A stretch of 57,442 nucleotides of DNA from Bacteroidota bacterium (lineage in GTDB: Bacteria; Bacteroidota; Rhodothermia; Rhodothermales; UBA10348): positions 1-57,442 of the forward strand of contig JADFHF010000023.1 in the NCBI GenBank assembly GCA_022567305.1, read 5' to 3'. Positions 1 through 57,442 of the stretch are shown here, one piece after another. Numbering within the stretch: the first letter of the stretch is position 1; every line of letters starts with the position of its first letter. Made by a program: the position numbers and the translations under genes. The notes beneath the pieces are model-generated. The model had not been told where the DNA came from and made no database searches. It worked only from the letters and a program-made list of their open reading frames with translations.

Positions 1-2
1 TA

Positions 3-191
3 GTGCCCGTAGGAATTAAAGTTAGAGATAACGAGTCGATCGATCGCGCATTGCGTCGATTCAAACGCGCTGTAAATAGAAGTCGCGTTCTTCGCATATT
101 TCGTGCAAATATGGCGTTCACCAAGCCATCGGAGGAACGTCGCATCGCGAAGGAGAAAGCACGGCGAAACTCGAGACGTCGTCGTTACTAA
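3..191 (+). CDS. rpsU: Small ribosomal subunit protein bS21
   Basis: A 62-residue, strongly basic protein of the bS21 family, a late-assembling 30S subunit protein near the mRNA exit/anti-SD region. The N-terminal block (VRDNESIDRALRRFKR, residues 7-22) and the Arg/Lys-rich tail ending RRRRY are family hallmarks, and the length is typical. The start read here is GTG at base 3. The window begins two bases earlier, so an upstream start or promoter cannot be excluded. A rho-independent terminator follows about 55 bases after the stop, and the next gene (kgd) converges on it. Confidence 0.93.
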   Translation: MPVGIKVRDNESIDRALRRFKRAVNRSRVLRIFRANMAFTKPSEERRIAKEKARRNSRRRRY

Positions 192-246
192 GAGACCCAT
201 CTAGATTTCTCTTCTTTGGGTTCAAAGTAACCCTAAAGAGTTGAAC

Positions 247-279
247 AAGGGTGCTCCCCATGAGGTGGCGCCCTTTTTT
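247..279 (+). terminator. Rho-independent terminator after rpsU
   Basis: Bases 247-254 (AAGGGTGC) pair with 268-275 (GCGCCCTT), giving an 8-bp stem with one G-U pair, directly followed by a run of T. It lies between the convergent rpsU and kgd stops. The T run is on the plus strand, so it mainly serves rpsU. A weaker upstream hairpin (about 214-238, with a bulge) has no T run. Confidence 0.8.
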
Positions 280-295
280 CGTATCCGAAGTGGAC

Positions 296-3200
296 CTACC
301 CGGAACGAGCCTTCGCCAGGATGGCAGCTTGTTCAGCGTGGTGGACGAGTGCGCTCCCGGTTGCGGTTGAAGCAGATGCGACGCGCCCGGCATATTCAAC
401 GCGCTTACCGACTGATTCGAGCAAATGATCAATCCGATGGCGCACAAACGACCAGGCTCCCATGTTTTCCGGCTCTTCCTGAAGCCAGACGACGTTCTTC
501 AGTTGAGGATAGCGGCTCAATTCGTCCTGAAGCTCTTTAAATGGGAACGGATAGATCTGCTCGAGCCGACATACAGCAATTCGGTGGGCCGTGTCGTCGT
601 CCTTTTTGAGTTCGTTCATCAAGTCGTAGTAGACCTTTCCGCTGCACAAAATGACTTTCTCAACCGAGTCGGTGTCAAGATCCGAACCGATCAGGGGAAG
701 AAAACGGCCTTCACTCAGCTCGTCCGGATGCGAGATCACGAGCGGGTGTCGGAGCAGACTTTTCGGTGCCATGACGACGAGCGGAGACGTGATCTGGTCG
801 CTGGCTTGCCTTCTCAAAGCATGAAAATAGTTGGCTGGAGTGGTGAAGTTGCAGACGATCATGTTGCCTTCGGCACACATTTGTAAGAACCGCTCCAGAC
901 GAGCGGAGGAATGTTCTGGCCCCTGGCCTTCATAGCCGTGCGGCAGAAGGAGTACGAGGCTACTGGTCTGCCCCCATTTTTCTTCGGCGCATGACAAAAA
1001 CTGATCGAAGATGATCTGTGCCCCGTTGCCAAAGTCACCGAACTGAGCTTCCCATATCACGAGTGCATCGGGTTCCGCGACAGAATATCCGTACTCGAAA
1101 CCGCAGGCTGCATATTCGGAAAGGAGACTGTCATAGATGTGAAGAATTCCCTGTTCATCGGCAACGTGATTGAGAGGAACATATTCTTCGTTGGTTTTCT
1201 GGTCATAGACCACGGCGTGCCGATGGCTGAATGTGCCTCGTCGAGTATCCTGGCCGCTCATCCGAATGCGTGTCCCGTCCAGCAGCAAGGTTCCGAACGC
1301 GAGGGCTTCGGCTAGACCCCAATCGACCTTCTGGTCCTCGAAGAACTGTTTCTGACGGCGTTGAAATTGCCGATCCAACTTCTTGTGGACGTTGAATGCT
1401 TCGGGGAATTTGTTCAAGGCCGTGACCACAGCGACCAAACTTTCTCTGGGACAGGCCGTCGGGATGTCCGGAAGCGTGAATTCGTCCTGAGGCTGCTCGT
1501 CTGTCTCCAGAATGATGGGTGCTACACGTTCATCGAGTTCTTTGGTGCTCTCAAAAGCATCCTGTAGCTTTCCCCGGTAGTCATCGAGCATCTTTTCGGC
1601 GGCCTCGGGGGACATGTCCCCCCGGCGCAGCAGCAGTTCAGTATAAATTTTCCTTACGGGGCGTTTAGTCTCAATCTTTTGGTAGAGGAGTGGCTGCGTA
1701 TATGATGGCTCATCCCCTTCGTTGTGACCTCGGACTCGGTAACAGAGCATATCAACAACAACATCCTTGTTGAACGCCTGTCTATAGTCCAGTGCGATTC
1801 GAGCGACACGAACACATGACTCGGGATCGTCGCCGTTTACATGAAAGATCGGTGCCTGGATCATTCGAGCGATATCGGTGGCGTACGTTGAACTTCGGGC
1901 CTCCGACGGTCCCGTCGTAAAACCGATCTGATTGTTTATGACCAGATGAATGGTCCCACCCGTATGATAACCTTGAAGCTGACTCATATTGAGTGTCTCT
2001 GCTACGACACCTTGTCCCGCGAACGCCGCGTCTCCGTGGATGAGAATTGGAATGACCGAATCTTCGTATTCCGTTTCTGAGCTCGAAAGGTCCGTGCCCC
2101 GGAGTGCCTCTTGTTTTGCCCGCACCATGCCCTCGACTACTGGATTTACAGCCTCCAAGTGACTGGGATTGGAGGCGAGAACCAACTGAATCGTATCGCC
2201 CCCGGGAGAGGTATGCTCTCCGAAAGCCCCCAAATGGTATTTGACGTCGCCAGACCCCTGGATTGTATTTGGATCCAGGCTCCCTTCAAATTCCGAGAAA
2301 ATCACCTCGTATGGCTTGTTCAGGATATTGGCAAGCACGTTCAGCCGTCCCCGATGGGCCATTCCGATGACGACTTCGCTTACACTCGTCTCGGCTGCAT
2401 CGGACAGAATTCGATCAAGTAGGGGAATGATGGTCTCTGACCCTTCAAGAGAGAATCGTTTGTGGCCAACGTACTTGGTGTGTAGAAACGTCTCGAAGGC
2501 CTCTGCCGCATTGAGCTTCTCCAGCATCCGTCGCTTCTCATCGTCCGTCAGTGACCGTTCGTCAATCGTCGCTTCAACCCGATTCTGAATCCACTCTTTC
2601 TCTCCCGGATCCGAAATATGCATGAACTCGGTTCCGATCTGACGAGTGTAGGAGGTCCTGATGATATCCAGGATGTCACGAAGCGGCATGACGTCCTTAC
2701 TTCCCAGTCCACCCGTCACAAATTCCCGATCGAGATCCCAAATTGTCAGGCCATAGTTCATGGGATCAAGTTCATCATGATAGGTCCAATCGTATCCAAG
2801 CGGATTCACGTCAGCCTGGAGGTGTCCGCGAACCCGAAAGGCTCGAATGAGCTGAAGGACGCGTGCCTGCTTGTGGATCATGTCCAGCTCGGACGTGCCA
2901 TCGGTGGAGCCCATCTGGGGCGTGGTATCGGCCGCCAGCGTAAACGGCTGATACGGAACTTTCAGGTCCGAGAAAATGGCTTCGTAGAATCCATGTTCGC
3001 CCCTGAGGAGCTGCTCGATATGCGCGAGAAAAGCACCGCTTTCGGCTCCCTGGATGACCCGGTGATCGTACGTCGACGTTATGGTCATGACCTGGGAAAT
3101 ACCGGTCTTACTCATGACATCCGGCGGGAAGGCATAGTACTGCGCGGGATAGTCTATCGAACCGATGCCGATGATGGTGCCTTGTTTGGGCATGAGCCGG

Positions 3201-3988
3201 GGTACGCTCAGATCCGTTCCAATCACTCCCGGATTCGTGATCGTAACCGTCGTACCCTCAAAATCAGAGATTTGTAGCTGATTGCTTCTAGCCCGTCGAA
3301 CAATATCATTGTAGGCACCGAGAAGCTGTCCGAAGTTGAGGTTGCCGGTATTGGGAATATTCGGCACCATGAGGGTTCGCTTTCCTCGCCGCTCGACATC
3401 AATGGCCAGACCCAGATTGATCGACTCAGGGAGCACGTGGACCGGCTTCCCATCGACTTCGGTGTAGGTCGTATTTAGATTCGGTTTTTCAATCAGTCCC
3501 TTGACGATGGCGAAGGCGATAATGTGCGTGAATGAAACCTTTTCGCCCCCGATTTGACGTTGATATTCGTTAAGCAGCCGCCGATTCTCCGCCATGAGTT
3601 TGACGGGAATGTGTCGGACGGATGTGGCAGTGGGGATAGCCAGACTGGCCTCCATGTTTTCGACCACCTTGGCAGCCGCACCGCGAATAGGTTTTGTCGG
3701 GGGCGCGGGGGTCGCGGGTTCAGGTGCTACGGGGGCCGCGGGTTCGGGTGCTGCGGGGGCCGAAGGCTCGGGTGCCTCCAATCCTGGTCGGAGTGTCGCG
3801 AGCGCATTCGATTGTTCTGGTTTAACGGCGCCGACAACCTGTCTGTGCTCCTGAGCCACAACAAACGACTCGGATGGGATGAAGTCTGCAAAAAACTCGT
3901 GCCAGCTTTCACTAACGCTATCTGGATCTTCCAGAAACTGGCGATAGAGTTCTTCTACGTATCCGGTGTTGAATCCCAGCGTGCTCAC
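296..3988 (-). CDS. kgd: Multifunctional 2-oxoglutarate decarboxylase / E2 succinyltransferase-like / E1 dehydrogenase
   Basis: A 1230-residue protein with the layout of mycobacterial Kgd/SucA. It has a short N-terminal E1-type helix (about 1-45), an Ala/Pro-rich linker (about 71-100), an E2-type acyltransferase domain (about 105-335, with the DHRVIQG active-site motif at 308-314), and a full thiamine-diphosphate E1 domain (about 365-1230: HRGRLNVLANILNKP at 545-559, GDAAFAGQG 652-660, NNQIGFTT 685-692, RVRGHNEGDEPS 751-762). By homology it decarboxylates 2-oxoglutarate in the TCA cycle. No lipoyl domain is visible, so a separate lipoyl-bearing E2 would be needed for full dehydrogenase activity. 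No sucB or lpd lies in the window. It stands alone, convergent with rpsU. Confidence 0.93.
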   Translation of the reverse strand: MSTLGFNTGYVEELYRQFLEDPDSVSESWHEFFADFIPSESFVVAQEHRQVVGAVKPEQSNALATLRPGLEAPEPSAPAAPEPAAPVAPEPATPAPPTKPIRGAAAKVVENMEASLAIPTATSVRHIPVKLMAENRRLLNEYQRQIGGEKVSFTHIIAFAIVKGLIEKPNLNTTYTEVDGKPVHVLPESINLGLAIDVERRGKRTLMVPNIPNTGNLNFGQLLGAYNDIVRRARSNQLQISDFEGTTVTITNPGVIGTDLSVPRLMPKQGTIIGIGSIDYPAQYYAFPPDVMSKTGISQVMTITSTYDHRVIQGAESGAFLAHIEQLLRGEHGFYEAIFSDLKVPYQPFTLAADTTPQMGSTDGTSELDMIHKQARVLQLIRAFRVRGHLQADVNPLGYDWTYHDELDPMNYGLTIWDLDREFVTGGLGSKDVMPLRDILDIIRTSYTRQIGTEFMHISDPGEKEWIQNRVEATIDERSLTDDEKRRMLEKLNAAEAFETFLHTKYVGHKRFSLEGSETIIPLLDRILSDAAETSVSEVVIGMAHRGRLNVLANILNKPYEVIFSEFEGSLDPNTIQGSGDVKYHLGAFGEHTSPGGDTIQLVLASNPSHLEAVNPVVEGMVRAKQEALRGTDLSSSETEYEDSVIPILIHGDAAFAGQGVVAETLNMSQLQGYHTGGTIHLVINNQIGFTTGPSEARSSTYATDIARMIQAPIFHVNGDDPESCVRVARIALDYRQAFNKDVVVDMLCYRVRGHNEGDEPSYTQPLLYQKIETKRPVRKIYTELLLRRGDMSPEAAEKMLDDYRGKLQDAFESTKELDERVAPIILETDEQPQDEFTLPDIPTACPRESLVAVVTALNKFPEAFNVHKKLDRQFQRRQKQFFEDQKVDWGLAEALAFGTLLLDGTRIRMSGQDTRRGTFSHRHAVVYDQKTNEEYVPLNHVADEQGILHIYDSLLSEYAACGFEYGYSVAEPDALVIWEAQFGDFGNGAQIIFDQFLSCAEEKWGQTSSLVLLLPHGYEGQGPEHSSARLERFLQMCAEGNMIVCNFTTPANYFHALRRQASDQITSPLVVMAPKSLLRHPLVISHPDELSEGRFLPLIGSDLDTDSVEKVILCSGKVYYDLMNELKKDDDTAHRIAVCRLEQIYPFPFKELQDELSRYPQLKNVVWLQEEPENMGAWSFVRHRIDHLLESVGKRVEYAGRVASASTATGSALVHHAEQAAILAKARSG

Positions 3989-4121
3989 TTCTTACTTCGG
4001 GTAGGTTTTGAGAGCGACGTCCACTAACGATTCCGGCGAGGGAAGGATTCTCGCAGGGCGAGATGGACGCAACAGGGTTGTTCTAGGGCGTGGTTATTGA
4101 GCGTTTTCCTCAAGCGTGGAT

Positions 4122-5117
4122 TTAGAGCCATCTCTCCTTACGATACCACTGAATCGTCTCGTCGATCCCGGACCAGAGATCTTTGTCGGGCACGTAATCG
4201 AAGTCGGCGGTAGCTTTTGAATGATCGCACATGAGACAAGCGTACCGGATTTCAGCGGCTTTCTCGCGATTCAAAGGGGGGTATGTCCCTGTCAGCTTTC
4301 CAGCCAGTTCGGATACGGCTCCAATCGTGCTGACCAGGAATCGTGGTATGGGAATCGTTAAAACCCGCCGGCCAAGCGCCGTCGCACTCGCATCTCGGAT
4401 TTCATTCCAACTGTACTGCGAGGCGCCACCCAGGAAATACGTCTCACCATTCGTATTGTCGGAATAGCCGGCCTGGACCATTCCCCGTACCAGGTCGCTG
4501 ACGTGCACGAGGCTCAGCGCTTTCTTTTTTCCGGATCCTACGATCGGACAGAATCCACGATTGAGAGACCGGAAATATGTGAATAGGTCGGACTCGCGGG
4601 GGCCATAAACAGCGGGTGGACGGACGATGACAATGGGTAAATCAGACGTGAACGAGTGAACGAGCTCTTCCATCATGGCTTTACTCCGTCCGTACTGGCT
4701 GATCGGCTGAAGAGGTGTTGTCTCGGTGGCTACGTTCACTTTCGACCACCCGATGGTTGCCAGGCTGCTGGTGACGACTACCTTTTTTAAATCCGGATTC
4801 AGCGAACGAACGGTTTCTAAGAGATACCCGCTACCTTCGATATTTGCTTCCTGGAAATCCTGCCAGGTCTGGGCTCTGGTTAACGCAGCAACATGGAAGA
4901 CGTAGTCTGCACCCTCGACTCCCTTCGCCAAGGCCGCTTTGTCTGACATGCTTCCACGAACCGTAGTGATGGGTAGTCCCGTCAGGTATTTGGGGTCTGT
5001 TCGAACCAGACAACGGACTTCCTGAAAGCTATTCCCTAAAAGATATTCGACCAAATGGCTTCCGACAAAGCCGGTTCCACCCGTTACAAAAGCAATATGG
5101 CGATTATCAGCGGGCAC
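4122..5117 (-). CDS. NAD-dependent epimerase/dehydratase (extended SDR)
   Basis: A 331-residue extended short-chain dehydrogenase/reductase. The Rossmann motif GGTGFVG is at 13-19, and the active-site pair Y142/K146 lies in QYGRSK after a serine-containing TSSLATIG strand. The C-terminal half is of the NAD(P)-dependent epimerase/3-beta-HSD-like type that modifies nucleotide sugars or steroid/hopanoid-like substrates. The sequence does not fix the substrate. Its ATG overlaps the last codons of the upstream rlmD-like gene by 11 bases, which suggests translational coupling although the functions look unrelated. Confidence 0.85.
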   Translation of the reverse strand: MPADNRHIAFVTGGTGFVGSHLVEYLLGNSFQEVRCLVRTDPKYLTGLPITTVRGSMSDKAALAKGVEGADYVFHVAALTRAQTWQDFQEANIEGSGYLLETVRSLNPDLKKVVVTSSLATIGWSKVNVATETTPLQPISQYGRSKAMMEELVHSFTSDLPIVIVRPPAVYGPRESDLFTYFRSLNRGFCPIVGSGKKKALSLVHVSDLVRGMVQAGYSDNTNGETYFLGGASQYSWNEIRDASATALGRRVLTIPIPRFLVSTIGAVSELAGKLTGTYPPLNREKAAEIRYACLMCDHSKATADFDYVPDKDLWSGIDETIQWYRKERWL

Positions 5118-6507
5118 GGAGTTTCACCACATTCTCGACATGATAGGTATGCGGAAAGAGGTCTACGGGCTGAACCATTTCAATGGAATAATCCTCATTC
5201 AACAGGGCCAGGTCTTTCGCCTGCGTTAAAGGGTTGCAGCTGATGTAGACAAACCGCTCGGGTCGCAGACGGCCAATCTGTTTGACGACTTTGGGATGCA
5301 TACCCGCTCTTGGCGGATCAACGATGAGCACATCGGGTCGGCCGTATTCGTCAATCAAGTCATCTTTGAAGATGCGCATCATGTCGCCGGTTACGAATGT
5401 CACATTTTCGACTCCGTTCGATTTCGCATTCTGACGGGCATTTTCTACGGCCTCTTCGATCAGTTCGATTCCCACGACCTGGCGGACTCTATCCGCGACG
5501 AACAGCGAAATCGTTCCGGCGCCGGAGTATAGATCGTAGACCAGATCGTCGGACTTCAGGTCGGCATAGTCGGCACTGATCTCGTAAAGTTTCTTTGCCT
5601 GATTTGTATTGGTTTGAAAGAACGCATTGGAGGCAATTTCAAACTGTTGATCACCGATCTTTTCTACAATCGTACCGGGTCCGAAAATGGTCTTCGTTTC
5701 TTCGCCGAAGGCTGTTTGTGCAACCGTGGAATTGATCGTATTGACGAACGTTGTGACTTCCGGAAACGAAGACTGAAGGTAGGCGCTGAACTGTTCCATT
5801 CGATCCGCATCAAATCGACTCGTTACGAGGTTAACCATCAAATCGTTCGTCGCGCTTGCAAATCTGAATACCAGATGGCGCAAATAACCCGTGTGGTTTC
5901 GAATATGCCACGGCAACCATCCGTTCTCGAGGACAAACGAGCGAATGCCGTTCAATAGTCGATTGCCCACTTTGGGATGAAGATGGCATTCCTCAATATC
6001 GAGTACCTTGTTGAAACTACCCGGGGCGTGGAGTCCTAGGGCAAAGGACGTGTCGAACACCTCGTCCGTAGCGATTTCTTCGGTTGTGAGCCAGCGCTCG
6101 GCGCTGAAAGAGAACTCCATCTTGTTTCGGTAGCCGAAAATTTGTTCCGAACCGATGGTCGGAAGCACGTCAATACCCTCGAATCCGCCATGATGCTCGA
6201 GTGCTTCCTGCACGGATAGTCGTTTGGCCTCCAGTTGGGCCTGATAGTTCACGTGTTGCCATTTGCAGCCGCCACACGTTCCGAAGTACGGACACTCAGG
6301 AAGTATTCGGTCACTCGAGGCTTCCAGTACTTCTATGGGTATGGCTTCTGCATATTTGCGCTTTGCCTTGGTAACCCGCACTCGAATACGGTCCCCAGGC
6401 ACCCCACCGGGTACGAACACAACATACCCGTCGACGCGAGCGATCGATTTGCCTCGGTCGGCAAATTTTTCAACCTCGACCGTGATTTCGGAGCCTCTTT
6501 TCAACAT
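5107..6507 (-). CDS. rlmD: 23S rRNA (uracil-5-)-methyltransferase, RlmD/RumA family
   Basis: A 466-residue SAM-dependent RNA m5U methyltransferase. An N-terminal TRAM domain (about 1-60) is followed by an iron-sulfur cysteine cluster (C72, C78, C81 in CPYFGTCGGC, with a likely fourth ligand in EECHLHP). The C-terminal Rossmann methyltransferase has DLYSGAGTISL, the DPPRAG motif and the catalytic cysteine in YISCNP near residue 423. TrmA/RlmC/RlmD specificity cannot be read with certainty. The TRAM plus Fe-S layout favours the rRNA enzymes. It is the first gene of a two-gene overlapping unit with the SDR. Confidence 0.88.
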   Translation of the reverse strand: MLKRGSEITVEVEKFADRGKSIARVDGYVVFVPGGVPGDRIRVRVTKAKRKYAEAIPIEVLEASSDRILPECPYFGTCGGCKWQHVNYQAQLEAKRLSVQEALEHHGGFEGIDVLPTIGSEQIFGYRNKMEFSFSAERWLTTEEIATDEVFDTSFALGLHAPGSFNKVLDIEECHLHPKVGNRLLNGIRSFVLENGWLPWHIRNHTGYLRHLVFRFASATNDLMVNLVTSRFDADRMEQFSAYLQSSFPEVTTFVNTINSTVAQTAFGEETKTIFGPGTIVEKIGDQQFEIASNAFFQTNTNQAKKLYEISADYADLKSDDLVYDLYSGAGTISLFVADRVRQVVGIELIEEAVENARQNAKSNGVENVTFVTGDMMRIFKDDLIDEYGRPDVLIVDPPRAGMHPKVVKQIGRLRPERFVYISCNPLTQAKDLALLNEDYSIEMVQPVDLFPHTYHVENVVKLRAR

Positions 6508-6537
6508 CGTTCTTAATCAGTGGGGTATAGGACCCGC

Positions 6538-9147
6538 TTAAAATGCATGACCAATTCCGAATTGGAAGAGGGGGTCTTTGAGCTTGTCGGGGAAGAAATC
6601 TCCCTTTCGGAGTGGATCCTGAACTTTGAATGCCATATCGAGCCTGAGAATCAGATAGTCCCAGGCGAGGCGGACTCCAAGTCCTGCGCCGACGCCGAAA
6701 TCATTGATAAACTCGGTCGCGCGGAAATGGCCCTGTTCCGTCCCCGGATTTCTAGATCCGAACCAGACATTTCCAGCGTCCAAAAATAAAGCGATGATCC
6801 AATCAGCTGCCAGGATGTTGCGACCAAACGTGTGCCGGAGTTCAACACTGGTCTCCAACTTGATTTCACCTCCGATAATATTGGTGGTCTCTGTGCTAAT
6901 CGTATCGGCTTCAGAAATGAATGAGGCCGAGCCCGGCCCAAGTTCTCGAAGGCTCCATGCCCTTACGCTGGAAGCCCCACCACTGTAAAACCGCCGGTCA
7001 AACGGGATAACGTCGGCATCTCCGGTTGGGTGGCCTACGCCGAATATAAACTTCCATGCGAGAACAGATCGAGAATTGATTCGGTAATATCGCCTCAAAT
7101 CAGCAACGAACCGAACATACTGTCGATAGATCATCCGGCCGGAAGAACCCCGTCCCTTGAAGAAGGGGAGGCCCGGAAGACTTCCCTCAATCTCACCCGG
7201 AGAGTAGATGTAGCGATCAAGCAGATATCCCAAATTTCCTCCGATCTCAAACGATGTTTCGTAGGCGTAGCCATCAGACCGGCGAAACAGATCTACATTG
7301 GCCGATCGAAAGGAGTAACGAAAGGCATTGTTGAACTGAGGGACGGTGTAATCCTCTATAATCTGGGCAGCCTGTACCGGGTCTTCGATCAAGCGAAGAA
7401 TATCATCCAGAAAGAATTTCTGAAACCCATCGAGTGTGTCTGGATTGCTCACCGTGATGTCCACCAGGTCCAGAAACGACGTCAGTGTTCGCGAGTGACG
7501 GAGCTCGAAGCGATACTGAGCCCGTCCTTTTCCTCTCAGCACAAGGCGAAGCGCATCTCGCCGGGCCGCCAACAGAGTGATCGAAAACTGGGTTCTAGCC
7601 TCATACAAATTGAGGAGTCGGTCCAGGGCGCCCAGCGGGAATGTCAGATACGGGTATGAGAGGCTGGTCGTCACTTCCCATTGTGCCGACGTGAATCCAC
7701 CGGGTCCTCCAAGATCGGCGGCCAGGGATCCGTTCGTGGACAGCTGGAATCGTTCGCTACCCCCAAACAGATTCAGGTTACTATATGTGATTCCTATACC
7801 GGCCCCGAATTCGTTGTCTGCGCCTTCCAGATCCCCGGTTCGTTGAAGCATAAACGTTTCAAACCGGATTTGATGCCGGAGTCGGGTTTGAAGATTGAAT
7901 CTGTGGTTAATCCGGGTCCCACTAGATCTTGTCGAATCTTCTCCGGTAGGTACGATTTCAGTAAATGAGAAAACGCCGGTCGCGTCGAGTCGGCGCTTGG
8001 TTGCCAGAAGTTGGCTCGCATCGTATGTATCCCCCGGTCGAAAACGCAGGGCGCGTGTTAATACGTCGAAATCAAGCTTGTTTTCGCCACTGAAACCGGC
8101 AGTAGCCACACCTCCTTCGATCCCGTCCTCGGACGACTCGAGTGGTTCCGATTGAGTCCGAGCGGTGGCTGCCGATACAGGTCCTGCGACGACAAAGTCT
8201 ACGTTTCCGAATCGATAACGAGGGCCGAGACGAATATCGATCGTGACATCAAATGAATCTGGTTTAGCCTGCCAAATGACAGCGTGGATCGAGTCGCGAA
8301 TCACAGCTGCGTAACCGGAATTTCTGAGGGCGGTCATCAGGCGCCCCCGTTCCAATTGCAGCAAGGGTTCTGAGTATCTCAGATTTCTTGGTGGGTACTC
8401 CAGCGGATTCAACGGGTCAAAATCGTTGGCCGGTATGAGGGACTGACGAACAATGGCTACCTGTTCATCCAGACCGATGTGATCCAGACCGTTGTATTTC
8501 ATGGTGCGGATGTAGGTCGGTTTGCCGGCGTTAATCTGGAATTCCACTCGGACCCGGTCGGTTTCTCCGATGGGTATCAAATGGGCAGTCACGGCTGCCG
8601 AACGAAAACCCTCGCGTTCATAAAATAGACGGAGTCGTTCAATGTCGGCTGCTACCAGAGATGAATCGAGATGAGCCGGAGGCTCGCCGATCGCCTGAAA
8701 GGCTCGTCCGATCTTCCCGCCAAAGGTTTTCGCGCCGAGCTGATAAAGCCAGAGCCACCACGTAAATCCCGGGACGCCCAGAAGATTGCGATTCGGTCGG
8801 GTCCGAACGTGCAATCGAAGCTGATCATTGCCAAAAAACAGATCGCCTACGAAAGTGACTTTAGCTACTCTTTTCGACTCGATTTCCGGTTCAACTGACT
8901 GCGCATATGCGGAACGTGGATTCGCTAAGCAGACCAGAAGAAAAAAGACGAGTGCCAACAGACCGGGAGTCGTCGCTATACGTGTGGAGGCGAAACCTGA
9001 AAATTTTGCTAGATTACAAGTGATCGGGTCAGTTAAGACGTGTCGGGGCGAACTAATGACGTGCCTGGGAACAGCGCGTTCCGGAATGGGAGGCGCTATT
9101 CGTCTTCGAAAAAGAAATCGTCGTCGGCCGTTGGATAATCCGGCCAT
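6538..9147 (-). CDS. BamA/TamA (D15, Omp85)-family outer-membrane protein
   Basis: A protein of up to 869 residues. A hydrophobic signal segment (TPGLLALVFFLLVCLAN) ending near SAYAQS is followed by POTRA-like repeats (about 90-420) and a C-terminal D15-type beta-barrel. The barrel ends in a hydrophobic strand with a terminal Phe (FQFGIGHAF), as expected of a Bam substrate. It probably inserts or exports proteins at the outer membrane, like a TamA or second BamA. The start is doubtful: the ATG at 9147 lies 52 bases inside the upstream DUF2795 gene. The first ~20 residues (Arg-rich) are simply another frame of that gene's acidic tail. A non-ATG start just below 9096 is possible, but no clear ATG, GTG or TTG fits before the signal peptide. 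Confidence 0.82.
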   Translation of the reverse strand: MAGLSNGRRRFLFRRRIAPPIPERAVPRHVISSPRHVLTDPITCNLAKFSGFASTRIATTPGLLALVFFLLVCLANPRSAYAQSVEPEIESKRVAKVTFVGDLFFGNDQLRLHVRTRPNRNLLGVPGFTWWLWLYQLGAKTFGGKIGRAFQAIGEPPAHLDSSLVAADIERLRLFYEREGFRSAAVTAHLIPIGETDRVRVEFQINAGKPTYIRTMKYNGLDHIGLDEQVAIVRQSLIPANDFDPLNPLEYPPRNLRYSEPLLQLERGRLMTALRNSGYAAVIRDSIHAVIWQAKPDSFDVTIDIRLGPRYRFGNVDFVVAGPVSAATARTQSEPLESSEDGIEGGVATAGFSGENKLDFDVLTRALRFRPGDTYDASQLLATKRRLDATGVFSFTEIVPTGEDSTRSSGTRINHRFNLQTRLRHQIRFETFMLQRTGDLEGADNEFGAGIGITYSNLNLFGGSERFQLSTNGSLAADLGGPGGFTSAQWEVTTSLSYPYLTFPLGALDRLLNLYEARTQFSITLLAARRDALRLVLRGKGRAQYRFELRHSRTLTSFLDLVDITVSNPDTLDGFQKFFLDDILRLIEDPVQAAQIIEDYTVPQFNNAFRYSFRSANVDLFRRSDGYAYETSFEIGGNLGYLLDRYIYSPGEIEGSLPGLPFFKGRGSSGRMIYRQYVRFVADLRRYYRINSRSVLAWKFIFGVGHPTGDADVIPFDRRFYSGGASSVRAWSLRELGPGSASFISEADTISTETTNIIGGEIKLETSVELRHTFGRNILAADWIIALFLDAGNVWFGSRNPGTEQGHFRATEFINDFGVGAGLGVRLAWDYLILRLDMAFKVQDPLRKGDFFPDKLKDPLFQFGIGHAF

Positions 9148-9314
9148 AACTCCTCAATGCTTTCGTAGGGTTCTCCGTCGTCCTCCGTGAGTCGAAGGTT
9201 GTCCATTACCTCTGCAGGGGCGCCTGTTCGATTGGCATAATCGATCAATTCATCCTTGGTCGCGGGCCACGGAGCATCCTCCAAATGCGTCGCCAAATCT
9301 AGTGTCCAGTACAT
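9096..9314 (-). CDS. DUF2795 domain protein
   Basis: A 72-residue acidic protein that begins MYWTLDLATHLEDAPWPATKDELIDY in overlapping short blocks typical of DUF2795 proteins of Bacteroidota and relatives. The tail is very acidic (DDDFFFEDE). The function is unknown. DUF2795 proteins are small helical proteins that often sit beside unrelated housekeeping genes. It is immediately upstream of, and possibly co-transcribed with, the D15-family gene, whose longest reading overlaps it by 52 bases. Confidence 0.8.
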   Translation of the reverse strand: MYWTLDLATHLEDAPWPATKDELIDYANRTGAPAEVMDNLRLTEDDGEPYESIEELWPDYPTADDDFFFEDE

Positions 9315-9457
9315 CTATCTCATTCAAAACTCACGGTGACCGTATCGGCAGGGACGATACTGTCCTACTCAGACAAAGTCAAGGCCGTTCCGATTCGTTT
9401 CGAACGCCATTTTTACGACTAGATCGACCCTCAGGTGACCCAAGGCCATGAAATAGA

Positions 9458-10435
9458 CTAGTCCAGCGAAATCGTCGTGCGCGCGGTTTCGTCGACCAGT
9501 TTTTGATAGGCGGCCGGGGTCATGCTGGGTGCAAGGAAGAAAACCGGGTTCAGCGATTTTCCGTTTACGTCGCGTACTTCGTAGTGAAGGTGCGGTCCAG
9601 ACGTCAGCCCCGTATTGCCGCTATATCCGATAATCTCTCCTCTGGACACTTTTTTTCCACGTCGAATTCCTGCGGCGACTTTGGAAAGGTGGCCGTAAAC
9701 GGTCACGTATCCAGCGGTCGGATGCTGAACCTTGATCAGGTTTCCAAGGCCGGCATCGCGTCCGACTTGACGGATAACACCGTTTGCGGCAGAGACGACG
9801 GGCGTACCCGGCTGCACGTGCACGTCGAGGCCGTAATGCATTCGGTACACTTTTAGCACCGGATGAAATCGAACGCCGAAGCCAGAAATAATCGGTCCTT
9901 CGGTTGGAATGATCGCCGGCATTTCAGCCAAGACAATCTCCCGCTCTCCAGCCAGATCCACGAGCTCCCTAAAACTGGCGTTCTGCAAGCCGACCTGGCG
10001 TTCCAATTGACCGAGTTGCAAGGATGTCTGTTCAAGGAGCGCACTCGTCGACGGACTGAACCCTCTGAATTCAGGAAACGGATCCGTTCCTCCGACACCC
10101 ACCTGGCGAACATCCTCCGATATTGGGTCGGCCTGCAGCAGTGTCCGATACAGATTCTGATCCAGATCACTAAGCCTCGACAACTCGTCCGATACGGCAG
10201 ATATTCGATCGCTGACGTTCGCAAGTTGCTGCTGAAGCGCGTCGTTCTCTTCGATCAGTGCCAGCTCCTGTGGTGTTTGGACAAACCGGTCCATACCGAG
10301 CGTGAGTACGACCGATAGAGCCAACGACCCGACAATGATCAACAACGTTTTGGAGTAGATCTTCGAGCGTTTTTCCTTGACTTCAACGAAGCAGCAAGCG
10401 TCGTTGTCGTAGTAATAGTAGCTGTTCTTAGCCAT
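9458..10435 (-). CDS. M23 (LytM) family metallopeptidase with coiled coil
   Basis: A 325-residue membrane-anchored peptidoglycan endopeptidase-like protein. A Tyr-rich start (KNSYYYYDND) is followed by one transmembrane segment (about 29-47), a coiled-coil region (about 55-170) and a LytM domain (about 185-310). The zinc ligands are visible as H200 and D204 in HYGLD and H284 in HLH, with the extra active-site histidine H249 in YGHL. All metal ligands are present, so it may be an active hydrolase rather than an EnvC-like activator. This layout is common in Bacteroidota cell-wall remodelling. It is probably the first gene of a unit leading toward DUF2795. Confidence 0.9.
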   Translation of the reverse strand: MAKNSYYYYDNDACCFVEVKEKRSKIYSKTLLIIVGSLALSVVLTLGMDRFVQTPQELALIEENDALQQQLANVSDRISAVSDELSRLSDLDQNLYRTLLQADPISEDVRQVGVGGTDPFPEFRGFSPSTSALLEQTSLQLGQLERQVGLQNASFRELVDLAGEREIVLAEMPAIIPTEGPIISGFGVRFHPVLKVYRMHYGLDVHVQPGTPVVSAANGVIRQVGRDAGLGNLIKVQHPTAGYVTVYGHLSKVAAGIRRGKKVSRGEIIGYSGNTGLTSGPHLHYEVRDVNGKSLNPVFFLAPSMTPAAYQKLVDETARTTISLD

Positions 10436-10530
10436 GGGGAGTTCAAGGAATCACGGTCACGGTGGGTGTGTTGGGTTGGACCGAGATCACTAAAAAATAG
10501 ATTTCTTTATGACACGAGTCAACTCTATGA

Positions 10531-10917
10531 TCATAATGCGTACGCAACGGCTTCAATTTCTACTAGAATTTCGGGATCGATGAGCCGACTCACCTCTACG
10601 ATGGTCGTTGCAGGCCGTATTTCGCTGAATACCTGTCCGTGAGCCTTTCCCACTTCTTTCCAATCCTCAATATTCGTCAAATAGATTCGCGTGCGAACGA
10701 CATCCGAAAGCGAAGCATCAACGTTTTTTAGTCCGGTTTCGATGTTTCTCAGTACCTGTTGCGCTTGTTCATACACATTTCCCTTTCCAACAATCTCACC
10801 CTCGTCATTGGTCGCCGTTGTGCCCGAAACGTAAATGTGGTTTCCGACCCGTACGGCGCGTGAGTAACCCACTACGGGTTCCCACTTTGAACCGCTATCA
10901 TACCGGAGTTTTTTCAT
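10531..10917 (-). CDS. RidA family reactive-intermediate deaminase
   Basis: A 128-residue RidA/YjgF/UK114-fold protein of standard length. The arginine in RPATTIVEV (substrate carboxylate binding in RidA) and the glutamate in the C-terminal EIEAVAY are present. RidA proteins hydrolyse enamine/imine intermediates released by PLP enzymes. Several subfamilies exist, and this sequence is not assigned beyond the family. It lies between the PP2C phosphatase gene and the M23 gene on the same strand. Confidence 0.88.
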   Translation of the reverse strand: MKKLRYDSGSKWEPVVGYSRAVRVGNHIYVSGTTATNDEGEIVGKGNVYEQAQQVLRNIETGLKNVDASLSDVVRTRIYLTNIEDWKEVGKAHGQVFSEIRPATTIVEVSRLIDPEILVEIEAVAYAL

Positions 10918-10980
10918 GAAGTGATCCTGGAGTCCTGATTTGGACGAAACTCGTGGCGCCGGAACGAGAAAACTCGCTCA

Positions 10981-12099
10981 TCAAAGATCGGAAATGTCCT
11001 CCTTTTCCTTAAGACGGCGAATGAGAATCATGGACAAATCGTCATGGCGACGAGCCCCTTGTTCAAACCGTTCGACCGCTTTCAAAAGTGTGTCGCCGGC
11101 CATTTCGGTACTGTGATCTCTTAATCGTTCCAATAACTCCTTGAGTCGTTCTTCTCCGAAAAAACGCCCAATCTCATTTCTAGCCTCCGTAAGACCATCT
11201 GAATAGACCAGCATCATGTCTCCTGGATCCAAATGCACGATTCGCTCTTTGAATCGGGCCTCGGTAGTCAGTCCTATCGCCGGATCCCCACGATCCAGTT
11301 CTTCGATCCGGTTATCCCGCAATATGAGGGGCGGCAGGTGTCCCGCATTCAAGAGGCGAATCATCCCGGAATGTGAAGTCAGCTCCAGAAACACCAGCGA
11401 GGCAAATTTGCTCGGTAGTCCATCTCTGACAACGATCTCATTGAGTTGCCTTCCCAAATCAGAAAGCGAGCCAGTGATGGGTGCGAGCGCCCTCAAGGTG
11501 GCCTGAAGCTTGGCCATCATGAGAGCCGCCGGCAAGCCCTTGCCAGCGACATCGCCAAGCGTGAGAGCGATCCGGTCTTCGTCGATGCGCAGATGGTCTA
11601 CGAGATCTCCACCCACGTCGTTGGCTGGAGCCGTATACAGCCACGTCTCCCAACCGGGAAGCTTGGGATTCTCCGAGGGCATCAGACTGATCTGGACGGA
11701 CCGGCCTTCGGCCAATTCATCCTTTGCCAGCAACTTGTCCTTGAGCTCCAGTCCGAGCACGAAGAGCACACTCAGCAATCCAAAAATGATCTGAAACTCC
11801 TTATCGGGCATTCCAATGAACGTCAGTACGACGCCGACGAGCAACAACAACCTTCGAGTCGGTGCCAGCTTCAAAAACAAGCTTCGGATCAGATACCCTG
11901 AAAGATAAATGGTCCGTTTGAAGGTACCCATGGTCTCGAGCCGGCGCTGGGTCTCGTCGTCCACGTAAAATTCATACGTATCCTTCAGGTCACGCCGAAT
12001 CGTTTGCGAAAGTTGGACGTCACGGAAGTCGTCCATGACGCGTTTCGTAAAGTGCGTCGCGCGTTCTAGAGGAGGTTTTTGTGGCTGAGTCTCAGGCAT
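10981..12099 (-). CDS. PP2C-type (RsbU/SpoIIE) serine phosphatase, membrane-linked
   Basis: A 372-residue protein. An N-terminal cytosolic stretch is followed by two close hydrophobic segments (about 70-120) and a C-terminal PP2C-like SpoIIE domain (about 140-365). The metal-binding acidic motifs NDVGGDLVD, GDVAGKGLPAAL, SDGLTEA and DDLSMIL are all present. In the RsbU family such phosphatases dephosphorylate anti-sigma-factor antagonists to switch on stress or regulatory pathways. No STAS antagonist or anti-sigma kinase is in the window, so the partner is unknown. It is transcribed divergently from the nhaC-like gene. Confidence 0.87.
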   Translation of the reverse strand: MPETQPQKPPLERATHFTKRVMDDFRDVQLSQTIRRDLKDTYEFYVDDETQRRLETMGTFKRTIYLSGYLIRSLFLKLAPTRRLLLLVGVVLTFIGMPDKEFQIIFGLLSVLFVLGLELKDKLLAKDELAEGRSVQISLMPSENPKLPGWETWLYTAPANDVGGDLVDHLRIDEDRIALTLGDVAGKGLPAALMMAKLQATLRALAPITGSLSDLGRQLNEIVVRDGLPSKFASLVFLELTSHSGMIRLLNAGHLPPLILRDNRIEELDRGDPAIGLTTEARFKERIVHLDPGDMMLVYSDGLTEARNEIGRFFGEERLKELLERLRDHSTEMAGDTLLKAVERFEQGARRHDDLSMILIRRLKEKEDISDL

Positions 12100-12271
12100 T
12101 TTCAGTAGATCAGTGCGCCTGGCGTTGCGCCTGATTCAAGTCTTGTACGAAAGATAAGCCAATGGGGTGCAGTTTTGGCGACAGCCCGGAAGCAGATTTC
12201 CACAGGTTCCATTAGAAGATTGATTCACGTAGATTCACGACCTTCTACGCTCATCGCAACTTTCGTCAACT

Positions 12272-13702
12272 ATGGACTGGATTGTTCTTCTTCCCCCGGT
12301 CGTCGCCATCGTGCTGGCGCTGTGGACGAAGGAAGTCTATATGTCTTTGCTGACCGGTCTGTGGTTGGGAACGACCATCATGGTTGGCGGGAATCCGATC
12401 ACGGGGCTTCGTGAACTGATCGATCAGTTGGTAGCGGTATTCGGGGATGCCGGAAATACAAGAATCCTCATTTTCAGCTTGTTGGTTGGAGGCCTCATTG
12501 CTCTCGTCCAGGCGTCTGGAGGTGTGGCCGGATTCATTGCCTGGGCTCAGAAGAAAGGATGGGGTACTACCCGAAGGGGCGCCGAGATTCTCGCTTGGGC
12601 GATTGGAATGATCATATTCGTCGAGTCGAGTATCACGTGTTTGATCGTGGGCGCCGTCAACCGGCCGCTCTTCGAACGACTCAAAATGCCCCGAGAGAAA
12701 CTCGCCTTTTATTGTGACGCAACGAGTGCTCCCGTCTGCATGAGTATCCCACTGAACGGTTGGGGCGCATACGTGCTGGGACTTTTAGCGGCACAGGGGA
12801 TCACCGTGGGCGCAGTGGGTCTGTTGGCGAACTCTCTGCTTTTCAATTTTTACTCCATAGTCGCCATCGTGGGAACGCTCGTGTTGGCCATTACGGGTTG
12901 GCAGTTCGGATCCATGAAAAAGGCAGAAGAACGCGCCCTGGCAACCGGTCAAGTCATTCGACCGGGTTCGACACCCCTGATTGCTAAAGAAATTGCAGAA
13001 TTGGAGCCGGTTCCTGGTTCCGGTGAAAAGGCGATTCACCTACTGCTGCCCATCGCGGTGATGGTCGCGATGATTTTCGTCGGACTTTACATTACAGGAG
13101 ACGGACAGCTCATGCAGGGGAGTGGATCAACGTCTGTACTCTGGGCCGTTTGTGCCGCTGTTGGTTCGGCGATGATTATGTATGCACTACCCGGATCAGG
13201 AGCCAACGGAAAGGCGCTGATGAAGCCCGTCGAATCCGTTGGACTTGTTTTAAAAGGATCAGCCGGTTTGGTAGGAATGGTTATTCTGGTGGTTCTGGCG
13301 TTTGCTCTGGGGCAGGTGTCCAGAGCCCTGGAGATGGGTCCATATGTCGTAAACCTGCTCGGAACCGGTTGGCCCACGTGGTGGATTCCAGCTCTCGTAT
13401 TCTTGATCGGGTGTTTCGTGTCATTTACGCTGGGGTCCTCATGGACGGCGTACGCGGTCTTGATTCCGATTGCTCTTCCTTTAGCGGAGGGACTCGGAAT
13501 CGTCCCGGCCCTGATGTTGGGTGCTGTGCTTTCCGGAGGTGTTTTTGGCGATCATGCATCGCCTCTTTCGGACACGTCACTCATTTCTTCCATGTCGGCA
13601 GCCTGCGACCACGTTGACCATATCAATACCCAGATGTCGTACGCCCTCGTCATGGGAGGGCTCAGCTTTATAGCATTTTTGGTCGCTGGTCTACTTAACT
13701 AG
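12272..13702 (+). CDS. Na+/H+ antiporter, NhaC family
   Basis: A 476-residue inner-membrane protein with roughly 10-12 hydrophobic helices. Family features include the FVESSITCLIVGAVNRP segment, the SSWTAY region and the GDHASPLSDTSLISS motif near residue 430. Proteins of this type exchange Na+ for H+ in pH and sodium homeostasis, which would suit a marine bacterium. Some relatives carry amino acids or dicarboxylates instead. The gene is alone on the plus strand, divergent from the phosphatase gene with a 172-base gap. Confidence 0.87.
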   Translation: MDWIVLLPPVVAIVLALWTKEVYMSLLTGLWLGTTIMVGGNPITGLRELIDQLVAVFGDAGNTRILIFSLLVGGLIALVQASGGVAGFIAWAQKKGWGTTRRGAEILAWAIGMIIFVESSITCLIVGAVNRPLFERLKMPREKLAFYCDATSAPVCMSIPLNGWGAYVLGLLAAQGITVGAVGLLANSLLFNFYSIVAIVGTLVLAITGWQFGSMKKAEERALATGQVIRPGSTPLIAKEIAELEPVPGSGEKAIHLLLPIAVMVAMIFVGLYITGDGQLMQGSGSTSVLWAVCAAVGSAMIMYALPGSGANGKALMKPVESVGLVLKGSAGLVGMVILVVLAFALGQVSRALEMGPYVVNLLGTGWPTWWIPALVFLIGCFVSFTLGSSWTAYAVLIPIALPLAEGLGIVPALMLGAVLSGGVFGDHASPLSDTSLISSMSAACDHVDHINTQMSYALVMGGLSFIAFLVAGLLN

Positions 13703-13799
13703 TTCCTGGTGTGGTCGAAAATAGATTTAGAAACAGACGACTGTTCTGATCGTACTCAAACGATTAATTTATCTTATTAAATCTTTTCGTTTACTGATA

Positions 13800-14633
13800 A
13801 TGAAAAGTGCATCTGAATCTGATGCTTTCTTGACCGATCGTGGCAAGACTGCGTATGAAAGCGCAGTCGAAGAAGGGATTGATCCTCGATGCGTTCCGAT
13901 ACACCTCAACGGTCCAGTTCCTGTCGGCGATGAAATTGTGACTCCGGATTATTCAGAAGAGGATCAGAACAACTGGAAGTTTCTGTTTAATCGGCAAATG
14001 GACTTGTTGCCCGGTCGCGCCGGTGATGCATTTATGAATGGGGTTGAGGAACTGGGTATAACATCCGAAGGGATTCCTTCACTTGCCAAAATGAGCGAGC
14101 GGATGGAGGCCGTAACCAACTGGCGAATAGCTCGGATTCCAGGATTGCTACACGAGAAAGATTTTTTTAATCTAATATCTAACCGCGTTTTTCCTTCGAC
14201 GGATTATCTACGTGGTGCGGATGAACTGGATTACACACCGGCGCCCGACTGCTTTCACGACATGTTTGGACATATGCCCATGCTTTCAGAGCCAGCATTC
14301 GCCGATTATTACCAACTTTTTGGTCAAGCTGCAATGAACGCCGAAGGTCACCAACGAGTGCAGCTCGAGCGTTTGCACTGGTTCACTGTTGAATTTGGTT
14401 TAGTCAGACAGGAAAATGGTCTTCGCATTTTTGGTGCAGGAATCTTATCGTCCAAGGGAGAGGTCACGCATGCTGTGAACGGAGAGGCCAAGGTCATTCC
14501 ATTCAGTGCGGACCGTGTTGTAGAACAGGAGTACGAAGTTTGGAACCTTCAACCCAGACTTTTTGCGTTGGAATCATTCGATCAATTGGTGTCTGAGTTT
14601 CGAAACTGGACAACGAACCAAGGATTGCTTTGA
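13800..14633 (+). CDS. phhA: Phenylalanine 4-monooxygenase (aromatic amino acid hydroxylase)
   Basis: A 277-residue pterin- and iron-dependent hydroxylase converting phenylalanine to tyrosine. The non-haem iron triad is intact: H153 and H158 in DCFHDMFGHMP, and E198 in WFTVEFG. The length matches bacterial PhhA, without an ACT regulatory domain. No Shine-Dalgarno is seen; the upstream ~60 bases are very AT-rich, as in many Bacteroidota leaders. The acylphosphatase follows 15 bases later and probably shares the transcript. No pterin-recycling gene is nearby. Confidence 0.94.
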   Translation: MKSASESDAFLTDRGKTAYESAVEEGIDPRCVPIHLNGPVPVGDEIVTPDYSEEDQNNWKFLFNRQMDLLPGRAGDAFMNGVEELGITSEGIPSLAKMSERMEAVTNWRIARIPGLLHEKDFFNLISNRVFPSTDYLRGADELDYTPAPDCFHDMFGHMPMLSEPAFADYYQLFGQAAMNAEGHQRVQLERLHWFTVEFGLVRQENGLRIFGAGILSSKGEVTHAVNGEAKVIPFSADRVVEQEYEVWNLQPRLFALESFDQLVSEFRNWTTNQGLL

Positions 14634-14648
14634 TTAATTAATGGGAAC

Positions 14649-14963
14649 ATGAGTAATTCTTTCGAAGATGTGGAAGTGAAACTTGACAGGGCCAGAATGA
14701 CCCTTCGCCTACTAGGACGCGTTCAGGGCGTTGGCTTTCGGTTTTTCATCCGAAAGGCTGTGGCCGGACTGCCCATAGATGGGTGGGTTAGAAATGAAGA
14801 CGATGGAACGGTCTCGATTGTGGCAGAAGGGCCGGTCGAAGACCTGAATAAACTGCTCGACGCGGTAAGTGAAGGTCCAGCAGAGGCTGAGGTCGACGAA
14901 GTCGAAGTTTCCTGGACATCTGCGTTCGGGGATTTTGAAGGCTTTCGTGTAAAGCTCTGGTAA
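14649..14963 (+). CDS. acyP: Acylphosphatase
   Basis: A 104-residue protein of the small ferredoxin-like acylphosphatase fold that hydrolyses carboxyl-phosphate anhydrides. The phosphate-binding arginine R31 in RVQGVGFRFF and the catalytic asparagine N49 in GWVRNEDDG are both present. It has a ~15-residue N-terminal extension. An internal methionine at residue 17 would give a more usual ~88-residue length. It follows phhA closely and ends 15 bases from the convergent glucan phosphorylase gene. Confidence 0.9.
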   Translation: MSNSFEDVEVKLDRARMTLRLLGRVQGVGFRFFIRKAVAGLPIDGWVRNEDDGTVSIVAEGPVEDLNKLLDAVSEGPAEAEVDEVEVSWTSAFGDFEGFRVKLW

Positions 14964-14978
14964 CTCCGAAACGGTGTA

Positions 14979-17018
14979 TCAGACGATCTCTGTCACATCC
15001 GTGACTTTATAAACCTTCTCGATATAGTCGCGAATCATTCGTCGTGCACTGTACTCAAAGGTAAGTTCACGCATCGCATTCTTGATTCGTTCCAGCCATT
15101 CCACGGGGATTCCGTCCTCGTTGCGACGGTAAAACATCGGAAGAATCTGCTCTTCAAGTGTTGAATAGAGGAGGTCTGCATCGCGTAGATCTTCTGCCGA
15201 CGTATCGAGGTCCTCTGGCTGCTCCTCAGTTCCAATCGCGAATCCGTTTGAGTCGTTGTAAGCCTCTGCCCACCATCCATCCAATACCGAAAGATTGAGT
15301 CCGCCGTGAATAGTCACTTTTTGTCCACTCGTTCCGCAAGCCTCATGAGGGCGTCGAGGATTGTTGAGCCAGAGATCGGAACCGGACACGAGCATGCGTC
15401 CGATACCCATGTGATAATTTTCAAGAAAAATTACTTTGCCTGAAAACTCCGGTAATCTGGTTACTTCCAGAATTTGTTTGATGTAGTGCCGTCCTTCGTC
15501 GTTATCAGGATGTGCCTTTCCCGCGAAGATGATTTGCACCGGTTGATCGGGGTTTGAAAACAAACGCGCAGCACGTTCAAGGTCCGAAAAGAGGAGGGGA
15601 GCCCGTTTGTAGCTCGCGAAGCGCCGTGCAAACCCGATGGTCAATACATCGGGGGACAGATCGAAAGCCTGATCAAACGACTGACGACCCACACGCTCCT
15701 CTACAAATTCGATCAGTTTGGTTCTCAGGGTCCTACGATACGCCCACAGGTCCGAATCAGGTACATCTGAGGTTTTCCACCGACCATTCGTAGATAGATC
15801 CGGATTTTCCCATAACCCGAATCGAGACTTGAGAAACGGCCGCGCGTGTTTGGAGGTCCACGTGCCTAAATGAATTCCATTGGTGACATGCCCGATAGGC
15901 ACATCGTTCAGTGACTTGTCCGGGTACAGGGGATGCCATTGTTCGCGGGCCACGTGGCCATTGAGCTTTGAAACCCCGTTCGCACATCTAGACAGTTTTA
16001 AGGCGAGGATCGTCATTGTAAAGGGTTCGTCCTCACTATCCGGATTGACTCGCCCGAGCGACAAGAGCTCTTGCTCTGTGCAGCCTAATTTTTTTCGGAT
16101 CGCGTTTAACTCAGAAAGGACGAGATTGGGCTCAAATCGATCATGGCCGGCAAGCACCGGGGTGTGTGTAGTGAAAACACATTGAGATCGAACGGATTCC
16201 ATTCCATGGGCCCAGCCGGCGTCCGAGAGCAGTTCGAGCGTCAGGAAAGCACAATGACCTTCGTTCATATGATATACATCGATGTCTTTGCCGATGGCTT
16301 TGAGTAGACGAAGGCCACCAATACCCAGGACGATTTCTTGTTTGAGCCGAATATGGGTTCGGCCCTGGTACAGGCGGCTCGTCAGGAATCGGTTCTCATG
16401 TCGATTATTGCTGATGTCCGAATCCAATAAATAGAGATCAATTCGTCCGATCTTCAGTCTCCAGCTTTTGAGAAATACTTCGTCATTGCCACAAAAGACA
16501 GAAACGAGTAGAGGCTCGCCGGCTTCATCGAGAACGGGTTCGAGTGGGTGTTTGGTAACGTCTATAGACGGATATTCGGCCTGCTGCAACAGTTTCTCGT
16601 CGAAATACTGTTTGAAATAGCCGTGTCTAAGCAGCAGCCCGATCCCTGTAAGATCCAGTCCCGCGTCGGAGGCGGCTTTCAAGTGGTCACCTGCCAGAAT
16701 TCCTAATCCACCTGAGTAAAGTGGCAGACTCTCGTGCAGACCAAATTCCATGCAGAAATAGGCCGTTGTAAACTCAGGTTTGGAGATCGATCCGGCTTCC
16801 AGATATGAGATGAACGTAGAATAAACCTTGTCGACGTCGGCCTGGAACTGAGAACCACCCATTACAGACGAATCGGCTCGACGGAGTGCAATGCGCGGGT
16901 TGCTCTCCGAAACCTCGAAGGCGTTCGGGTTCAACCGACGAAAAAGATCGAGTGCTTCCGGGTTCCAGCTCCACCAGAGATTATCGGCCAGGTGTTCAAG
17001 TTTCTGTTGTGTGTCCAT
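14979..17018 (-). CDS. Alpha-glucan phosphorylase (glycogen/maltodextrin phosphorylase family)
   Basis: A 679-residue member of the short alpha-glucan phosphorylase type. The N-terminal DUF3417 module (LADNLWWSWNPEALDLFRRL) is followed by the GT35 phosphorylase core. The PLP-binding lysine is expected in GTSGQK near residue 565, before LNLSVLDGWW. By homology it releases glucose-1-phosphate from alpha-1,4-glucan. It is about 150 residues shorter than classic GlgP, which is normal for this subfamily. No other glycogen gene is in the window. It is divergent from prmC. Confidence 0.9.
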   Translation of the reverse strand: MDTQQKLEHLADNLWWSWNPEALDLFRRLNPNAFEVSESNPRIALRRADSSVMGGSQFQADVDKVYSTFISYLEAGSISKPEFTTAYFCMEFGLHESLPLYSGGLGILAGDHLKAASDAGLDLTGIGLLLRHGYFKQYFDEKLLQQAEYPSIDVTKHPLEPVLDEAGEPLLVSVFCGNDEVFLKSWRLKIGRIDLYLLDSDISNNRHENRFLTSRLYQGRTHIRLKQEIVLGIGGLRLLKAIGKDIDVYHMNEGHCAFLTLELLSDAGWAHGMESVRSQCVFTTHTPVLAGHDRFEPNLVLSELNAIRKKLGCTEQELLSLGRVNPDSEDEPFTMTILALKLSRCANGVSKLNGHVAREQWHPLYPDKSLNDVPIGHVTNGIHLGTWTSKHARPFLKSRFGLWENPDLSTNGRWKTSDVPDSDLWAYRRTLRTKLIEFVEERVGRQSFDQAFDLSPDVLTIGFARRFASYKRAPLLFSDLERAARLFSNPDQPVQIIFAGKAHPDNDEGRHYIKQILEVTRLPEFSGKVIFLENYHMGIGRMLVSGSDLWLNNPRRPHEACGTSGQKVTIHGGLNLSVLDGWWAEAYNDSNGFAIGTEEQPEDLDTSAEDLRDADLLYSTLEEQILPMFYRRNEDGIPVEWLERIKNAMRELTFEYSARRMIRDYIEKVYKVTDVTEIV

Positions 17019-17221
17019 GTATGGATGCAGTCTTAGAGGAGATATCCTCGAGTTTATCTATACGAGTGGAAACGCAATATTTGGACGCCCGAGATCGAAT
17101 CGGTCGATTCCAGATTCATCCTTCGTATCATAAAACGGGCGGAAGATACGGTGTCCTTCTTACAGATTGAATGAATTGGATTCCTTTTGAATGAAGCGGT
17201 TTCCCTGCGCGGCGCAGGCGA

Positions 17222-18148
17222 ATGCTCTTTGAAACTCAGCAGCAGAGTTTCAGAAATACATACGGCATTGAAAACGTGACAACAAGAAGAGAACTCATCA
17301 AGCAGGCACAAGACAAACTAACTCAGGAATCCGTACCGTCGACCGCCAAGGAAATTGAATGGTTGTTGCTCGAAGCGGATTCCATTTCGTCTGTTGAGCT
17401 CTTCTCGAAACCGAACGCCGAAGTTTCGGAGCCCGTGGCACAGACATTCAAAGCCTTCGTTCAGCGACGTCTTGCCCGTGAGCCGGTTCAGTACATACTC
17501 GGGTACTCCGAATTTTTCGGACTCCGATTCAGCGTGAATCCATCGGTCTTGATTCCCAGACCCGAAACGGAGCTTTTAGTAGAACATGCGTTGGATTGGA
17601 TGGCCCCGACGCAAAGTCCCGTGGTCGTAGACGTCGGGACGGGTTCGGGCTGTGTCGCTATTTCTATCAAGAACGCTCGACCGGACGCCCACGTTATTGG
17701 GATCGATATCAGCGCCGACGCGCTCAACGTTGCGAGGGAAAATGCTATCGCACTGAACACATCGATCACCTGGCTCGAAGACGATCTTTACAGCGACACA
17801 ATTATTGATCGTTTGCGTAAGGCGATCGGTGGCGGAAGAGCCAAACTTCTGGTGTCCAATCCACCGTATGTGACTCCGAATGAGAAAGGATCGATAGAGC
17901 CGGAAGTCTTTATGCACGAGCCGTCCGAGGCCCTTTTTGCTGATGCGAGTGGACTAAAGCCCTACCAGGCTCTCGCGCAACTTGGATTGGAAACGTTATC
18001 AGACACGGGTATGCTCATGGTCGAAAATCACAATGATGCGGGCCGAAAGGTTGAAGCCGTATTCGCCGAAGCGGGATACATTGGAATCGAACGGCATCGC
18101 GATTTGAGCGGGAAGGATCGATTCGTTTCGGCTCGGATCCGCGTGTAG
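17222..18148 (+). CDS. prmC: Peptide chain release factor N5-glutamine methyltransferase
   Basis: Methylates the GGQ glutamine of release factors RF1/RF2 using SAM. The 308-residue reading contains the N-terminal helical domain, the SAM motif VDVGTGSG at 136-143 and the substrate-glutamine motif NPPY at 213-216. ATG at 17222 gives about 18 residues more than usual. A GTG at 17276, beginning V-T-T-R-R-E-L, gives the more typical ~290-residue protein and may be the true start. It is divergent from the phosphorylase gene and upstream of the nitrilase-like gene. Confidence 0.92.
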   Translation: MLFETQQQSFRNTYGIENVTTRRELIKQAQDKLTQESVPSTAKEIEWLLLEADSISSVELFSKPNAEVSEPVAQTFKAFVQRRLAREPVQYILGYSEFFGLRFSVNPSVLIPRPETELLVEHALDWMAPTQSPVVVDVGTGSGCVAISIKNARPDAHVIGIDISADALNVARENAIALNTSITWLEDDLYSDTIIDRLRKAIGGGRAKLLVSNPPYVTPNEKGSIEPEVFMHEPSEALFADASGLKPYQALAQLGLETLSDTGMLMVENHNDAGRKVEAVFAEAGYIGIERHRDLSGKDRFVSARIRV

Positions 18149-18211
18149 CACTTCGCGTTTCCATCACCCCACCTTTTTCCAAGCTTCCATTTCGAAAAGC
18201 CCATCGAAATC

Positions 18212-19051
18212 ATGAAAATAGCTCTCATTCAGAAAAGTGCAAGCACAGACATCGGACAAAATGTGGAGCGAGGAATTCAGGCTGTGCGGGAAGCCGCAGA
18301 CGCGGGGGCACAACTAGCCGTTTTCCCGGAGCTCGCATTCACCCAGTTCTTTCCGCAGCATCGCCTGGACGGTGATCGAATGGAGCTGACCCAGCTGATA
18401 CCGGGCCCGATCACGGAAGCTTTCTCGGACGAGGCCGCAAAACACGGCGTCGTCATTGTGTTAAATCTCTACGAGCGGGCGGGAAATTGCGCCTATAATT
18501 CATCTCCTGTGATTGATGCCGATGGCACGCTGCTTGGAACCACAAGGATGTGTCACATCACACAGTACGAGGGGTTCTACGAGCAGGACTACTACGATGC
18601 TGGAGATACGGGAGCTCCGGTTTACGAAACGGCAATCGGTCGACTCGGCGTGGCCATCTGTTATGATCGTCACTACCCCGAATACCTTCGGGCTCTCGCC
18701 TTGGGAGGAGCGGACTTAGTCGTTATTCCGCAGGCAGGAACGGTGGACGAATGGCCGGAGGGTGTGTATGAAGCCGAACTGCAGGCCAGTGCTTTCCAGA
18801 ACGGATTTTTTTTAGCGCTTGCGAATCGCGTCGGCCAGGAAGACATGCTCATGTTTTCCGGAGAATCGATTATTGTGGACCCGAACGGCCAAATCGTTGC
18901 CCAAGCTGCGTCAGGGACGGATTCGATCCTGGTTGCCGATCTGGATCTGTCGGAGGTACATGATTCGCCGGCTAGACGGCTTTTCTTAAAGCACCGGAGG
19001 CCAGAGCTCTATGTGGAAGGGGGAGTTCGGGCCGTCACCATTCAGGCGTAG
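18212..19051 (+). CDS. Carbon-nitrogen hydrolase (nitrilase superfamily) with catalytic Lys replaced
   Basis: A 279-residue member of the nitrilase superfamily, close in layout to N-carbamoylputrescine amidases. The nucleophilic triad should be Glu-Lys-Cys. E40 (FPELAF) and C150 (AICYDRHYPE) are present, as is the second glutamate region (EGFYEQDYY). At the lysine site, where relatives read R-K-M-H, this protein reads R112-M113-C114-H115, and no lysine occurs nearby. I checked the codons (agg atg tgt cac). Relatives with this pattern may form a subfamily with altered chemistry, or the protein may be inactive. The substrate is unknown. It lies 63 bases after prmC. Confidence 0.86.
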   Translation: MKIALIQKSASTDIGQNVERGIQAVREAADAGAQLAVFPELAFTQFFPQHRLDGDRMELTQLIPGPITEAFSDEAAKHGVVIVLNLYERAGNCAYNSSPVIDADGTLLGTTRMCHITQYEGFYEQDYYDAGDTGAPVYETAIGRLGVAICYDRHYPEYLRALALGGADLVVIPQAGTVDEWPEGVYEAELQASAFQNGFFLALANRVGQEDMLMFSGESIIVDPNGQIVAQAASGTDSILVADLDLSEVHDSPARRLFLKHRRPELYVEGGVRAVTIQA

Positions 19052-19121
19052 TCCGGCGTTGAAGGCGTAGTCCAAAGTCAGATGATTAATCCGGCATAAG
19101 ACGAATAATCCGGAACGGGCT

Positions 19122-19652
19122 CTATTCCTTAATTTCGAGATAGTCCGCGAAGGACATGTCTCTATAGGATTCACTGCCGACGTATTTCAGGACGTCACGA
19201 AAGTCTTCCAACCCATGATATCCGGGCAATCGCGTGATATACTCGCCGCTGGGCTCCATGAAAATCGTCGTCGGCGTCCCGGATGCACCAAACCCTGCAC
19301 CGAGTTGGGCTGAGGATAGTTCGTACCCTTTGAAAATCACCGTGTCGGCCTCAATCGAGATATCGATCCGGCCGATTTCAAACGTCGAATACAGGTATGC
19401 CTGAAGTTTTTCGTCGGTATAGACTTCCGCCTGCATCTTCCGACACCATGGACAGGTAGGAGCGAACACATCAATCAGTACTATTTTTCCGCTGTCTTTG
19501 GCCGATTTCAGCGCGGTTTCGAACGAGGGCCACCGTACAGGAGAGCCATCCGCTACGTTCTGATCTTGTCCGAAAGCCGCTCCTATGACAACAAGGGCCA
19601 CCAGTGAAATAGTGACGGAACGTCGAAATATCTGATGGTTCGTAGTCAACAT
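19122..19652 (-). CDS. Secreted thioredoxin-like protein (CPWC)
   Basis: A 176-residue protein with an N-terminal signal peptide (hydrophobic core SLVALVVIGAAFG) and a thioredoxin-fold domain bearing a CPWC redox motif (C67, C70). A cis-proline region is likely at SGTPTTIFM. It is similar to the DUF255/SoxW-like periplasmic thioredoxins that reduce or relay disulfides. The start at 19652 is preferred because it lies one base after the stop of the upstream glycosyltransferase and gives a normal signal peptide. An ATG 18 bases earlier would overlap that gene. Confidence 0.86.
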   Translation of the reverse strand: MLTTNHQIFRRSVTISLVALVVIGAAFGQDQNVADGSPVRWPSFETALKSAKDSGKIVLIDVFAPTCPWCRKMQAEVYTDEKLQAYLYSTFEIGRIDISIEADTVIFKGYELSSAQLGAGFGASGTPTTIFMEPSGEYITRLPGYHGLEDFRDVLKYVGSESYRDMSFADYLEIKE

Positions 19653-19653
19653 T

Positions 19654-20859
19654 CTAATGGATTCTGTCAATCAATCTCCATGCTGAGGGTGCGTTTGCTG
19701 GATTCGGAAACTGATTTTGGTCGGAAACGTGCCGTGGAAGTATGTGCCGAAATGCCGCAATAAAGCGCTGAGATGCACTCTCCCAGTTAAATGTTTCACA
19801 AAATCGTTCGGCATTGTGAATCCAGGTCTCCCGCTCGGAAGTGGCCACGATCATCTGGTTCAGTGATTCGGCAATCTGATCCGGATTTCTCTGATCAACT
19901 GTTTTTCCAACATTGTATCCCTGGACGATCGAGCGGATCTCCGGGAGATTTGGAGCCAGTACCGGGACCCCTGCAGCCAGATAGTCGAACAACTTGTTGG
20001 GTAGGGCATATCGATGATTCAAGCAGGTGTCCTGTAGAAGAGATACCCCTACACGTGCGCCCGCAGCGTAGTCAATGATCGAGTCAGGCGGTACGGGATC
20101 CAGAAAAGTTACCTTATTCTCGAGATCCAACGTCCGCGACTGTTCTTTCAGATTCTCCCTTTCCGGACCGCTTCCCATAAAGACCAGGTGGGCATCTTTT
20201 ACATGAGTCATCGCCTCGACAAGCACCTCGCATCCCCGGGCTTTCCGCATCATTCCCATGTGCAATACAATGGGTGTGGAGGCGTCTAATCCTGCAAGGT
20301 CCGCCAGTTTCGTTGACCGGACTATCTCAGTTCTTGGAGGCACATTACGCAACAACACCGGCTGGCGAATGCGATATTCCTTTTCGAGATGCTCTGCGAT
20401 ACGTTTACTCACGGCAAATACAGCCGCAGCGCGGGGAAGGTACTGGCTTTCGACGAGGGACCAGAACCATCCAACCCACGGTCGATGCTTTACCGCATCG
20501 ACGTGCGCGTACAATTCCCGAGAATCAAATGTGTACACCGCGTCGAATCCTCTGGCGGCTCGAGCAAGGGCAGCCAGGACGTAGAGATCACTTGCGTGAT
20601 AACAAAGGGCCTTAGTCCTGCCTGCGGCTTCGAAAAATTGTTGATGCACCTCTCGAAAAAACCGAACACCCCTTTGAGTTTTCAACGCTAATGACTCGGT
20701 TGTGACGCCCGACGGCATCGGAAAATTCGGGGCGCTGCCGCCGAGATGTATCACGTGAATGGACCATCCTTGGGATGTCAACGCCCGAACTTGTTTGATC
20801 GCACGGCCATTTCGATACCAATCCCCCGTCATTGCAAAAACGATGTCGGGATTCCGCAT
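19654..20859 (-). CDS. Glycosyltransferase family 4-like protein
   Basis: A 401-residue GT-B fold glycosyltransferase. The N-terminal acceptor half includes DIVFAMTGDWYRNGRAIKQ. The C-terminal donor-binding half has VLHMGMMRKARGCEVLVEA, VFMGSGPE and the LPNKLFDYLAAGVPVLAP motif with its donor-binding glutamate-equivalent region. It probably transfers a sugar to an envelope polysaccharide or lipid; donor and acceptor are not determinable. It is immediately upstream of the thioredoxin gene (1-base gap) and divergent from the pgsA-like gene. Confidence 0.85.
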   Translation of the reverse strand: MRNPDIVFAMTGDWYRNGRAIKQVRALTSQGWSIHVIHLGGSAPNFPMPSGVTTESLALKTQRGVRFFREVHQQFFEAAGRTKALCYHASDLYVLAALARAARGFDAVYTFDSRELYAHVDAVKHRPWVGWFWSLVESQYLPRAAAVFAVSKRIAEHLEKEYRIRQPVLLRNVPPRTEIVRSTKLADLAGLDASTPIVLHMGMMRKARGCEVLVEAMTHVKDAHLVFMGSGPERENLKEQSRTLDLENKVTFLDPVPPDSIIDYAAGARVGVSLLQDTCLNHRYALPNKLFDYLAAGVPVLAPNLPEIRSIVQGYNVGKTVDQRNPDQIAESLNQMIVATSERETWIHNAERFCETFNWESASQRFIAAFRHILPRHVSDQNQFPNPANAPSAWRLIDRIH

Positions 20860-21053
20860 GAGGTTCGTTGGACGTTCGATGGTGCGACGGGTAACTATCT
20901 ACAGAACCAGAAGGATGATCTCGGGGCGAGTCTGTTCCCGCAAATGGCGCATTCGAAATAGTGAAGAATGCGCAGGTATCGCACCAATACGCAAGAACGT
21001 CTGCTTACTTCGTTCGTATTTTCGCGTCCCACCTGTAAGATTAAGAACCCTTT

Positions 21054-21653
21054 ATGGATTCCAAGCCGGCGATAAAAGGCTGGTCCGACTTAGGAAAATT
21101 CTGGACTATTCCGAATGTCCTCAGCCTTACGCGAATTATTATTCTGGTTCCGGTTGCCTACCTGATTCTTGTAGATGGATCGCTGCTGTGGATCTTGAGC
21201 CTGGTGGCCCTGGCCATTGCCTCAGATTATTTCGACGGGCGACTGGCGAGATGGTCCCATTCGGTATCCGAGTGGGGAAAAGTTCTTGATCCGTTTTCGG
21301 ATAAAATCGGAGGCGGTCTGGTGGTTGCTGCGCTGATGATCAAAGGGAGTTTGCCCGTTTGGTACCTCATCGTGATCCTGGCTCGAGATCTGCTGATTAT
21401 GCTCGGCGGCGAACTGATCATTCGTCGGTCTGGAATTGTTGTGATGAGTCTCTTTTCAGGAAAAATCGCGGTCGCATCGATTTCAATCACGGTTCTGGCT
21501 GCTCTCTTACTCGCCGATCCGCCTGTCATGCAGTTTTGCCTGGTGGCTTCGACGGTCATTCTAGCCTATTCGTTTCTCCGATATTTTGCACGATTTGTGA
21601 AACTGATGAAGGTGCCAAATAAATTCGAGCTACAAAACGAAGGAGACGGGTAG
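21054..21653 (+). CDS. CDP-alcohol phosphatidyltransferase (PgsA-like)
   Basis: A 199-residue integral membrane enzyme. The CDP-alcohol phosphotransferase signature is complete: D58, D61, G62, A65, R66, G75, D79 and D83 in the order D-x2-D-G-x2-A-R-x8-G-x3-D-x3-D. About five to six hydrophobic helices are visible. It most likely makes phosphatidylglycerophosphate from CDP-diacylglycerol and glycerol-3-phosphate, but other alcohol acceptors are possible. It is followed after one base by ftsY, so the pair is probably co-transcribed. Confidence 0.86.
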   Translation: MDSKPAIKGWSDLGKFWTIPNVLSLTRIIILVPVAYLILVDGSLLWILSLVALAIASDYFDGRLARWSHSVSEWGKVLDPFSDKIGGGLVVAALMIKGSLPVWYLIVILARDLLIMLGGELIIRRSGIVVMSLFSGKIAVASISITVLAALLLADPPVMQFCLVASTVILAYSFLRYFARFVKLMKVPNKFELQNEGDG

Positions 21654-21654
21654 C

Positions 21655-22614
21655 ATGGCGCGTATTCGACCAAACGATTCTGGATCCGGGTCGGAGCAGG
21701 GTGCTCTAGAATCAGGTCTTGAAAAAACTCGAATGTCCATGTTCGGGAAACTCAACCGGCTGATGCGCGGGAAAGATCAGGTTGATGCCGATGTGCTCGA
21801 CGAGCTTGAGGAAATTCTGGTTACAAGCGATGTCGGTGTTCAGACGACAGTAGACATCATTCGGAATGTCGAAGCGAAGGTCGCGCGAGATAAATACGTA
21901 TCGACAAAAGAATTGAATGATCTGATTCGTGGTGAAATATCTGAACTCCTTCTTCGAGACTCGAATAATCAGGTGCTGGGATTCGAAGACGCGCTTCCAA
22001 ATAGGCCGCACGTGATCATGGTTGTGGGAGTCAACGGAGTAGGCAAGACGACGTCGATCGGAAAGATTGCATATCAGTACAGAATGGCTGGAAAAAGTGT
22101 CTTGCTCGGCGCCGCGGATACGTTTCGCGCGGCAGCGACTGAGCAACTGGACATCTGGGCGGACCGTGCCGGAGTGCCCATCGTTAAACAAGGTCACGGA
22201 TCCGACCCGGCCGCTGTAGCTTTCGACACGCTCGCTTCAGCGAAAAGTGGAGATGTAGACGTTGTACTCATCGACACGGCAGGAAGACTTCACACGAAAG
22301 GTGGGTTGATGGATGAACTCGCGAAAATTCGTCGCATTATGGACCGACAGATCTCTGGGGCACCTCATGAAGTGTTGCTCGTGCTCGACGCCTCGACGGG
22401 ACAGAACGCGATTCGTCAGGCTGAAGAGTTTACTCGAAGCGTGGATGTAACCGGTCTTGTACTTACGAAGTTGGATGGAACAGCCAAAGGGGGCATTGTA
22501 ATTGGCATTTCAAATGAGTTCCAAATACCCGTACAATACATCGGCGTCGGAGAGGCAGTTGAAGACTTACAGGTGTTTGATAGGCAACGCTTTGTAGATG
22601 CTCTTTTTGCATGA
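21655..22614 (+). CDS. ftsY: Signal recognition particle receptor FtsY
   Basis: A 319-residue SRP-type GTPase that docks ribosome-SRP complexes at the membrane. A short N-terminal basic/acidic A region is followed by the four-helix N domain (about 30-105) and the G domain with GVNGVGKTT at 125-133, DTFRAAA at 155-161, DTAGR near 205 and TKLDGTAKGG near 271. The ATG sits about nine bases after an AAGGAG Shine-Dalgarno inside the end of the pgsA-like gene. Confidence 0.95.
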   Translation: MARIRPNDSGSGSEQGALESGLEKTRMSMFGKLNRLMRGKDQVDADVLDELEEILVTSDVGVQTTVDIIRNVEAKVARDKYVSTKELNDLIRGEISELLLRDSNNQVLGFEDALPNRPHVIMVVGVNGVGKTTSIGKIAYQYRMAGKSVLLGAADTFRAAATEQLDIWADRAGVPIVKQGHGSDPAAVAFDTLASAKSGDVDVVLIDTAGRLHTKGGLMDELAKIRRIMDRQISGAPHEVLLVLDASTGQNAIRQAEEFTRSVDVTGLVLTKLDGTAKGGIVIGISNEFQIPVQYIGVGEAVEDLQVFDRQRFVDALFA

Positions 22615-22805
22615 GCTTACGCCCCATCGTTTTCTGTTCGATACACCTCCCAAACCATTCATCGCAATATTTTGACGGTCTACTTGTAAGTACAAAAACG
22701 AACGGCTTCTAATAGCGATATTTTGTATTGTAATACGTTCGACGTGCTTCATTTGCTAGATCAATTGTAAACACGTAGAAGGAAATCGCAGATCAAGACG
22801 AACTC

Positions 22806-24218
22806 ATGACAAAATGTCATACATTTAGCTTTGTACACGAGTCTGCATCTGTACTCAGAAATAAATTACGTACTGCCTACAGACAGGATCGAACTAGAGG
22901 AGTCCGGAGAGTAGTGGGCCTATTTCTCTTCATTCTGTTTATGATTCCCGATGCGAGGTCGCAGGATATCGTCCCTGAATTTTTTGTCGACATTGTAAGT
23001 GCCCGAAATGATGGTTCTCAAGATCTCTCGCGAGTGGATGTGTACGCACAGATTGGTTATACCAGTCTGAGCTTCATTAGCACAGCCAATGGCTTCTCGT
23101 CGAGCTACGAGATGTCTTTTGATGCGATCCAACTGAGTGACAATGACCGCCTTCGCAATGTGGTATTGAACCGGACGTGGGACGGTAATATTATTGTCGA
23201 TACGTACGCGCGTACGCAGTCCGACGATCATTCGGACTTCACAACGCAATCGTTTGACCTGAGCCCGGGTCGATATATTTTTGAATTCGAGCTCGTCGAC
23301 AAAAATTCAAATCAAACGTACGTTCGCGAAGTTTATACCACCGTACGCGGTTTCGATGCTCCAACTTCGATCAGCGATCTCACATTGCTCGAGTCTTATG
23401 ACGCCGAAACATTTGCGATCATTCCGCTGGTCGACCAGAATATCTCTACGTCTGACGGAGGGTTTCAAGTATTTTATGAAGTGTATTCGGAGACGGCTCA
23501 CGATGTCACCGTTCGCAGAGAAGTGTTCCGGACCATGAAGAATCACGGCGTTACTCTCCCTGCGAACTGGACGGGAAGTGGAGTTGATGAAGCAGATAAG
23601 TCTGTTTTTCAGGAAGATGAACTTACACCCGTTCCGGTAGGAAAGAGTCAGCATCTCGTATCGATTCCTGTCGACGATCTTAAAGCGGGCGTTTATATCG
23701 TTCGGATCAGTCTTCTTGGTTCAGATGGGGAAGTCCTGGATGCCGCTGAGAAGTCGTTCCTCGCGCACTGGACAGGGTTGGCAGCGCACATCAAAGACAT
23801 CGATAATGCCATTCAGCAGCTTGAGTACATCGCGAAGCGCAAAGATTTAAAATTCATTCTGGAAGCTCCGAACCAGGTTCAGCGGATCAAGCGCTTCCAG
23901 AATTTCTGGGACAAGCGAGATCCTACGCCGAATACCAAGCGCAACGAGAGCATGGAGGAGTACTATTACCGGGTTGCGGCGGCGAATAGGCACTATGGCG
24001 CTGTTCAAGATGGCTGGCGTACGGACCGAGGATTTGTTTTCGTTCGGTACGGTGAGCCAGACTTCATCGAGCGTAAGCCCCACAGTTTTAATTACGAGCC
24101 CTATGAGGTTTGGATCTATGAACGAATAGGGCGCCAGTTCATTTTCATTGACAAAACTGGATTTGGAGACTTCGAACTTTTAATTCCAGTTTGGGACGAG
24201 CGGACACGTTTGTACTAG
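22806..24218 (+). CDS. GWxTD domain-containing protein
   Basis: A 470-residue exported protein. A hydrophobic segment (VVGLFLFILFMIP, about 38-50) looks like a signal peptide within a long N-terminal region, so a later start is possible. The C-terminal GWxTD domain is clear: FWDKRDPTP, then EEYYYRV, then GWRTDRGFVFVRYGEPD, then YEVWIY. Family members occur in Bacteroidota, Acidobacteria and relatives, and their molecular role is unknown. The middle is predicted beta-rich by eye. The gene has its own 191-base AT-rich leader and is closed by a hairpin terminator. Confidence 0.88.
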   Translation: MTKCHTFSFVHESASVLRNKLRTAYRQDRTRGVRRVVGLFLFILFMIPDARSQDIVPEFFVDIVSARNDGSQDLSRVDVYAQIGYTSLSFISTANGFSSSYEMSFDAIQLSDNDRLRNVVLNRTWDGNIIVDTYARTQSDDHSDFTTQSFDLSPGRYIFEFELVDKNSNQTYVREVYTTVRGFDAPTSISDLTLLESYDAETFAIIPLVDQNISTSDGGFQVFYEVYSETAHDVTVRREVFRTMKNHGVTLPANWTGSGVDEADKSVFQEDELTPVPVGKSQHLVSIPVDDLKAGVYIVRISLLGSDGEVLDAAEKSFLAHWTGLAAHIKDIDNAIQQLEYIAKRKDLKFILEAPNQVQRIKRFQNFWDKRDPTPNTKRNESMEEYYYRVAAANRHYGAVQDGWRTDRGFVFVRYGEPDFIERKPHSFNYEPYEVWIYERIGRQFIFIDKTGFGDFELLIPVWDERTRLY

Positions 24219-24243
24219 TCGTCTGTTCAGATGTACAATTCTC

Positions 24244-24277
24244 AAAAGGCATCACGTCCGTGGTGCCTTTGTTGTTG
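24244..24277 (+). terminator. Terminator-like hairpin after the GWxTD gene
   Basis: Bases 24245-24254 (AAAGGCATCA) pair with 24261-24270 (TGGTGCCTTT), giving a 10-bp stem with one G-T pair around a CGTCCG loop. A T-rich tail follows (TTT, then GTTGTTG). It starts 26 bases after the GWxTD stop and before fmt. Confidence 0.65.
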
Positions 24278-24398
24278 TCGCCAGAGCCCATAGGATCCAA
24301 ACGAGATTCCTTTATCCTGCTGGCAATGGGGTGATCCAGTTCGTATCGTACACGACTCTGAAAATTCCCAGAATGTGTCCGAATCACCGGTCCTGTAG

Positions 24399-25418
24399 TT
24401 GAAAATGGCCAACATTGTTTTCATGGGGACCCCTGTGTTTGCCGTATCATCCCTCGACCGGTTGGTCGCTTCCGAGTACCGGCCTATCGCTGTCGTAACC
24501 GGCCCCGATCGAGAGAAGGGGCGGGGGCGCAAGATCTCGGAAACGCCTGTAAAAAGGGCGGCGGTCGCGCATGGCATCTCTACGATTCTCCAACCGGAAT
24601 CGGTCAAAGATCCGGACTTTGCCAAGCAGGTTGAAAGTCTTGAACCAGACCTGATTATTGTCGTCGCGTTCCGAATCCTCCCGCCGTCGGTGTTTACGCT
24701 GGCTCATTTGGGCGCATTCAACCTTCACGGGTCTTTACTTCCCAAGTACCGAGGGGCTGCACCGATTCATCGTGCCGTTATGGCCGGAGAATCTGAAACC
24801 GGTGTGACCACGTTTTTCCTGAAAGAGAAAGTAGACACCGGGAATGTGATCCTCCAGCGATGCATGTCTATTGATCCGAATGAAACGACCGGCGAAGTCC
24901 ACGATCGAATGATGACGTTGGGTGCTGATGCCGTCCTGGAAACCGTGAAGCGCATTTTTGATGGAACAGCTGAGTCAAGTTCGCAAGACGAATCACTGGC
25001 AACGCCGGCGCCAAAGATTCACCACGAAGACTGTCGGATCCGTTGGGAATCGGAAAGGACAGCAGTCCACAATTTTATCCGAGGTCTGTCTCCTCATCCG
25101 GGTGCTTGGACACATCATCAGGAAATGGAGCTGAAAGTATTTGGGAGCCTGCTGTCGGAGCCGGGGAGCACGGCGTTGGGGGGTGAGCAGTCGGGTGTCC
25201 CAGAGTCGGCTGTCACGCAATCGGGCGAAGGGAGTTCGGCTGACATGAATCAGGAAACGGCACCTGGCACCGTTCTAAGGAGTGACCGTGACTTGTGTAT
25301 CGCCTGCGGTGACGGCCCGCTTCTGATTACGGAAATCCAGCTGGAGGGGAAACGGAGGCTACCCGCGGCGGATTTCGTCAGAGGATCTTCTATTCAACCA
25401 GGTGACGTATTGGGATGA
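24399..25418 (+). CDS. fmt: Methionyl-tRNA formyltransferase
   Basis: A 339-residue enzyme that formylates initiator Met-tRNA with 10-formyl-THF. The catalytic N108, H110 and D146 are present with the signature SLLPKYRGAAPI at 112-123. The C-terminal OB-like domain carries an unusual low-complexity insert (about 253-287, Ser/Gly/Glu-rich) between LKVFGSLL and APGTVL, where most homologues have a short turn. The stop overlaps the next start (ATGA), so the pseudo-galactokinase gene is translationally coupled to it. An alternative start is M3. Confidence 0.94.
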   Translation: MKMANIVFMGTPVFAVSSLDRLVASEYRPIAVVTGPDREKGRGRKISETPVKRAAVAHGISTILQPESVKDPDFAKQVESLEPDLIIVVAFRILPPSVFTLAHLGAFNLHGSLLPKYRGAAPIHRAVMAGESETGVTTFFLKEKVDTGNVILQRCMSIDPNETTGEVHDRMMTLGADAVLETVKRIFDGTAESSSQDESLATPAPKIHHEDCRIRWESERTAVHNFIRGLSPHPGAWTHHQEMELKVFGSLLSEPGSTALGGEQSGVPESAVTQSGEGSSADMNQETAPGTVLRSDRDLCIACGDGPLLITEIQLEGKRRLPAADFVRGSSIQPGDVLG

Positions 25419-26734
25419 CTGAAGATCGGAATGACTCGGAGAATGGGCCCGATCGTGAGAGCGGCGATCTGGACGACACCGTGCCCGGAAAGGCGCTCAG
25501 CAACTTATCCAGCAACGTACCCGGAGACGCTCCACCACCCTCGTTCGTGGATCCACTAAAAGACGCCCTGATCCGGATGCGGGCCGACCAAGCGGGTTCG
25601 CCAAGTGAGTTTGAGTCCCGGTCGGTATCGCTATTGTCGAGTCGGCTTGGAACGGCCTCGGAACCCGTCTGTGTGAATTTTGCGTTTGGCTCAGCCGGAG
25701 TCCAGGCAGACCACTCGCACTACTTCAATGGGTTTGCTCTTCTGAAACCCATGCGCAATGGAACCGCCGTCGCAGTTAGATTCTCCGATTCGACCGGTAT
25801 CAGGCTAGTCGTGGAAGGCTTTCCCGAGATCTCGAAGTTTGGATTGAACACCGAAGGGGACGATACAGAGGCGTTGATTGTTCGGACTGTTCGAGAGATT
25901 CTGGCTGGAATGCCGAAGCCGTTCGACAGGGGTTTGGATGTTGCCGTTGTTTCGGCTGTTCCATTGGGTCTGGAATCGGCCTATCTCTCTTCAGTCTGTG
26001 TATCTCTTGCTCGGGCTGCGGACGATTTAATTGGCAGCCATCGTGGCAAAAAGGACCGGATTCAGGCCATCAAAGGGAGCCTTGAACGTGTTCTACCCTA
26101 TCCCTTCAGTATTGCATATGTGATAGCAGCCGCGAATGTAAAACCAGATCCTTTTTTACTGGTCGATACGGAAACCATGGAATCTCTGAGCTTGGATAGC
26201 AGCAGTAGTACCGAGCCGGGCTGGGCGTTGGTTGATACGGAACCAGGGGCGAAAATGTCAGATCGAAAGGCACGCAGCGATCGGGCACAAGAAATTCTGA
26301 CACGGCTCCAACAAAAACAGTTTTCAGCGCTGACTTCCTTTCGTGATCTGGAACATCGGGATCTCGAGAACGCGAGCCAGCTGTTGCCTCGACGAATGCG
26401 ACCCGGTCTAAAATATCTTGTTTCAGAAAACCGACGTGTTCAGAGATTGGTTACTGCGATTCGAAATGAGGACTGGCAACTGATGGGTGCCCTCTTGTTT
26501 ATGTCCCATGCTTCGCGGCGGGACGATTGGGCAATTACTTCACCAATTCAGGATTTCGTGGTGGAGGAGGCTGAACGATTCAGCATCGAAGGGGTATACG
26601 GGGCTACTCAAATAGGCGAGGGCTCATTTGTTTTAATTGCCGGGCAGCCGATTAGGCTCCCGGCATTTCTAGATCATCTAAGAAATAACTGGCCGGCTCA
26701 TGCGTCTGGCCGACCGGAGACACTTATTCTATAA
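25415..26734 (+). CDS. Degenerate galactokinase-like (GHMP-fold) protein, probable pseudokinase
   Basis: A 439-residue protein that would usually be left hypothetical. After a disordered acidic N-terminus (1-75) its blocks follow galactokinase in order. VCVNFAFGSAGVQADHSHYFNGFALL (85-110) sits where GRVNLIGEHTDYNGG is expected. VPLGLESAYLSSVCVSLARA (182-201) is at the P-x-G-x-G-L-S-S-S ATP loop. VDTEPGAKMSDRKARSDRAQEI (273-294) matches the post-active-site segment. GALLFMSHASRRDDWAITSP (358-377) strongly resembles the MNESHxSLRDDYEVS region. GVYGATQIGEGSFVLI (393-408) is at the GGGFGGC motif. The ATP loop and C-terminal Gly motif are eroded, and the GIMDQ aspartate site reads SIAYV. This is my alignment by eye, with no search run. 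It is coupled to fmt and followed by moxR and hprK. Confidence 0.72.
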   Translation: MTEDRNDSENGPDRESGDLDDTVPGKALSNLSSNVPGDAPPPSFVDPLKDALIRMRADQAGSPSEFESRSVSLLSSRLGTASEPVCVNFAFGSAGVQADHSHYFNGFALLKPMRNGTAVAVRFSDSTGIRLVVEGFPEISKFGLNTEGDDTEALIVRTVREILAGMPKPFDRGLDVAVVSAVPLGLESAYLSSVCVSLARAADDLIGSHRGKKDRIQAIKGSLERVLPYPFSIAYVIAAANVKPDPFLLVDTETMESLSLDSSSSTEPGWALVDTEPGAKMSDRKARSDRAQEILTRLQQKQFSALTSFRDLEHRDLENASQLLPRRMRPGLKYLVSENRRVQRLVTAIRNEDWQLMGALLFMSHASRRDDWAITSPIQDFVVEEAERFSIEGVYGATQIGEGSFVLIAGQPIRLPAFLDHLRNNWPAHASGRPETLIL

Positions 26735-26744
26735 ATCGGAGCAA

Positions 26745-27767
26745 ATGTTAGATTCGAGTACAGTTCGAGAAACGGCACAGTTCGATATAGGGGCTGTAAC
26801 CGAACGTATTGCAAAAGAAAGTGCGTTTATCGACGACCTACTGAATGAGATTGGTAGGGTCATCGTGGGGCAGCGCTATATGATTGAGCGCCTCCTGATC
26901 GGCCTTCTCGGAGATGGTCACGTTCTCCTGGAGGGTGTCCCCGGATTGGCGAAGACATTGATGGTCAGTTCTCTGGCCGAAGCCATAGGTACTAAATTTC
27001 AGAGGATACAGTTTACGCCGGACCTGCTGCCAGCCGACCTTCTCGGTACACTCGTTTACAACCAGAAGGAAGGAAATTTCACGATCAAAAAGGGTCCGAT
27101 ATTCGCAAATATCATTCTCGCCGATGAAATCAACCGGTCTCCCGCAAAAGTTCAGAGTGCGCTTCTGGAAGCCATGCAGGAACGCCAGGTCACAATTGGA
27201 GAGACGACATTTCCCCTTGATGAGCCTTTTCTGGTTCTAGCCACGCAAAATCCGATTGAGCAGGAAGGCACCTATCCGCTTCCTGAGGCCCAGGTGGATC
27301 GTTTCATGATGAAGATAAAGATTGACTATCCCACCAGCGATGAAGAGCTGGAAATCATGCGGCGAATGGCCCGAACGGGCGAACGAGTTGGCGTACGAGA
27401 GGTCGTCAAGCCCGAACAGATTCTGTCCGCACGGGCCGTATTGAACGCGCTCTACATTGACGAACGTGTCGAAAAATACATTGTCGATCTCGTTATGGCT
27501 TCCCGGAATCCGGAAAACTATCGACTAGCCGCGATGAAGCCGCTCATCGAATACGGAGCATCTCCGCGCGCGACCATCAATTTGAACCTGGCGGCTCGCG
27601 CTCACGCATTCCTACAGCACCGTGCGTACATTTCGCCGGAGGACGTTCGCTCGATCGCAATGGATGTACTGAGACACCGGGTGGCCATTACGTATGAGGC
27701 CGAGGCCGAAGAAGTCACGAGCGAGGAAATCGTTCAGCGGATATTGGACACCGTCGAAGTTCCATAG
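26745..27767 (+). CDS. MoxR family AAA+ ATPase
   Basis: A 340-residue AAA+ ATPase. The Walker A motif GVPGLAKT is at about 64-71, Walker B is in IILADEINRSP, and sensor/arginine-finger regions occur in ATQNPIEQEGTYPLPEAQVDRF. MoxR proteins act as chaperones for assembly or maturation of target complexes, often with DUF58 and VWA partners. None of those partners is next to this gene, which is unusual. The start at 26745 is chosen because it follows a GGAG site and lies after the previous stop (26734). The longer reading from 26700 overlaps that gene. Confidence 0.9.
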   Translation: MLDSSTVRETAQFDIGAVTERIAKESAFIDDLLNEIGRVIVGQRYMIERLLIGLLGDGHVLLEGVPGLAKTLMVSSLAEAIGTKFQRIQFTPDLLPADLLGTLVYNQKEGNFTIKKGPIFANIILADEINRSPAKVQSALLEAMQERQVTIGETTFPLDEPFLVLATQNPIEQEGTYPLPEAQVDRFMMKIKIDYPTSDEELEIMRRMARTGERVGVREVVKPEQILSARAVLNALYIDERVEKYIVDLVMASRNPENYRLAAMKPLIEYGASPRATINLNLAARAHAFLQHRAYISPEDVRSIAMDVLRHRVAITYEAEAEEVTSEEIVQRILDTVEVP

Positions 27768-27798
27768 GAACCGTCCCAGTTGATTGAGCTCCTGATCC

Positions 27799-28815
27799 AT
27801 GGCTAGAGAAGCAAAACCATTCAAGAAGGAATCGATCACGATCGATTTTCTTATCCAGCAGCTTGGGGATACGGTCGGTGTCGAACTCACGAAGCTCAAC
27901 GACGTGCCGCTTGAAGACCGCAGCATTACAGAGAGTAATCTACATCGACCGGGTTTAGCACTGGCCGGATACCTGGATCTATTTACCCATCAGCGGATCC
28001 AGGTGATTGGCAACACGGAAACCCGCTACCTGAAAAATCTTTCTGAAAAGGAGCGAAAGTCGTCCTTTAAGAAGATTCTGAATTTCGAACTTCCATGCAT
28101 CTTTTTCACCGAGAGCAATGACCCGGGTACGACGCTCGTGAAAATGGCTACGAAGGCCAAAACACCCGTCTTTCAGACGCCCCTTCCGACGATCGAATTC
28201 ATGTCCCGTCTCAAGGACTTTTTGAACGATCAGTTTGCTTTTCAACAGGCCGTTCATGGGGCACTTGTTGACGTCTATGGTATCGGTTTGCTCATCAAGG
28301 GGAAGCCAGGCATTGGAAAAAGTGAGGTTGCGCTCGACCTGGTCGAACGCGGTCACCGACTGGTCGCCGATGACGTCGTGGTGGTCACGCGAAAGGAAGA
28401 GTCGGTTCTCATGGGCGCGGGTACGGACATTGCCCAACATTTTATGGAGATCCGTGGGCTGGGTTTAATCGACGTCCGTGCCATGTTCGGGATTCGGGCG
28501 ATCCGATTCCAGAAACGCGTGGAAGTAGTTGTCCATCTTCATCCGTGGGATAGCGACGAGGAGTACACGCGATTGGGAATGGTCGACAGTTTTCACGAAA
28601 TCATGGGCGTCAAGATTCCTCTGGTGAAGCTGCCCATCACGACGGGTAAGAATGTTACCGTACTGTGCGAAGTTATCGCGATGAATCACCTATTGCGAAA
28701 TTATGGATATGACGCCGCGGCCGTTTTTGCAGACCGACTGACTGACAAGATCAAAGACAAGGACTCGGCAGGTCCTTCCAGGGGAATCGAATACTTCGAA
28801 CACGACTACGAGTAG
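27799..28815 (+). CDS. hprK: HPr kinase/phosphorylase
   Basis: A 338-residue bifunctional kinase/phosphorylase of HPr Ser46. The N-terminal domain is followed by the catalytic domain with H153 (VHGALVDVYG), the P-loop GKPGIGKSE at 168-176, ADDVV and the family signature MEIRGLGLIDV at 216-226. Outside Firmicutes, HprK is linked to partial PTS systems regulating carbon use or cell-surface functions. No HPr, EI or EIIA gene is visible here. It follows moxR by 31 bases and converges on smc. A weak inverted repeat (CGGCAA/TTGCCG, 28816-28839) lies just after the stop. Confidence 0.93.
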   Translation: MAREAKPFKKESITIDFLIQQLGDTVGVELTKLNDVPLEDRSITESNLHRPGLALAGYLDLFTHQRIQVIGNTETRYLKNLSEKERKSSFKKILNFELPCIFFTESNDPGTTLVKMATKAKTPVFQTPLPTIEFMSRLKDFLNDQFAFQQAVHGALVDVYGIGLLIKGKPGIGKSEVALDLVERGHRLVADDVVVVTRKEESVLMGAGTDIAQHFMEIRGLGLIDVRAMFGIRAIRFQKRVEVVVHLHPWDSDEEYTRLGMVDSFHEIMGVKIPLVKLPITTGKNVTVLCEVIAMNHLLRNYGYDAAAVFADRLTDKIKDKDSAGPSRGIEYFEHDYE

Positions 28816-28886
28816 CGGCAAACCGTGTGCTCATTGCCGGAACTGGTTGCTGCAGAAAGCGGCGGACAGAATTCTTCCAGCGCGGT

Positions 28887-31800
28887 CTACGCGATCAGCT
28901 GAAGGTCGTGATCGAAACTCACTCCGACCAATCGCGAAACGCCTTGCTCCGGCATGGTAATGCCATACATTCGATCCGCTGCTTCCATGGTTCGTTTGTT
29001 GTGCGTAACCAATACGAACTGGGTAGAATCTGAAAACGAGCGAATGAGGTTCATAAACCGGTCGATATTGGCGTCGTCCAGAGGCGCATCGACTTCATCG
29101 AGGATGCAAAACGGACTCGGTTTCACCAGATAAATGGAGAAAAGGAGCGCGATGGCTGTAAGCGTTTTTTCTCCGCCGGAGAGTTGAGTCAAAATGCAAG
29201 GCTTCTTACCGGATGGTTTGGCCAGGACTTCGATTGGAGACTCGAGCAGATCATCGGGGTCCTCGAGGACGATTTCGGCAGTGGCTCCCTCGCCGAAGAG
29301 TTCGACGAAGAGTTTGGAGAAATTGTTCTGAATGGCTGCGAACGTCGTACCGAATCGTTTGGAGGCCGTCAGGTTGATTTCGTCGATCGTTTCCAGCAAT
29401 GTGGATTCAGCATGTTCCAAGTCAGAGAGCTGCTTTCGAAGGAATTCCAGCCGTTCTTTTTCGTCCTCAAAAGACTCCAACGCAAGAGCATTGATCGGAC
29501 CCAGGTTGCGAATCTTTGAACGAAGGGTCGATATCTCCATTCGGGAATCATTCGCCGAAAAGTTTTCGTCAAGCTCTAAATCAAGGGTGGCCAGGACGAT
29601 TTCGTAATCCTCCTGAATCGTTCCAACGAGGTCGTCGAGCCGCGTTTTGATTTCCGCTTTTCGGATCGACTGTTTTGCTTCTTCTGCAGTGCTCTGCTCA
29701 CGTTCACGCCTCAATTCTCTCAAATACAATTCAAGATCGGAAATCGAAACCTTGACTTCCATGAGCGCATCTTTTGAGACGCTGACGACCTGGTCAAGAG
29801 CGCCTCTCCTCTTCCGCATCTTTCCTATTTCGGCGTCAAGAGATGCGGCGGCTTCCAGGGCCAAGGTCAATTCGCTCTGTAGCGACAGGATCCGGGTAGC
29901 GCGGGTCTCGGACTCTTCAGCCAGCGTATTCTGGTCTTCTTCTGTTCGTCGTTCTTCCCGCTCGAGCGTCTCCACGCGGTTCGTAGCCTGGACGGCTATG
30001 ATGTTCACTTCATTAAAACGAGCAAAGGTTTCGCCGCTCTCGGTCTCAGCATCGGCTAGCTCAGTTTCAGCCTGAACGACCTGCTGTTGCAGATTGGAAA
30101 CCTGTTCGAGGTCCTCCTCCAATCCATCAGTAATTTTAGATACGGCTTTCTGAGTACGTTCTGTCGATTCTATCAGCAACTTATTCCGCTCAATAATTTC
30201 GTTCCGGCGCCGAAGCAGGACTTCACGCTCGTACGAAATCTGAGAGAGCCGCTTTTCCGCCTCGAAAACGTTTTCATTTTGCTTCTGCAGCTCAAATTCG
30301 AGCGATTCTACGTGAAGGGAATCCACCACTTTTTGTGCGTTCTCGACGGCTTCCCGAAGCTCGCTTTGGCTAAAACGTAGCGCTTCACACTCGTTGGTGG
30401 CTCGTTTCAACTGCTCATGTCGACCCAGACGACTCGACGAAGCCAACGTATTGTCTGCTTCGCTGCCACCATATCTGAGTCCGACGGCGTCGTACCATTC
30501 GCCGGCGTTCGTGAAAAAGCGTCCGGTGCCAGGTGCCTGCTCTTGCACCGTGTCGATGTCATCGACTAAATAGCAGGAACTGAGCAATACGTTCGAAAGG
30601 TGATCGTATTCGGCCGACGATGTGTGAACGAGGGACGCCAACGACACGGCGTTCTGAATCGGTGGTTCGGGGAAGGGTTCCGTGAGATCCGACAATCTGC
30701 TCAGGATCAGAAAAGTAGCGCGTCCTTTGTCCTCGCCCTTGAGTTTCGAAATGGCTCGGGTGGCGGTTTCCTCGTCCGGGACCACCAAATACGAAGCGAA
30801 AGCACCAAGAGCCTGGGTTACTGCGGTTACGTGTTCGGCTTCGCAGGCAATGAGATCCGATACGGTTTTTGGCTCACCGTCCATCCATCCTGTGGAATCA
30901 GCCAGAAACTGAATCGAGCCCGAGAGATCATCGTAGGAGGAGAGAAGACTCTTTAAGAGGACACGCTCGGCATTCACGGCGTCGAATTTTCGCTCGCAGC
31001 GGTGCAGGTTGCTCTCAGTTTCAGATAAAATGGTTTGCTGCTCTTTTCTCGTGGCCCGTTTAGTGTCCAGCGCCACAGACAACCTGTTCTGCTTCTGTGT
31101 CCTCTCATCGACTTCTGATGAGGCCAGAGCGATCTGTGAATCCAGATTGAGCAACGTCTTCTCTGAATCCTCCAAAAGGGACTGACTCTCGTCGATATCC
31201 TGGTCCAGAATCTCAAGACGACTGGTCAGGCGTTCAATATTTCGCCGGTTCTCGGAGAGGTCGTTCAGTCGTTCACGTTCATCATTCGCCAGCTTTTGAC
31301 GGAGGGCGCGCCGTTCTGAAATTTGTTTTTCGACCGCATCGCGTTCCGACTCGACCACTTCCAGGATTGCACTGGTTTCTTTGGCCTCCGGTCGCGCCGT
31401 TGTTAAGTCCTCGACGGTGCTTCGTAACAGTTCTGCCAATGAAGAAGATCGCTTCTCAGCCTTAGTCTCTTCCTCGTCGGCTTGAGCAAGATTTCTTTTG
31501 ATTCCCTCCTGACGTTCCGAATTGAGGCGAAGGTCGCTCTCAGCGGATCGAAGCATCTCGATATGATCGCTGAGTTCGGACTGTGCGGCTATGAGAGCCT
31601 GCTCTTTACCAACATGATCTTTCCTCAGCGCCTCGTGGTCTGCTTCTTTCGTTGAAAGTGCTGCTGTGAAACCCGAAACCTGGTCGCCAAGTGCCTTCAG
31701 CGATTGCTCGAGGCCAATATTTTCGGTCGAGAGTTTCTCAAACTGATGAACGGCGAGCGACAGAATCAGATGATGGAGGCGGTCGTCGTGTGTCTTGAAC

Positions 31801-32441
31801 CTGGAGGCCTTTTTTGCCTGGCGCTGCAAGCTCGAAACCCGCTGATCCAATTCCTCCACGAGATCTCGAAGGCGGTTCAGATCAGTCTGTGTACTGCCCA
31901 GTTTTCTTAACGTCTGACCGCGGCGGATTTTATACTTCGTGATACCGGCAGCCTCCTCAAACATATGACGTCGATCCTGGGTGCTGTCAGACAAGATGTC
32001 CTCAATCATCTTGAGTTCGATGACCGAGTATGCACCGGCACCCATTCCCGTGTCCATAAAAAGGTCGGTAATATCTTTGAGTCGGCATTGAATGCCGTTT
32101 AACAGATACTCGGATTCACCGGATCGAAAGAGCCGCCGACCGATGGTTACTTCTTCATACTCTGTGGGAAGCACACCACGGGTATTTTCGATCGTGAGAA
32201 GAACCTCCGACATGCCCAGGGAGCGGCGGTTCGACGTGCCATTGAAAATGATGTTGTCCATTTTCTCTGAGCGAAGAATTCGGGCGCGTTGCTCTCCAAT
32301 CACCCACCGGACGGCGTCCACGATGTTGGATTTCCCACAGCCGTTTGGTCCTACAATAACCGTGACTCCGGGTGAAAAATCCACGACCATTCGATCGGCA
32401 AAACTCTTAAAACCGTGAATTTCTAACCTGCTTAAATACAT
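28887..32441 (-). CDS. smc: Chromosome segregation ATPase SMC
   Basis: An 1184-residue structural-maintenance-of-chromosomes protein. The N-terminal ATPase half has Walker A GPNGCGKS at 31-38. A long coiled coil follows, then a hinge (about 515-660, around SGSIQFLADSTGWMDGEP and RATFLILSRL), then the returning coiled coil. The C-terminal half has the ABC signature LSGGEKTLTAIALLF and Walker B FCILDEVDAPLD. It compacts and segregates chromosomes with ScpA/ScpB, which are not in this window. It is divergent from the sigma-factor gene across an AT-rich 302-base region up to that gene's chosen start. Confidence 0.96.
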   Translation of the reverse strand: MYLSRLEIHGFKSFADRMVVDFSPGVTVIVGPNGCGKSNIVDAVRWVIGEQRARILRSEKMDNIIFNGTSNRRSLGMSEVLLTIENTRGVLPTEYEEVTIGRRLFRSGESEYLLNGIQCRLKDITDLFMDTGMGAGAYSVIELKMIEDILSDSTQDRRHMFEEAAGITKYKIRRGQTLRKLGSTQTDLNRLRDLVEELDQRVSSLQRQAKKASRFKTHDDRLHHLILSLAVHQFEKLSTENIGLEQSLKALGDQVSGFTAALSTKEADHEALRKDHVGKEQALIAAQSELSDHIEMLRSAESDLRLNSERQEGIKRNLAQADEEETKAEKRSSSLAELLRSTVEDLTTARPEAKETSAILEVVESERDAVEKQISERRALRQKLANDERERLNDLSENRRNIERLTSRLEILDQDIDESQSLLEDSEKTLLNLDSQIALASSEVDERTQKQNRLSVALDTKRATRKEQQTILSETESNLHRCERKFDAVNAERVLLKSLLSSYDDLSGSIQFLADSTGWMDGEPKTVSDLIACEAEHVTAVTQALGAFASYLVVPDEETATRAISKLKGEDKGRATFLILSRLSDLTEPFPEPPIQNAVSLASLVHTSSAEYDHLSNVLLSSCYLVDDIDTVQEQAPGTGRFFTNAGEWYDAVGLRYGGSEADNTLASSSRLGRHEQLKRATNECEALRFSQSELREAVENAQKVVDSLHVESLEFELQKQNENVFEAEKRLSQISYEREVLLRRRNEIIERNKLLIESTERTQKAVSKITDGLEEDLEQVSNLQQQVVQAETELADAETESGETFARFNEVNIIAVQATNRVETLEREERRTEEDQNTLAEESETRATRILSLQSELTLALEAAASLDAEIGKMRKRRGALDQVVSVSKDALMEVKVSISDLELYLRELRREREQSTAEEAKQSIRKAEIKTRLDDLVGTIQEDYEIVLATLDLELDENFSANDSRMEISTLRSKIRNLGPINALALESFEDEKERLEFLRKQLSDLEHAESTLLETIDEINLTASKRFGTTFAAIQNNFSKLFVELFGEGATAEIVLEDPDDLLESPIEVLAKPSGKKPCILTQLSGGEKTLTAIALLFSIYLVKPSPFCILDEVDAPLDDANIDRFMNLIRSFSDSTQFVLVTHNKRTMEAADRMYGITMPEQGVSRLVGVSFDHDLQLIA

Positions 32442-32550
32442 CTCCGATCGGATTGGACAGCAAGAACCGGGCAGACTGTAATTACGACAGTCTAAGACCG
32501 TTTTGCAAATCTAATTATCAACAAAAACAAAACATCCTATATTGTTATTT

Positions 32551-32581
32551 AACTAGTTGTTAATTAGTTATTTATAACTAG
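32551..32581. promoter_or_regulatory. AT-rich palindromic region between smc and the sigma gene
   Basis: The divergent intergenic region (32442-32743) is far more AT-rich than its surroundings in 32500-32600. It holds AACTAGTT (32551-32558, a perfect 8-bp palindrome) and TAGTTAT-TT-ATAACTA (32565-32580, a perfect 7+7 inverted repeat). These are likely operator or promoter sequence for one or both divergent genes. No clean -35/-10 pair could be assigned, and apart from this the region holds nothing recognisable. Confidence 0.4.
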
Positions 32582-32743
32582 ATTTATTTTAGAGCCAACG
32601 TTTTATGGTCCGTTATTGCACGATCATTCTATTCCATCCGGGGACCATCGAATCCGCACACCCGGCGTTTCGATTGATCGATCCTTTCCGTACTCTTCAA
32701 GATCGACCGTCGCGTATTGTTTTCCGCGGGAGTGTATCACACT

Positions 32744-33313
32744 ATGCAGGACACAGGAATCGTCACACAACTCTTGGCTGATCATCGAACCGGTGATGAG
32801 AGCGCAAGCGAGCGACTGTATCAGATCGTTTATGACGAGTTAAAAGAAATGGCACAGCGGCAACTTCGCTTCAGGAAACCCGGCGAAACGCTGAATACGA
32901 CGGGGTTGGTCCACGAGGCGTACCTGAAGATGTTTGATCGCTCGGATGGCGACTGGAAGGATCGAGCTCATTTCTTTGCGGTCACGGCTCGTGCGATGAG
33001 ACAGATATTGGTCGACTATGCAAGGCGGACATCCGCCGAGAAGAGAGGCGGGAAGGCGCATCGAACCGATCTGCATGCATCGCTTATCAAGGACACAGAC
33101 GAGCCCGTTGACATTCTGGATTTGGAAGAGGCGTTAAAACAACTTCAGGATCTAAAGCCCCGGCTCGCCCAGATCGTAGAATGTCGATTTTATGGTGGGC
33201 TATCGATTGAAGAGACTGCAGAAGTCCTCGGCCTGTCATCACGAACGGTCGATCGCGATTGGTACAAGGCCAAATCCTTTCTGTATCTTGCATTGAGCAG
33301 CGACGAGGACTGA
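32744..33313 (+). CDS. ECF-like RNA polymerase sigma factor (SigmaECF type)
   Basis: A 189-residue sigma-70 family factor of the SigmaECF group that typically partners Ser/Thr kinases. Region 2 includes GDESASERLYQIVYDELKEMA and LVHEAYLKM. Region 4 is the helix-turn-helix at GLSIEETAEVLGLSSRTVDRDWYKAKSFL. The start at 32744 (MQDTGIV) is favoured because relatives begin this way and a GGGAG lies upstream; a start at 32717 is also open. The kinase-TPR gene follows 54 bases later, and by analogy with planctomycete and Rhodothermota pairs the two probably form one signalling unit. No anti-sigma factor is visible. Confidence 0.88.
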   Translation: MQDTGIVTQLLADHRTGDESASERLYQIVYDELKEMAQRQLRFRKPGETLNTTGLVHEAYLKMFDRSDGDWKDRAHFFAVTARAMRQILVDYARRTSAEKRGGKAHRTDLHASLIKDTDEPVDILDLEEALKQLQDLKPRLAQIVECRFYGGLSIEETAEVLGLSSRTVDRDWYKAKSFLYLALSSDED

Positions 33314-33367
33314 TTGTAGTCCTCCGTCCATTCTTCTTTCTTCGAACACGGGTCAATCTCGGGACTC

Positions 33368-36088
33368 ATGAAAGACATTAGTCCTCAACGATGGAGCGAA
33401 ATCGAGAACGTTCTCGACGAAGCACTGGAGGCGGCTCCAGAGGAGCAAAGTTCCATTGTTGATCAGCTCTGTGGCGACGACGAGGAACTTCGAGCCAGTG
33501 TGATGTCTCTTCTCAAGGCAGGGGAGCAGGTTTCGGATTTTCTGGAGGAGCCCGAGCGAAAAAAGTTTGAGCAGGCTTTGTTGGAGTTGGTCGCACGCAG
33601 CGAAACCGACGAGGATGAGGAGGCCGATCCAAATCTGAATCGAACGGTGGGTCCGTACCGCTTGATACGGAGGCTTGGTCGAGGAGGGATGGGCCAGGTC
33701 TATCTCGGCGTTCGAGCCGATGACACCTTCGACAAGTTCGTTGCCGTAAAAATCATTCGGCGAGGGATGGATACGGAGGAAATCCTTCAACGATTCCGTA
33801 CGGAGCGCCGAATACTTGCCAGTCTCGTTCACCCGAACATCGCCCGTCTGTTGGACGGTGGAGCAACCGAAGATGGGTTGTCGTACTTCGTGATGGACTT
33901 CGTGGATGGCAAATCTATTACGGAGTTTGCGGACGAGCACCGCCTTTCGGTCAAGGAGCGGTTGAACTTGTTTCAGAGAGTCTGTTCGGCTGTCCACTAC
34001 GCACATCAAAACCTGATCGTCCACAGGGATCTTAAACCGAGCAATATTCTGGTGACCGCTGACGGAGAGGTAAAACTCCTCGACTTTGGAATCGCCAAAT
34101 TTCTCAGACCCGAAGAAGAAGACTTTACCGTTCCAATTACCCGCACGGAAGTGCGGATTATGACGCCGGAATATGCTTCTCCCGAACAGGCGCGGGGAGG
34201 TATAATCACCACCGCGAGCGACGTGTACCAGCTGGGGATTCTTCTCTACGAACTGCTCACGGGAGGGCGACCATACAATTTCTCTAGCGAGCGAAAGGCC
34301 GAAATCGAGAAAATTATATGCGAGACGGAACCTGAGCGGCCAAGTACCGCCATTTCACGCGTGACTACGGCCGGTGAAATTGAGGTGGATGTCAGCAAAA
34401 TGCGGGGAACACCGATCGAGCGACTTCGGAAGCAACTCGCGGGTGACCTCGACCGAATCGTTCTGATGGCCCTTCGAAAGGAAGCTGACCGACGGTATCA
34501 GTCCGCCGATCAGTTTTTGGAAGACATTCAGCGATACCTGGCCGGATTGCCGGTCCAGGCACAGAGAGACACATGGGTATATCGATCGGGAAAATTCATA
34601 CGCCGACACAAAATTGGCGTCGCTGCATCGACCGCAGTCGCCCTCTTACTCGTGGCCATTTCGGTTCTGGCTCTTCGCTCCGCCATCACGACCGCGCGTC
34701 AAAACCGTGAAATTCAAATCGCCCTCGAGAAGAAAAATCAAGTCACCGACTTGATGATTAGCATCTTTGAGGTATCTGACCCCGAAATCTCGCGCGGTCA
34801 GGATATTACGGCTCGGGAGCTTCTGGATCGAAGCGCCGAACGAATTGAACGTGAACTTGCCGACCAACCCGATGTCCAGGCGGCGATGCTTCATGCCATC
34901 GGTACGGTATACCTGCAGATCGGCTTAGCAGACGAATCGAAGCCCATGTTGGAGCGAGCCCTGGAAATGCGGCGCGAGATCTATGGCGACTCGGATTCTG
35001 ACGAGCTCGCACAGAGTATTTTTGACCTTGCCCTGTGGCACGAAGAACAGGGTGAGGACGAGCTCTCCGTAGAGCTTCATCTCGAAGCTCTGGCGATGCG
35101 CGAGCGGCTTTACGAAGCTCCGAATGCTGCCATAGCCCAGAGTATGCATGAACTGGGAGTCGTCTACTATGAACTCACTGGCGACAACGATGAAGCCGAG
35201 AGGCTCTGGGGCGCCGCTCTGGATATGCGTCTGACACTTGAGGGTCCGGAAAGCCGGGATATTTCCGAAACCACGGTGAATCTGGCAGTGGTGTTGCACG
35301 ACAAACGCGATTTCGAAGGCGCCGAACGGTATTACCGTCAAGGTCTGGCGATGCAGCGCAGGCTTTTGGGTGATGATCATCCGTTTGTTGCGACCGCGCT
35401 CTACAACCTGGGCTCGCTACTTCTTGACATGGGCTCGTTCCGAGAGGCCGAGCAATACGTTCGAGAATCTCTGGACCTGAGAACAACGCTGTATGGTTCG
35501 GAGCATCGATTGGTGGCGAACAGTATGAATATGCTGGGACAAATACTCTACAAGACGGGCAATCTGCTTGAGGCCGAGACTTTTTTGCGCCGGGCGTCAA
35601 TATTGCATCAGGCAGATTATGGCCTGGTTCATGCCCGGGTTGGACGTGATCTGCAGATATTAGCACGCGTGCGGAATGGTCGCGGTGACCAGGCCGAAGC
35701 TGCAGAACTACTCGGTAGCGCAATTCGCATCTTCGACGAATTTTTTCCAAACGGACACTGGCTCCTCGCAGAATCGCAGGTTGATCTGGCCAAACTCAGG
35801 CTTGAGCAGAACCGGCTCACTGAGGCGGAAGAAAATCTTCGAAGTTCTTTACGCTTATACACGGAACTCTACGGCGCGGACAGTGAACAGGCTGCCGGTA
35901 CGCAGCTCCTGTTGGGAATTTGCCTGACCCAAGCTGGTGATTACATCGAAGCTGAAGACCTGATATCCGCGAGTATTGCCTTCTACGACTTAAATCCCGG
36001 CTCTTCGGAAGAAAAACTCATGGAGGCCCGAGAGGCACTAGACGAACTGTATCGATTTTCGGGTCGGTCCCGCCCGATGGATCCGTGA
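33368..36088 (+). CDS. Ser/Thr protein kinase with transmembrane segment and TPR repeats
   Basis: A 906-residue protein. The N-terminal acidic region (1-90) is followed by a Hanks-type kinase domain (about 97-380) with P-loop GRGGMGQV at 104-111, K128 (VAVKII), HRDLKPSN at 219-226, DFG at 239-241 and the TPEYASPEQ activation segment. One transmembrane helix (about 415-437) leads to tetratricopeptide repeats (about 480-900, with repeated ALYNLGSLL/LxM-type helices). All catalytic residues are present. It is probably an inner-membrane sensor kinase whose external TPR domain binds a partner and whose kinase acts on the adjacent sigma factor. That last step is inference from gene order. Confidence 0.92.
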   Translation: MKDISPQRWSEIENVLDEALEAAPEEQSSIVDQLCGDDEELRASVMSLLKAGEQVSDFLEEPERKKFEQALLELVARSETDEDEEADPNLNRTVGPYRLIRRLGRGGMGQVYLGVRADDTFDKFVAVKIIRRGMDTEEILQRFRTERRILASLVHPNIARLLDGGATEDGLSYFVMDFVDGKSITEFADEHRLSVKERLNLFQRVCSAVHYAHQNLIVHRDLKPSNILVTADGEVKLLDFGIAKFLRPEEEDFTVPITRTEVRIMTPEYASPEQARGGIITTASDVYQLGILLYELLTGGRPYNFSSERKAEIEKIICETEPERPSTAISRVTTAGEIEVDVSKMRGTPIERLRKQLAGDLDRIVLMALRKEADRRYQSADQFLEDIQRYLAGLPVQAQRDTWVYRSGKFIRRHKIGVAASTAVALLLVAISVLALRSAITTARQNREIQIALEKKNQVTDLMISIFEVSDPEISRGQDITARELLDRSAERIERELADQPDVQAAMLHAIGTVYLQIGLADESKPMLERALEMRREIYGDSDSDELAQSIFDLALWHEEQGEDELSVELHLEALAMRERLYEAPNAAIAQSMHELGVVYYELTGDNDEAERLWGAALDMRLTLEGPESRDISETTVNLAVVLHDKRDFEGAERYYRQGLAMQRRLLGDDHPFVATALYNLGSLLLDMGSFREAEQYVRESLDLRTTLYGSEHRLVANSMNMLGQILYKTGNLLEAETFLRRASILHQADYGLVHARVGRDLQILARVRNGRGDQAEAAELLGSAIRIFDEFFPNGHWLLAESQVDLAKLRLEQNRLTEAEENLRSSLRLYTELYGADSEQAAGTQLLLGICLTQAGDYIEAEDLISASIAFYDLNPGSSEEKLMEAREALDELYRFSGRSRPMDP

Positions 36089-36099
36089 GCCAGGCGCGT

Positions 36100-38742
36100 T
36101 TACGAGGCGATTTCTTTCTCCGCTTCCTCGGTGGCGAGCGATTCAAAAACCAATCCATCACCCGCATCGGCCACATCGATTCGCAATCGATGTCCGGCCT
36201 GGATCCATCCGGAAAGCAATTCCTCTGCCAGCTTGTTGGTAATCTGACGCTGAATCACTCGTTTAAGGGGTCTCGCACCAAAAGCCGGATCGAATCCTTT
36301 GTTGGCTAAGAAGTCCTTGGCGCGATCCGTGAGTTCCAGATCGATATCGTTACTTTTTTTAGCCAGCCGTCGAATCCGCTCGAACTGGATTTCGGCAATC
36401 TCTCTGATTTCGTCCCGACCCAACTGCTGGAATACGACGACCTCGTCGACACGATTGAGAAATTCAGGTCGCATGCGCTCCTTGAGAAGGGCTAACAAAT
36501 CCGCTCGAAGTTTTTCCTTTGAGGCATCGTCCATCTCACCATCACTCGCATCGAACCGCCTCTGGATTAGCTCAGAACCGAGGTTGCTTGTCATGATGAT
36601 GATTGAGTTTTTGAAATCTATCGTTCGCCCCTGATTATCGGTGAGTCGTCCGTCGTCCAATACCTGAAGCAGAATATTGAAGACTTCGGGATGGGCCTTT
36701 TCAATCTCATCCAGTAACACGACGCAGTACGGACGCCGACGAACCAATTCGGTGAGTTGACCGCCTTCTTCGTACCCGACATACCCGGGGGGTGCTCCAA
36801 CCAGACGACTGACCGTGTGCCTCTCCTGATACTCACTCATGTCGATGCGGACCATGGCGTTTTCATCATTGAAGAGAAACTCAGCCAGGGCCTTGGCCAG
36901 CTCGGTTTTTCCGACACCGGTCGATCCCAGGAAAATGAAAGAACCGATCGGTCGATTCTCCTCCTGCAAACCGGCTCGTCCTCGCCGTACAGCATTCGCG
37001 ACGGCGTCAATCGCTTCTCGTTGCCCCACGATTCTCTTCGCAAGATCCTCGTCCATCCGGATGAGTTTTTCACGCTCGCCCTCAAGCATACGGGACACGG
37101 GAATTCCCGTCCATTTGGAAACGATCTCTGCAATGTCTTCTGAGTCGATTTCCTCTTTGAGAAGAGCACCGGCCTTCTGAATTTTATGAAGGCGCTTTTT
37201 ACTCTCCTCGGCTGCCTGTTCGAGCTGAGGGATCTTCCCATAACGAATTTCGGCAACTTCTCCATAATTTCCCTCTCGTTCCATTTTCTCGGCATCAAGC
37301 CGAAGATTTTCGATCTCTTCCTTCGCATCCCGAAGTGTCTGAATGGTCTCTTTTTCCAGATCCCAACGTGCCTTCAGGGCTAATTGCTGCTCTTCAAGAT
37401 TGGCCAACTGCTCAGCAATTTGTCCGAGTTTGGCCTTGTCTTTCTCGCGCCTCATGGCCTCGCGCTCGATTTCAAGTTGCCGGATTTGTCGATCGAGTTG
37501 ATCCAGCTCCTCCGGCATGGAATCAATTTCAATTCGGAGCCTGGCCGCCGATTCATCGATCAGGTCAATCGCCTTGTCCGGAAGAAATCGATCCGCGATG
37601 TATCGCGTGCTGAGCTCAGCCGCCGAGACAAGGGCCCCGTCTGTAATTCGAACTCCATGATGGACTTCATATCGTTCCTTGATGCCCCGAAGAATCGAGA
37701 TGGTGTCCTCGATCGATGGTTCACTGACCAAAACGGTCTGAAATCGGCGCTCGAGAGCCTTGTCCTTCTCGAGGTACTTTCGATATTCGTCCAGCGTAGT
37801 GGCACCGATCGCTCGGAGTTCACCGTTCGCAAGAGCCGGCTTCAGGATATTTGCTGCATCCATGGCGCCTTCGGCACTTCCGGCGCCGACCAGGGTGTGA
37901 ATCTCATCGATAAAGAGAATGACGCGACCCTCTGATTCAGCAATTTCTTTTACAACCGCTTTCAGTCGATCCTCAAATTCGCCTCGAAACTTGGCGCCCG
38001 CAATCAGGGCTCCCATATCCAGGGCCAAAATCTGTTTGTCCTTAAGTCCTTCAGGGACGTCGCCCTGAACGATCCGAATGGCCAATCCTTCTGCAATAGC
38101 CGTTTTACCGACGCCCGGCTCTCCAATCAACACCGGATTGTTTTTTTTGCGCCGAGAGAGGATCTGTAGAACGCGGCGGATCTCGTCGTCCCGCCCAATA
38201 ACCGGATCAATTTTTCCTTTCTCAGCGAGCTGATTCAGATCCCGTGTGTAGCGCTCCAGTGCCTGATAGCGCGATTCGGCATGTTTGTCCGTTGCACTTC
38301 CGCTGCCGCGTACGCTCGACAAGACAGATAGAATGGTATCCTTCGTTACACCGTATTCACGGAGTGCTTCTCCGATCGACTCTTTCGAAGTGGCGAGTGC
38401 AATCAGGAGGTGTTCGGACGCTACGAATTCGTCCTGAAGTAATTCGGCCTCAGCGAGAGCCCGATCGAAAACTTTCTTAGCACTCTCTCCGATGTACTGA
38501 CCTGTAACGCTTGATCCCGTAACTACAGGGAATTTTTCAAGAGCTTGCTCGATGCGGGTCTCGAAAATCGCCGAGTTGGCTTCCAATTTTGATAGAATCG
38601 CCTGGACGACTCCCGCTTCGTCGTCCAGAAATGCTTTCAGAAGATGCGCAGCTTCCAGGTGCTGGTGATTACGCGCGGCAGCAAATTCAGTGGCGTTCTG
38701 AACTGCTTCCTGAGCTTTTAGAGTAAACTTCTGAAGATTCAT
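36100..38742 (-). CDS. clpB: ATP-dependent disaggregase ClpB
   Basis: An 880-residue Hsp100 disaggregase. It has an N-terminal Clp repeat domain (1-145), AAA-1 with Walker [10 protein letters not shown] at 207-215, a long M-domain coiled coil (about 405-530, which separates ClpB from ClpA/ClpC), and AAA-2 with GSTGVGKTE near 604-612 and a C-terminal D2-small domain. It rescues aggregated proteins with DnaK. I looked upstream for a CIRCE element and found none. It converges on the kinase-TPR gene with only 11 bases between stops. Confidence 0.95.
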
Positions 38743-38909
38743 GCTTCGTCAATGGTTTTAGCCGGGAAATCCGGTAGATGAACCCCGTTCCCGCCGTTAT
38801 GACAGGAGTTTCCGGTTTTCTTCTTGCCGAATTGGAGTACGAAAAGCATACCAACACGGCAAAAGGTGTCAGTATGGCAGAATCTGAAAGGATGTGATCC
38901 GGATTTAAG

Positions 38910-39980
38910 CTATCGGAGGACCTGAACTCGCACGAAGTCAAGCAGAACGGTGCCCGTACCGTTCAGACGAAATCCTGACGGACCCGCATCCGGAGTCGGG
39001 CCGTGCCCGTGTGCCACAAGCACTTCATCGCCGTAGGCCCGGGCGTGTGCACCGTCGGAAACCACCCGGAAGGTGACCCATCCGGACGGATGGTACGGTT
39101 TGGCATCCAACAGGTGAATATCCCCGTTTTCGCTGCGACCTTGACGCATCTCTCCATTTCCTATCGAAGTGAAATGGTAATTCCGCGCGTCTTCCACGTG
39201 ATGGACGAACATGAGCACACCATCGAATTGATCGACGTTTGCCGCGAAATCAACCTGGATGTCATTCACAGGTTGATCGAACACGAACATGGCAACATGT
39301 CCGTCCGTTGAGAGAGCCAGCACTTCTCCTCGCTCTCCTCCATCCATGATGGACGTCTGGGAGAAGTCTCCAGCGCCAGCCGGGAAGGTCATTGAGGACT
39401 TCCAGGCCGACGAATGGGTGGGTTTCCACGACCAGCCACCGTTCTCCGTGAGAACAGGTGCCGATACGGTTTCCGCAGATAAATCCCCCGGGGCCGCAGG
39501 GACGCCCTGAACTGTATTATCTACTGTTTTTACACCGGCTCCGTACCTGAACACGAGCTGGGCTCCGTGCTCGGCAGTCTGATAAAGGAGAATGAGTCCG
39601 GCGGCAGGAATAACAACCATGGCCACCCAGACGGCCGTTTTCTTTCCAATAGGCGTGAAGTCGATCACGGGCCTGAGAATTGCGAAAACCCCGAAAAACC
39701 ATACGGTCCACAAAGCCAAGTCGGCGTGTTCGGTCAGGACAGCATTGCCTTCCGTCGAGAGAAAAACGAGATCAGCGGCCTGTTTGCCGGCAAGAAATGT
39801 TACGAATACGGCAATCCCACCCAGGACATACAGCAGAACCGCTGCTTGGCGAAAAAACGGTCGCCGGCGTAAAAGGAGTCCCGTCCCATCCAACGCCACG
39901 GCTACAAATAGAAGTGCGATTGGGAAATGAACGAGAAGGGGGTGGATGTTGGGAGCCCATTCAGGAAGAAAGAAATCCAT
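38910..39980 (-). CDS. DUF2231 membrane domain fused to a C-terminal LamG/DUF1080-like domain
   Basis: A 356-residue protein. The N-terminal DUF2231 domain (four hydrophobic helices) begins with the histidine-containing PNIHPLLVHFPIALL and has further helices near RRPFFRQAAVLLYV, LALWTVWFFGVF and VWVAMVVIPAAGLILL. A C-terminal beta-rich region (about 180-356) resembles LamG/concanavalin-type carbohydrate-binding or DUF1080 domains (HVEDARNYHFTSIGNGEMR, GWVTFRVVSDG). DUF2231 proteins may bind haem or participate in redox at the membrane. The start at 39980 (MDFFLPEWAPN) is preferred over 40028, which adds 16 untypical residues. Confidence 0.7.
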   Translation of the reverse strand: MDFFLPEWAPNIHPLLVHFPIALLFVAVALDGTGLLLRRRPFFRQAAVLLYVLGGIAVFVTFLAGKQAADLVFLSTEGNAVLTEHADLALWTVWFFGVFAILRPVIDFTPIGKKTAVWVAMVVIPAAGLILLYQTAEHGAQLVFRYGAGVKTVDNTVQGVPAAPGDLSAETVSAPVLTENGGWSWKPTHSSAWKSSMTFPAGAGDFSQTSIMDGGERGEVLALSTDGHVAMFVFDQPVNDIQVDFAANVDQFDGVLMFVHHVEDARNYHFTSIGNGEMRQGRSENGDIHLLDAKPYHPSGWVTFRVVSDGAHARAYGDEVLVAHGHGPTPDAGPSGFRLNGTGTVLLDFVRVQVLR

Positions 39981-40116
39981 TTGCAGGAAATGTTTGATTC
40001 CAACGATTATGGTGATGAACGAATTCAATCATGGGATGTTACGCCCCGATGGAACTCTGTTTTTGGCGAAGGTGTAATGCTGCCTCTTTACCCGTCACGC
40101 GGCTTAATTCTACGAA

Positions 40117-40419
40117 ATGGGCACCAAAGCAACCAAAATCCCGGATAACCATGGTGCTTCAGACGAATGGTGGACCAATTTTAGGCGACTGCTTGAGGAT
40201 CAGTCTGACTGGCCGACCGAATACCTGTACAAATTCATCGTTCCGAAGGCCGGATTGGAAGCCTTGAAAAAGATATTTGGCGACGCAAAAATCATCGTTC
40301 GGGCCTCAAAAAGAGGGAATTACATCAGCGTGACATCTAGGCTGCCTGCCAGTTCTCCCGACGAGGTGATAGCCGTATATAAGGACGCCGGCAAGATCGA
40401 GGGGGTTATTTCACTCTGA
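40117..40419 (+). CDS. DUF493 family protein
   Basis: A 100-residue protein of the DUF493/YbeD-like family. The compact alpha-beta core reads YLYKFIVPKAGLEALKKIFGDAKIIVRASKRGNYISVTSRLPASSPDEVIAVYKDAGKIEGVI in conserved blocks. E. coli YbeD is linked to lipoate metabolism regulation, but the function is not settled. It is the first of two plus-strand genes (amidohydrolase follows), divergent from the DUF2231 fusion gene. Confidence 0.8.
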   Translation: MGTKATKIPDNHGASDEWWTNFRRLLEDQSDWPTEYLYKFIVPKAGLEALKKIFGDAKIIVRASKRGNYISVTSRLPASSPDEVIAVYKDAGKIEGVISL

Positions 40420-40512
40420 GGCGTTGTATGACGGTGAGACATCGACCGGTTGAAATCCTTTTCGTATTCCGCTATTCTCAGTTTTACACACCGGGTCTTA
40501 CCCATATCTCCA

Positions 40513-41772
40513 ATGAAAAAACTGCTGCCTGCCATTCTTCTGCTGATCCTCATCCGGCCCGCACTGAGTCAGGACTACATCTTGAAACCGGATCGCGTAT
40601 TCGATGGACAGTCTATGCATGAAGGATGGCAGGTTGCCGTAACCGGGGATCGCATTTCGTACGTGGGCCCCGAAGCTTTGATAAACGCCGGAGCCTCCCC
40701 TGAAATCATCGAGCTTACCGGAATGACGTTGTCGCCGGGGCTGATCGAAGGACATTCCCACGTTTTACTTCATCCGTACGACGAGGCATCCTGGAATGAT
40801 CAGGTACTCAAGGAATCCAGAACGGAGCGTGTTGCAAGAGCGACGAACCATGTGCGAAATACGGTTCTGGCAGGGTTTACAACCATCCGAGATCTCGGCT
40901 CGGAGGGTGCTGACTATGCCGACGTAGGCATTAAACGATCGATCGAGAAAGGAATTATCGTGGGTCCAAGGATGCTCGTGGCCGGGCGGGCTCTGGTTGC
41001 AACGGGCAGCTACGGACCGAAGGGATTCCATCCAGATTTCGAAGTCCCGCTCGGCGCCGAACCGGCTGATGGAGTAGATGCGCTGATTCGGGCTACGCGA
41101 GATCAGATCGGCAAAGGGGCAGATCTGATTAAGATCTATGCGGATTATCGGTGGGGTCCGAACGGCGAGGCCATGCCCACTTATTCCGTCAGTGAGATCA
41201 AGCTCATCGTGGAAACCGCGACAGCCAGCGGACGCCCGGTCGTGGCTCATGCCGCGACGGCACAGGGAATGACGAATGCGATTCTCGGTGGAGTGGAAAC
41301 CATAGAACATGGCGACGGGGCATCCGATGAGGTTTTCGCTCTCATGAAAGAACATGGAGTCGTCTGGTATCCTACACTTGCCGCTGTTGAAGCCATCTCC
41401 TCATATGCCGGATGGCGAAAAGGTGTTGATCCGGATCCGCCTCGCATCGTGCAAAAGAAGGCCTTGTTTCTGAGAGCGCTCGATTCGGGAATCAGGATCG
41501 GGTTGGGAAGCGACGTAGGTGTTTTCACTCACGGAGAGAATGCCTGGGAGTTAGAGCTTCTTGTGGAATACGGAATGACTCCTCTGGAGGCAATGCGTGC
41601 CGCGACGTCAGTAAATGCGGAAGTATTCCATCTTCCTGACCTTGGAATGATTCGATTCAGAATGCTGGCCGACCTGGTAGCCATGCGAGGAGACCCGACT
41701 GCGGATATCAGTGCGACGAGAAAAATCGAGTGGGTGATGAAAAGCGGTCGGATCCTGAAGCGACCCCACTAG
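40513..41772 (+). CDS. Secreted amidohydrolase, imidazolonepropionase-like family
   Basis: A 419-residue metal-dependent amidohydrolase with an N-terminal signal peptide (KKLLPAILLLILIRPALS). The TIM-barrel metal ligands H81 and H83 are in EGHSHV, with a probable carbamylated lysine in GADLIKIYADY and further histidines near VAHAATAQG and HGDG. This is typical of periplasmic peptidase-like amidohydrolases (Xaa-Pro or cyclic amide hydrolysis). The substrate is unknown. The start at 40513 gives a normal signal peptide, whereas a start at 40450 would add 21 residues of poor coding quality. Confidence 0.85.
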   Translation: MKKLLPAILLLILIRPALSQDYILKPDRVFDGQSMHEGWQVAVTGDRISYVGPEALINAGASPEIIELTGMTLSPGLIEGHSHVLLHPYDEASWNDQVLKESRTERVARATNHVRNTVLAGFTTIRDLGSEGADYADVGIKRSIEKGIIVGPRMLVAGRALVATGSYGPKGFHPDFEVPLGAEPADGVDALIRATRDQIGKGADLIKIYADYRWGPNGEAMPTYSVSEIKLIVETATASGRPVVAHAATAQGMTNAILGGVETIEHGDGASDEVFALMKEHGVVWYPTLAAVEAISSYAGWRKGVDPDPPRIVQKKALFLRALDSGIRIGLGSDVGVFTHGENAWELELLVEYGMTPLEAMRAATSVNAEVFHLPDLGMIRFRMLADLVAMRGDPTADISATRKIEWVMKSGRILKRPH

Positions 41773-41784
41773 AAAAACGATCGA

Positions 41785-42015
41785 CTACAGCTCCTTCAAA
41801 ATTCGGAGCTCGAGCCAGTTTACGGTGCCGGCGCTCGGGACGTCCAACTGAGATGTCTTAATCTCTACGTTGAGCTTTTGCCGTTCAGCCTGAATGAACA
41901 GATGGTTCAGCTCATCGATTCTATGCCTTAGTTCTTTCGCCAGGAGATAGTCCTTGTCGCGAAGCAACTGATCGACGAGCTTGTCTACGTCCCCGATTCC
42001 CGATTCCTGCTCCAT
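41785..42015 (-). CDS. Small coiled-coil hypothetical protein
   Basis: A 76-residue protein I do not recognise. It is mostly a predicted amphipathic helix with heptad-like Leu/Ile spacing (GDVDKLVDQLLRDKDYLLAKELRHRIDELNHLFIQAE), followed by a short beta-prone tail. Codon use and length are consistent with a gene. It lies after the tonB-like genes on the same strand and converges with the amidohydrolase, separated by 12 bases. The function is unknown. Confidence 0.55.
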   Translation of the reverse strand: MEQESGIGDVDKLVDQLLRDKDYLLAKELRHRIDELNHLFIQAERQKLNVEIKTSQLDVPSAGTVNWLELRILKEL

Positions 42016-42193
42016 ATTTGCCTTTCTACTCCTTTAAGGCAGTTTGGGATGATGAGTCGACTCTCTTCTATTAACGCAAGAATACACCTAATTCGCTCTT
42101 TTCCCCAGTTGCGTGGCACCGTTCAACTCCTAATTACCTGGGCGCCGGCGAAGCCACTTGTCCAGGCAACTCGCCAACCCCAAAGGATCGTCC

Positions 42194-42230
42194 AAAAAAA
42201 GCCCGTAACGTGTGTGCGCACCGGACTTTT
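42194..42230 (-). terminator. Terminator for the minus-strand TonB-like gene
   Basis: Read on the minus strand, AAAAGTCCG pairs with CGGGCTTTT (plus-strand 42222-42230 with 42197-42205), a 9-bp stem with one G-T pair followed by more T residues. The 16-base loop contains the self-complementary GTGCGCAC. It starts 32 bases after the stop of the downstream tonB-like gene. The rest of the 42016-42261 gap holds nothing else I can name. Confidence 0.65.
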
Positions 42231-42261
42231 CGGGGTTTTTCGAAGAAAGGAATCGTCTACA

Positions 42262-42915
42262 CTACTTCAGTTTGAACGTAACAGGGAGTGACATTTTCAC
42301 TTTGACTGCCTTTCCCCTCTGCCTGCCGGGCGTAAACTTTGCCGAAAGGATTCCTTTGATGGCTTCCTCGTCGCAGCCAGCCCCAATACCTCGGGTAATG
42401 ACTGCATCGGTGACATTTCCGTTTTCATCGACGATGAACTGAACGAAAACCCGTCCTTCAACGCCGGCTTTCTTCGCAATTTCCGGGTATTTAATCCTGG
42501 CCTGAAGCCCTGAGAGTCCACCGATCAGCTGGGGAGGCTCTTCCACAATGACGAAAATTTCTGGTTCCGGCTCCTCTTCCACGGCCGGCGGCGGAGGAGG
42601 CAGGTCCACCACTTCGTCTATATCAAGAAAAGCGTCCAGATCGAGTTCATCGTCTTCGAGTACCTCATCATTGGGCACTTCGACAGGAACAGGCGGACGC
42701 GGTGGTGGCGGTGGTTTCTCGATCTGTTCTGTTTGCTGGATTTCCTCCATTTGTACGACTTCCTGATCCATAAGCTGAACGTCAAAAGAGTCGTTTACCG
42801 TCATATCCAGATTGAATGCGATAATGAGGAGCGACAGCGTAATGATCATGCCGATTTCGACATAGATTGGATAACGCTGCCGTAAATCCGCCTCGTCGGT
42901 CTTGCGTAGTGCCAT
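42262..42915 (-). CDS. TonB-family energy transducer, proline-rich
   Basis: A 217-residue inner-membrane protein. One transmembrane segment (about 18-36) is followed by a proline-rich periplasmic stretch (KPPPPPRPPVPVEVP at about 67-82 and DLPPPPP) and a C-terminal TonB domain (about 125-217) with PPQLIGGLSGLQARIKYPE and VFVQFIVDENG. It probably couples the proton-motive force, via ExbB/ExbD, to TonB-dependent receptors. No exbB or exbD gene is in the window. It is a close paralogue of the upstream gene, with 149 bases between them. Confidence 0.88.
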   Translation of the reverse strand: MALRKTDEADLRQRYPIYVEIGMIITLSLLIIAFNLDMTVNDSFDVQLMDQEVVQMEEIQQTEQIEKPPPPPRPPVPVEVPNDEVLEDDELDLDAFLDIDEVVDLPPPPPAVEEEPEPEIFVIVEEPPQLIGGLSGLQARIKYPEIAKKAGVEGRVFVQFIVDENGNVTDAVITRGIGAGCDEEAIKGILSAKFTPGRQRGKAVKVKMSLPVTFKLK

Positions 42916-43064
42916 AACGGTCTAACAGGGACTAGGTGAACGGGAAGGCCGAAAAGTACGGCTATCTGGTTGAAAACACCAGCCCATTTCTCGCATCCGG
43001 GATCGTGTCTTTGTATTGAAGACCCTTTTCCCAGGTCAAAGTTTCTCAATGATCGCCCATCGCT

Positions 43065-43577
43065 CTAACTGAGGCGAAAGGAGACGGGAATAGACATTTT
43101 TACTCGAACCGATTCGCCTTTCAGGGTACCGGGCACGAACCTGGACTCGCCGAGCGCGCGAACAGCCTCTTCATCACAACCGCCTCCGAGGCCCCGCGTG
43201 ATAACAATATTTGAGACACTGCCATCTGGCTCAACGACAAATTGTAAAAATACACGTCCCTCAATTCCGGCTATTTTAGCCATCTCCGGATATTGTATGC
43301 GATTCTGTAGGACTTCCAGTCCACCGATCAGTTGAGGAGGGGAGTCGACCATTCTGTAAATCTTGGAATCGGCCCGAACTTCGGTATGAATTTCCACGGC
43401 CAGTTGGGTCGTGGAATGGTGAGGCGCCCGATGCTGAATAAAATGCCAAGCATTTCCGAACCAGCCGAAGCTGAGTGAGAGGGTAACTACGAGCGTGCCA
43501 ATAGCAAATGCCATGAGGGTTCGCGGTGAAAACCGGTGCGATAATCTAGGAGATTCCGGATGGGGATTCTCGGACAT
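43065..43577 (-). CDS. TonB C-terminal-domain protein lacking a proline linker
   Basis: A 170-residue protein. One transmembrane helix (about 20-40) leads almost directly to a C-terminal TonB domain (about 75-170) very similar to the neighbouring paralogue (PPQLIGGLEVLQNRIQYPEMAK, VFLQFVVEPDG, ITRGLGGGCDEEA). The intervening region is short and has no proline-rich spacer, so reach across the periplasm is doubtful. It may work with a different receptor, act as a regulator, or be a diverged duplicate. Confidence 0.84.
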   Translation of the reverse strand: MSENPHPESPRLSHRFSPRTLMAFAIGTLVVTLSLSFGWFGNAWHFIQHRAPHHSTTQLAVEIHTEVRADSKIYRMVDSPPQLIGGLEVLQNRIQYPEMAKIAGIEGRVFLQFVVEPDGSVSNIVITRGLGGGCDEEAVRALGESRFVPGTLKGESVRVKMSIPVSFRLS

Positions 43578-43656
43578 GACTCGATCTGAATTTTGATGAA
43601 GTAGCGTGAGTTAGACGGGCCCGCGGTACACTTACAAGATAGACCGGCGAGCCACC

Positions 43657-44037
43657 TCAAAGTTGCTCATCGTTTCGGCCCCTACGTTGATCCCAGTAAA
43701 TCCAAACGAGTGTCCCCAGACCAAAACCTATAGCGTCAGCAATGGCGTCGTAAAGCGTCATTTGTCTTCCAAAAGGAAGGATACTCTGATACAGTTCGGT
43801 TAGGGGAGCAAAAGCAAGTCCTGAGACCAAAACGAGGACGATCATACGAGTGCTGTGGGCCGATAGAGCTCGCATCCACAGCAGGGCCAAACCAAAGAAG
43901 AGTCCCGCGTGGCCGAGCTTATCGTAGTTCCAAACCGGACTTGATGGAAGGCGATTGGACGGGATTGTAAGCAGGAGAAGAATGAATGCCGTCCATGCCA
44001 AAGCCATCGCAAGAGGCTTCCACTCAGATTTGGACAT
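43657..44037 (-). CDS. VanZ family membrane protein
   Basis: A 126-residue protein with four hydrophobic helices of the VanZ family. Conserved features include DKLGHAGLFFGLALL, a TELYQS loop with R/Q residues, and DAIADAIGFGLG where relatives have D-A-x-A-N-x-x-G. Best-known members influence teicoplanin resistance in Gram-positives, but most Gram-negative members have no known role. It lies three bases after the nnrD/E gene, so it is likely co-transcribed. Confidence 0.82.
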   Translation of the reverse strand: MSKSEWKPLAMALAWTAFILLLLTIPSNRLPSSPVWNYDKLGHAGLFFGLALLWMRALSAHSTRMIVLVLVSGLAFAPLTELYQSILPFGRQMTLYDAIADAIGFGLGTLVWIYWDQRRGRNDEQL

Positions 44038-44040
44038 GGA

Positions 44041-45627
44041 TCAATCGGGATGGGTGAGAAAATCAGGTATCATGGCGAGTAGGTCGCCCGCCATCATTGA
44101 GCTCATGGAATGCTCCAGAGCGTACTTGTCGGCTAGCGCGCCACCGATGTGGATGCCAGCCGTTGCGGCTTCGAGGGGTGAAAGGCCTTGTGCCAGAAGC
44201 CCTGCCACCATACCCGACAAAACGTCTCCAGATCCCGCCGTCGCTGCCGCAGGATTCCCCGTGTCATTAATAATTACATCTCCATTCGGAGCGGCCGTTA
44301 CGGAAGGCATCCCCTTCAACAGTACGATCACGTTCCACTCTGTAGCGAACGCCCTCGCGGCTCGAATCGGCGACTCATTTATCGAGCGGTCTCCGTTCTT
44401 AGAGAGTAATTCGAACTCACCCGAATGCGGCGTGAAGATCCACTTTCCATGGGCGTTGCTTCTGACAAATTCTTTCTCACCAATCAGCGCAAACAACCCA
44501 TCCGCATCAATCACCACGGGCATGGAAGCCTGTTTAAGTACCTCGACTACGAGTTCTTTGGCTACCGGATTCCGCCCAAGCCCAGGTCCAATCAGGAGTG
44601 ACTTGGCCTTTACCCATCTATTACCCAAATCGGAAATCATCTGCTCCACATTCCAATTCGCACCGTTGCGTCGAAGCGGTGCTACCGGGATTTCGGTCAG
44701 TTTTTCTGAGAGAATCGGGGCGATTTCATCCGGGCAAACGACCCCTACGTAGCCGCTCCCGATCCTAGCGGCAGCAGTGGCTGCAAGCACTGGAGCACCC
44801 GTAAAATTCTCAGAACCACCAATGACGATCGTCGGCCCGGTGGCATATTTGTGTGCTTTTCTGGCTCTGGCGGGCAGAAGCGCCGTCACGTATTCCCGTT
44901 GACATAGGCGCATACGGCCGTCGTCCGTGGAAACCTCGTCCAGAATATGATGGGGAATTCCGATTTCCGCGACCAGGACAGCTCCTGCATAATCCGGACC
45001 GTCTCCTACGAGGAGACCCGACTTGATCGCGGCCATCGTTATCGTTACATCGGCCCGGACCGCAGTGCCGAGCACACGACCGGTATCCGCGTCAAGACCA
45101 CTGGGCAGGTCAACGGCAAGGACCGGGACCGTCTGTTGATTGAGCCAATCAATGACACCTGCAACGGGCTCGCGAATTTGATTGGAAATACCCGTTCCAA
45201 GAAGAGCATCGATGTAGAGATCTCCACCGGAGAGCGAGTCCAACGAGTCTAATTCGTCCGACCGAAGGATTCGGAGGCCATCTTCTTTGGCCACGATCTG
45301 CTCTAACAGATCGAAGTGTGCTTTGGCGTTTCCGACCAGATTCTCGGGATCGCTCGTCAGGTAAACATCCACGTCGATTCCAGCCTGATGAAGCACACGC
45401 GCTGCGACGAATCCGTCGCCGCCATTATTTCCCTTTCCGCAGAGGCAAATCGTAATCCCTGGATCTTCCTCGTCGAGCATGAACATGGCCTCTTCGGCAA
45501 CCGCTCGACCGGCAACTTCCATGAGCGTAAATCCAGGGATCCCGAGCTCTTCGATCGCGCGACGATCCGCTTCGCGCATGGCTGCAGCAGTCAATACGGG
45601 AGTTAGGAATTGAATTGGTTTAATCAA
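44041..45627 (-). CDS. nnr: Bifunctional NAD(P)H-hydrate epimerase and ADP-dependent dehydratase
   Basis: A 528-residue repair enzyme. The N-terminal NnrE epimerase (YjeF_N) domain (about 10-220) has CGKGNNGGDGFVAARVL. The C-terminal NnrD dehydratase, a ribokinase-fold domain (about 240-520), has GSGDVLSGMVAGLLAQGLSPLEA with the catalytic aspartate in GSGD. It restores NADH and NADPH damaged by hydration. Its start overlaps the preceding lipoprotein stop by eight bases, suggesting translational coupling. VanZ follows. Confidence 0.94.
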   Translation of the reverse strand: MIKPIQFLTPVLTAAAMREADRRAIEELGIPGFTLMEVAGRAVAEEAMFMLDEEDPGITICLCGKGNNGGDGFVAARVLHQAGIDVDVYLTSDPENLVGNAKAHFDLLEQIVAKEDGLRILRSDELDSLDSLSGGDLYIDALLGTGISNQIREPVAGVIDWLNQQTVPVLAVDLPSGLDADTGRVLGTAVRADVTITMAAIKSGLLVGDGPDYAGAVLVAEIGIPHHILDEVSTDDGRMRLCQREYVTALLPARARKAHKYATGPTIVIGGSENFTGAPVLAATAAARIGSGYVGVVCPDEIAPILSEKLTEIPVAPLRRNGANWNVEQMISDLGNRWVKAKSLLIGPGLGRNPVAKELVVEVLKQASMPVVIDADGLFALIGEKEFVRSNAHGKWIFTPHSGEFELLSKNGDRSINESPIRAARAFATEWNVIVLLKGMPSVTAAPNGDVIINDTGNPAAATAGSGDVLSGMVAGLLAQGLSPLEAATAGIHIGGALADKYALEHSMSSMMAGDLLAMIPDFLTHPD

Positions 45628-47269
45628 CGATCATCCTCACTGTGTCCGGTATCACGGTATCCCAACGGGGTCGTACAGATTCTTCAACGATTTTCCAGGC
45701 GATCGGCTCCGGTTCAACGTAGGGTTTCAGGCTTCCCGGGTTCCATTTTCGGTCATTATTTCTGTCGACGAATGCTCGAACGAGATACTTTGTTTGTCCC
45801 GGTAATCCCGAAAAGCGAAAATTTCCAGCCGAATCCGTTAACGTCAGGTACGTGGATGATCCTGCGTCATTGCGGATGAGCTGCACGATTATCGGAGACG
45901 AGGCTCCGTTTGCTCTGACGACTCCGCTTAATTCTCCGATGCTCGCATTATTAACTCGAACAAAGATCCGAGAATAGGTTGTATCGGGTCCGGTCAGGTA
46001 TACTTCCAGAGGCGACCTAAAATCGGGCTCACGTAACATCAGCTTAACGCCATTCGTCGTTATGATATGATGGGGGACCGGGACACCGGATGTATCTCGC
46101 ACTTCAATGATCCAGTTCTCCGCCGGCGGGGATGAAAACGAAAGGGCGGGACGGATACCGGGCCAAAGCCTAAAATGGCCGGCAGCGTCAGCGGAGAGCG
46201 TGTCGGGTTGAAACCCGAGAAAGGAACTGGTGCCAAAAAATGGTTGGCTCGATGGGGTGAAGTAGAGCGTGTCAGAGACCATCGTGTTTCCGGTGGAATC
46301 GGAAATGGACGCATGACCAGATAATCGATGAGGTGCGCTAGCGAGTGGATCATGCCTGAGGATAATCTCCCGAGGGTCGTCTCCCGAGTACATTCCGCGC
46401 ACCGTTTGACGCTCGGAAGATATTGAGTCGGCAACGAGCCAATTCACCACGGACGTGTCGCTCAGGACAACGGCTTCAGAAAACCGAAGTTGAAGCTCCT
46501 GGTTCGAAAGAGCTCTGGCTTCTTGGATGCGAGGGTGCTCAGTATCGATCGTAGCCAACACCCATGGTCGATCGACCGCTTGTCCGATGGAGTCGGCCAC
46601 GAGAACGTCTACGGGGGGGAAAGCTGCTTTTTCACCTCGATCGAGGATCCGATTCCTGTTAGCATCCCGCAGTGCGATCACGCGATATGGACCCTCGCGG
46701 AGATACGAGAGCGAGAAATATCCCTCAACATCGGTCTGGGTTCGGTAGTCGGGAGTGGTTCCGGCTTGAACCACTGCCAATGAATCGACCACAAAGGCAA
46801 ATACGTCGGTTGAAACGGCCGGAGTACCATCGGAAAAATGCAATACCCGACCCTTTAACTTACCGCGGTTGATCGAAGGACCCGTACCGAACGCGACCGT
46901 AATCGGCTCGGTAAGCGAAACGTTGTGGGCGTCTCGCAGACCAGAATCGATCGTGATGATATAGGTCGTATTCGATCGGAGAGGACCCGGGAATATGACT
47001 TCAATTCGGTCATTTCGAATTCGGACGTCAAAGGGTTGGTCAAAATCCGGGACGACCGAGATGGCCTGCGCTGCAGAACGTTCATCCAGCCGTTCGTCAA
47101 ACTGAAAACTGATTCGATCGATCGTCTGATTGACCGATCCATCAGGCGGAACGGAGAAAACAAGAGTCGGTGGATCCCGATCGGGGGGACCGCCGGTTGG
47201 CGGAACGGGTACTGCGCACCCAGCCATCACAATCATGGCAACAATAATCCATGGCCAGCTAGTCGACAT
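45620..47269 (-). CDS. Outer-surface lipoprotein with Ig-like (SbsA/Big_5) domain
   Basis: A 549-residue protein. The likely start at 47269 gives a signal peptide with a cysteine lipobox (IVMAGC, C18), so the mature protein is probably lipidated. The position -3 residue is Met rather than Leu, a slight departure from the consensus. An Ig-like Big_5 domain follows (about 28-130, PPTLVFSVPPDGSVNQTIDRISFQFDE), then beta-rich regions including a SdrD B-like or carboxypeptidase-regulatory fold (VEGYFSLSYLREGPYRVIALRDANRNRILD). The role is unknown, possibly cell-surface or periplasmic. Another methionine at 47341 gives a longer reading that overlaps the upstream gene. Confidence 0.78.
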   Translation of the reverse strand: MSTSWPWIIVAMIVMAGCAVPVPPTGGPPDRDPPTLVFSVPPDGSVNQTIDRISFQFDERLDERSAAQAISVVPDFDQPFDVRIRNDRIEVIFPGPLRSNTTYIITIDSGLRDAHNVSLTEPITVAFGTGPSINRGKLKGRVLHFSDGTPAVSTDVFAFVVDSLAVVQAGTTPDYRTQTDVEGYFSLSYLREGPYRVIALRDANRNRILDRGEKAAFPPVDVLVADSIGQAVDRPWVLATIDTEHPRIQEARALSNQELQLRFSEAVVLSDTSVVNWLVADSISSERQTVRGMYSGDDPREIILRHDPLASAPHRLSGHASISDSTGNTMVSDTLYFTPSSQPFFGTSSFLGFQPDTLSADAAGHFRLWPGIRPALSFSSPPAENWIIEVRDTSGVPVPHHIITTNGVKLMLREPDFRSPLEVYLTGPDTTYSRIFVRVNNASIGELSGVVRANGASSPIIVQLIRNDAGSSTYLTLTDSAGNFRFSGLPGQTKYLVRAFVDRNNDRKWNPGSLKPYVEPEPIAWKIVEESVRPRWDTVIPDTVRMIVD

Positions 47270-47337
47270 ATCTCGGCGCTGACCATCATCCCTCCCGGCA
47301 GTACAATGGAACGCACCGAACGGTAATCGAGAATCAC

Positions 47338-47973
47338 TCATCCGTTGTCTGACCGTTTACTTCGGAGATTGAAGAACAGATACGTGCCGATTACGGCCGC
47401 ACCCACGATGACAGTCGGTTCAAGTACTCTGTGCAACCACCCTTTGTCTTCAAATTCAACGTTTGTTTCCTCATACCGAGGATCGGTCAGACGGTCCGCG
47501 AGACTCGCATCTACCGTATCTACAAGTTCTTGACTACACAGACTGTCTGCCAGTATCTGCGCATCCGGACCCGTGAAAATGTACCGCATAGCGACCGATG
47601 CCGTTCGTTCGACCAATCCAGACCCAAGACGGCGCATGTGAATGCTGACATGGTCTATTCTGTACCGAAATCGGGGTAACTTCAAATCCACATTGGAAGA
47701 GTCAATCGTGTAAACGGTATGACCTTCGTTCATCCAGTGAGATACGAGGGCCGGGCGCAGGTACGGGGCACGCTCATCGGCATCCAATTCGAACGAGTCC
47801 GCGTCAATCAGCACATCGGCAATGCACTCGATCCCGGCCGCCTGCAGCCGTTCGAGGTGAACCGGCTGGGCGGATGAAAGAGCACTCATTGATGCAAAAA
47901 TGGCTATGAAAAATAAATGCTTCAAGAAAGTGCCCACGATGATCAGTCCAGTGTGGGTGCCCGACCGGCACAC
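47338..47973 (-). CDS. Exported hypothetical protein with C-terminal transmembrane helix
   Basis: A 211-residue protein I do not recognise. A signal peptide (LKHLFFIAIFASMSALSSA) is followed by an alpha-beta region with several regularly spaced hydrophobic strands (VYTIDSSNVDLKLPRFRYRIDHVSIHMRR), and a C-terminal transmembrane helix (VIVGAAVIGTYLFFN, about 188-202) ends in a basic tail. A GTG at 47937 would remove the first 12 residues and give a tighter signal peptide. It begins a minus-strand unit followed by the Ig-like lipoprotein and nnrD/E. Its divergent promoter region carries tandem repeats. Confidence 0.6.
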   Translation of the reverse strand: MCRSGTHTGLIIVGTFLKHLFFIAIFASMSALSSAQPVHLERLQAAGIECIADVLIDADSFELDADERAPYLRPALVSHWMNEGHTVYTIDSSNVDLKLPRFRYRIDHVSIHMRRLGSGLVERTASVAMRYIFTGPDAQILADSLCSQELVDTVDASLADRLTDPRYEETNVEFEDKGWLHRVLEPTVIVGAAVIGTYLFFNLRSKRSDNG

Positions 47974-48022
47974 GTCGCAAGATCCGAAGGGGGGCGTTGC
48001 CGGTCAACGGAATTCCCCGCGC

Positions 48023-48098
48023 AATTTTAGAGGTGCAACTTTAGAAAAGTAATTTTAGAGGCGCAACTTTACTGAAGCATTTTGAAGACGTAACCCTA
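48023..48098. repeat. Tandem 21-base direct repeats in a divergent promoter region
   Basis: AATTTTAGAGGTGCAACTTTA (48023-48043) recurs at 48051-48071 with one change (C for T), and a degenerate third copy (about 14 of 21 positions by eye) begins at 48078. The spacing is 28 then 27 bases. The repeats sit between the start of the exported hypothetical protein and the SpoU methylase gene, which are divergent. The count is too low for a CRISPR array, and the placement suggests operator sites or a decayed repeat. Confidence 0.6.
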
Positions 48099-48123
48099 TT
48101 TTCAGGTCGCCAATTACTTATTT

Positions 48124-48129
48124 AAGGAG
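48124..48129 (+). promoter_or_regulatory. Shine-Dalgarno fixing the GTG start of the SpoU methylase
   Basis: AAGGAG sits four bases before GTG at 48134. It supports that non-ATG start and is one of the clearest ribosome-binding sites in the window. Confidence 0.6.
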
Positions 48130-48133
48130 TACC

Positions 48134-48928
48134 GTGCTTACTGAAAAGCAGAAAAAGGAAATTGCTTCCCTGAATAGACGAAAGAATCGGGAGCAGCAGA
48201 ACGTCTTTCTTGTCGAGGGTATTCGTTCTGTCGATACCGCCCTCGAGTCAGTTGCAGAGGTGAGATTTTTGATTTCGACTTCAGCCACGCACTCACCGGA
48301 GCGAGACAGTCGGGCAGAATCGTTAGGGGGTATAGCGGCCACACTTTCTGAGAGCGAGATGGCGAAGATCTCGGACGTTCGAAATTCTCAGGGGCTGCTG
48401 CTTGTGGCTGCACGGCCATGGTCTGATCCTGACGATCTGCTCTCCCAAAATAGCATTTTGATCCTGGATGGAGTTCAGGATCCTGGCAATGTAGGTACGC
48501 TTCTGAGAACCGCGGCGTGGTTCGGCGTGGATGCCGTGCTGGCCGGCCCGGAAACCGCAGATTTTTTTAACGCGAAGGTAGTCCGAGCGAGTATGGGAGG
48601 GATCTGGGACGTGCAGCTTGCTTACACGGATGATCTGTCGGCTTGGTGTTCGGCCTGGACAGGCGCGGAGCGCTATCTCTATGCAGCTGATCTCGATGGC
48701 CAGGCGCTCGACGACTGGCTACCGACTTTCCCATCGGCGCTCATTGTTGGGAGCGAAGCCCGTGGAATATCCGAGGTCCTCGCACCCTTCATCATAGAGC
48801 GGATCTACGTGCCTTCGTCCCCGGCACGATCAGAAGAGCAGTACCCACGGAATCGGGCCACAGAATCGCTAAATGCGGCGGTCGCGGGAGCCCTGGTTAT
48901 CTCGTCCTGGGTCCGCCAAATAGGTTGA
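48134..48928 (+). CDS. TrmH/SpoU family RNA 2'-O-ribose methyltransferase
   Basis: A 264-residue SPOUT-class methyltransferase. An N-terminal substrate-binding domain (about 1-95) is followed by the knotted catalytic domain with ILDGVQDPGNVGTLLRTAAW, FNAKVVRASMGG, IVGSEARGIS and the C-terminal SLNAAVAGAL. It probably methylates rRNA or tRNA riboses; RlmB-like specificity is likely but unproved. Between the strand before SPARSEEQYP and SLNAAVA there is an insertion of about 13 residues compared with usual homologues. The start is GTG with a strong Shine-Dalgarno. Confidence 0.85.
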   Translation: MLTEKQKKEIASLNRRKNREQQNVFLVEGIRSVDTALESVAEVRFLISTSATHSPERDSRAESLGGIAATLSESEMAKISDVRNSQGLLLVAARPWSDPDDLLSQNSILILDGVQDPGNVGTLLRTAAWFGVDAVLAGPETADFFNAKVVRASMGGIWDVQLAYTDDLSAWCSAWTGAERYLYAADLDGQALDDWLPTFPSALIVGSEARGISEVLAPFIIERIYVPSSPARSEEQYPRNRATESLNAAVAGALVISSWVRQIG

Positions 48929-49006
48929 TTCTCCTCAGCTTGTTTCGGGTCAAAGCAGTATACTTCCTTGATTTAACGCATTTCAATTTCGGACCGGAGC
49001 CGCCGC

Positions 49007-50227
49007 ATGGAGGTACCCTCCTTACAGGGCCTTGGGATTGAGTATGGTCTTCTCACGATGGAGAAGCGAGCCAAGCTCAGCGAGAAGCACCGCGTTCTTC
49101 GCATCGCGATTCCAAAGGAAATATCAAACGAAGAACGTCGCGTTGCAGTCTCTCCAGCCGGTGTTCACACGCTCGTATCCAATGGGCACGAGGTGATGAT
49201 CGGTGCGGATGCAGGGGAAGCCGCTCACTTTCCGGACATCGAATATGCGGATGCGGGCGCACAAGTCGAATCCGATACCGCGACACTCTATGGCGCATGT
49301 GAACTCATCGTCAAAGTCGGTCCTCCGTCCGAAGAGGAGTTGAAACTGCTGCAAGAAAAGCAGATACTGATTTCGGCTCTCCATCTGGGTGAAACGACCC
49401 CCGATTTTCTAAAAAGACTGATGGACCTGGGCATCACAGGGATCGGATTTGAATTTATCCGCGACTCAGATGGCACACTCCCTATCGTCCGTATGATGCA
49501 TGAAATCATGGGTTCGATGGCCGTTCAGATCGCAGCTCGCTATCTGGAGAGTTCAGAAGGAGGCAAGGGCGTGATGCTAGGCGGAATTTCCGGTGTGCCA
49601 CCATCCAACGTGGTCATTCTTGGCGCTGGAGTGGTGGGCGAATGGGCTGCCCGAACGGCGCTGGGATTTGGCGCTCACGTCATCGTGCTCGACAATGATC
49701 TTGGCGCGCTCCGTTCCCTGGAGCACTACCTGGATCGAAGGATTACTACAGCCATGGCAACCGAGCAATACATTCGACACGCCGTCCAGACGGCTGATGT
49801 ACTTATCGGCGCCATGATGACAGCTGGCCAACGATCGCCCATTATGGTGAGTAGGGATATGGTAGCAAGCATGCGAGATGGTTCGGTCATCGTAGATGCG
49901 GTGATTGATCAGGGCGGATGTATCGAAACGAGCAAACCAACGACGCATTCAGAGCCGGCTTTCAAGGAAAACGGTGTGATCCACTATTGTATCCCGAACA
50001 TGCCCTCCAACGCAGCTCGAACGGCGACGTATGCGCTGACCAACGTCCTGGTACCGTATCTGATAAAAATCGGGGAGGTGAGATCGGTCAACGACGCGCT
50101 CTGGACGGACGTCGGTTTACGCAACGGCACGTATGTTTACCGCCGCCACTTGACGAAGAAGAGCCTGGCAACGATGTTTGGAATGCCCTACCGAGATATA
50201 GAGCTGTTGATTGCCAGCGGTATTTAA
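49007..50227 (+). CDS. ald: Alanine dehydrogenase
   Basis: A 406-residue NAD-dependent enzyme interconverting L-alanine and pyruvate. The N-terminal substrate domain ([23 protein letters not shown]) is followed by the NAD Rossmann domain with [22 protein letters not shown], and [14 protein letters not shown] appears near the active site. It has a longer N-terminus than the usual ~370 residues; a start at residue 18 (49058) is possible. It precedes the hut genes by 41 bases, so the cluster may supply amino-group handling during histidine breakdown. This link is inference. Confidence 0.93.
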
Positions 50228-50268
50228 TCAAGTCGGAATTCATTGAGTCGGAATCTATTGAGTCCCCC

Positions 50269-51936
50269 ATGAATGTAGAAACCCACGCGCCGGTCAAGGC
50301 TGCCACCGGCACAGACCTCAGTTGCAAAGGATGGCACCAGGAGGCTGCCATGCGGATGCTAATGAACAATCTGGATCCGGCGGTGGCCGAGCGACCGGAG
50401 GACCTCATTGTATATGGTGGGGGTGGAAAAGCAGCGCGAGACTGGGCGAGCTATCACCGGATTATAGATACTCTGAAGCGTCTTGAACACGATGAAACTC
50501 TTCTGGTACAGAGCGGGAAGCCTGTCGGCGTATTCAAGACGCACGAAGAGGCGCCAAGAGTCCTGATCGCCAACGCTCATCTCGTGCCTAACTGGGCTAA
50601 TTGGGACGAGTTTCGGCGGCTCGACGCTATGGGGTTGACGATGTACGGTCAGATGACGGCCGGGTCATGGATCTACATTGGAACGCAGGGAATCTTGCAG
50701 GGCACGTACGAGACTTTTGCCGAATGCGCCCGTAAATACTTCGACGGGTCGCTCAAGAATCGGCTGGTTGTTACCGCCGGACTCGGAGGCATGGGAGGTG
50801 CCCAACCATTAGCCGCGACGATGAATGACGGCCATTGTCTTGCGGTGGAAGTGGATTCTGTTCGAATTCAGCGCCGAGTGGAAACCGGCTACTGCGACAC
50901 AGCCGCGGAGAGCCTGGATGAAGCGCTCGAAATGCTGGACGATGCCCGTGCGCGTTCAGAACCGCTGTCTGTTGGCCTACTCGGGAATATTGCTGAAGTA
51001 CTCCCGGAAATGGTTCGTCGGGACATCACACCGGATGTGCTCACAGATCAGACGTCGGCGCATGACCTTCTGCTAGGATACATCCCGGCGGGATATTCTT
51101 TGGAAGAGGCCTCTGCCTTACGCGAGAATGATCCTGCGAGCTACGAAGAAGCCGTCCTGGATTCCATGCAGGTTCACGTCGAAGCCATGCTTGAGATGAA
51201 GAATCAGGGAGCCATCACTTTTGATTACGGCAACAATCTGCGAGGACAGGTTTCGGATCGTCGGGGGATGACGAAAGCGTTCGATATACCGGGATTCGTA
51301 CCCGAATTTATCCGGCCGTTGTTCTGCAAGGGGTCTGGGCCGTTTCGTTGGGCGGCCCTCTCCGGTGCGCCTGAGGACATTGAGGTAACCGACAATGCTA
51401 TCTTAGAGACGTTTCCTGACAATGAAGTGCTTGCCCGCTGGATTTCGAAGGCTCGGGAAAAGGTTCAATTTCAAGGAGTGCCTGCTCGGATCTGCTGGTT
51501 GGAGTACGGAGAACGAGCCGAGATGGGAGAGAAATTCAATTGGCTCGTAAAGACCGGTCGTGTTCAGGCGCCACTCGTTATCGGTCGAGATCACCTCGAT
51601 ACCGGCTCCGTAGCCTCACCCAATCGCGAAACGGAGGGGATGAAGGATGGCTCGGATGCCATCGCCGACTGGCCGCTGCTCAATGCCATGCTCAATACGG
51701 CCTGTGGAGCCAGCTGGGTATCGTTGCACCACGGTGGGGGTGTCGGGATAGGTTATTCCATCCACTCCGGCATGGTCTGCGTTGCGGACGGAACAGAGAT
51801 GGCTGATCGTAGGCTCAACCGGGTCTTAACTGCAGACCCCGGGACGGGGGTCATGCGACATGCCGATGCGGGATATGAGACCGCCGTCGAAACGGCCAAC
51901 GAGCGAGGTGTCGATCTTCCCATGATCAACGGATAA
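50269..51936 (+). CDS. hutU: Urocanate hydratase
   Basis: A 555-residue enzyme converting urocanate to imidazolone propionate in histidine degradation. The NAD-binding motif GLGGMGGAQ is at 171-179, and [15 protein letters not shown] with the conserved cysteine is at about 352-366. ATG at 50269 is chosen because it gives the standard length; the reading continues upstream in another frame across the end of ald, which is not coding. A short imperfect repeat (AGTCGGAAT, CATTGAGTCGGAATCTATT) lies just before the start. It is the first gene of hutU-hutH-hutI. Confidence 0.96.
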
Positions 51937-51947
51937 AGCCAACCTGC

Positions 51948-53450
51948 ATGTTAGATTTCGTCACTGTCTTAAATCTCGAAACCGATCTACAGAAGAGCCT
52001 GGACCATTTGCGCGAGGATCCTACGCGTGTCCGCGAATCCAGGGATCGATTAGAAGCAGCCGTTTCCGATGGGACCCCCACCTATGGTGTCAATACAGGA
52101 TTTGGGAAGCTCGCCTCCAAGAAAATCAAAGAGCGAGATCAGAAGCGTCTGCAACGAAACTTGCTTTTGAGTCATGCTGTGGGAGTGGGAGACCCTATTC
52201 CGAAGCCCATCACCCGACTGATGCTGCGCTTGAAAATCCATGCTCTGGGTCTTGGATACTCAGGCGTTTCTGAGAAGACGTTTGAGCGACTCCTGGAAAT
52301 GGACCGTCGCGGTTGGATTCCAGTAGTCCCGGCTCGCGGGAGTGTCGGGGCGTCTGGAGATCTGGCACCCCTTGCGCACCTCGCTCTTCCACTCATTGGC
52401 CACGGATTCATCTGGAGCGAGGACGACAGACAGATACCAGCAGCGGAAGTGCTGGCAGAAACGGGTCTGGAGCCCATTGATCTCCAGCCCAAAGATGGAC
52501 TGAGTCTCATCAACGGAACCCAAATGATGACGGCGTATGGCGCGTTTATTTTCGCACGGTCTCTTCAACTGATTCGTACGGCGGATATCCTTTCTGCAAT
52601 GAGCCTCGAAGCCCTTCAGGGAAGTCTGAAGCCATTCGATGGCCGCGTGCACGAGATCCGACCGCATCCAGGCCAAATAAAGGTGGCCGATAATATTCGG
52701 CTTCTGCTTGCCGATAGTGAGATTCTTGAGTCACACCGAGACTGTGGAAAAATTCAAGATCCGTACAGTTTGAGATGTATTCCTCAGGTGCATGGAGCCA
52801 GTCGAGACGCGCTCGAGCATGGACGATCCGTAATTGAAATAGAAATCAATTCGGTGACCGACAATCCGTTGGTCTTTGAACCCGGAGAGATCATCAGTGC
52901 TGGGAATTTTCATGGGCAACCGGTGGCATTAGTTCTGGACTATGCCGCGATCGCCCTGGCAGAGCTTGCTAGTATTTCGGAACGACGAATTTATCTGCTC
53001 TTGGAGGGGCACGACGGGTTGCCGGAGCTCCTGATGAAGGAGACGGGCCTTAATTCGGGATTTATGATTCCGCAGTACACGGCGGCGGCTCTGGTCTCGG
53101 AGAACAAAATATTGGCGCATCCCGCGTCGGTCGACTCTATACCGACCAGCCTGGGTCAGGAAGATCATGTCAGCATGGGAAGCATCAGCGCCATCAAACT
53201 GTTGCAGGTGATGAAAAATCTGGAACACGTGTTAGCGATCGAAATGCTGACTGCGGCTCAGGCATTGGACTACCGTTTGCCCCTGAAGCCGGGGCGTGGA
53301 GTCGAACTCGCACATGTTTACATTCGCGAAAGAATCCCTCACCGGGAATCTGACTACCTCTTTCAGGACGATCTGAAGCCGTGTCTTGAAATCGTCCGCT
53401 CGGCGGCGCTACATGAAGAGGTATCTGCCGCTATCGGGGCTCTGAAATAG
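51948..53450 (+). CDS. hutH: Histidine ammonia-lyase
   Basis: A 500-residue aromatic ammonia-lyase converting histidine to urocanate and ammonia. The MIO prosthetic-group tripeptide A135-S136-G137 occurs in GSVGASGDLAPLAHLALPL. Other family blocks are GVNTGFG at 47-53 and the NFHG and E-rich C-terminal parts (DNPLVFEPGEIISAGNFHG). It follows hutU by 11 bases and abuts hutI, forming the core of the histidine-utilisation operon. Confidence 0.96.
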   Translation: MLDFVTVLNLETDLQKSLDHLREDPTRVRESRDRLEAAVSDGTPTYGVNTGFGKLASKKIKERDQKRLQRNLLLSHAVGVGDPIPKPITRLMLRLKIHALGLGYSGVSEKTFERLLEMDRRGWIPVVPARGSVGASGDLAPLAHLALPLIGHGFIWSEDDRQIPAAEVLAETGLEPIDLQPKDGLSLINGTQMMTAYGAFIFARSLQLIRTADILSAMSLEALQGSLKPFDGRVHEIRPHPGQIKVADNIRLLLADSEILESHRDCGKIQDPYSLRCIPQVHGASRDALEHGRSVIEIEINSVTDNPLVFEPGEIISAGNFHGQPVALVLDYAAIALAELASISERRIYLLLEGHDGLPELLMKETGLNSGFMIPQYTAAALVSENKILAHPASVDSIPTSLGQEDHVSMGSISAIKLLQVMKNLEHVLAIEMLTAAQALDYRLPLKPGRGVELAHVYIRERIPHRESDYLFQDDLKPCLEIVRSAALHEEVSAAIGALK

Positions 53451-54671
53451 TTGTTAGTGCCGATTCTTACCGACATATCCACTCTTTACACTTGCAAGCT
53501 GGACGGCGGACAGGACGAAGTTCATCCGATCATCGGAGCAACCATTGCCTGGGAAGATGAAACGATTCAATGGGTAGGGTCCGCGAGAGACGCTCCTGCT
53601 GGACTGGATACGGCTATGCAATACAGTGCCGATGGACAGGTGGTCGTGCCCGGCCTGGTGGACTGCCACACGCATATCGGGTTTGGGGGCTGGCGAGAAG
53701 ACGAATTCGAGCAGCGGATAAAGGGTGCGGGATACCTTGAGATTGCCGAGGCCGGCGGAGGAATCCAAAAAACTGTGCGTCAGACACGAGAAGCAACCAA
53801 CGAAGATCTGACGACCCACTGTCTAGCGGTGCTCGAGGAAATGGTTCGTCTCGGAGTAACAACCGTCGAATGCAAGTCTGGCTACGGACTTTCGGAAGAA
53901 GCAGAGCTTCAAATGCTGAGAATTTATATGTCGCTGAAAGAGCTGCAACCGGTGAGACTGGTTTCGACGTTTCTTGGAGCACATGTGATTCCACCCGAGT
54001 ATTCCGATGATCGAGCCGGATATGTGTCCCTGTTGTGTGATACGCTAATTCCGCAGATCCAGGAGGATGATCTAGCCACCTTCTGCGACGTCTTTGTCGA
54101 AGAAGGGGCTTTTTCTGGAGAAGAAGCCGAAAAAATCCTTCGTTCTGCGCAGGATGCAGGAATGCAATCGAAGCTCCACGCAGATCAACTTTCCGATGGC
54201 GGAGGAGGAGCGCTGGCCGCTCGCCTCGGAGCGATTTCGGCAGATCACCTGGAATACACTTCGACCGCGGGAATCGACACTATGGCCGATGCCGGGGTCG
54301 TCGGTGTGTGCCTCCCGTTTGCCTCGCTCTATCTGAACCAGCAACCGATGCAGGGGCGCAAGTTCGTGCGCGCGGGCGTGCGCCTGGCTGTTGCGACCGA
54401 TTTCAATCCGGGTTCGGCGCCCAGCTACCATCTTCCTCTCGCCATGATGCTTGCCTGCACCATGAGTCGATTTACACCGGCAGAGGCGCTGAAGGGTGCA
54501 ACGATTCATGCCGCTCTCGCACTGGGTCTTGAGAGCTCGGTGGGTTCGATTGAAAAAGGGAAACGTGCCGATTTTGCAATCCTGGACGTTTCAGATGTTA
54601 ATCATTGGATGTATCATTTTCGTTCCAATGCATGCACTCGGACGTTTATCGGCGGCATTCCACAGGATTGA
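53451..54671 (+). CDS. hutI: Imidazolonepropionase
   Basis: A 406-residue zinc- or iron-dependent amidohydrolase that opens imidazolone propionate to formiminoglutamate. Metal ligands are in VPGLVDCHTHIGFGG (H73, H75), with further sites in KLHADQLS and the ATDFNPGS loop. TTG at 53451, touching the hutH stop, and GTG at 53457 are both possible starts; the latter gives a cleaner N-terminus. The next step, formiminoglutamate breakdown (hutG or hutF/G), is not seen before the broken end of this contig segment. Confidence 0.95.
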   Translation: MLVPILTDISTLYTCKLDGGQDEVHPIIGATIAWEDETIQWVGSARDAPAGLDTAMQYSADGQVVVPGLVDCHTHIGFGGWREDEFEQRIKGAGYLEIAEAGGGIQKTVRQTREATNEDLTTHCLAVLEEMVRLGVTTVECKSGYGLSEEAELQMLRIYMSLKELQPVRLVSTFLGAHVIPPEYSDDRAGYVSLLCDTLIPQIQEDDLATFCDVFVEEGAFSGEEAEKILRSAQDAGMQSKLHADQLSDGGGGALAARLGAISADHLEYTSTAGIDTMADAGVVGVCLPFASLYLNQQPMQGRKFVRAGVRLAVATDFNPGSAPSYHLPLAMMLACTMSRFTPAEALKGATIHAALALGLESSVGSIEKGKRADFAILDVSDVNHWMYHFRSNACTRTFIGGIPQD

Positions 54672-54681
54672 GTATGGGCAG

Positions 54682-55167
54682 ATGAAGACTAAGATTTTTA
54701 CAACCGGCGGAACGATCGATAAGATTTACTTTGACGCTCAAAGTGAGTTTTCTGTAGGACGACCACAGATTACGACCATACTCGAACAGGCGATGGTTCA
54801 ACTGCCCTTTGAAGTGGAGGAGCTGTTCCAGAAGGACAGCCTTGATGTTTCCGAAGAGGACCGCGCTCTTCTCCTGAAAAAGGTGAGCGAGGATCCGTGT
54901 GATCACATTATCATTACTCACGGTACGGATACGATGGTAGAGACGGCGCAGGTCCTGGAAGCCGTGACCGACAAAGTGGTCGTCCTGGTAGGATCGCTCA
55001 GTCCGGCTCGTTTCAAGGGTTCGGATGCAGAATTTAATATTGGATTTGCCCTCGGAGCACTTCAAGCGCTCTCCCCCGGTATTTATATCACGATGAACGG
55101 GCGCATATTTCGGCCTGACGAAGTTCGAAAGAACCGGGCTGAAAATCGATTCGAAGCGCTCGACTAA
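54682..55167 (+). CDS. Asparaginase N-terminal-domain protein (single-domain)
   Basis: A 161-residue protein matching only the first half of L-asparaginases. TTGGTIDK (the catalytic threonine region) is near residues 7-14, and HGTDTM (second active-site motif, with T and D) is near 79-84. The C-terminal domain is absent, yet the reading is uninterrupted and stops cleanly before the M14 gene, so it is not obviously a pseudogene. Such stand-alone domains are known in several bacteria; their activity is unclear. It lies 10 bases after hutI. The ATG at 54682 is used; a longer reading upstream is out of frame within hutI. Confidence 0.82.
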   Translation: MKTKIFTTGGTIDKIYFDAQSEFSVGRPQITTILEQAMVQLPFEVEELFQKDSLDVSEEDRALLLKKVSEDPCDHIIITHGTDTMVETAQVLEAVTDKVVVLVGSLSPARFKGSDAEFNIGFALGALQALSPGIYITMNGRIFRPDEVRKNRAENRFEALD

Positions 55168-55181
55168 AGACCCACACGCTT

Positions 55182-56279
55182 ATGTTTTTCAGACGACTGA
55201 CGTCGGTTATTGCTTTTTGCCATTTGGCTTTGATGGTTCCTACAAATGCCCAGGATATTGGCCGGGAAACTGCCCAGGACGACTTCGATCTGGACCGATT
55301 TGCGTTCGCTCCTGGAATATCGGTGAGCCCCGACATTCCGACTCCTGAATCGTATTTGGGCTATGAACTGGGAACCCAGTACACGCTCTATGCAGACGTT
55401 GTCGGGTATATCCGTGCCGTTACCGAGGCCTCAGACCGAATCTCGATGCACGAATATGCCCGGACGTATGAAGACAGGCCCCTTCACTACCTGATTATTA
55501 CATCCCCCAACAACCACGCCCGCATTGAGACCATTCGCGAGAACAACTTGAAGCTCGCCGATCCGTCCTTGTCCGCTGCCGAGGCTAGCGATCTGATCTC
55601 GTCGCAGCCCGTGATTCCATGGCTAAGCTATAACGTGCACGGTAATGAGCCGTCGAGCACGGAAGCCGCCATGCAGGTTATCTATCAACTGGCGGCCAAT
55701 CAGGACGCTGCCACACTAGAATTATTGGACGCAGCCGTGGTCATCATTGACCCCACCATTAATCCCGACGGGAGGGATCGGTATGTTTACTGGTACCGGT
55801 CAATGCAGAGTCACGTTCTCAATCAGAATCGAGCAGACATCGAACACTCCGAACCCTGGCCCGGTGGCCGGACCAACCACTACTGGTTCGATTTGAATCG
55901 GGATTGGGTTTGGTTGGTCCATCCGGAGTCGCGAGGACGTCTTGAGGCTTATGGCAACTGGTTGCCTCAGATTCACGTGGATTACCATGAACAGAGTGCC
56001 AATAGCAACTACTTCACCATGCCCGGTCAGACTCCCAGAAATCTGAACCTACCAGACGAATATGAACCATGGGCTGAGGTGTTTGGACAGGCCAACGCCC
56101 GCGCGTTTGACGAGGCGCAGATCAACTATTTCACGCGCGAGTCATTCGATTTCTTTTATCCGGGATACGGCTCGTCTTATCCGAGCAATTTGGGAGCCAT
56201 TGGGATGCTGGCCGAGCAGGGTGGCGGTTCCGGCAGTGCAAGAGCTGTTGAGACGGATGATGCAGTGGATTGGGTGTGA
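55182..56279 (+). CDS. Secreted M14 zinc carboxypeptidase, truncated at the 3' end
   Basis: A peptidase with an N-terminal signal peptide (RRLTSVIAFCHLALMVPTNA). Zinc ligands H153 and E156 are in NVHGNEPSS and H269 is in HVDYHEQ, with a possible catalytic Glu (E345) in LAEQGGG. Family members are typically far longer (several hundred residues more, including a large C-terminal region). The reading frame ends at residue 365 in VETDDAVDWV, which does not continue the family, at the junction with the AsnC fragment. It follows the asparaginase by 14 bases. Only the coding to about 56250-56265 is trustworthy. Confidence 0.85.
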   Translation: MFFRRLTSVIAFCHLALMVPTNAQDIGRETAQDDFDLDRFAFAPGISVSPDIPTPESYLGYELGTQYTLYADVVGYIRAVTEASDRISMHEYARTYEDRPLHYLIITSPNNHARIETIRENNLKLADPSLSAAEASDLISSQPVIPWLSYNVHGNEPSSTEAAMQVIYQLAANQDAATLELLDAAVVIIDPTINPDGRDRYVYWYRSMQSHVLNQNRADIEHSEPWPGGRTNHYWFDLNRDWVWLVHPESRGRLEAYGNWLPQIHVDYHEQSANSNYFTMPGQTPRNLNLPDEYEPWAEVFGQANARAFDEAQINYFTRESFDFFYPGYGSSYPSNLGAIGMLAEQGGGSGSARAVETDDAVDWV

Positions 56280-56474
56280 CACGGCCCCTGGGTCGATCAC
56301 GGCTCGGTAGCCGGAGATTATGCCGACTCGTTCGAGTCTCCGTACTCGTTCTGCCACTGCAGGAGCGGTCAGGCCGACCGATTCGGCGAGTTCGGCGAAG
56401 CTCATTCTCGCGTTGTCCTGGAGAAGCGAGAGGATCAACACATCGATGTCGTCGGAGCTTGCACGTTTAGGCAT
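56250..56474 (-). CDS. AsnC/Lrp family regulator, C-terminus missing
   Basis: Starts at ATG 56474 (MPKRASSDDIDVLILSLLQDNARMSFAELAE). The winged helix-turn-helix is complete (AESVGLTAPAVAERVRRLERVGIISGYRAVIDPGAV), but the RAM ligand-binding domain that should follow is absent. From about 56280 downward the frame runs into sequence that, on the other strand, codes for the M14 protein. The residues HPIHCIIRL just past it may still belong to AsnC, so the real break is somewhere in 56250-56280. By family it would regulate amino-acid genes. It is divergent from the downstream genes. Confidence 0.72.
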
Positions 56475-56511
56475 CTCATCGCCTCTCATCCGGAAATAGA
56501 TTGGTTTAGAA

Positions 56512-56539
56512 AGTATAACAGAGAAATAACATCGTAAAA
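56512..56539 (-). promoter_or_regulatory. Possible promoter of the AsnC/Lrp gene
   Basis: On the minus strand, TTTTAC (56534-56539) and TATACT (56512-56517) are 16 bases apart and resemble -35 and -10 boxes, about 38 bases before the AsnC start. The -35 box is weak. The same stretch might serve divergent genes. Confidence 0.3.
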
Positions 56540-56609
56540 CGGTGTGTTGCGAGACATTATGCCGCATAAGGGTGTCGCATCTTCTGGCCGGTGGCGCCAT
56601 CATGGAGAC

Positions 56610-56762
56610 ATGACCGCACAGACCCAAATCTCCTTTGACCGGCTTCTAAACGAGTGGAACCGCCACGAAGCACTTCGCCGTCTGGGCGCGGACGTTCAAA
56701 CTCTTGGCCAGAGCCGATTTCAACTCGACGACGCCCGCCGAGAATTGCGCTCCGCGGCCTGA
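56610..56762 (+). CDS. Small hypothetical protein
   Basis: A 50-residue reading (MTAQTQISFDRLLNEWNRHE...) with a helix-rich, charged sequence and GC-rich codons like its right-hand neighbours. I do not recognise a family. It is divergent from the AsnC gene and lies 51 bases before the oxidoreductase start. It may be real or a chance open frame in GC-rich DNA. It belongs to the segment right of the suspected junction. Confidence 0.4.
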   Translation: MTAQTQISFDRLLNEWNRHEALRRLGADVQTLGQSRFQLDDARRELRSAA

Positions 56763-56813
56763 TTCCGAACACTCTCAATTCGGGTTAGCCAATGGCTGCA
56801 CTAGCGTGCGTTC

Positions 56814-57442
56814 ATGGGGAACAATACGCGCACCGAATTTCGAACTTGCCCGCTGTGTGAGGCAACCTGTGGACTTCAGATCGAGATCGAAGGCAACGCG
56901 GTCAAGCGCATCCGAGGCGATCGCGATGACGTGTTCTCACACGGATTTATCTGCCCCAAGGGGTCGACTCTGAAGCAACTTCACGAGGACCCCGACCGAC
57001 TACGCACTCCGCTGATCAAGCGAGACGGCGTACACGAGCCCGCAACGTGGGACGAGGCGTGGGCGGCGGTCGCGGCGGGGCTCGGACCACATCTCGACGG
57101 TGACCGCAACGCCATCGGTGTCTATCTCGGCAATCCCAATGTGCACAACCTCGCGGCCGGGTTGTTCAACCGGGTCGTGCTCAAAGCGCTGGGCACCCGC
57201 AACATCTACACCGCGTCGACCGTGGATCAGATGCCGCGCCACACCTCGTCGGGTTATCTTTATGGCGATCCGTTCGCGATGCCGGTGCCGGACCTTGACC
57301 GCACAGACCATCTGCTTATGCTCGGCTCCAACCCCGCAGCTTCGAACGGGTCACTCTGCACCGCACCCGACTTCTGTGGCCGACTCGACGCCATCCGCGA
57401 GCGGGGAGGCTCGGTAATTCTGGTCGACCCGCGCCGCACCGA
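56814..57442 (+). CDS. Molybdopterin-dependent oxidoreductase, 5' part only
   Basis: An open frame from ATG 56814 that runs off the window end (about 209 codons seen). The N-terminal [4Fe-4S] cluster ligands C12, C15, C19 and C47 are present (TCPLCEATCG, FICPKG), followed by the start of the bis-MGD-binding domain (LGNPNVHNLAAG, LMLGSNPAASNG, VDPRRT). This is a formate dehydrogenase/nitrate reductase superfamily protein; its substrate cannot be told from this part. Coding here is distinctly GC-richer than the first 56 kb, and the sequence resembles actinobacterial-type genes in composition only. It lies beyond the suspected chimeric point. Confidence 0.85.
   Translation, partial: MGNNTRTEFRTCPLCEATCGLQIEIEGNAVKRIRGDRDDVFSHGFICPKGSTLKQLHEDPDRLRTPLIKRDGVHEPATWDEAWAAVAAGLGPHLDGDRNAIGVYLGNPNVHNLAAGLFNRVVLKALGTRNIYTASTVDQMPRHTSSGYLYGDPFAMPVPDLDRTDHLLMLGSNPAASNGSLCTAPDFCGRLDAIRERGGSVILVDPRRT

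Follow-up and report, generated by a model that had tools for sequence, protein, structure and literature searches.

Two genes that meet head-on near the right-hand end of a contig, both cut at one point (about 56244-56262), raise the question of whether this arrangement exists in a living genome or came about when the sequence was put together. The window (the whole stretch of DNA analysed here, 57,442 bases) is the entire contig C97, and base 57442 is the contig end. C97 is one of 115 contigs of a draft metagenome-assembled genome (G000) of 3.76 Mb, which is rated 95.6% complete and 0.01% contaminated. A preliminary description had taken an assembly chimera to be the simplest reading and had offered a real recombination or an inversion end as the alternative.

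The gene to the left of the join encodes an M14 zinc carboxypeptidase, and its open reading frame (55182-56279) has 365 amino acids, compared with about 870 codons when complete. Its match to PF00246 (Peptidase_M14; E 1e-16) is confined to positions 4-136 of the 286 in the profile. All 19 other relatives compared have the gene as a single stop-free frame, of about 850-1000 amino acids in nearly every case; the closest relative (71% identity), from the same-family genome G006, is intact. Homology stops abruptly within the catalytic domain at residue ~361 (...VETDD; base ~56261-56264): the base after the VETDD codons still fits a conserved glycine of the relatives, and beyond it the homology is gone. 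The N-terminal part of the peptidase (55182-56262, plus strand; about 361 codons) is a host gene cut at the join, and sequence comparison places the left side of C97 with the genome's own family and order. Judged by its relatives, this order is probably Rhodothermales, to which Salinibacter and Rhodothermus belong. As a separate observation on this region, a frame between imidazolonepropionase (hutI) and the M14 gene (54646-55167) encodes a stand-alone asparaginase N-terminal domain (173 amino acids, PF00710), with the C-terminal domain absent.

On the opposite strand, the N-terminal half of an AsnC/Lrp-type regulator (56244-56476, minus strand) runs into the same point. Its profile matches are confined to the AsnC-type helix-turn-helix (HTH; PF13404, E 4e-17, and PF13412), and its homology to Acidimicrobiia proteins ends at 'PIHCIIRLNS' (base ~56244), where relatives of ~150-160 amino acids extend further; the ligand-binding C-terminal half is missing. 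The loss of the C-terminal portion of the peptidase and of the ligand-binding half of the regulator at a single point, as first described, is thus borne out by the limits of the profile matches and of the homology. The bases GAGACGGATGATG, which had been proposed to fit both reading frames, do lie at 56250-56262. Judged by the ends of the M14 and Lrp homology, the stretch that fits both genes comprises about 16-19 bases (gttgagacggatgatg, perhaps preceded by agc; 56244-56262), and both frames reach a stop codon soon past it.

The sequence to the right of the join (56263-57442; 1180 bases, GC 0.60) is an alien contig tail that comparison and composition mark as actinobacterial (Acidimicrobiia-like). 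The turn to GC-rich composition in the preliminary description is found again: GC is 0.62 over the last 800 bases, and over the rest of the window it peaks at 0.58 for the same block length. Besides the regulator, the tail encodes the N-terminal 209 amino acids of a molybdopterin oxidoreductase resembling the formate dehydrogenase alpha subunit (56814-57442, plus strand; PF04879, PF00384 and TIGR01591, E 6e-23; GC 0.63), which is cut by the contig end. The best relatives of this fragment are from Acidimicrobiia (up to 73% identity, in Acidimicrobiales), and Acidimicrobiia together with other actinobacteria make up most of the 80 loci listed. Among the relatives of the host, matches within the same family reach at most 32% identity and a copy at 52% occurs in one distantly related genome of the order; no further copy of the oxidoreductase was found elsewhere in the genome. 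The regulator is 53-55% identical to the closest Lrp proteins of those actinobacterial genomes that carry the oxidoreductase.

On these comparisons, the right side of C97 is actinobacterial and the left side is of the genome's own family, which puts two lineages on one contig. The DNA nearest to the tail is only 72% identical (G060; plasmids, 64-72%), which indicates that the donor genome is not among the sequences searched. A comparison of Lrp-oxidoreductase gene order found no Lrp relative in the 80 oxidoreductase loci compared, so that the internal continuity of the right-hand 1.2 kb is unproven. The caution against transferring anything inferred from this 1.2 kb to the organism on the left remains valid.

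For a false join, one would expect the rest of the peptidase gene elsewhere in the assembly. A genome search with the C-terminal region of the M14 protein from the closest relative gave the result that we regard as decisive: an orphan C-terminal M14 half on contig C82 (G000:C82:64524-65864, minus strand), which is 65% identical to the corresponding end of that ortholog (E 4e-199). This frame has no N-terminal part, and the only candidate N-terminal partner is the half on C97; the next closest M14 copies of the genome, on C55 and C59, are full-length paralogs. Beyond the M14 half, C82 continues for 838 bases as unrelated alien DNA (G000:C82:65862-66699; L108:2839-3676), with a GC content of 58% overall and up to 63% in the coding piece, which encodes a fragment of a subtilase (S8). 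The subtilase fragment has no counterpart among 59 relatives, and the alien stretch has no second copy elsewhere in the genome. The peptidase gene is thus divided over two contigs that each carry an alien end of their own. Speaking against a chimera, about 47 codons of the peptidase are found in neither contig, and the halves on C97 and C82 therefore do not overlap.

The two peptidase halves are also what a real, recent insertion might leave behind. Actinobacterial DNA would have split the M14 gene by illegitimate recombination, replacing about 140 bases of the peptidase, and the tails of C97 and C82 would be the two ends of an island whose middle was not assembled or binned. Each half does lie beside alien DNA that is rich in GC (60% and 58% overall; about 63% within the coding pieces), and the middle of an island would be expected to be absent from a fragmented draft. 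Searches with the C82 tail gave no lineage assignment. However, the alien Lrp gene is likewise truncated at the join, and both contigs terminate within 1.2 kb of this point. Neither tail carries an integrase or transposase within the outer 1.2 and 0.8 kb that are visible, where the open reading frames are the Lrp gene, the molybdopterin oxidoreductase and the subtilase fragment only.

What weighs further against an island is that faults of this kind are found at other contig ends, too, which we sampled region by region for most contigs of the draft. At the end of C36 (L275, last ~1.1 kb), a gamma-glutamyltranspeptidase (GGT) breaks off at profile position 449 of 512, and its frame runs on into the C-terminal part of a type I phosphodiesterase; past this lies a dihydrodipicolinate-synthase-like gene of 64-69% GC. 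The GGT tail that matches it begins at profile position 442 and is found close to the end of C44 (L299), with unrelated genes next to it. By its sequence, GGT is evidently a second gene divided over two contigs in the manner of the M14 peptidase, and its double-sided pattern involves other alien genes. For neither pair of contigs, C97 with C82 and C36 with C44, was a common stretch of at least 14 bases found that would close the gap.

Single-sided joins, with donors that likewise do not fit one inserted island, were found at three further ends. At the end of C21 (L267), a truncated ECF sigma factor lies head-on with DNA of 68% GC. C28 starts (L239:1-110) with the first ATP-binding piece of UvrA (36 amino acids) fused in frame to an unrelated protein that has a GH114-associated domain, and C57 starts (L198:1-330) with about 330 bases of a sugar dehydratase gene for polysaccharide synthesis, at 30% GC. 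The last ~460 bases of C84 (L160) hold a PQQ-repeat-like fragment of 65% GC that lies head-on with an FG-GAP-like frame; the matches are weak, and this end is probably another contig-end chimera. Across the alien caps, donor GC ranges from 30 to 68%.

Composition gives a rough guide to how widespread such ends may be. Among terminal 300-base blocks, 9 of the 129 (ends sampled without selection) were GC outliers, compared with 16 of 774 interior blocks (odds ratio 3.6, Fisher p = 0.005); the outliers are not all proven joins, and the scan detects only donors that differ in GC. The excess disappears within the first kilobase of the contig, and most contig ends examined are normal in composition. 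Eight contigs that are composition outliers or suspects (C4, C13, C29, C38, C40, C51, C92 and C95) were not counted among the joins, as no cut gene was demonstrated at a join there. At the start of C13 (L224:1-211), an N-terminal fragment of HypD adjoins a low-GC stretch, and may be either an alien cap or native.

Several unrelated donors and repeated joins at contig ends are more than a single island, recombination or inversion can account for, and we consider an insertion into the M14 gene highly improbable. False extension at places of weak support would explain the unrelated donors, the genes cut on both sides and the position of the joins within the last 0.1-1.2 kb of their contigs. We therefore hold, with high confidence, that the right-hand end of C97 is a false join from library preparation or assembly, an artefact and not biology; with the other half of the peptidase on C82 and similar joins at further contig ends, the chimera reading of the preliminary description is supported. 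C97 would have lost support inside the M14 gene during assembly, and the contig would then have been extended by 1180 bases from a co-occurring actinobacterium, most likely via a chimeric read or a short overlap of 16-19 bases. We infer that the join lacks substantial support from read pairs or long reads.

A chromosomal inversion or recombination end, in a single organism with an actinobacterial segment already in place, would suit the two truncated genes lying head-on and the short stretch that they share. It would also require a reciprocal junction, and this is absent: on C82, the remaining peptidase half lies next to another alien sequence and not next to the C-terminal half of the Lrp gene. 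The oxidoreductase also has no other copy in the genome, and we give this explanation almost no credence. Natural ends of two genuinely short genes, a peptidase and a regulator, would agree with the stop codons that both frames reach, but this reading is almost certainly wrong, given that homology breaks off inside a catalytic domain and before a ligand-binding domain and that the peptidase's missing second half lies by itself on C82.

Chimeric contigs in metagenome-assembled genomes are a problem addressed, for instance, by GUNC (PMC8201837). Like such contigs, C97 joins genes of two lineages at a point where the genes are cut; unlike them, it carries its alien part as a short cap at the contig end (0.1-1.2 kb for the caps described here), too small to shift the contamination estimate, and the value of 0.01% indeed failed to reveal these caps. 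The locus resembles a genomic island within a gene in that a host gene is split, with foreign DNA beside each half, but differs from one in its several unrelated donors, in foreign genes that are also cut, in the lack of a mobility gene and in the involvement of several contig ends.

The M14-Lrp join is thus very probably not a real biological feature, and the result is one of data quality: the final 1.2 kb of C97 and the other alien caps need to be removed before this draft is used to infer gene content, horizontal transfer or gene fusions. Taken at face value, the in-frame fusion of GGT and phosphodiesterase on C36 would pass as a novel fusion protein.
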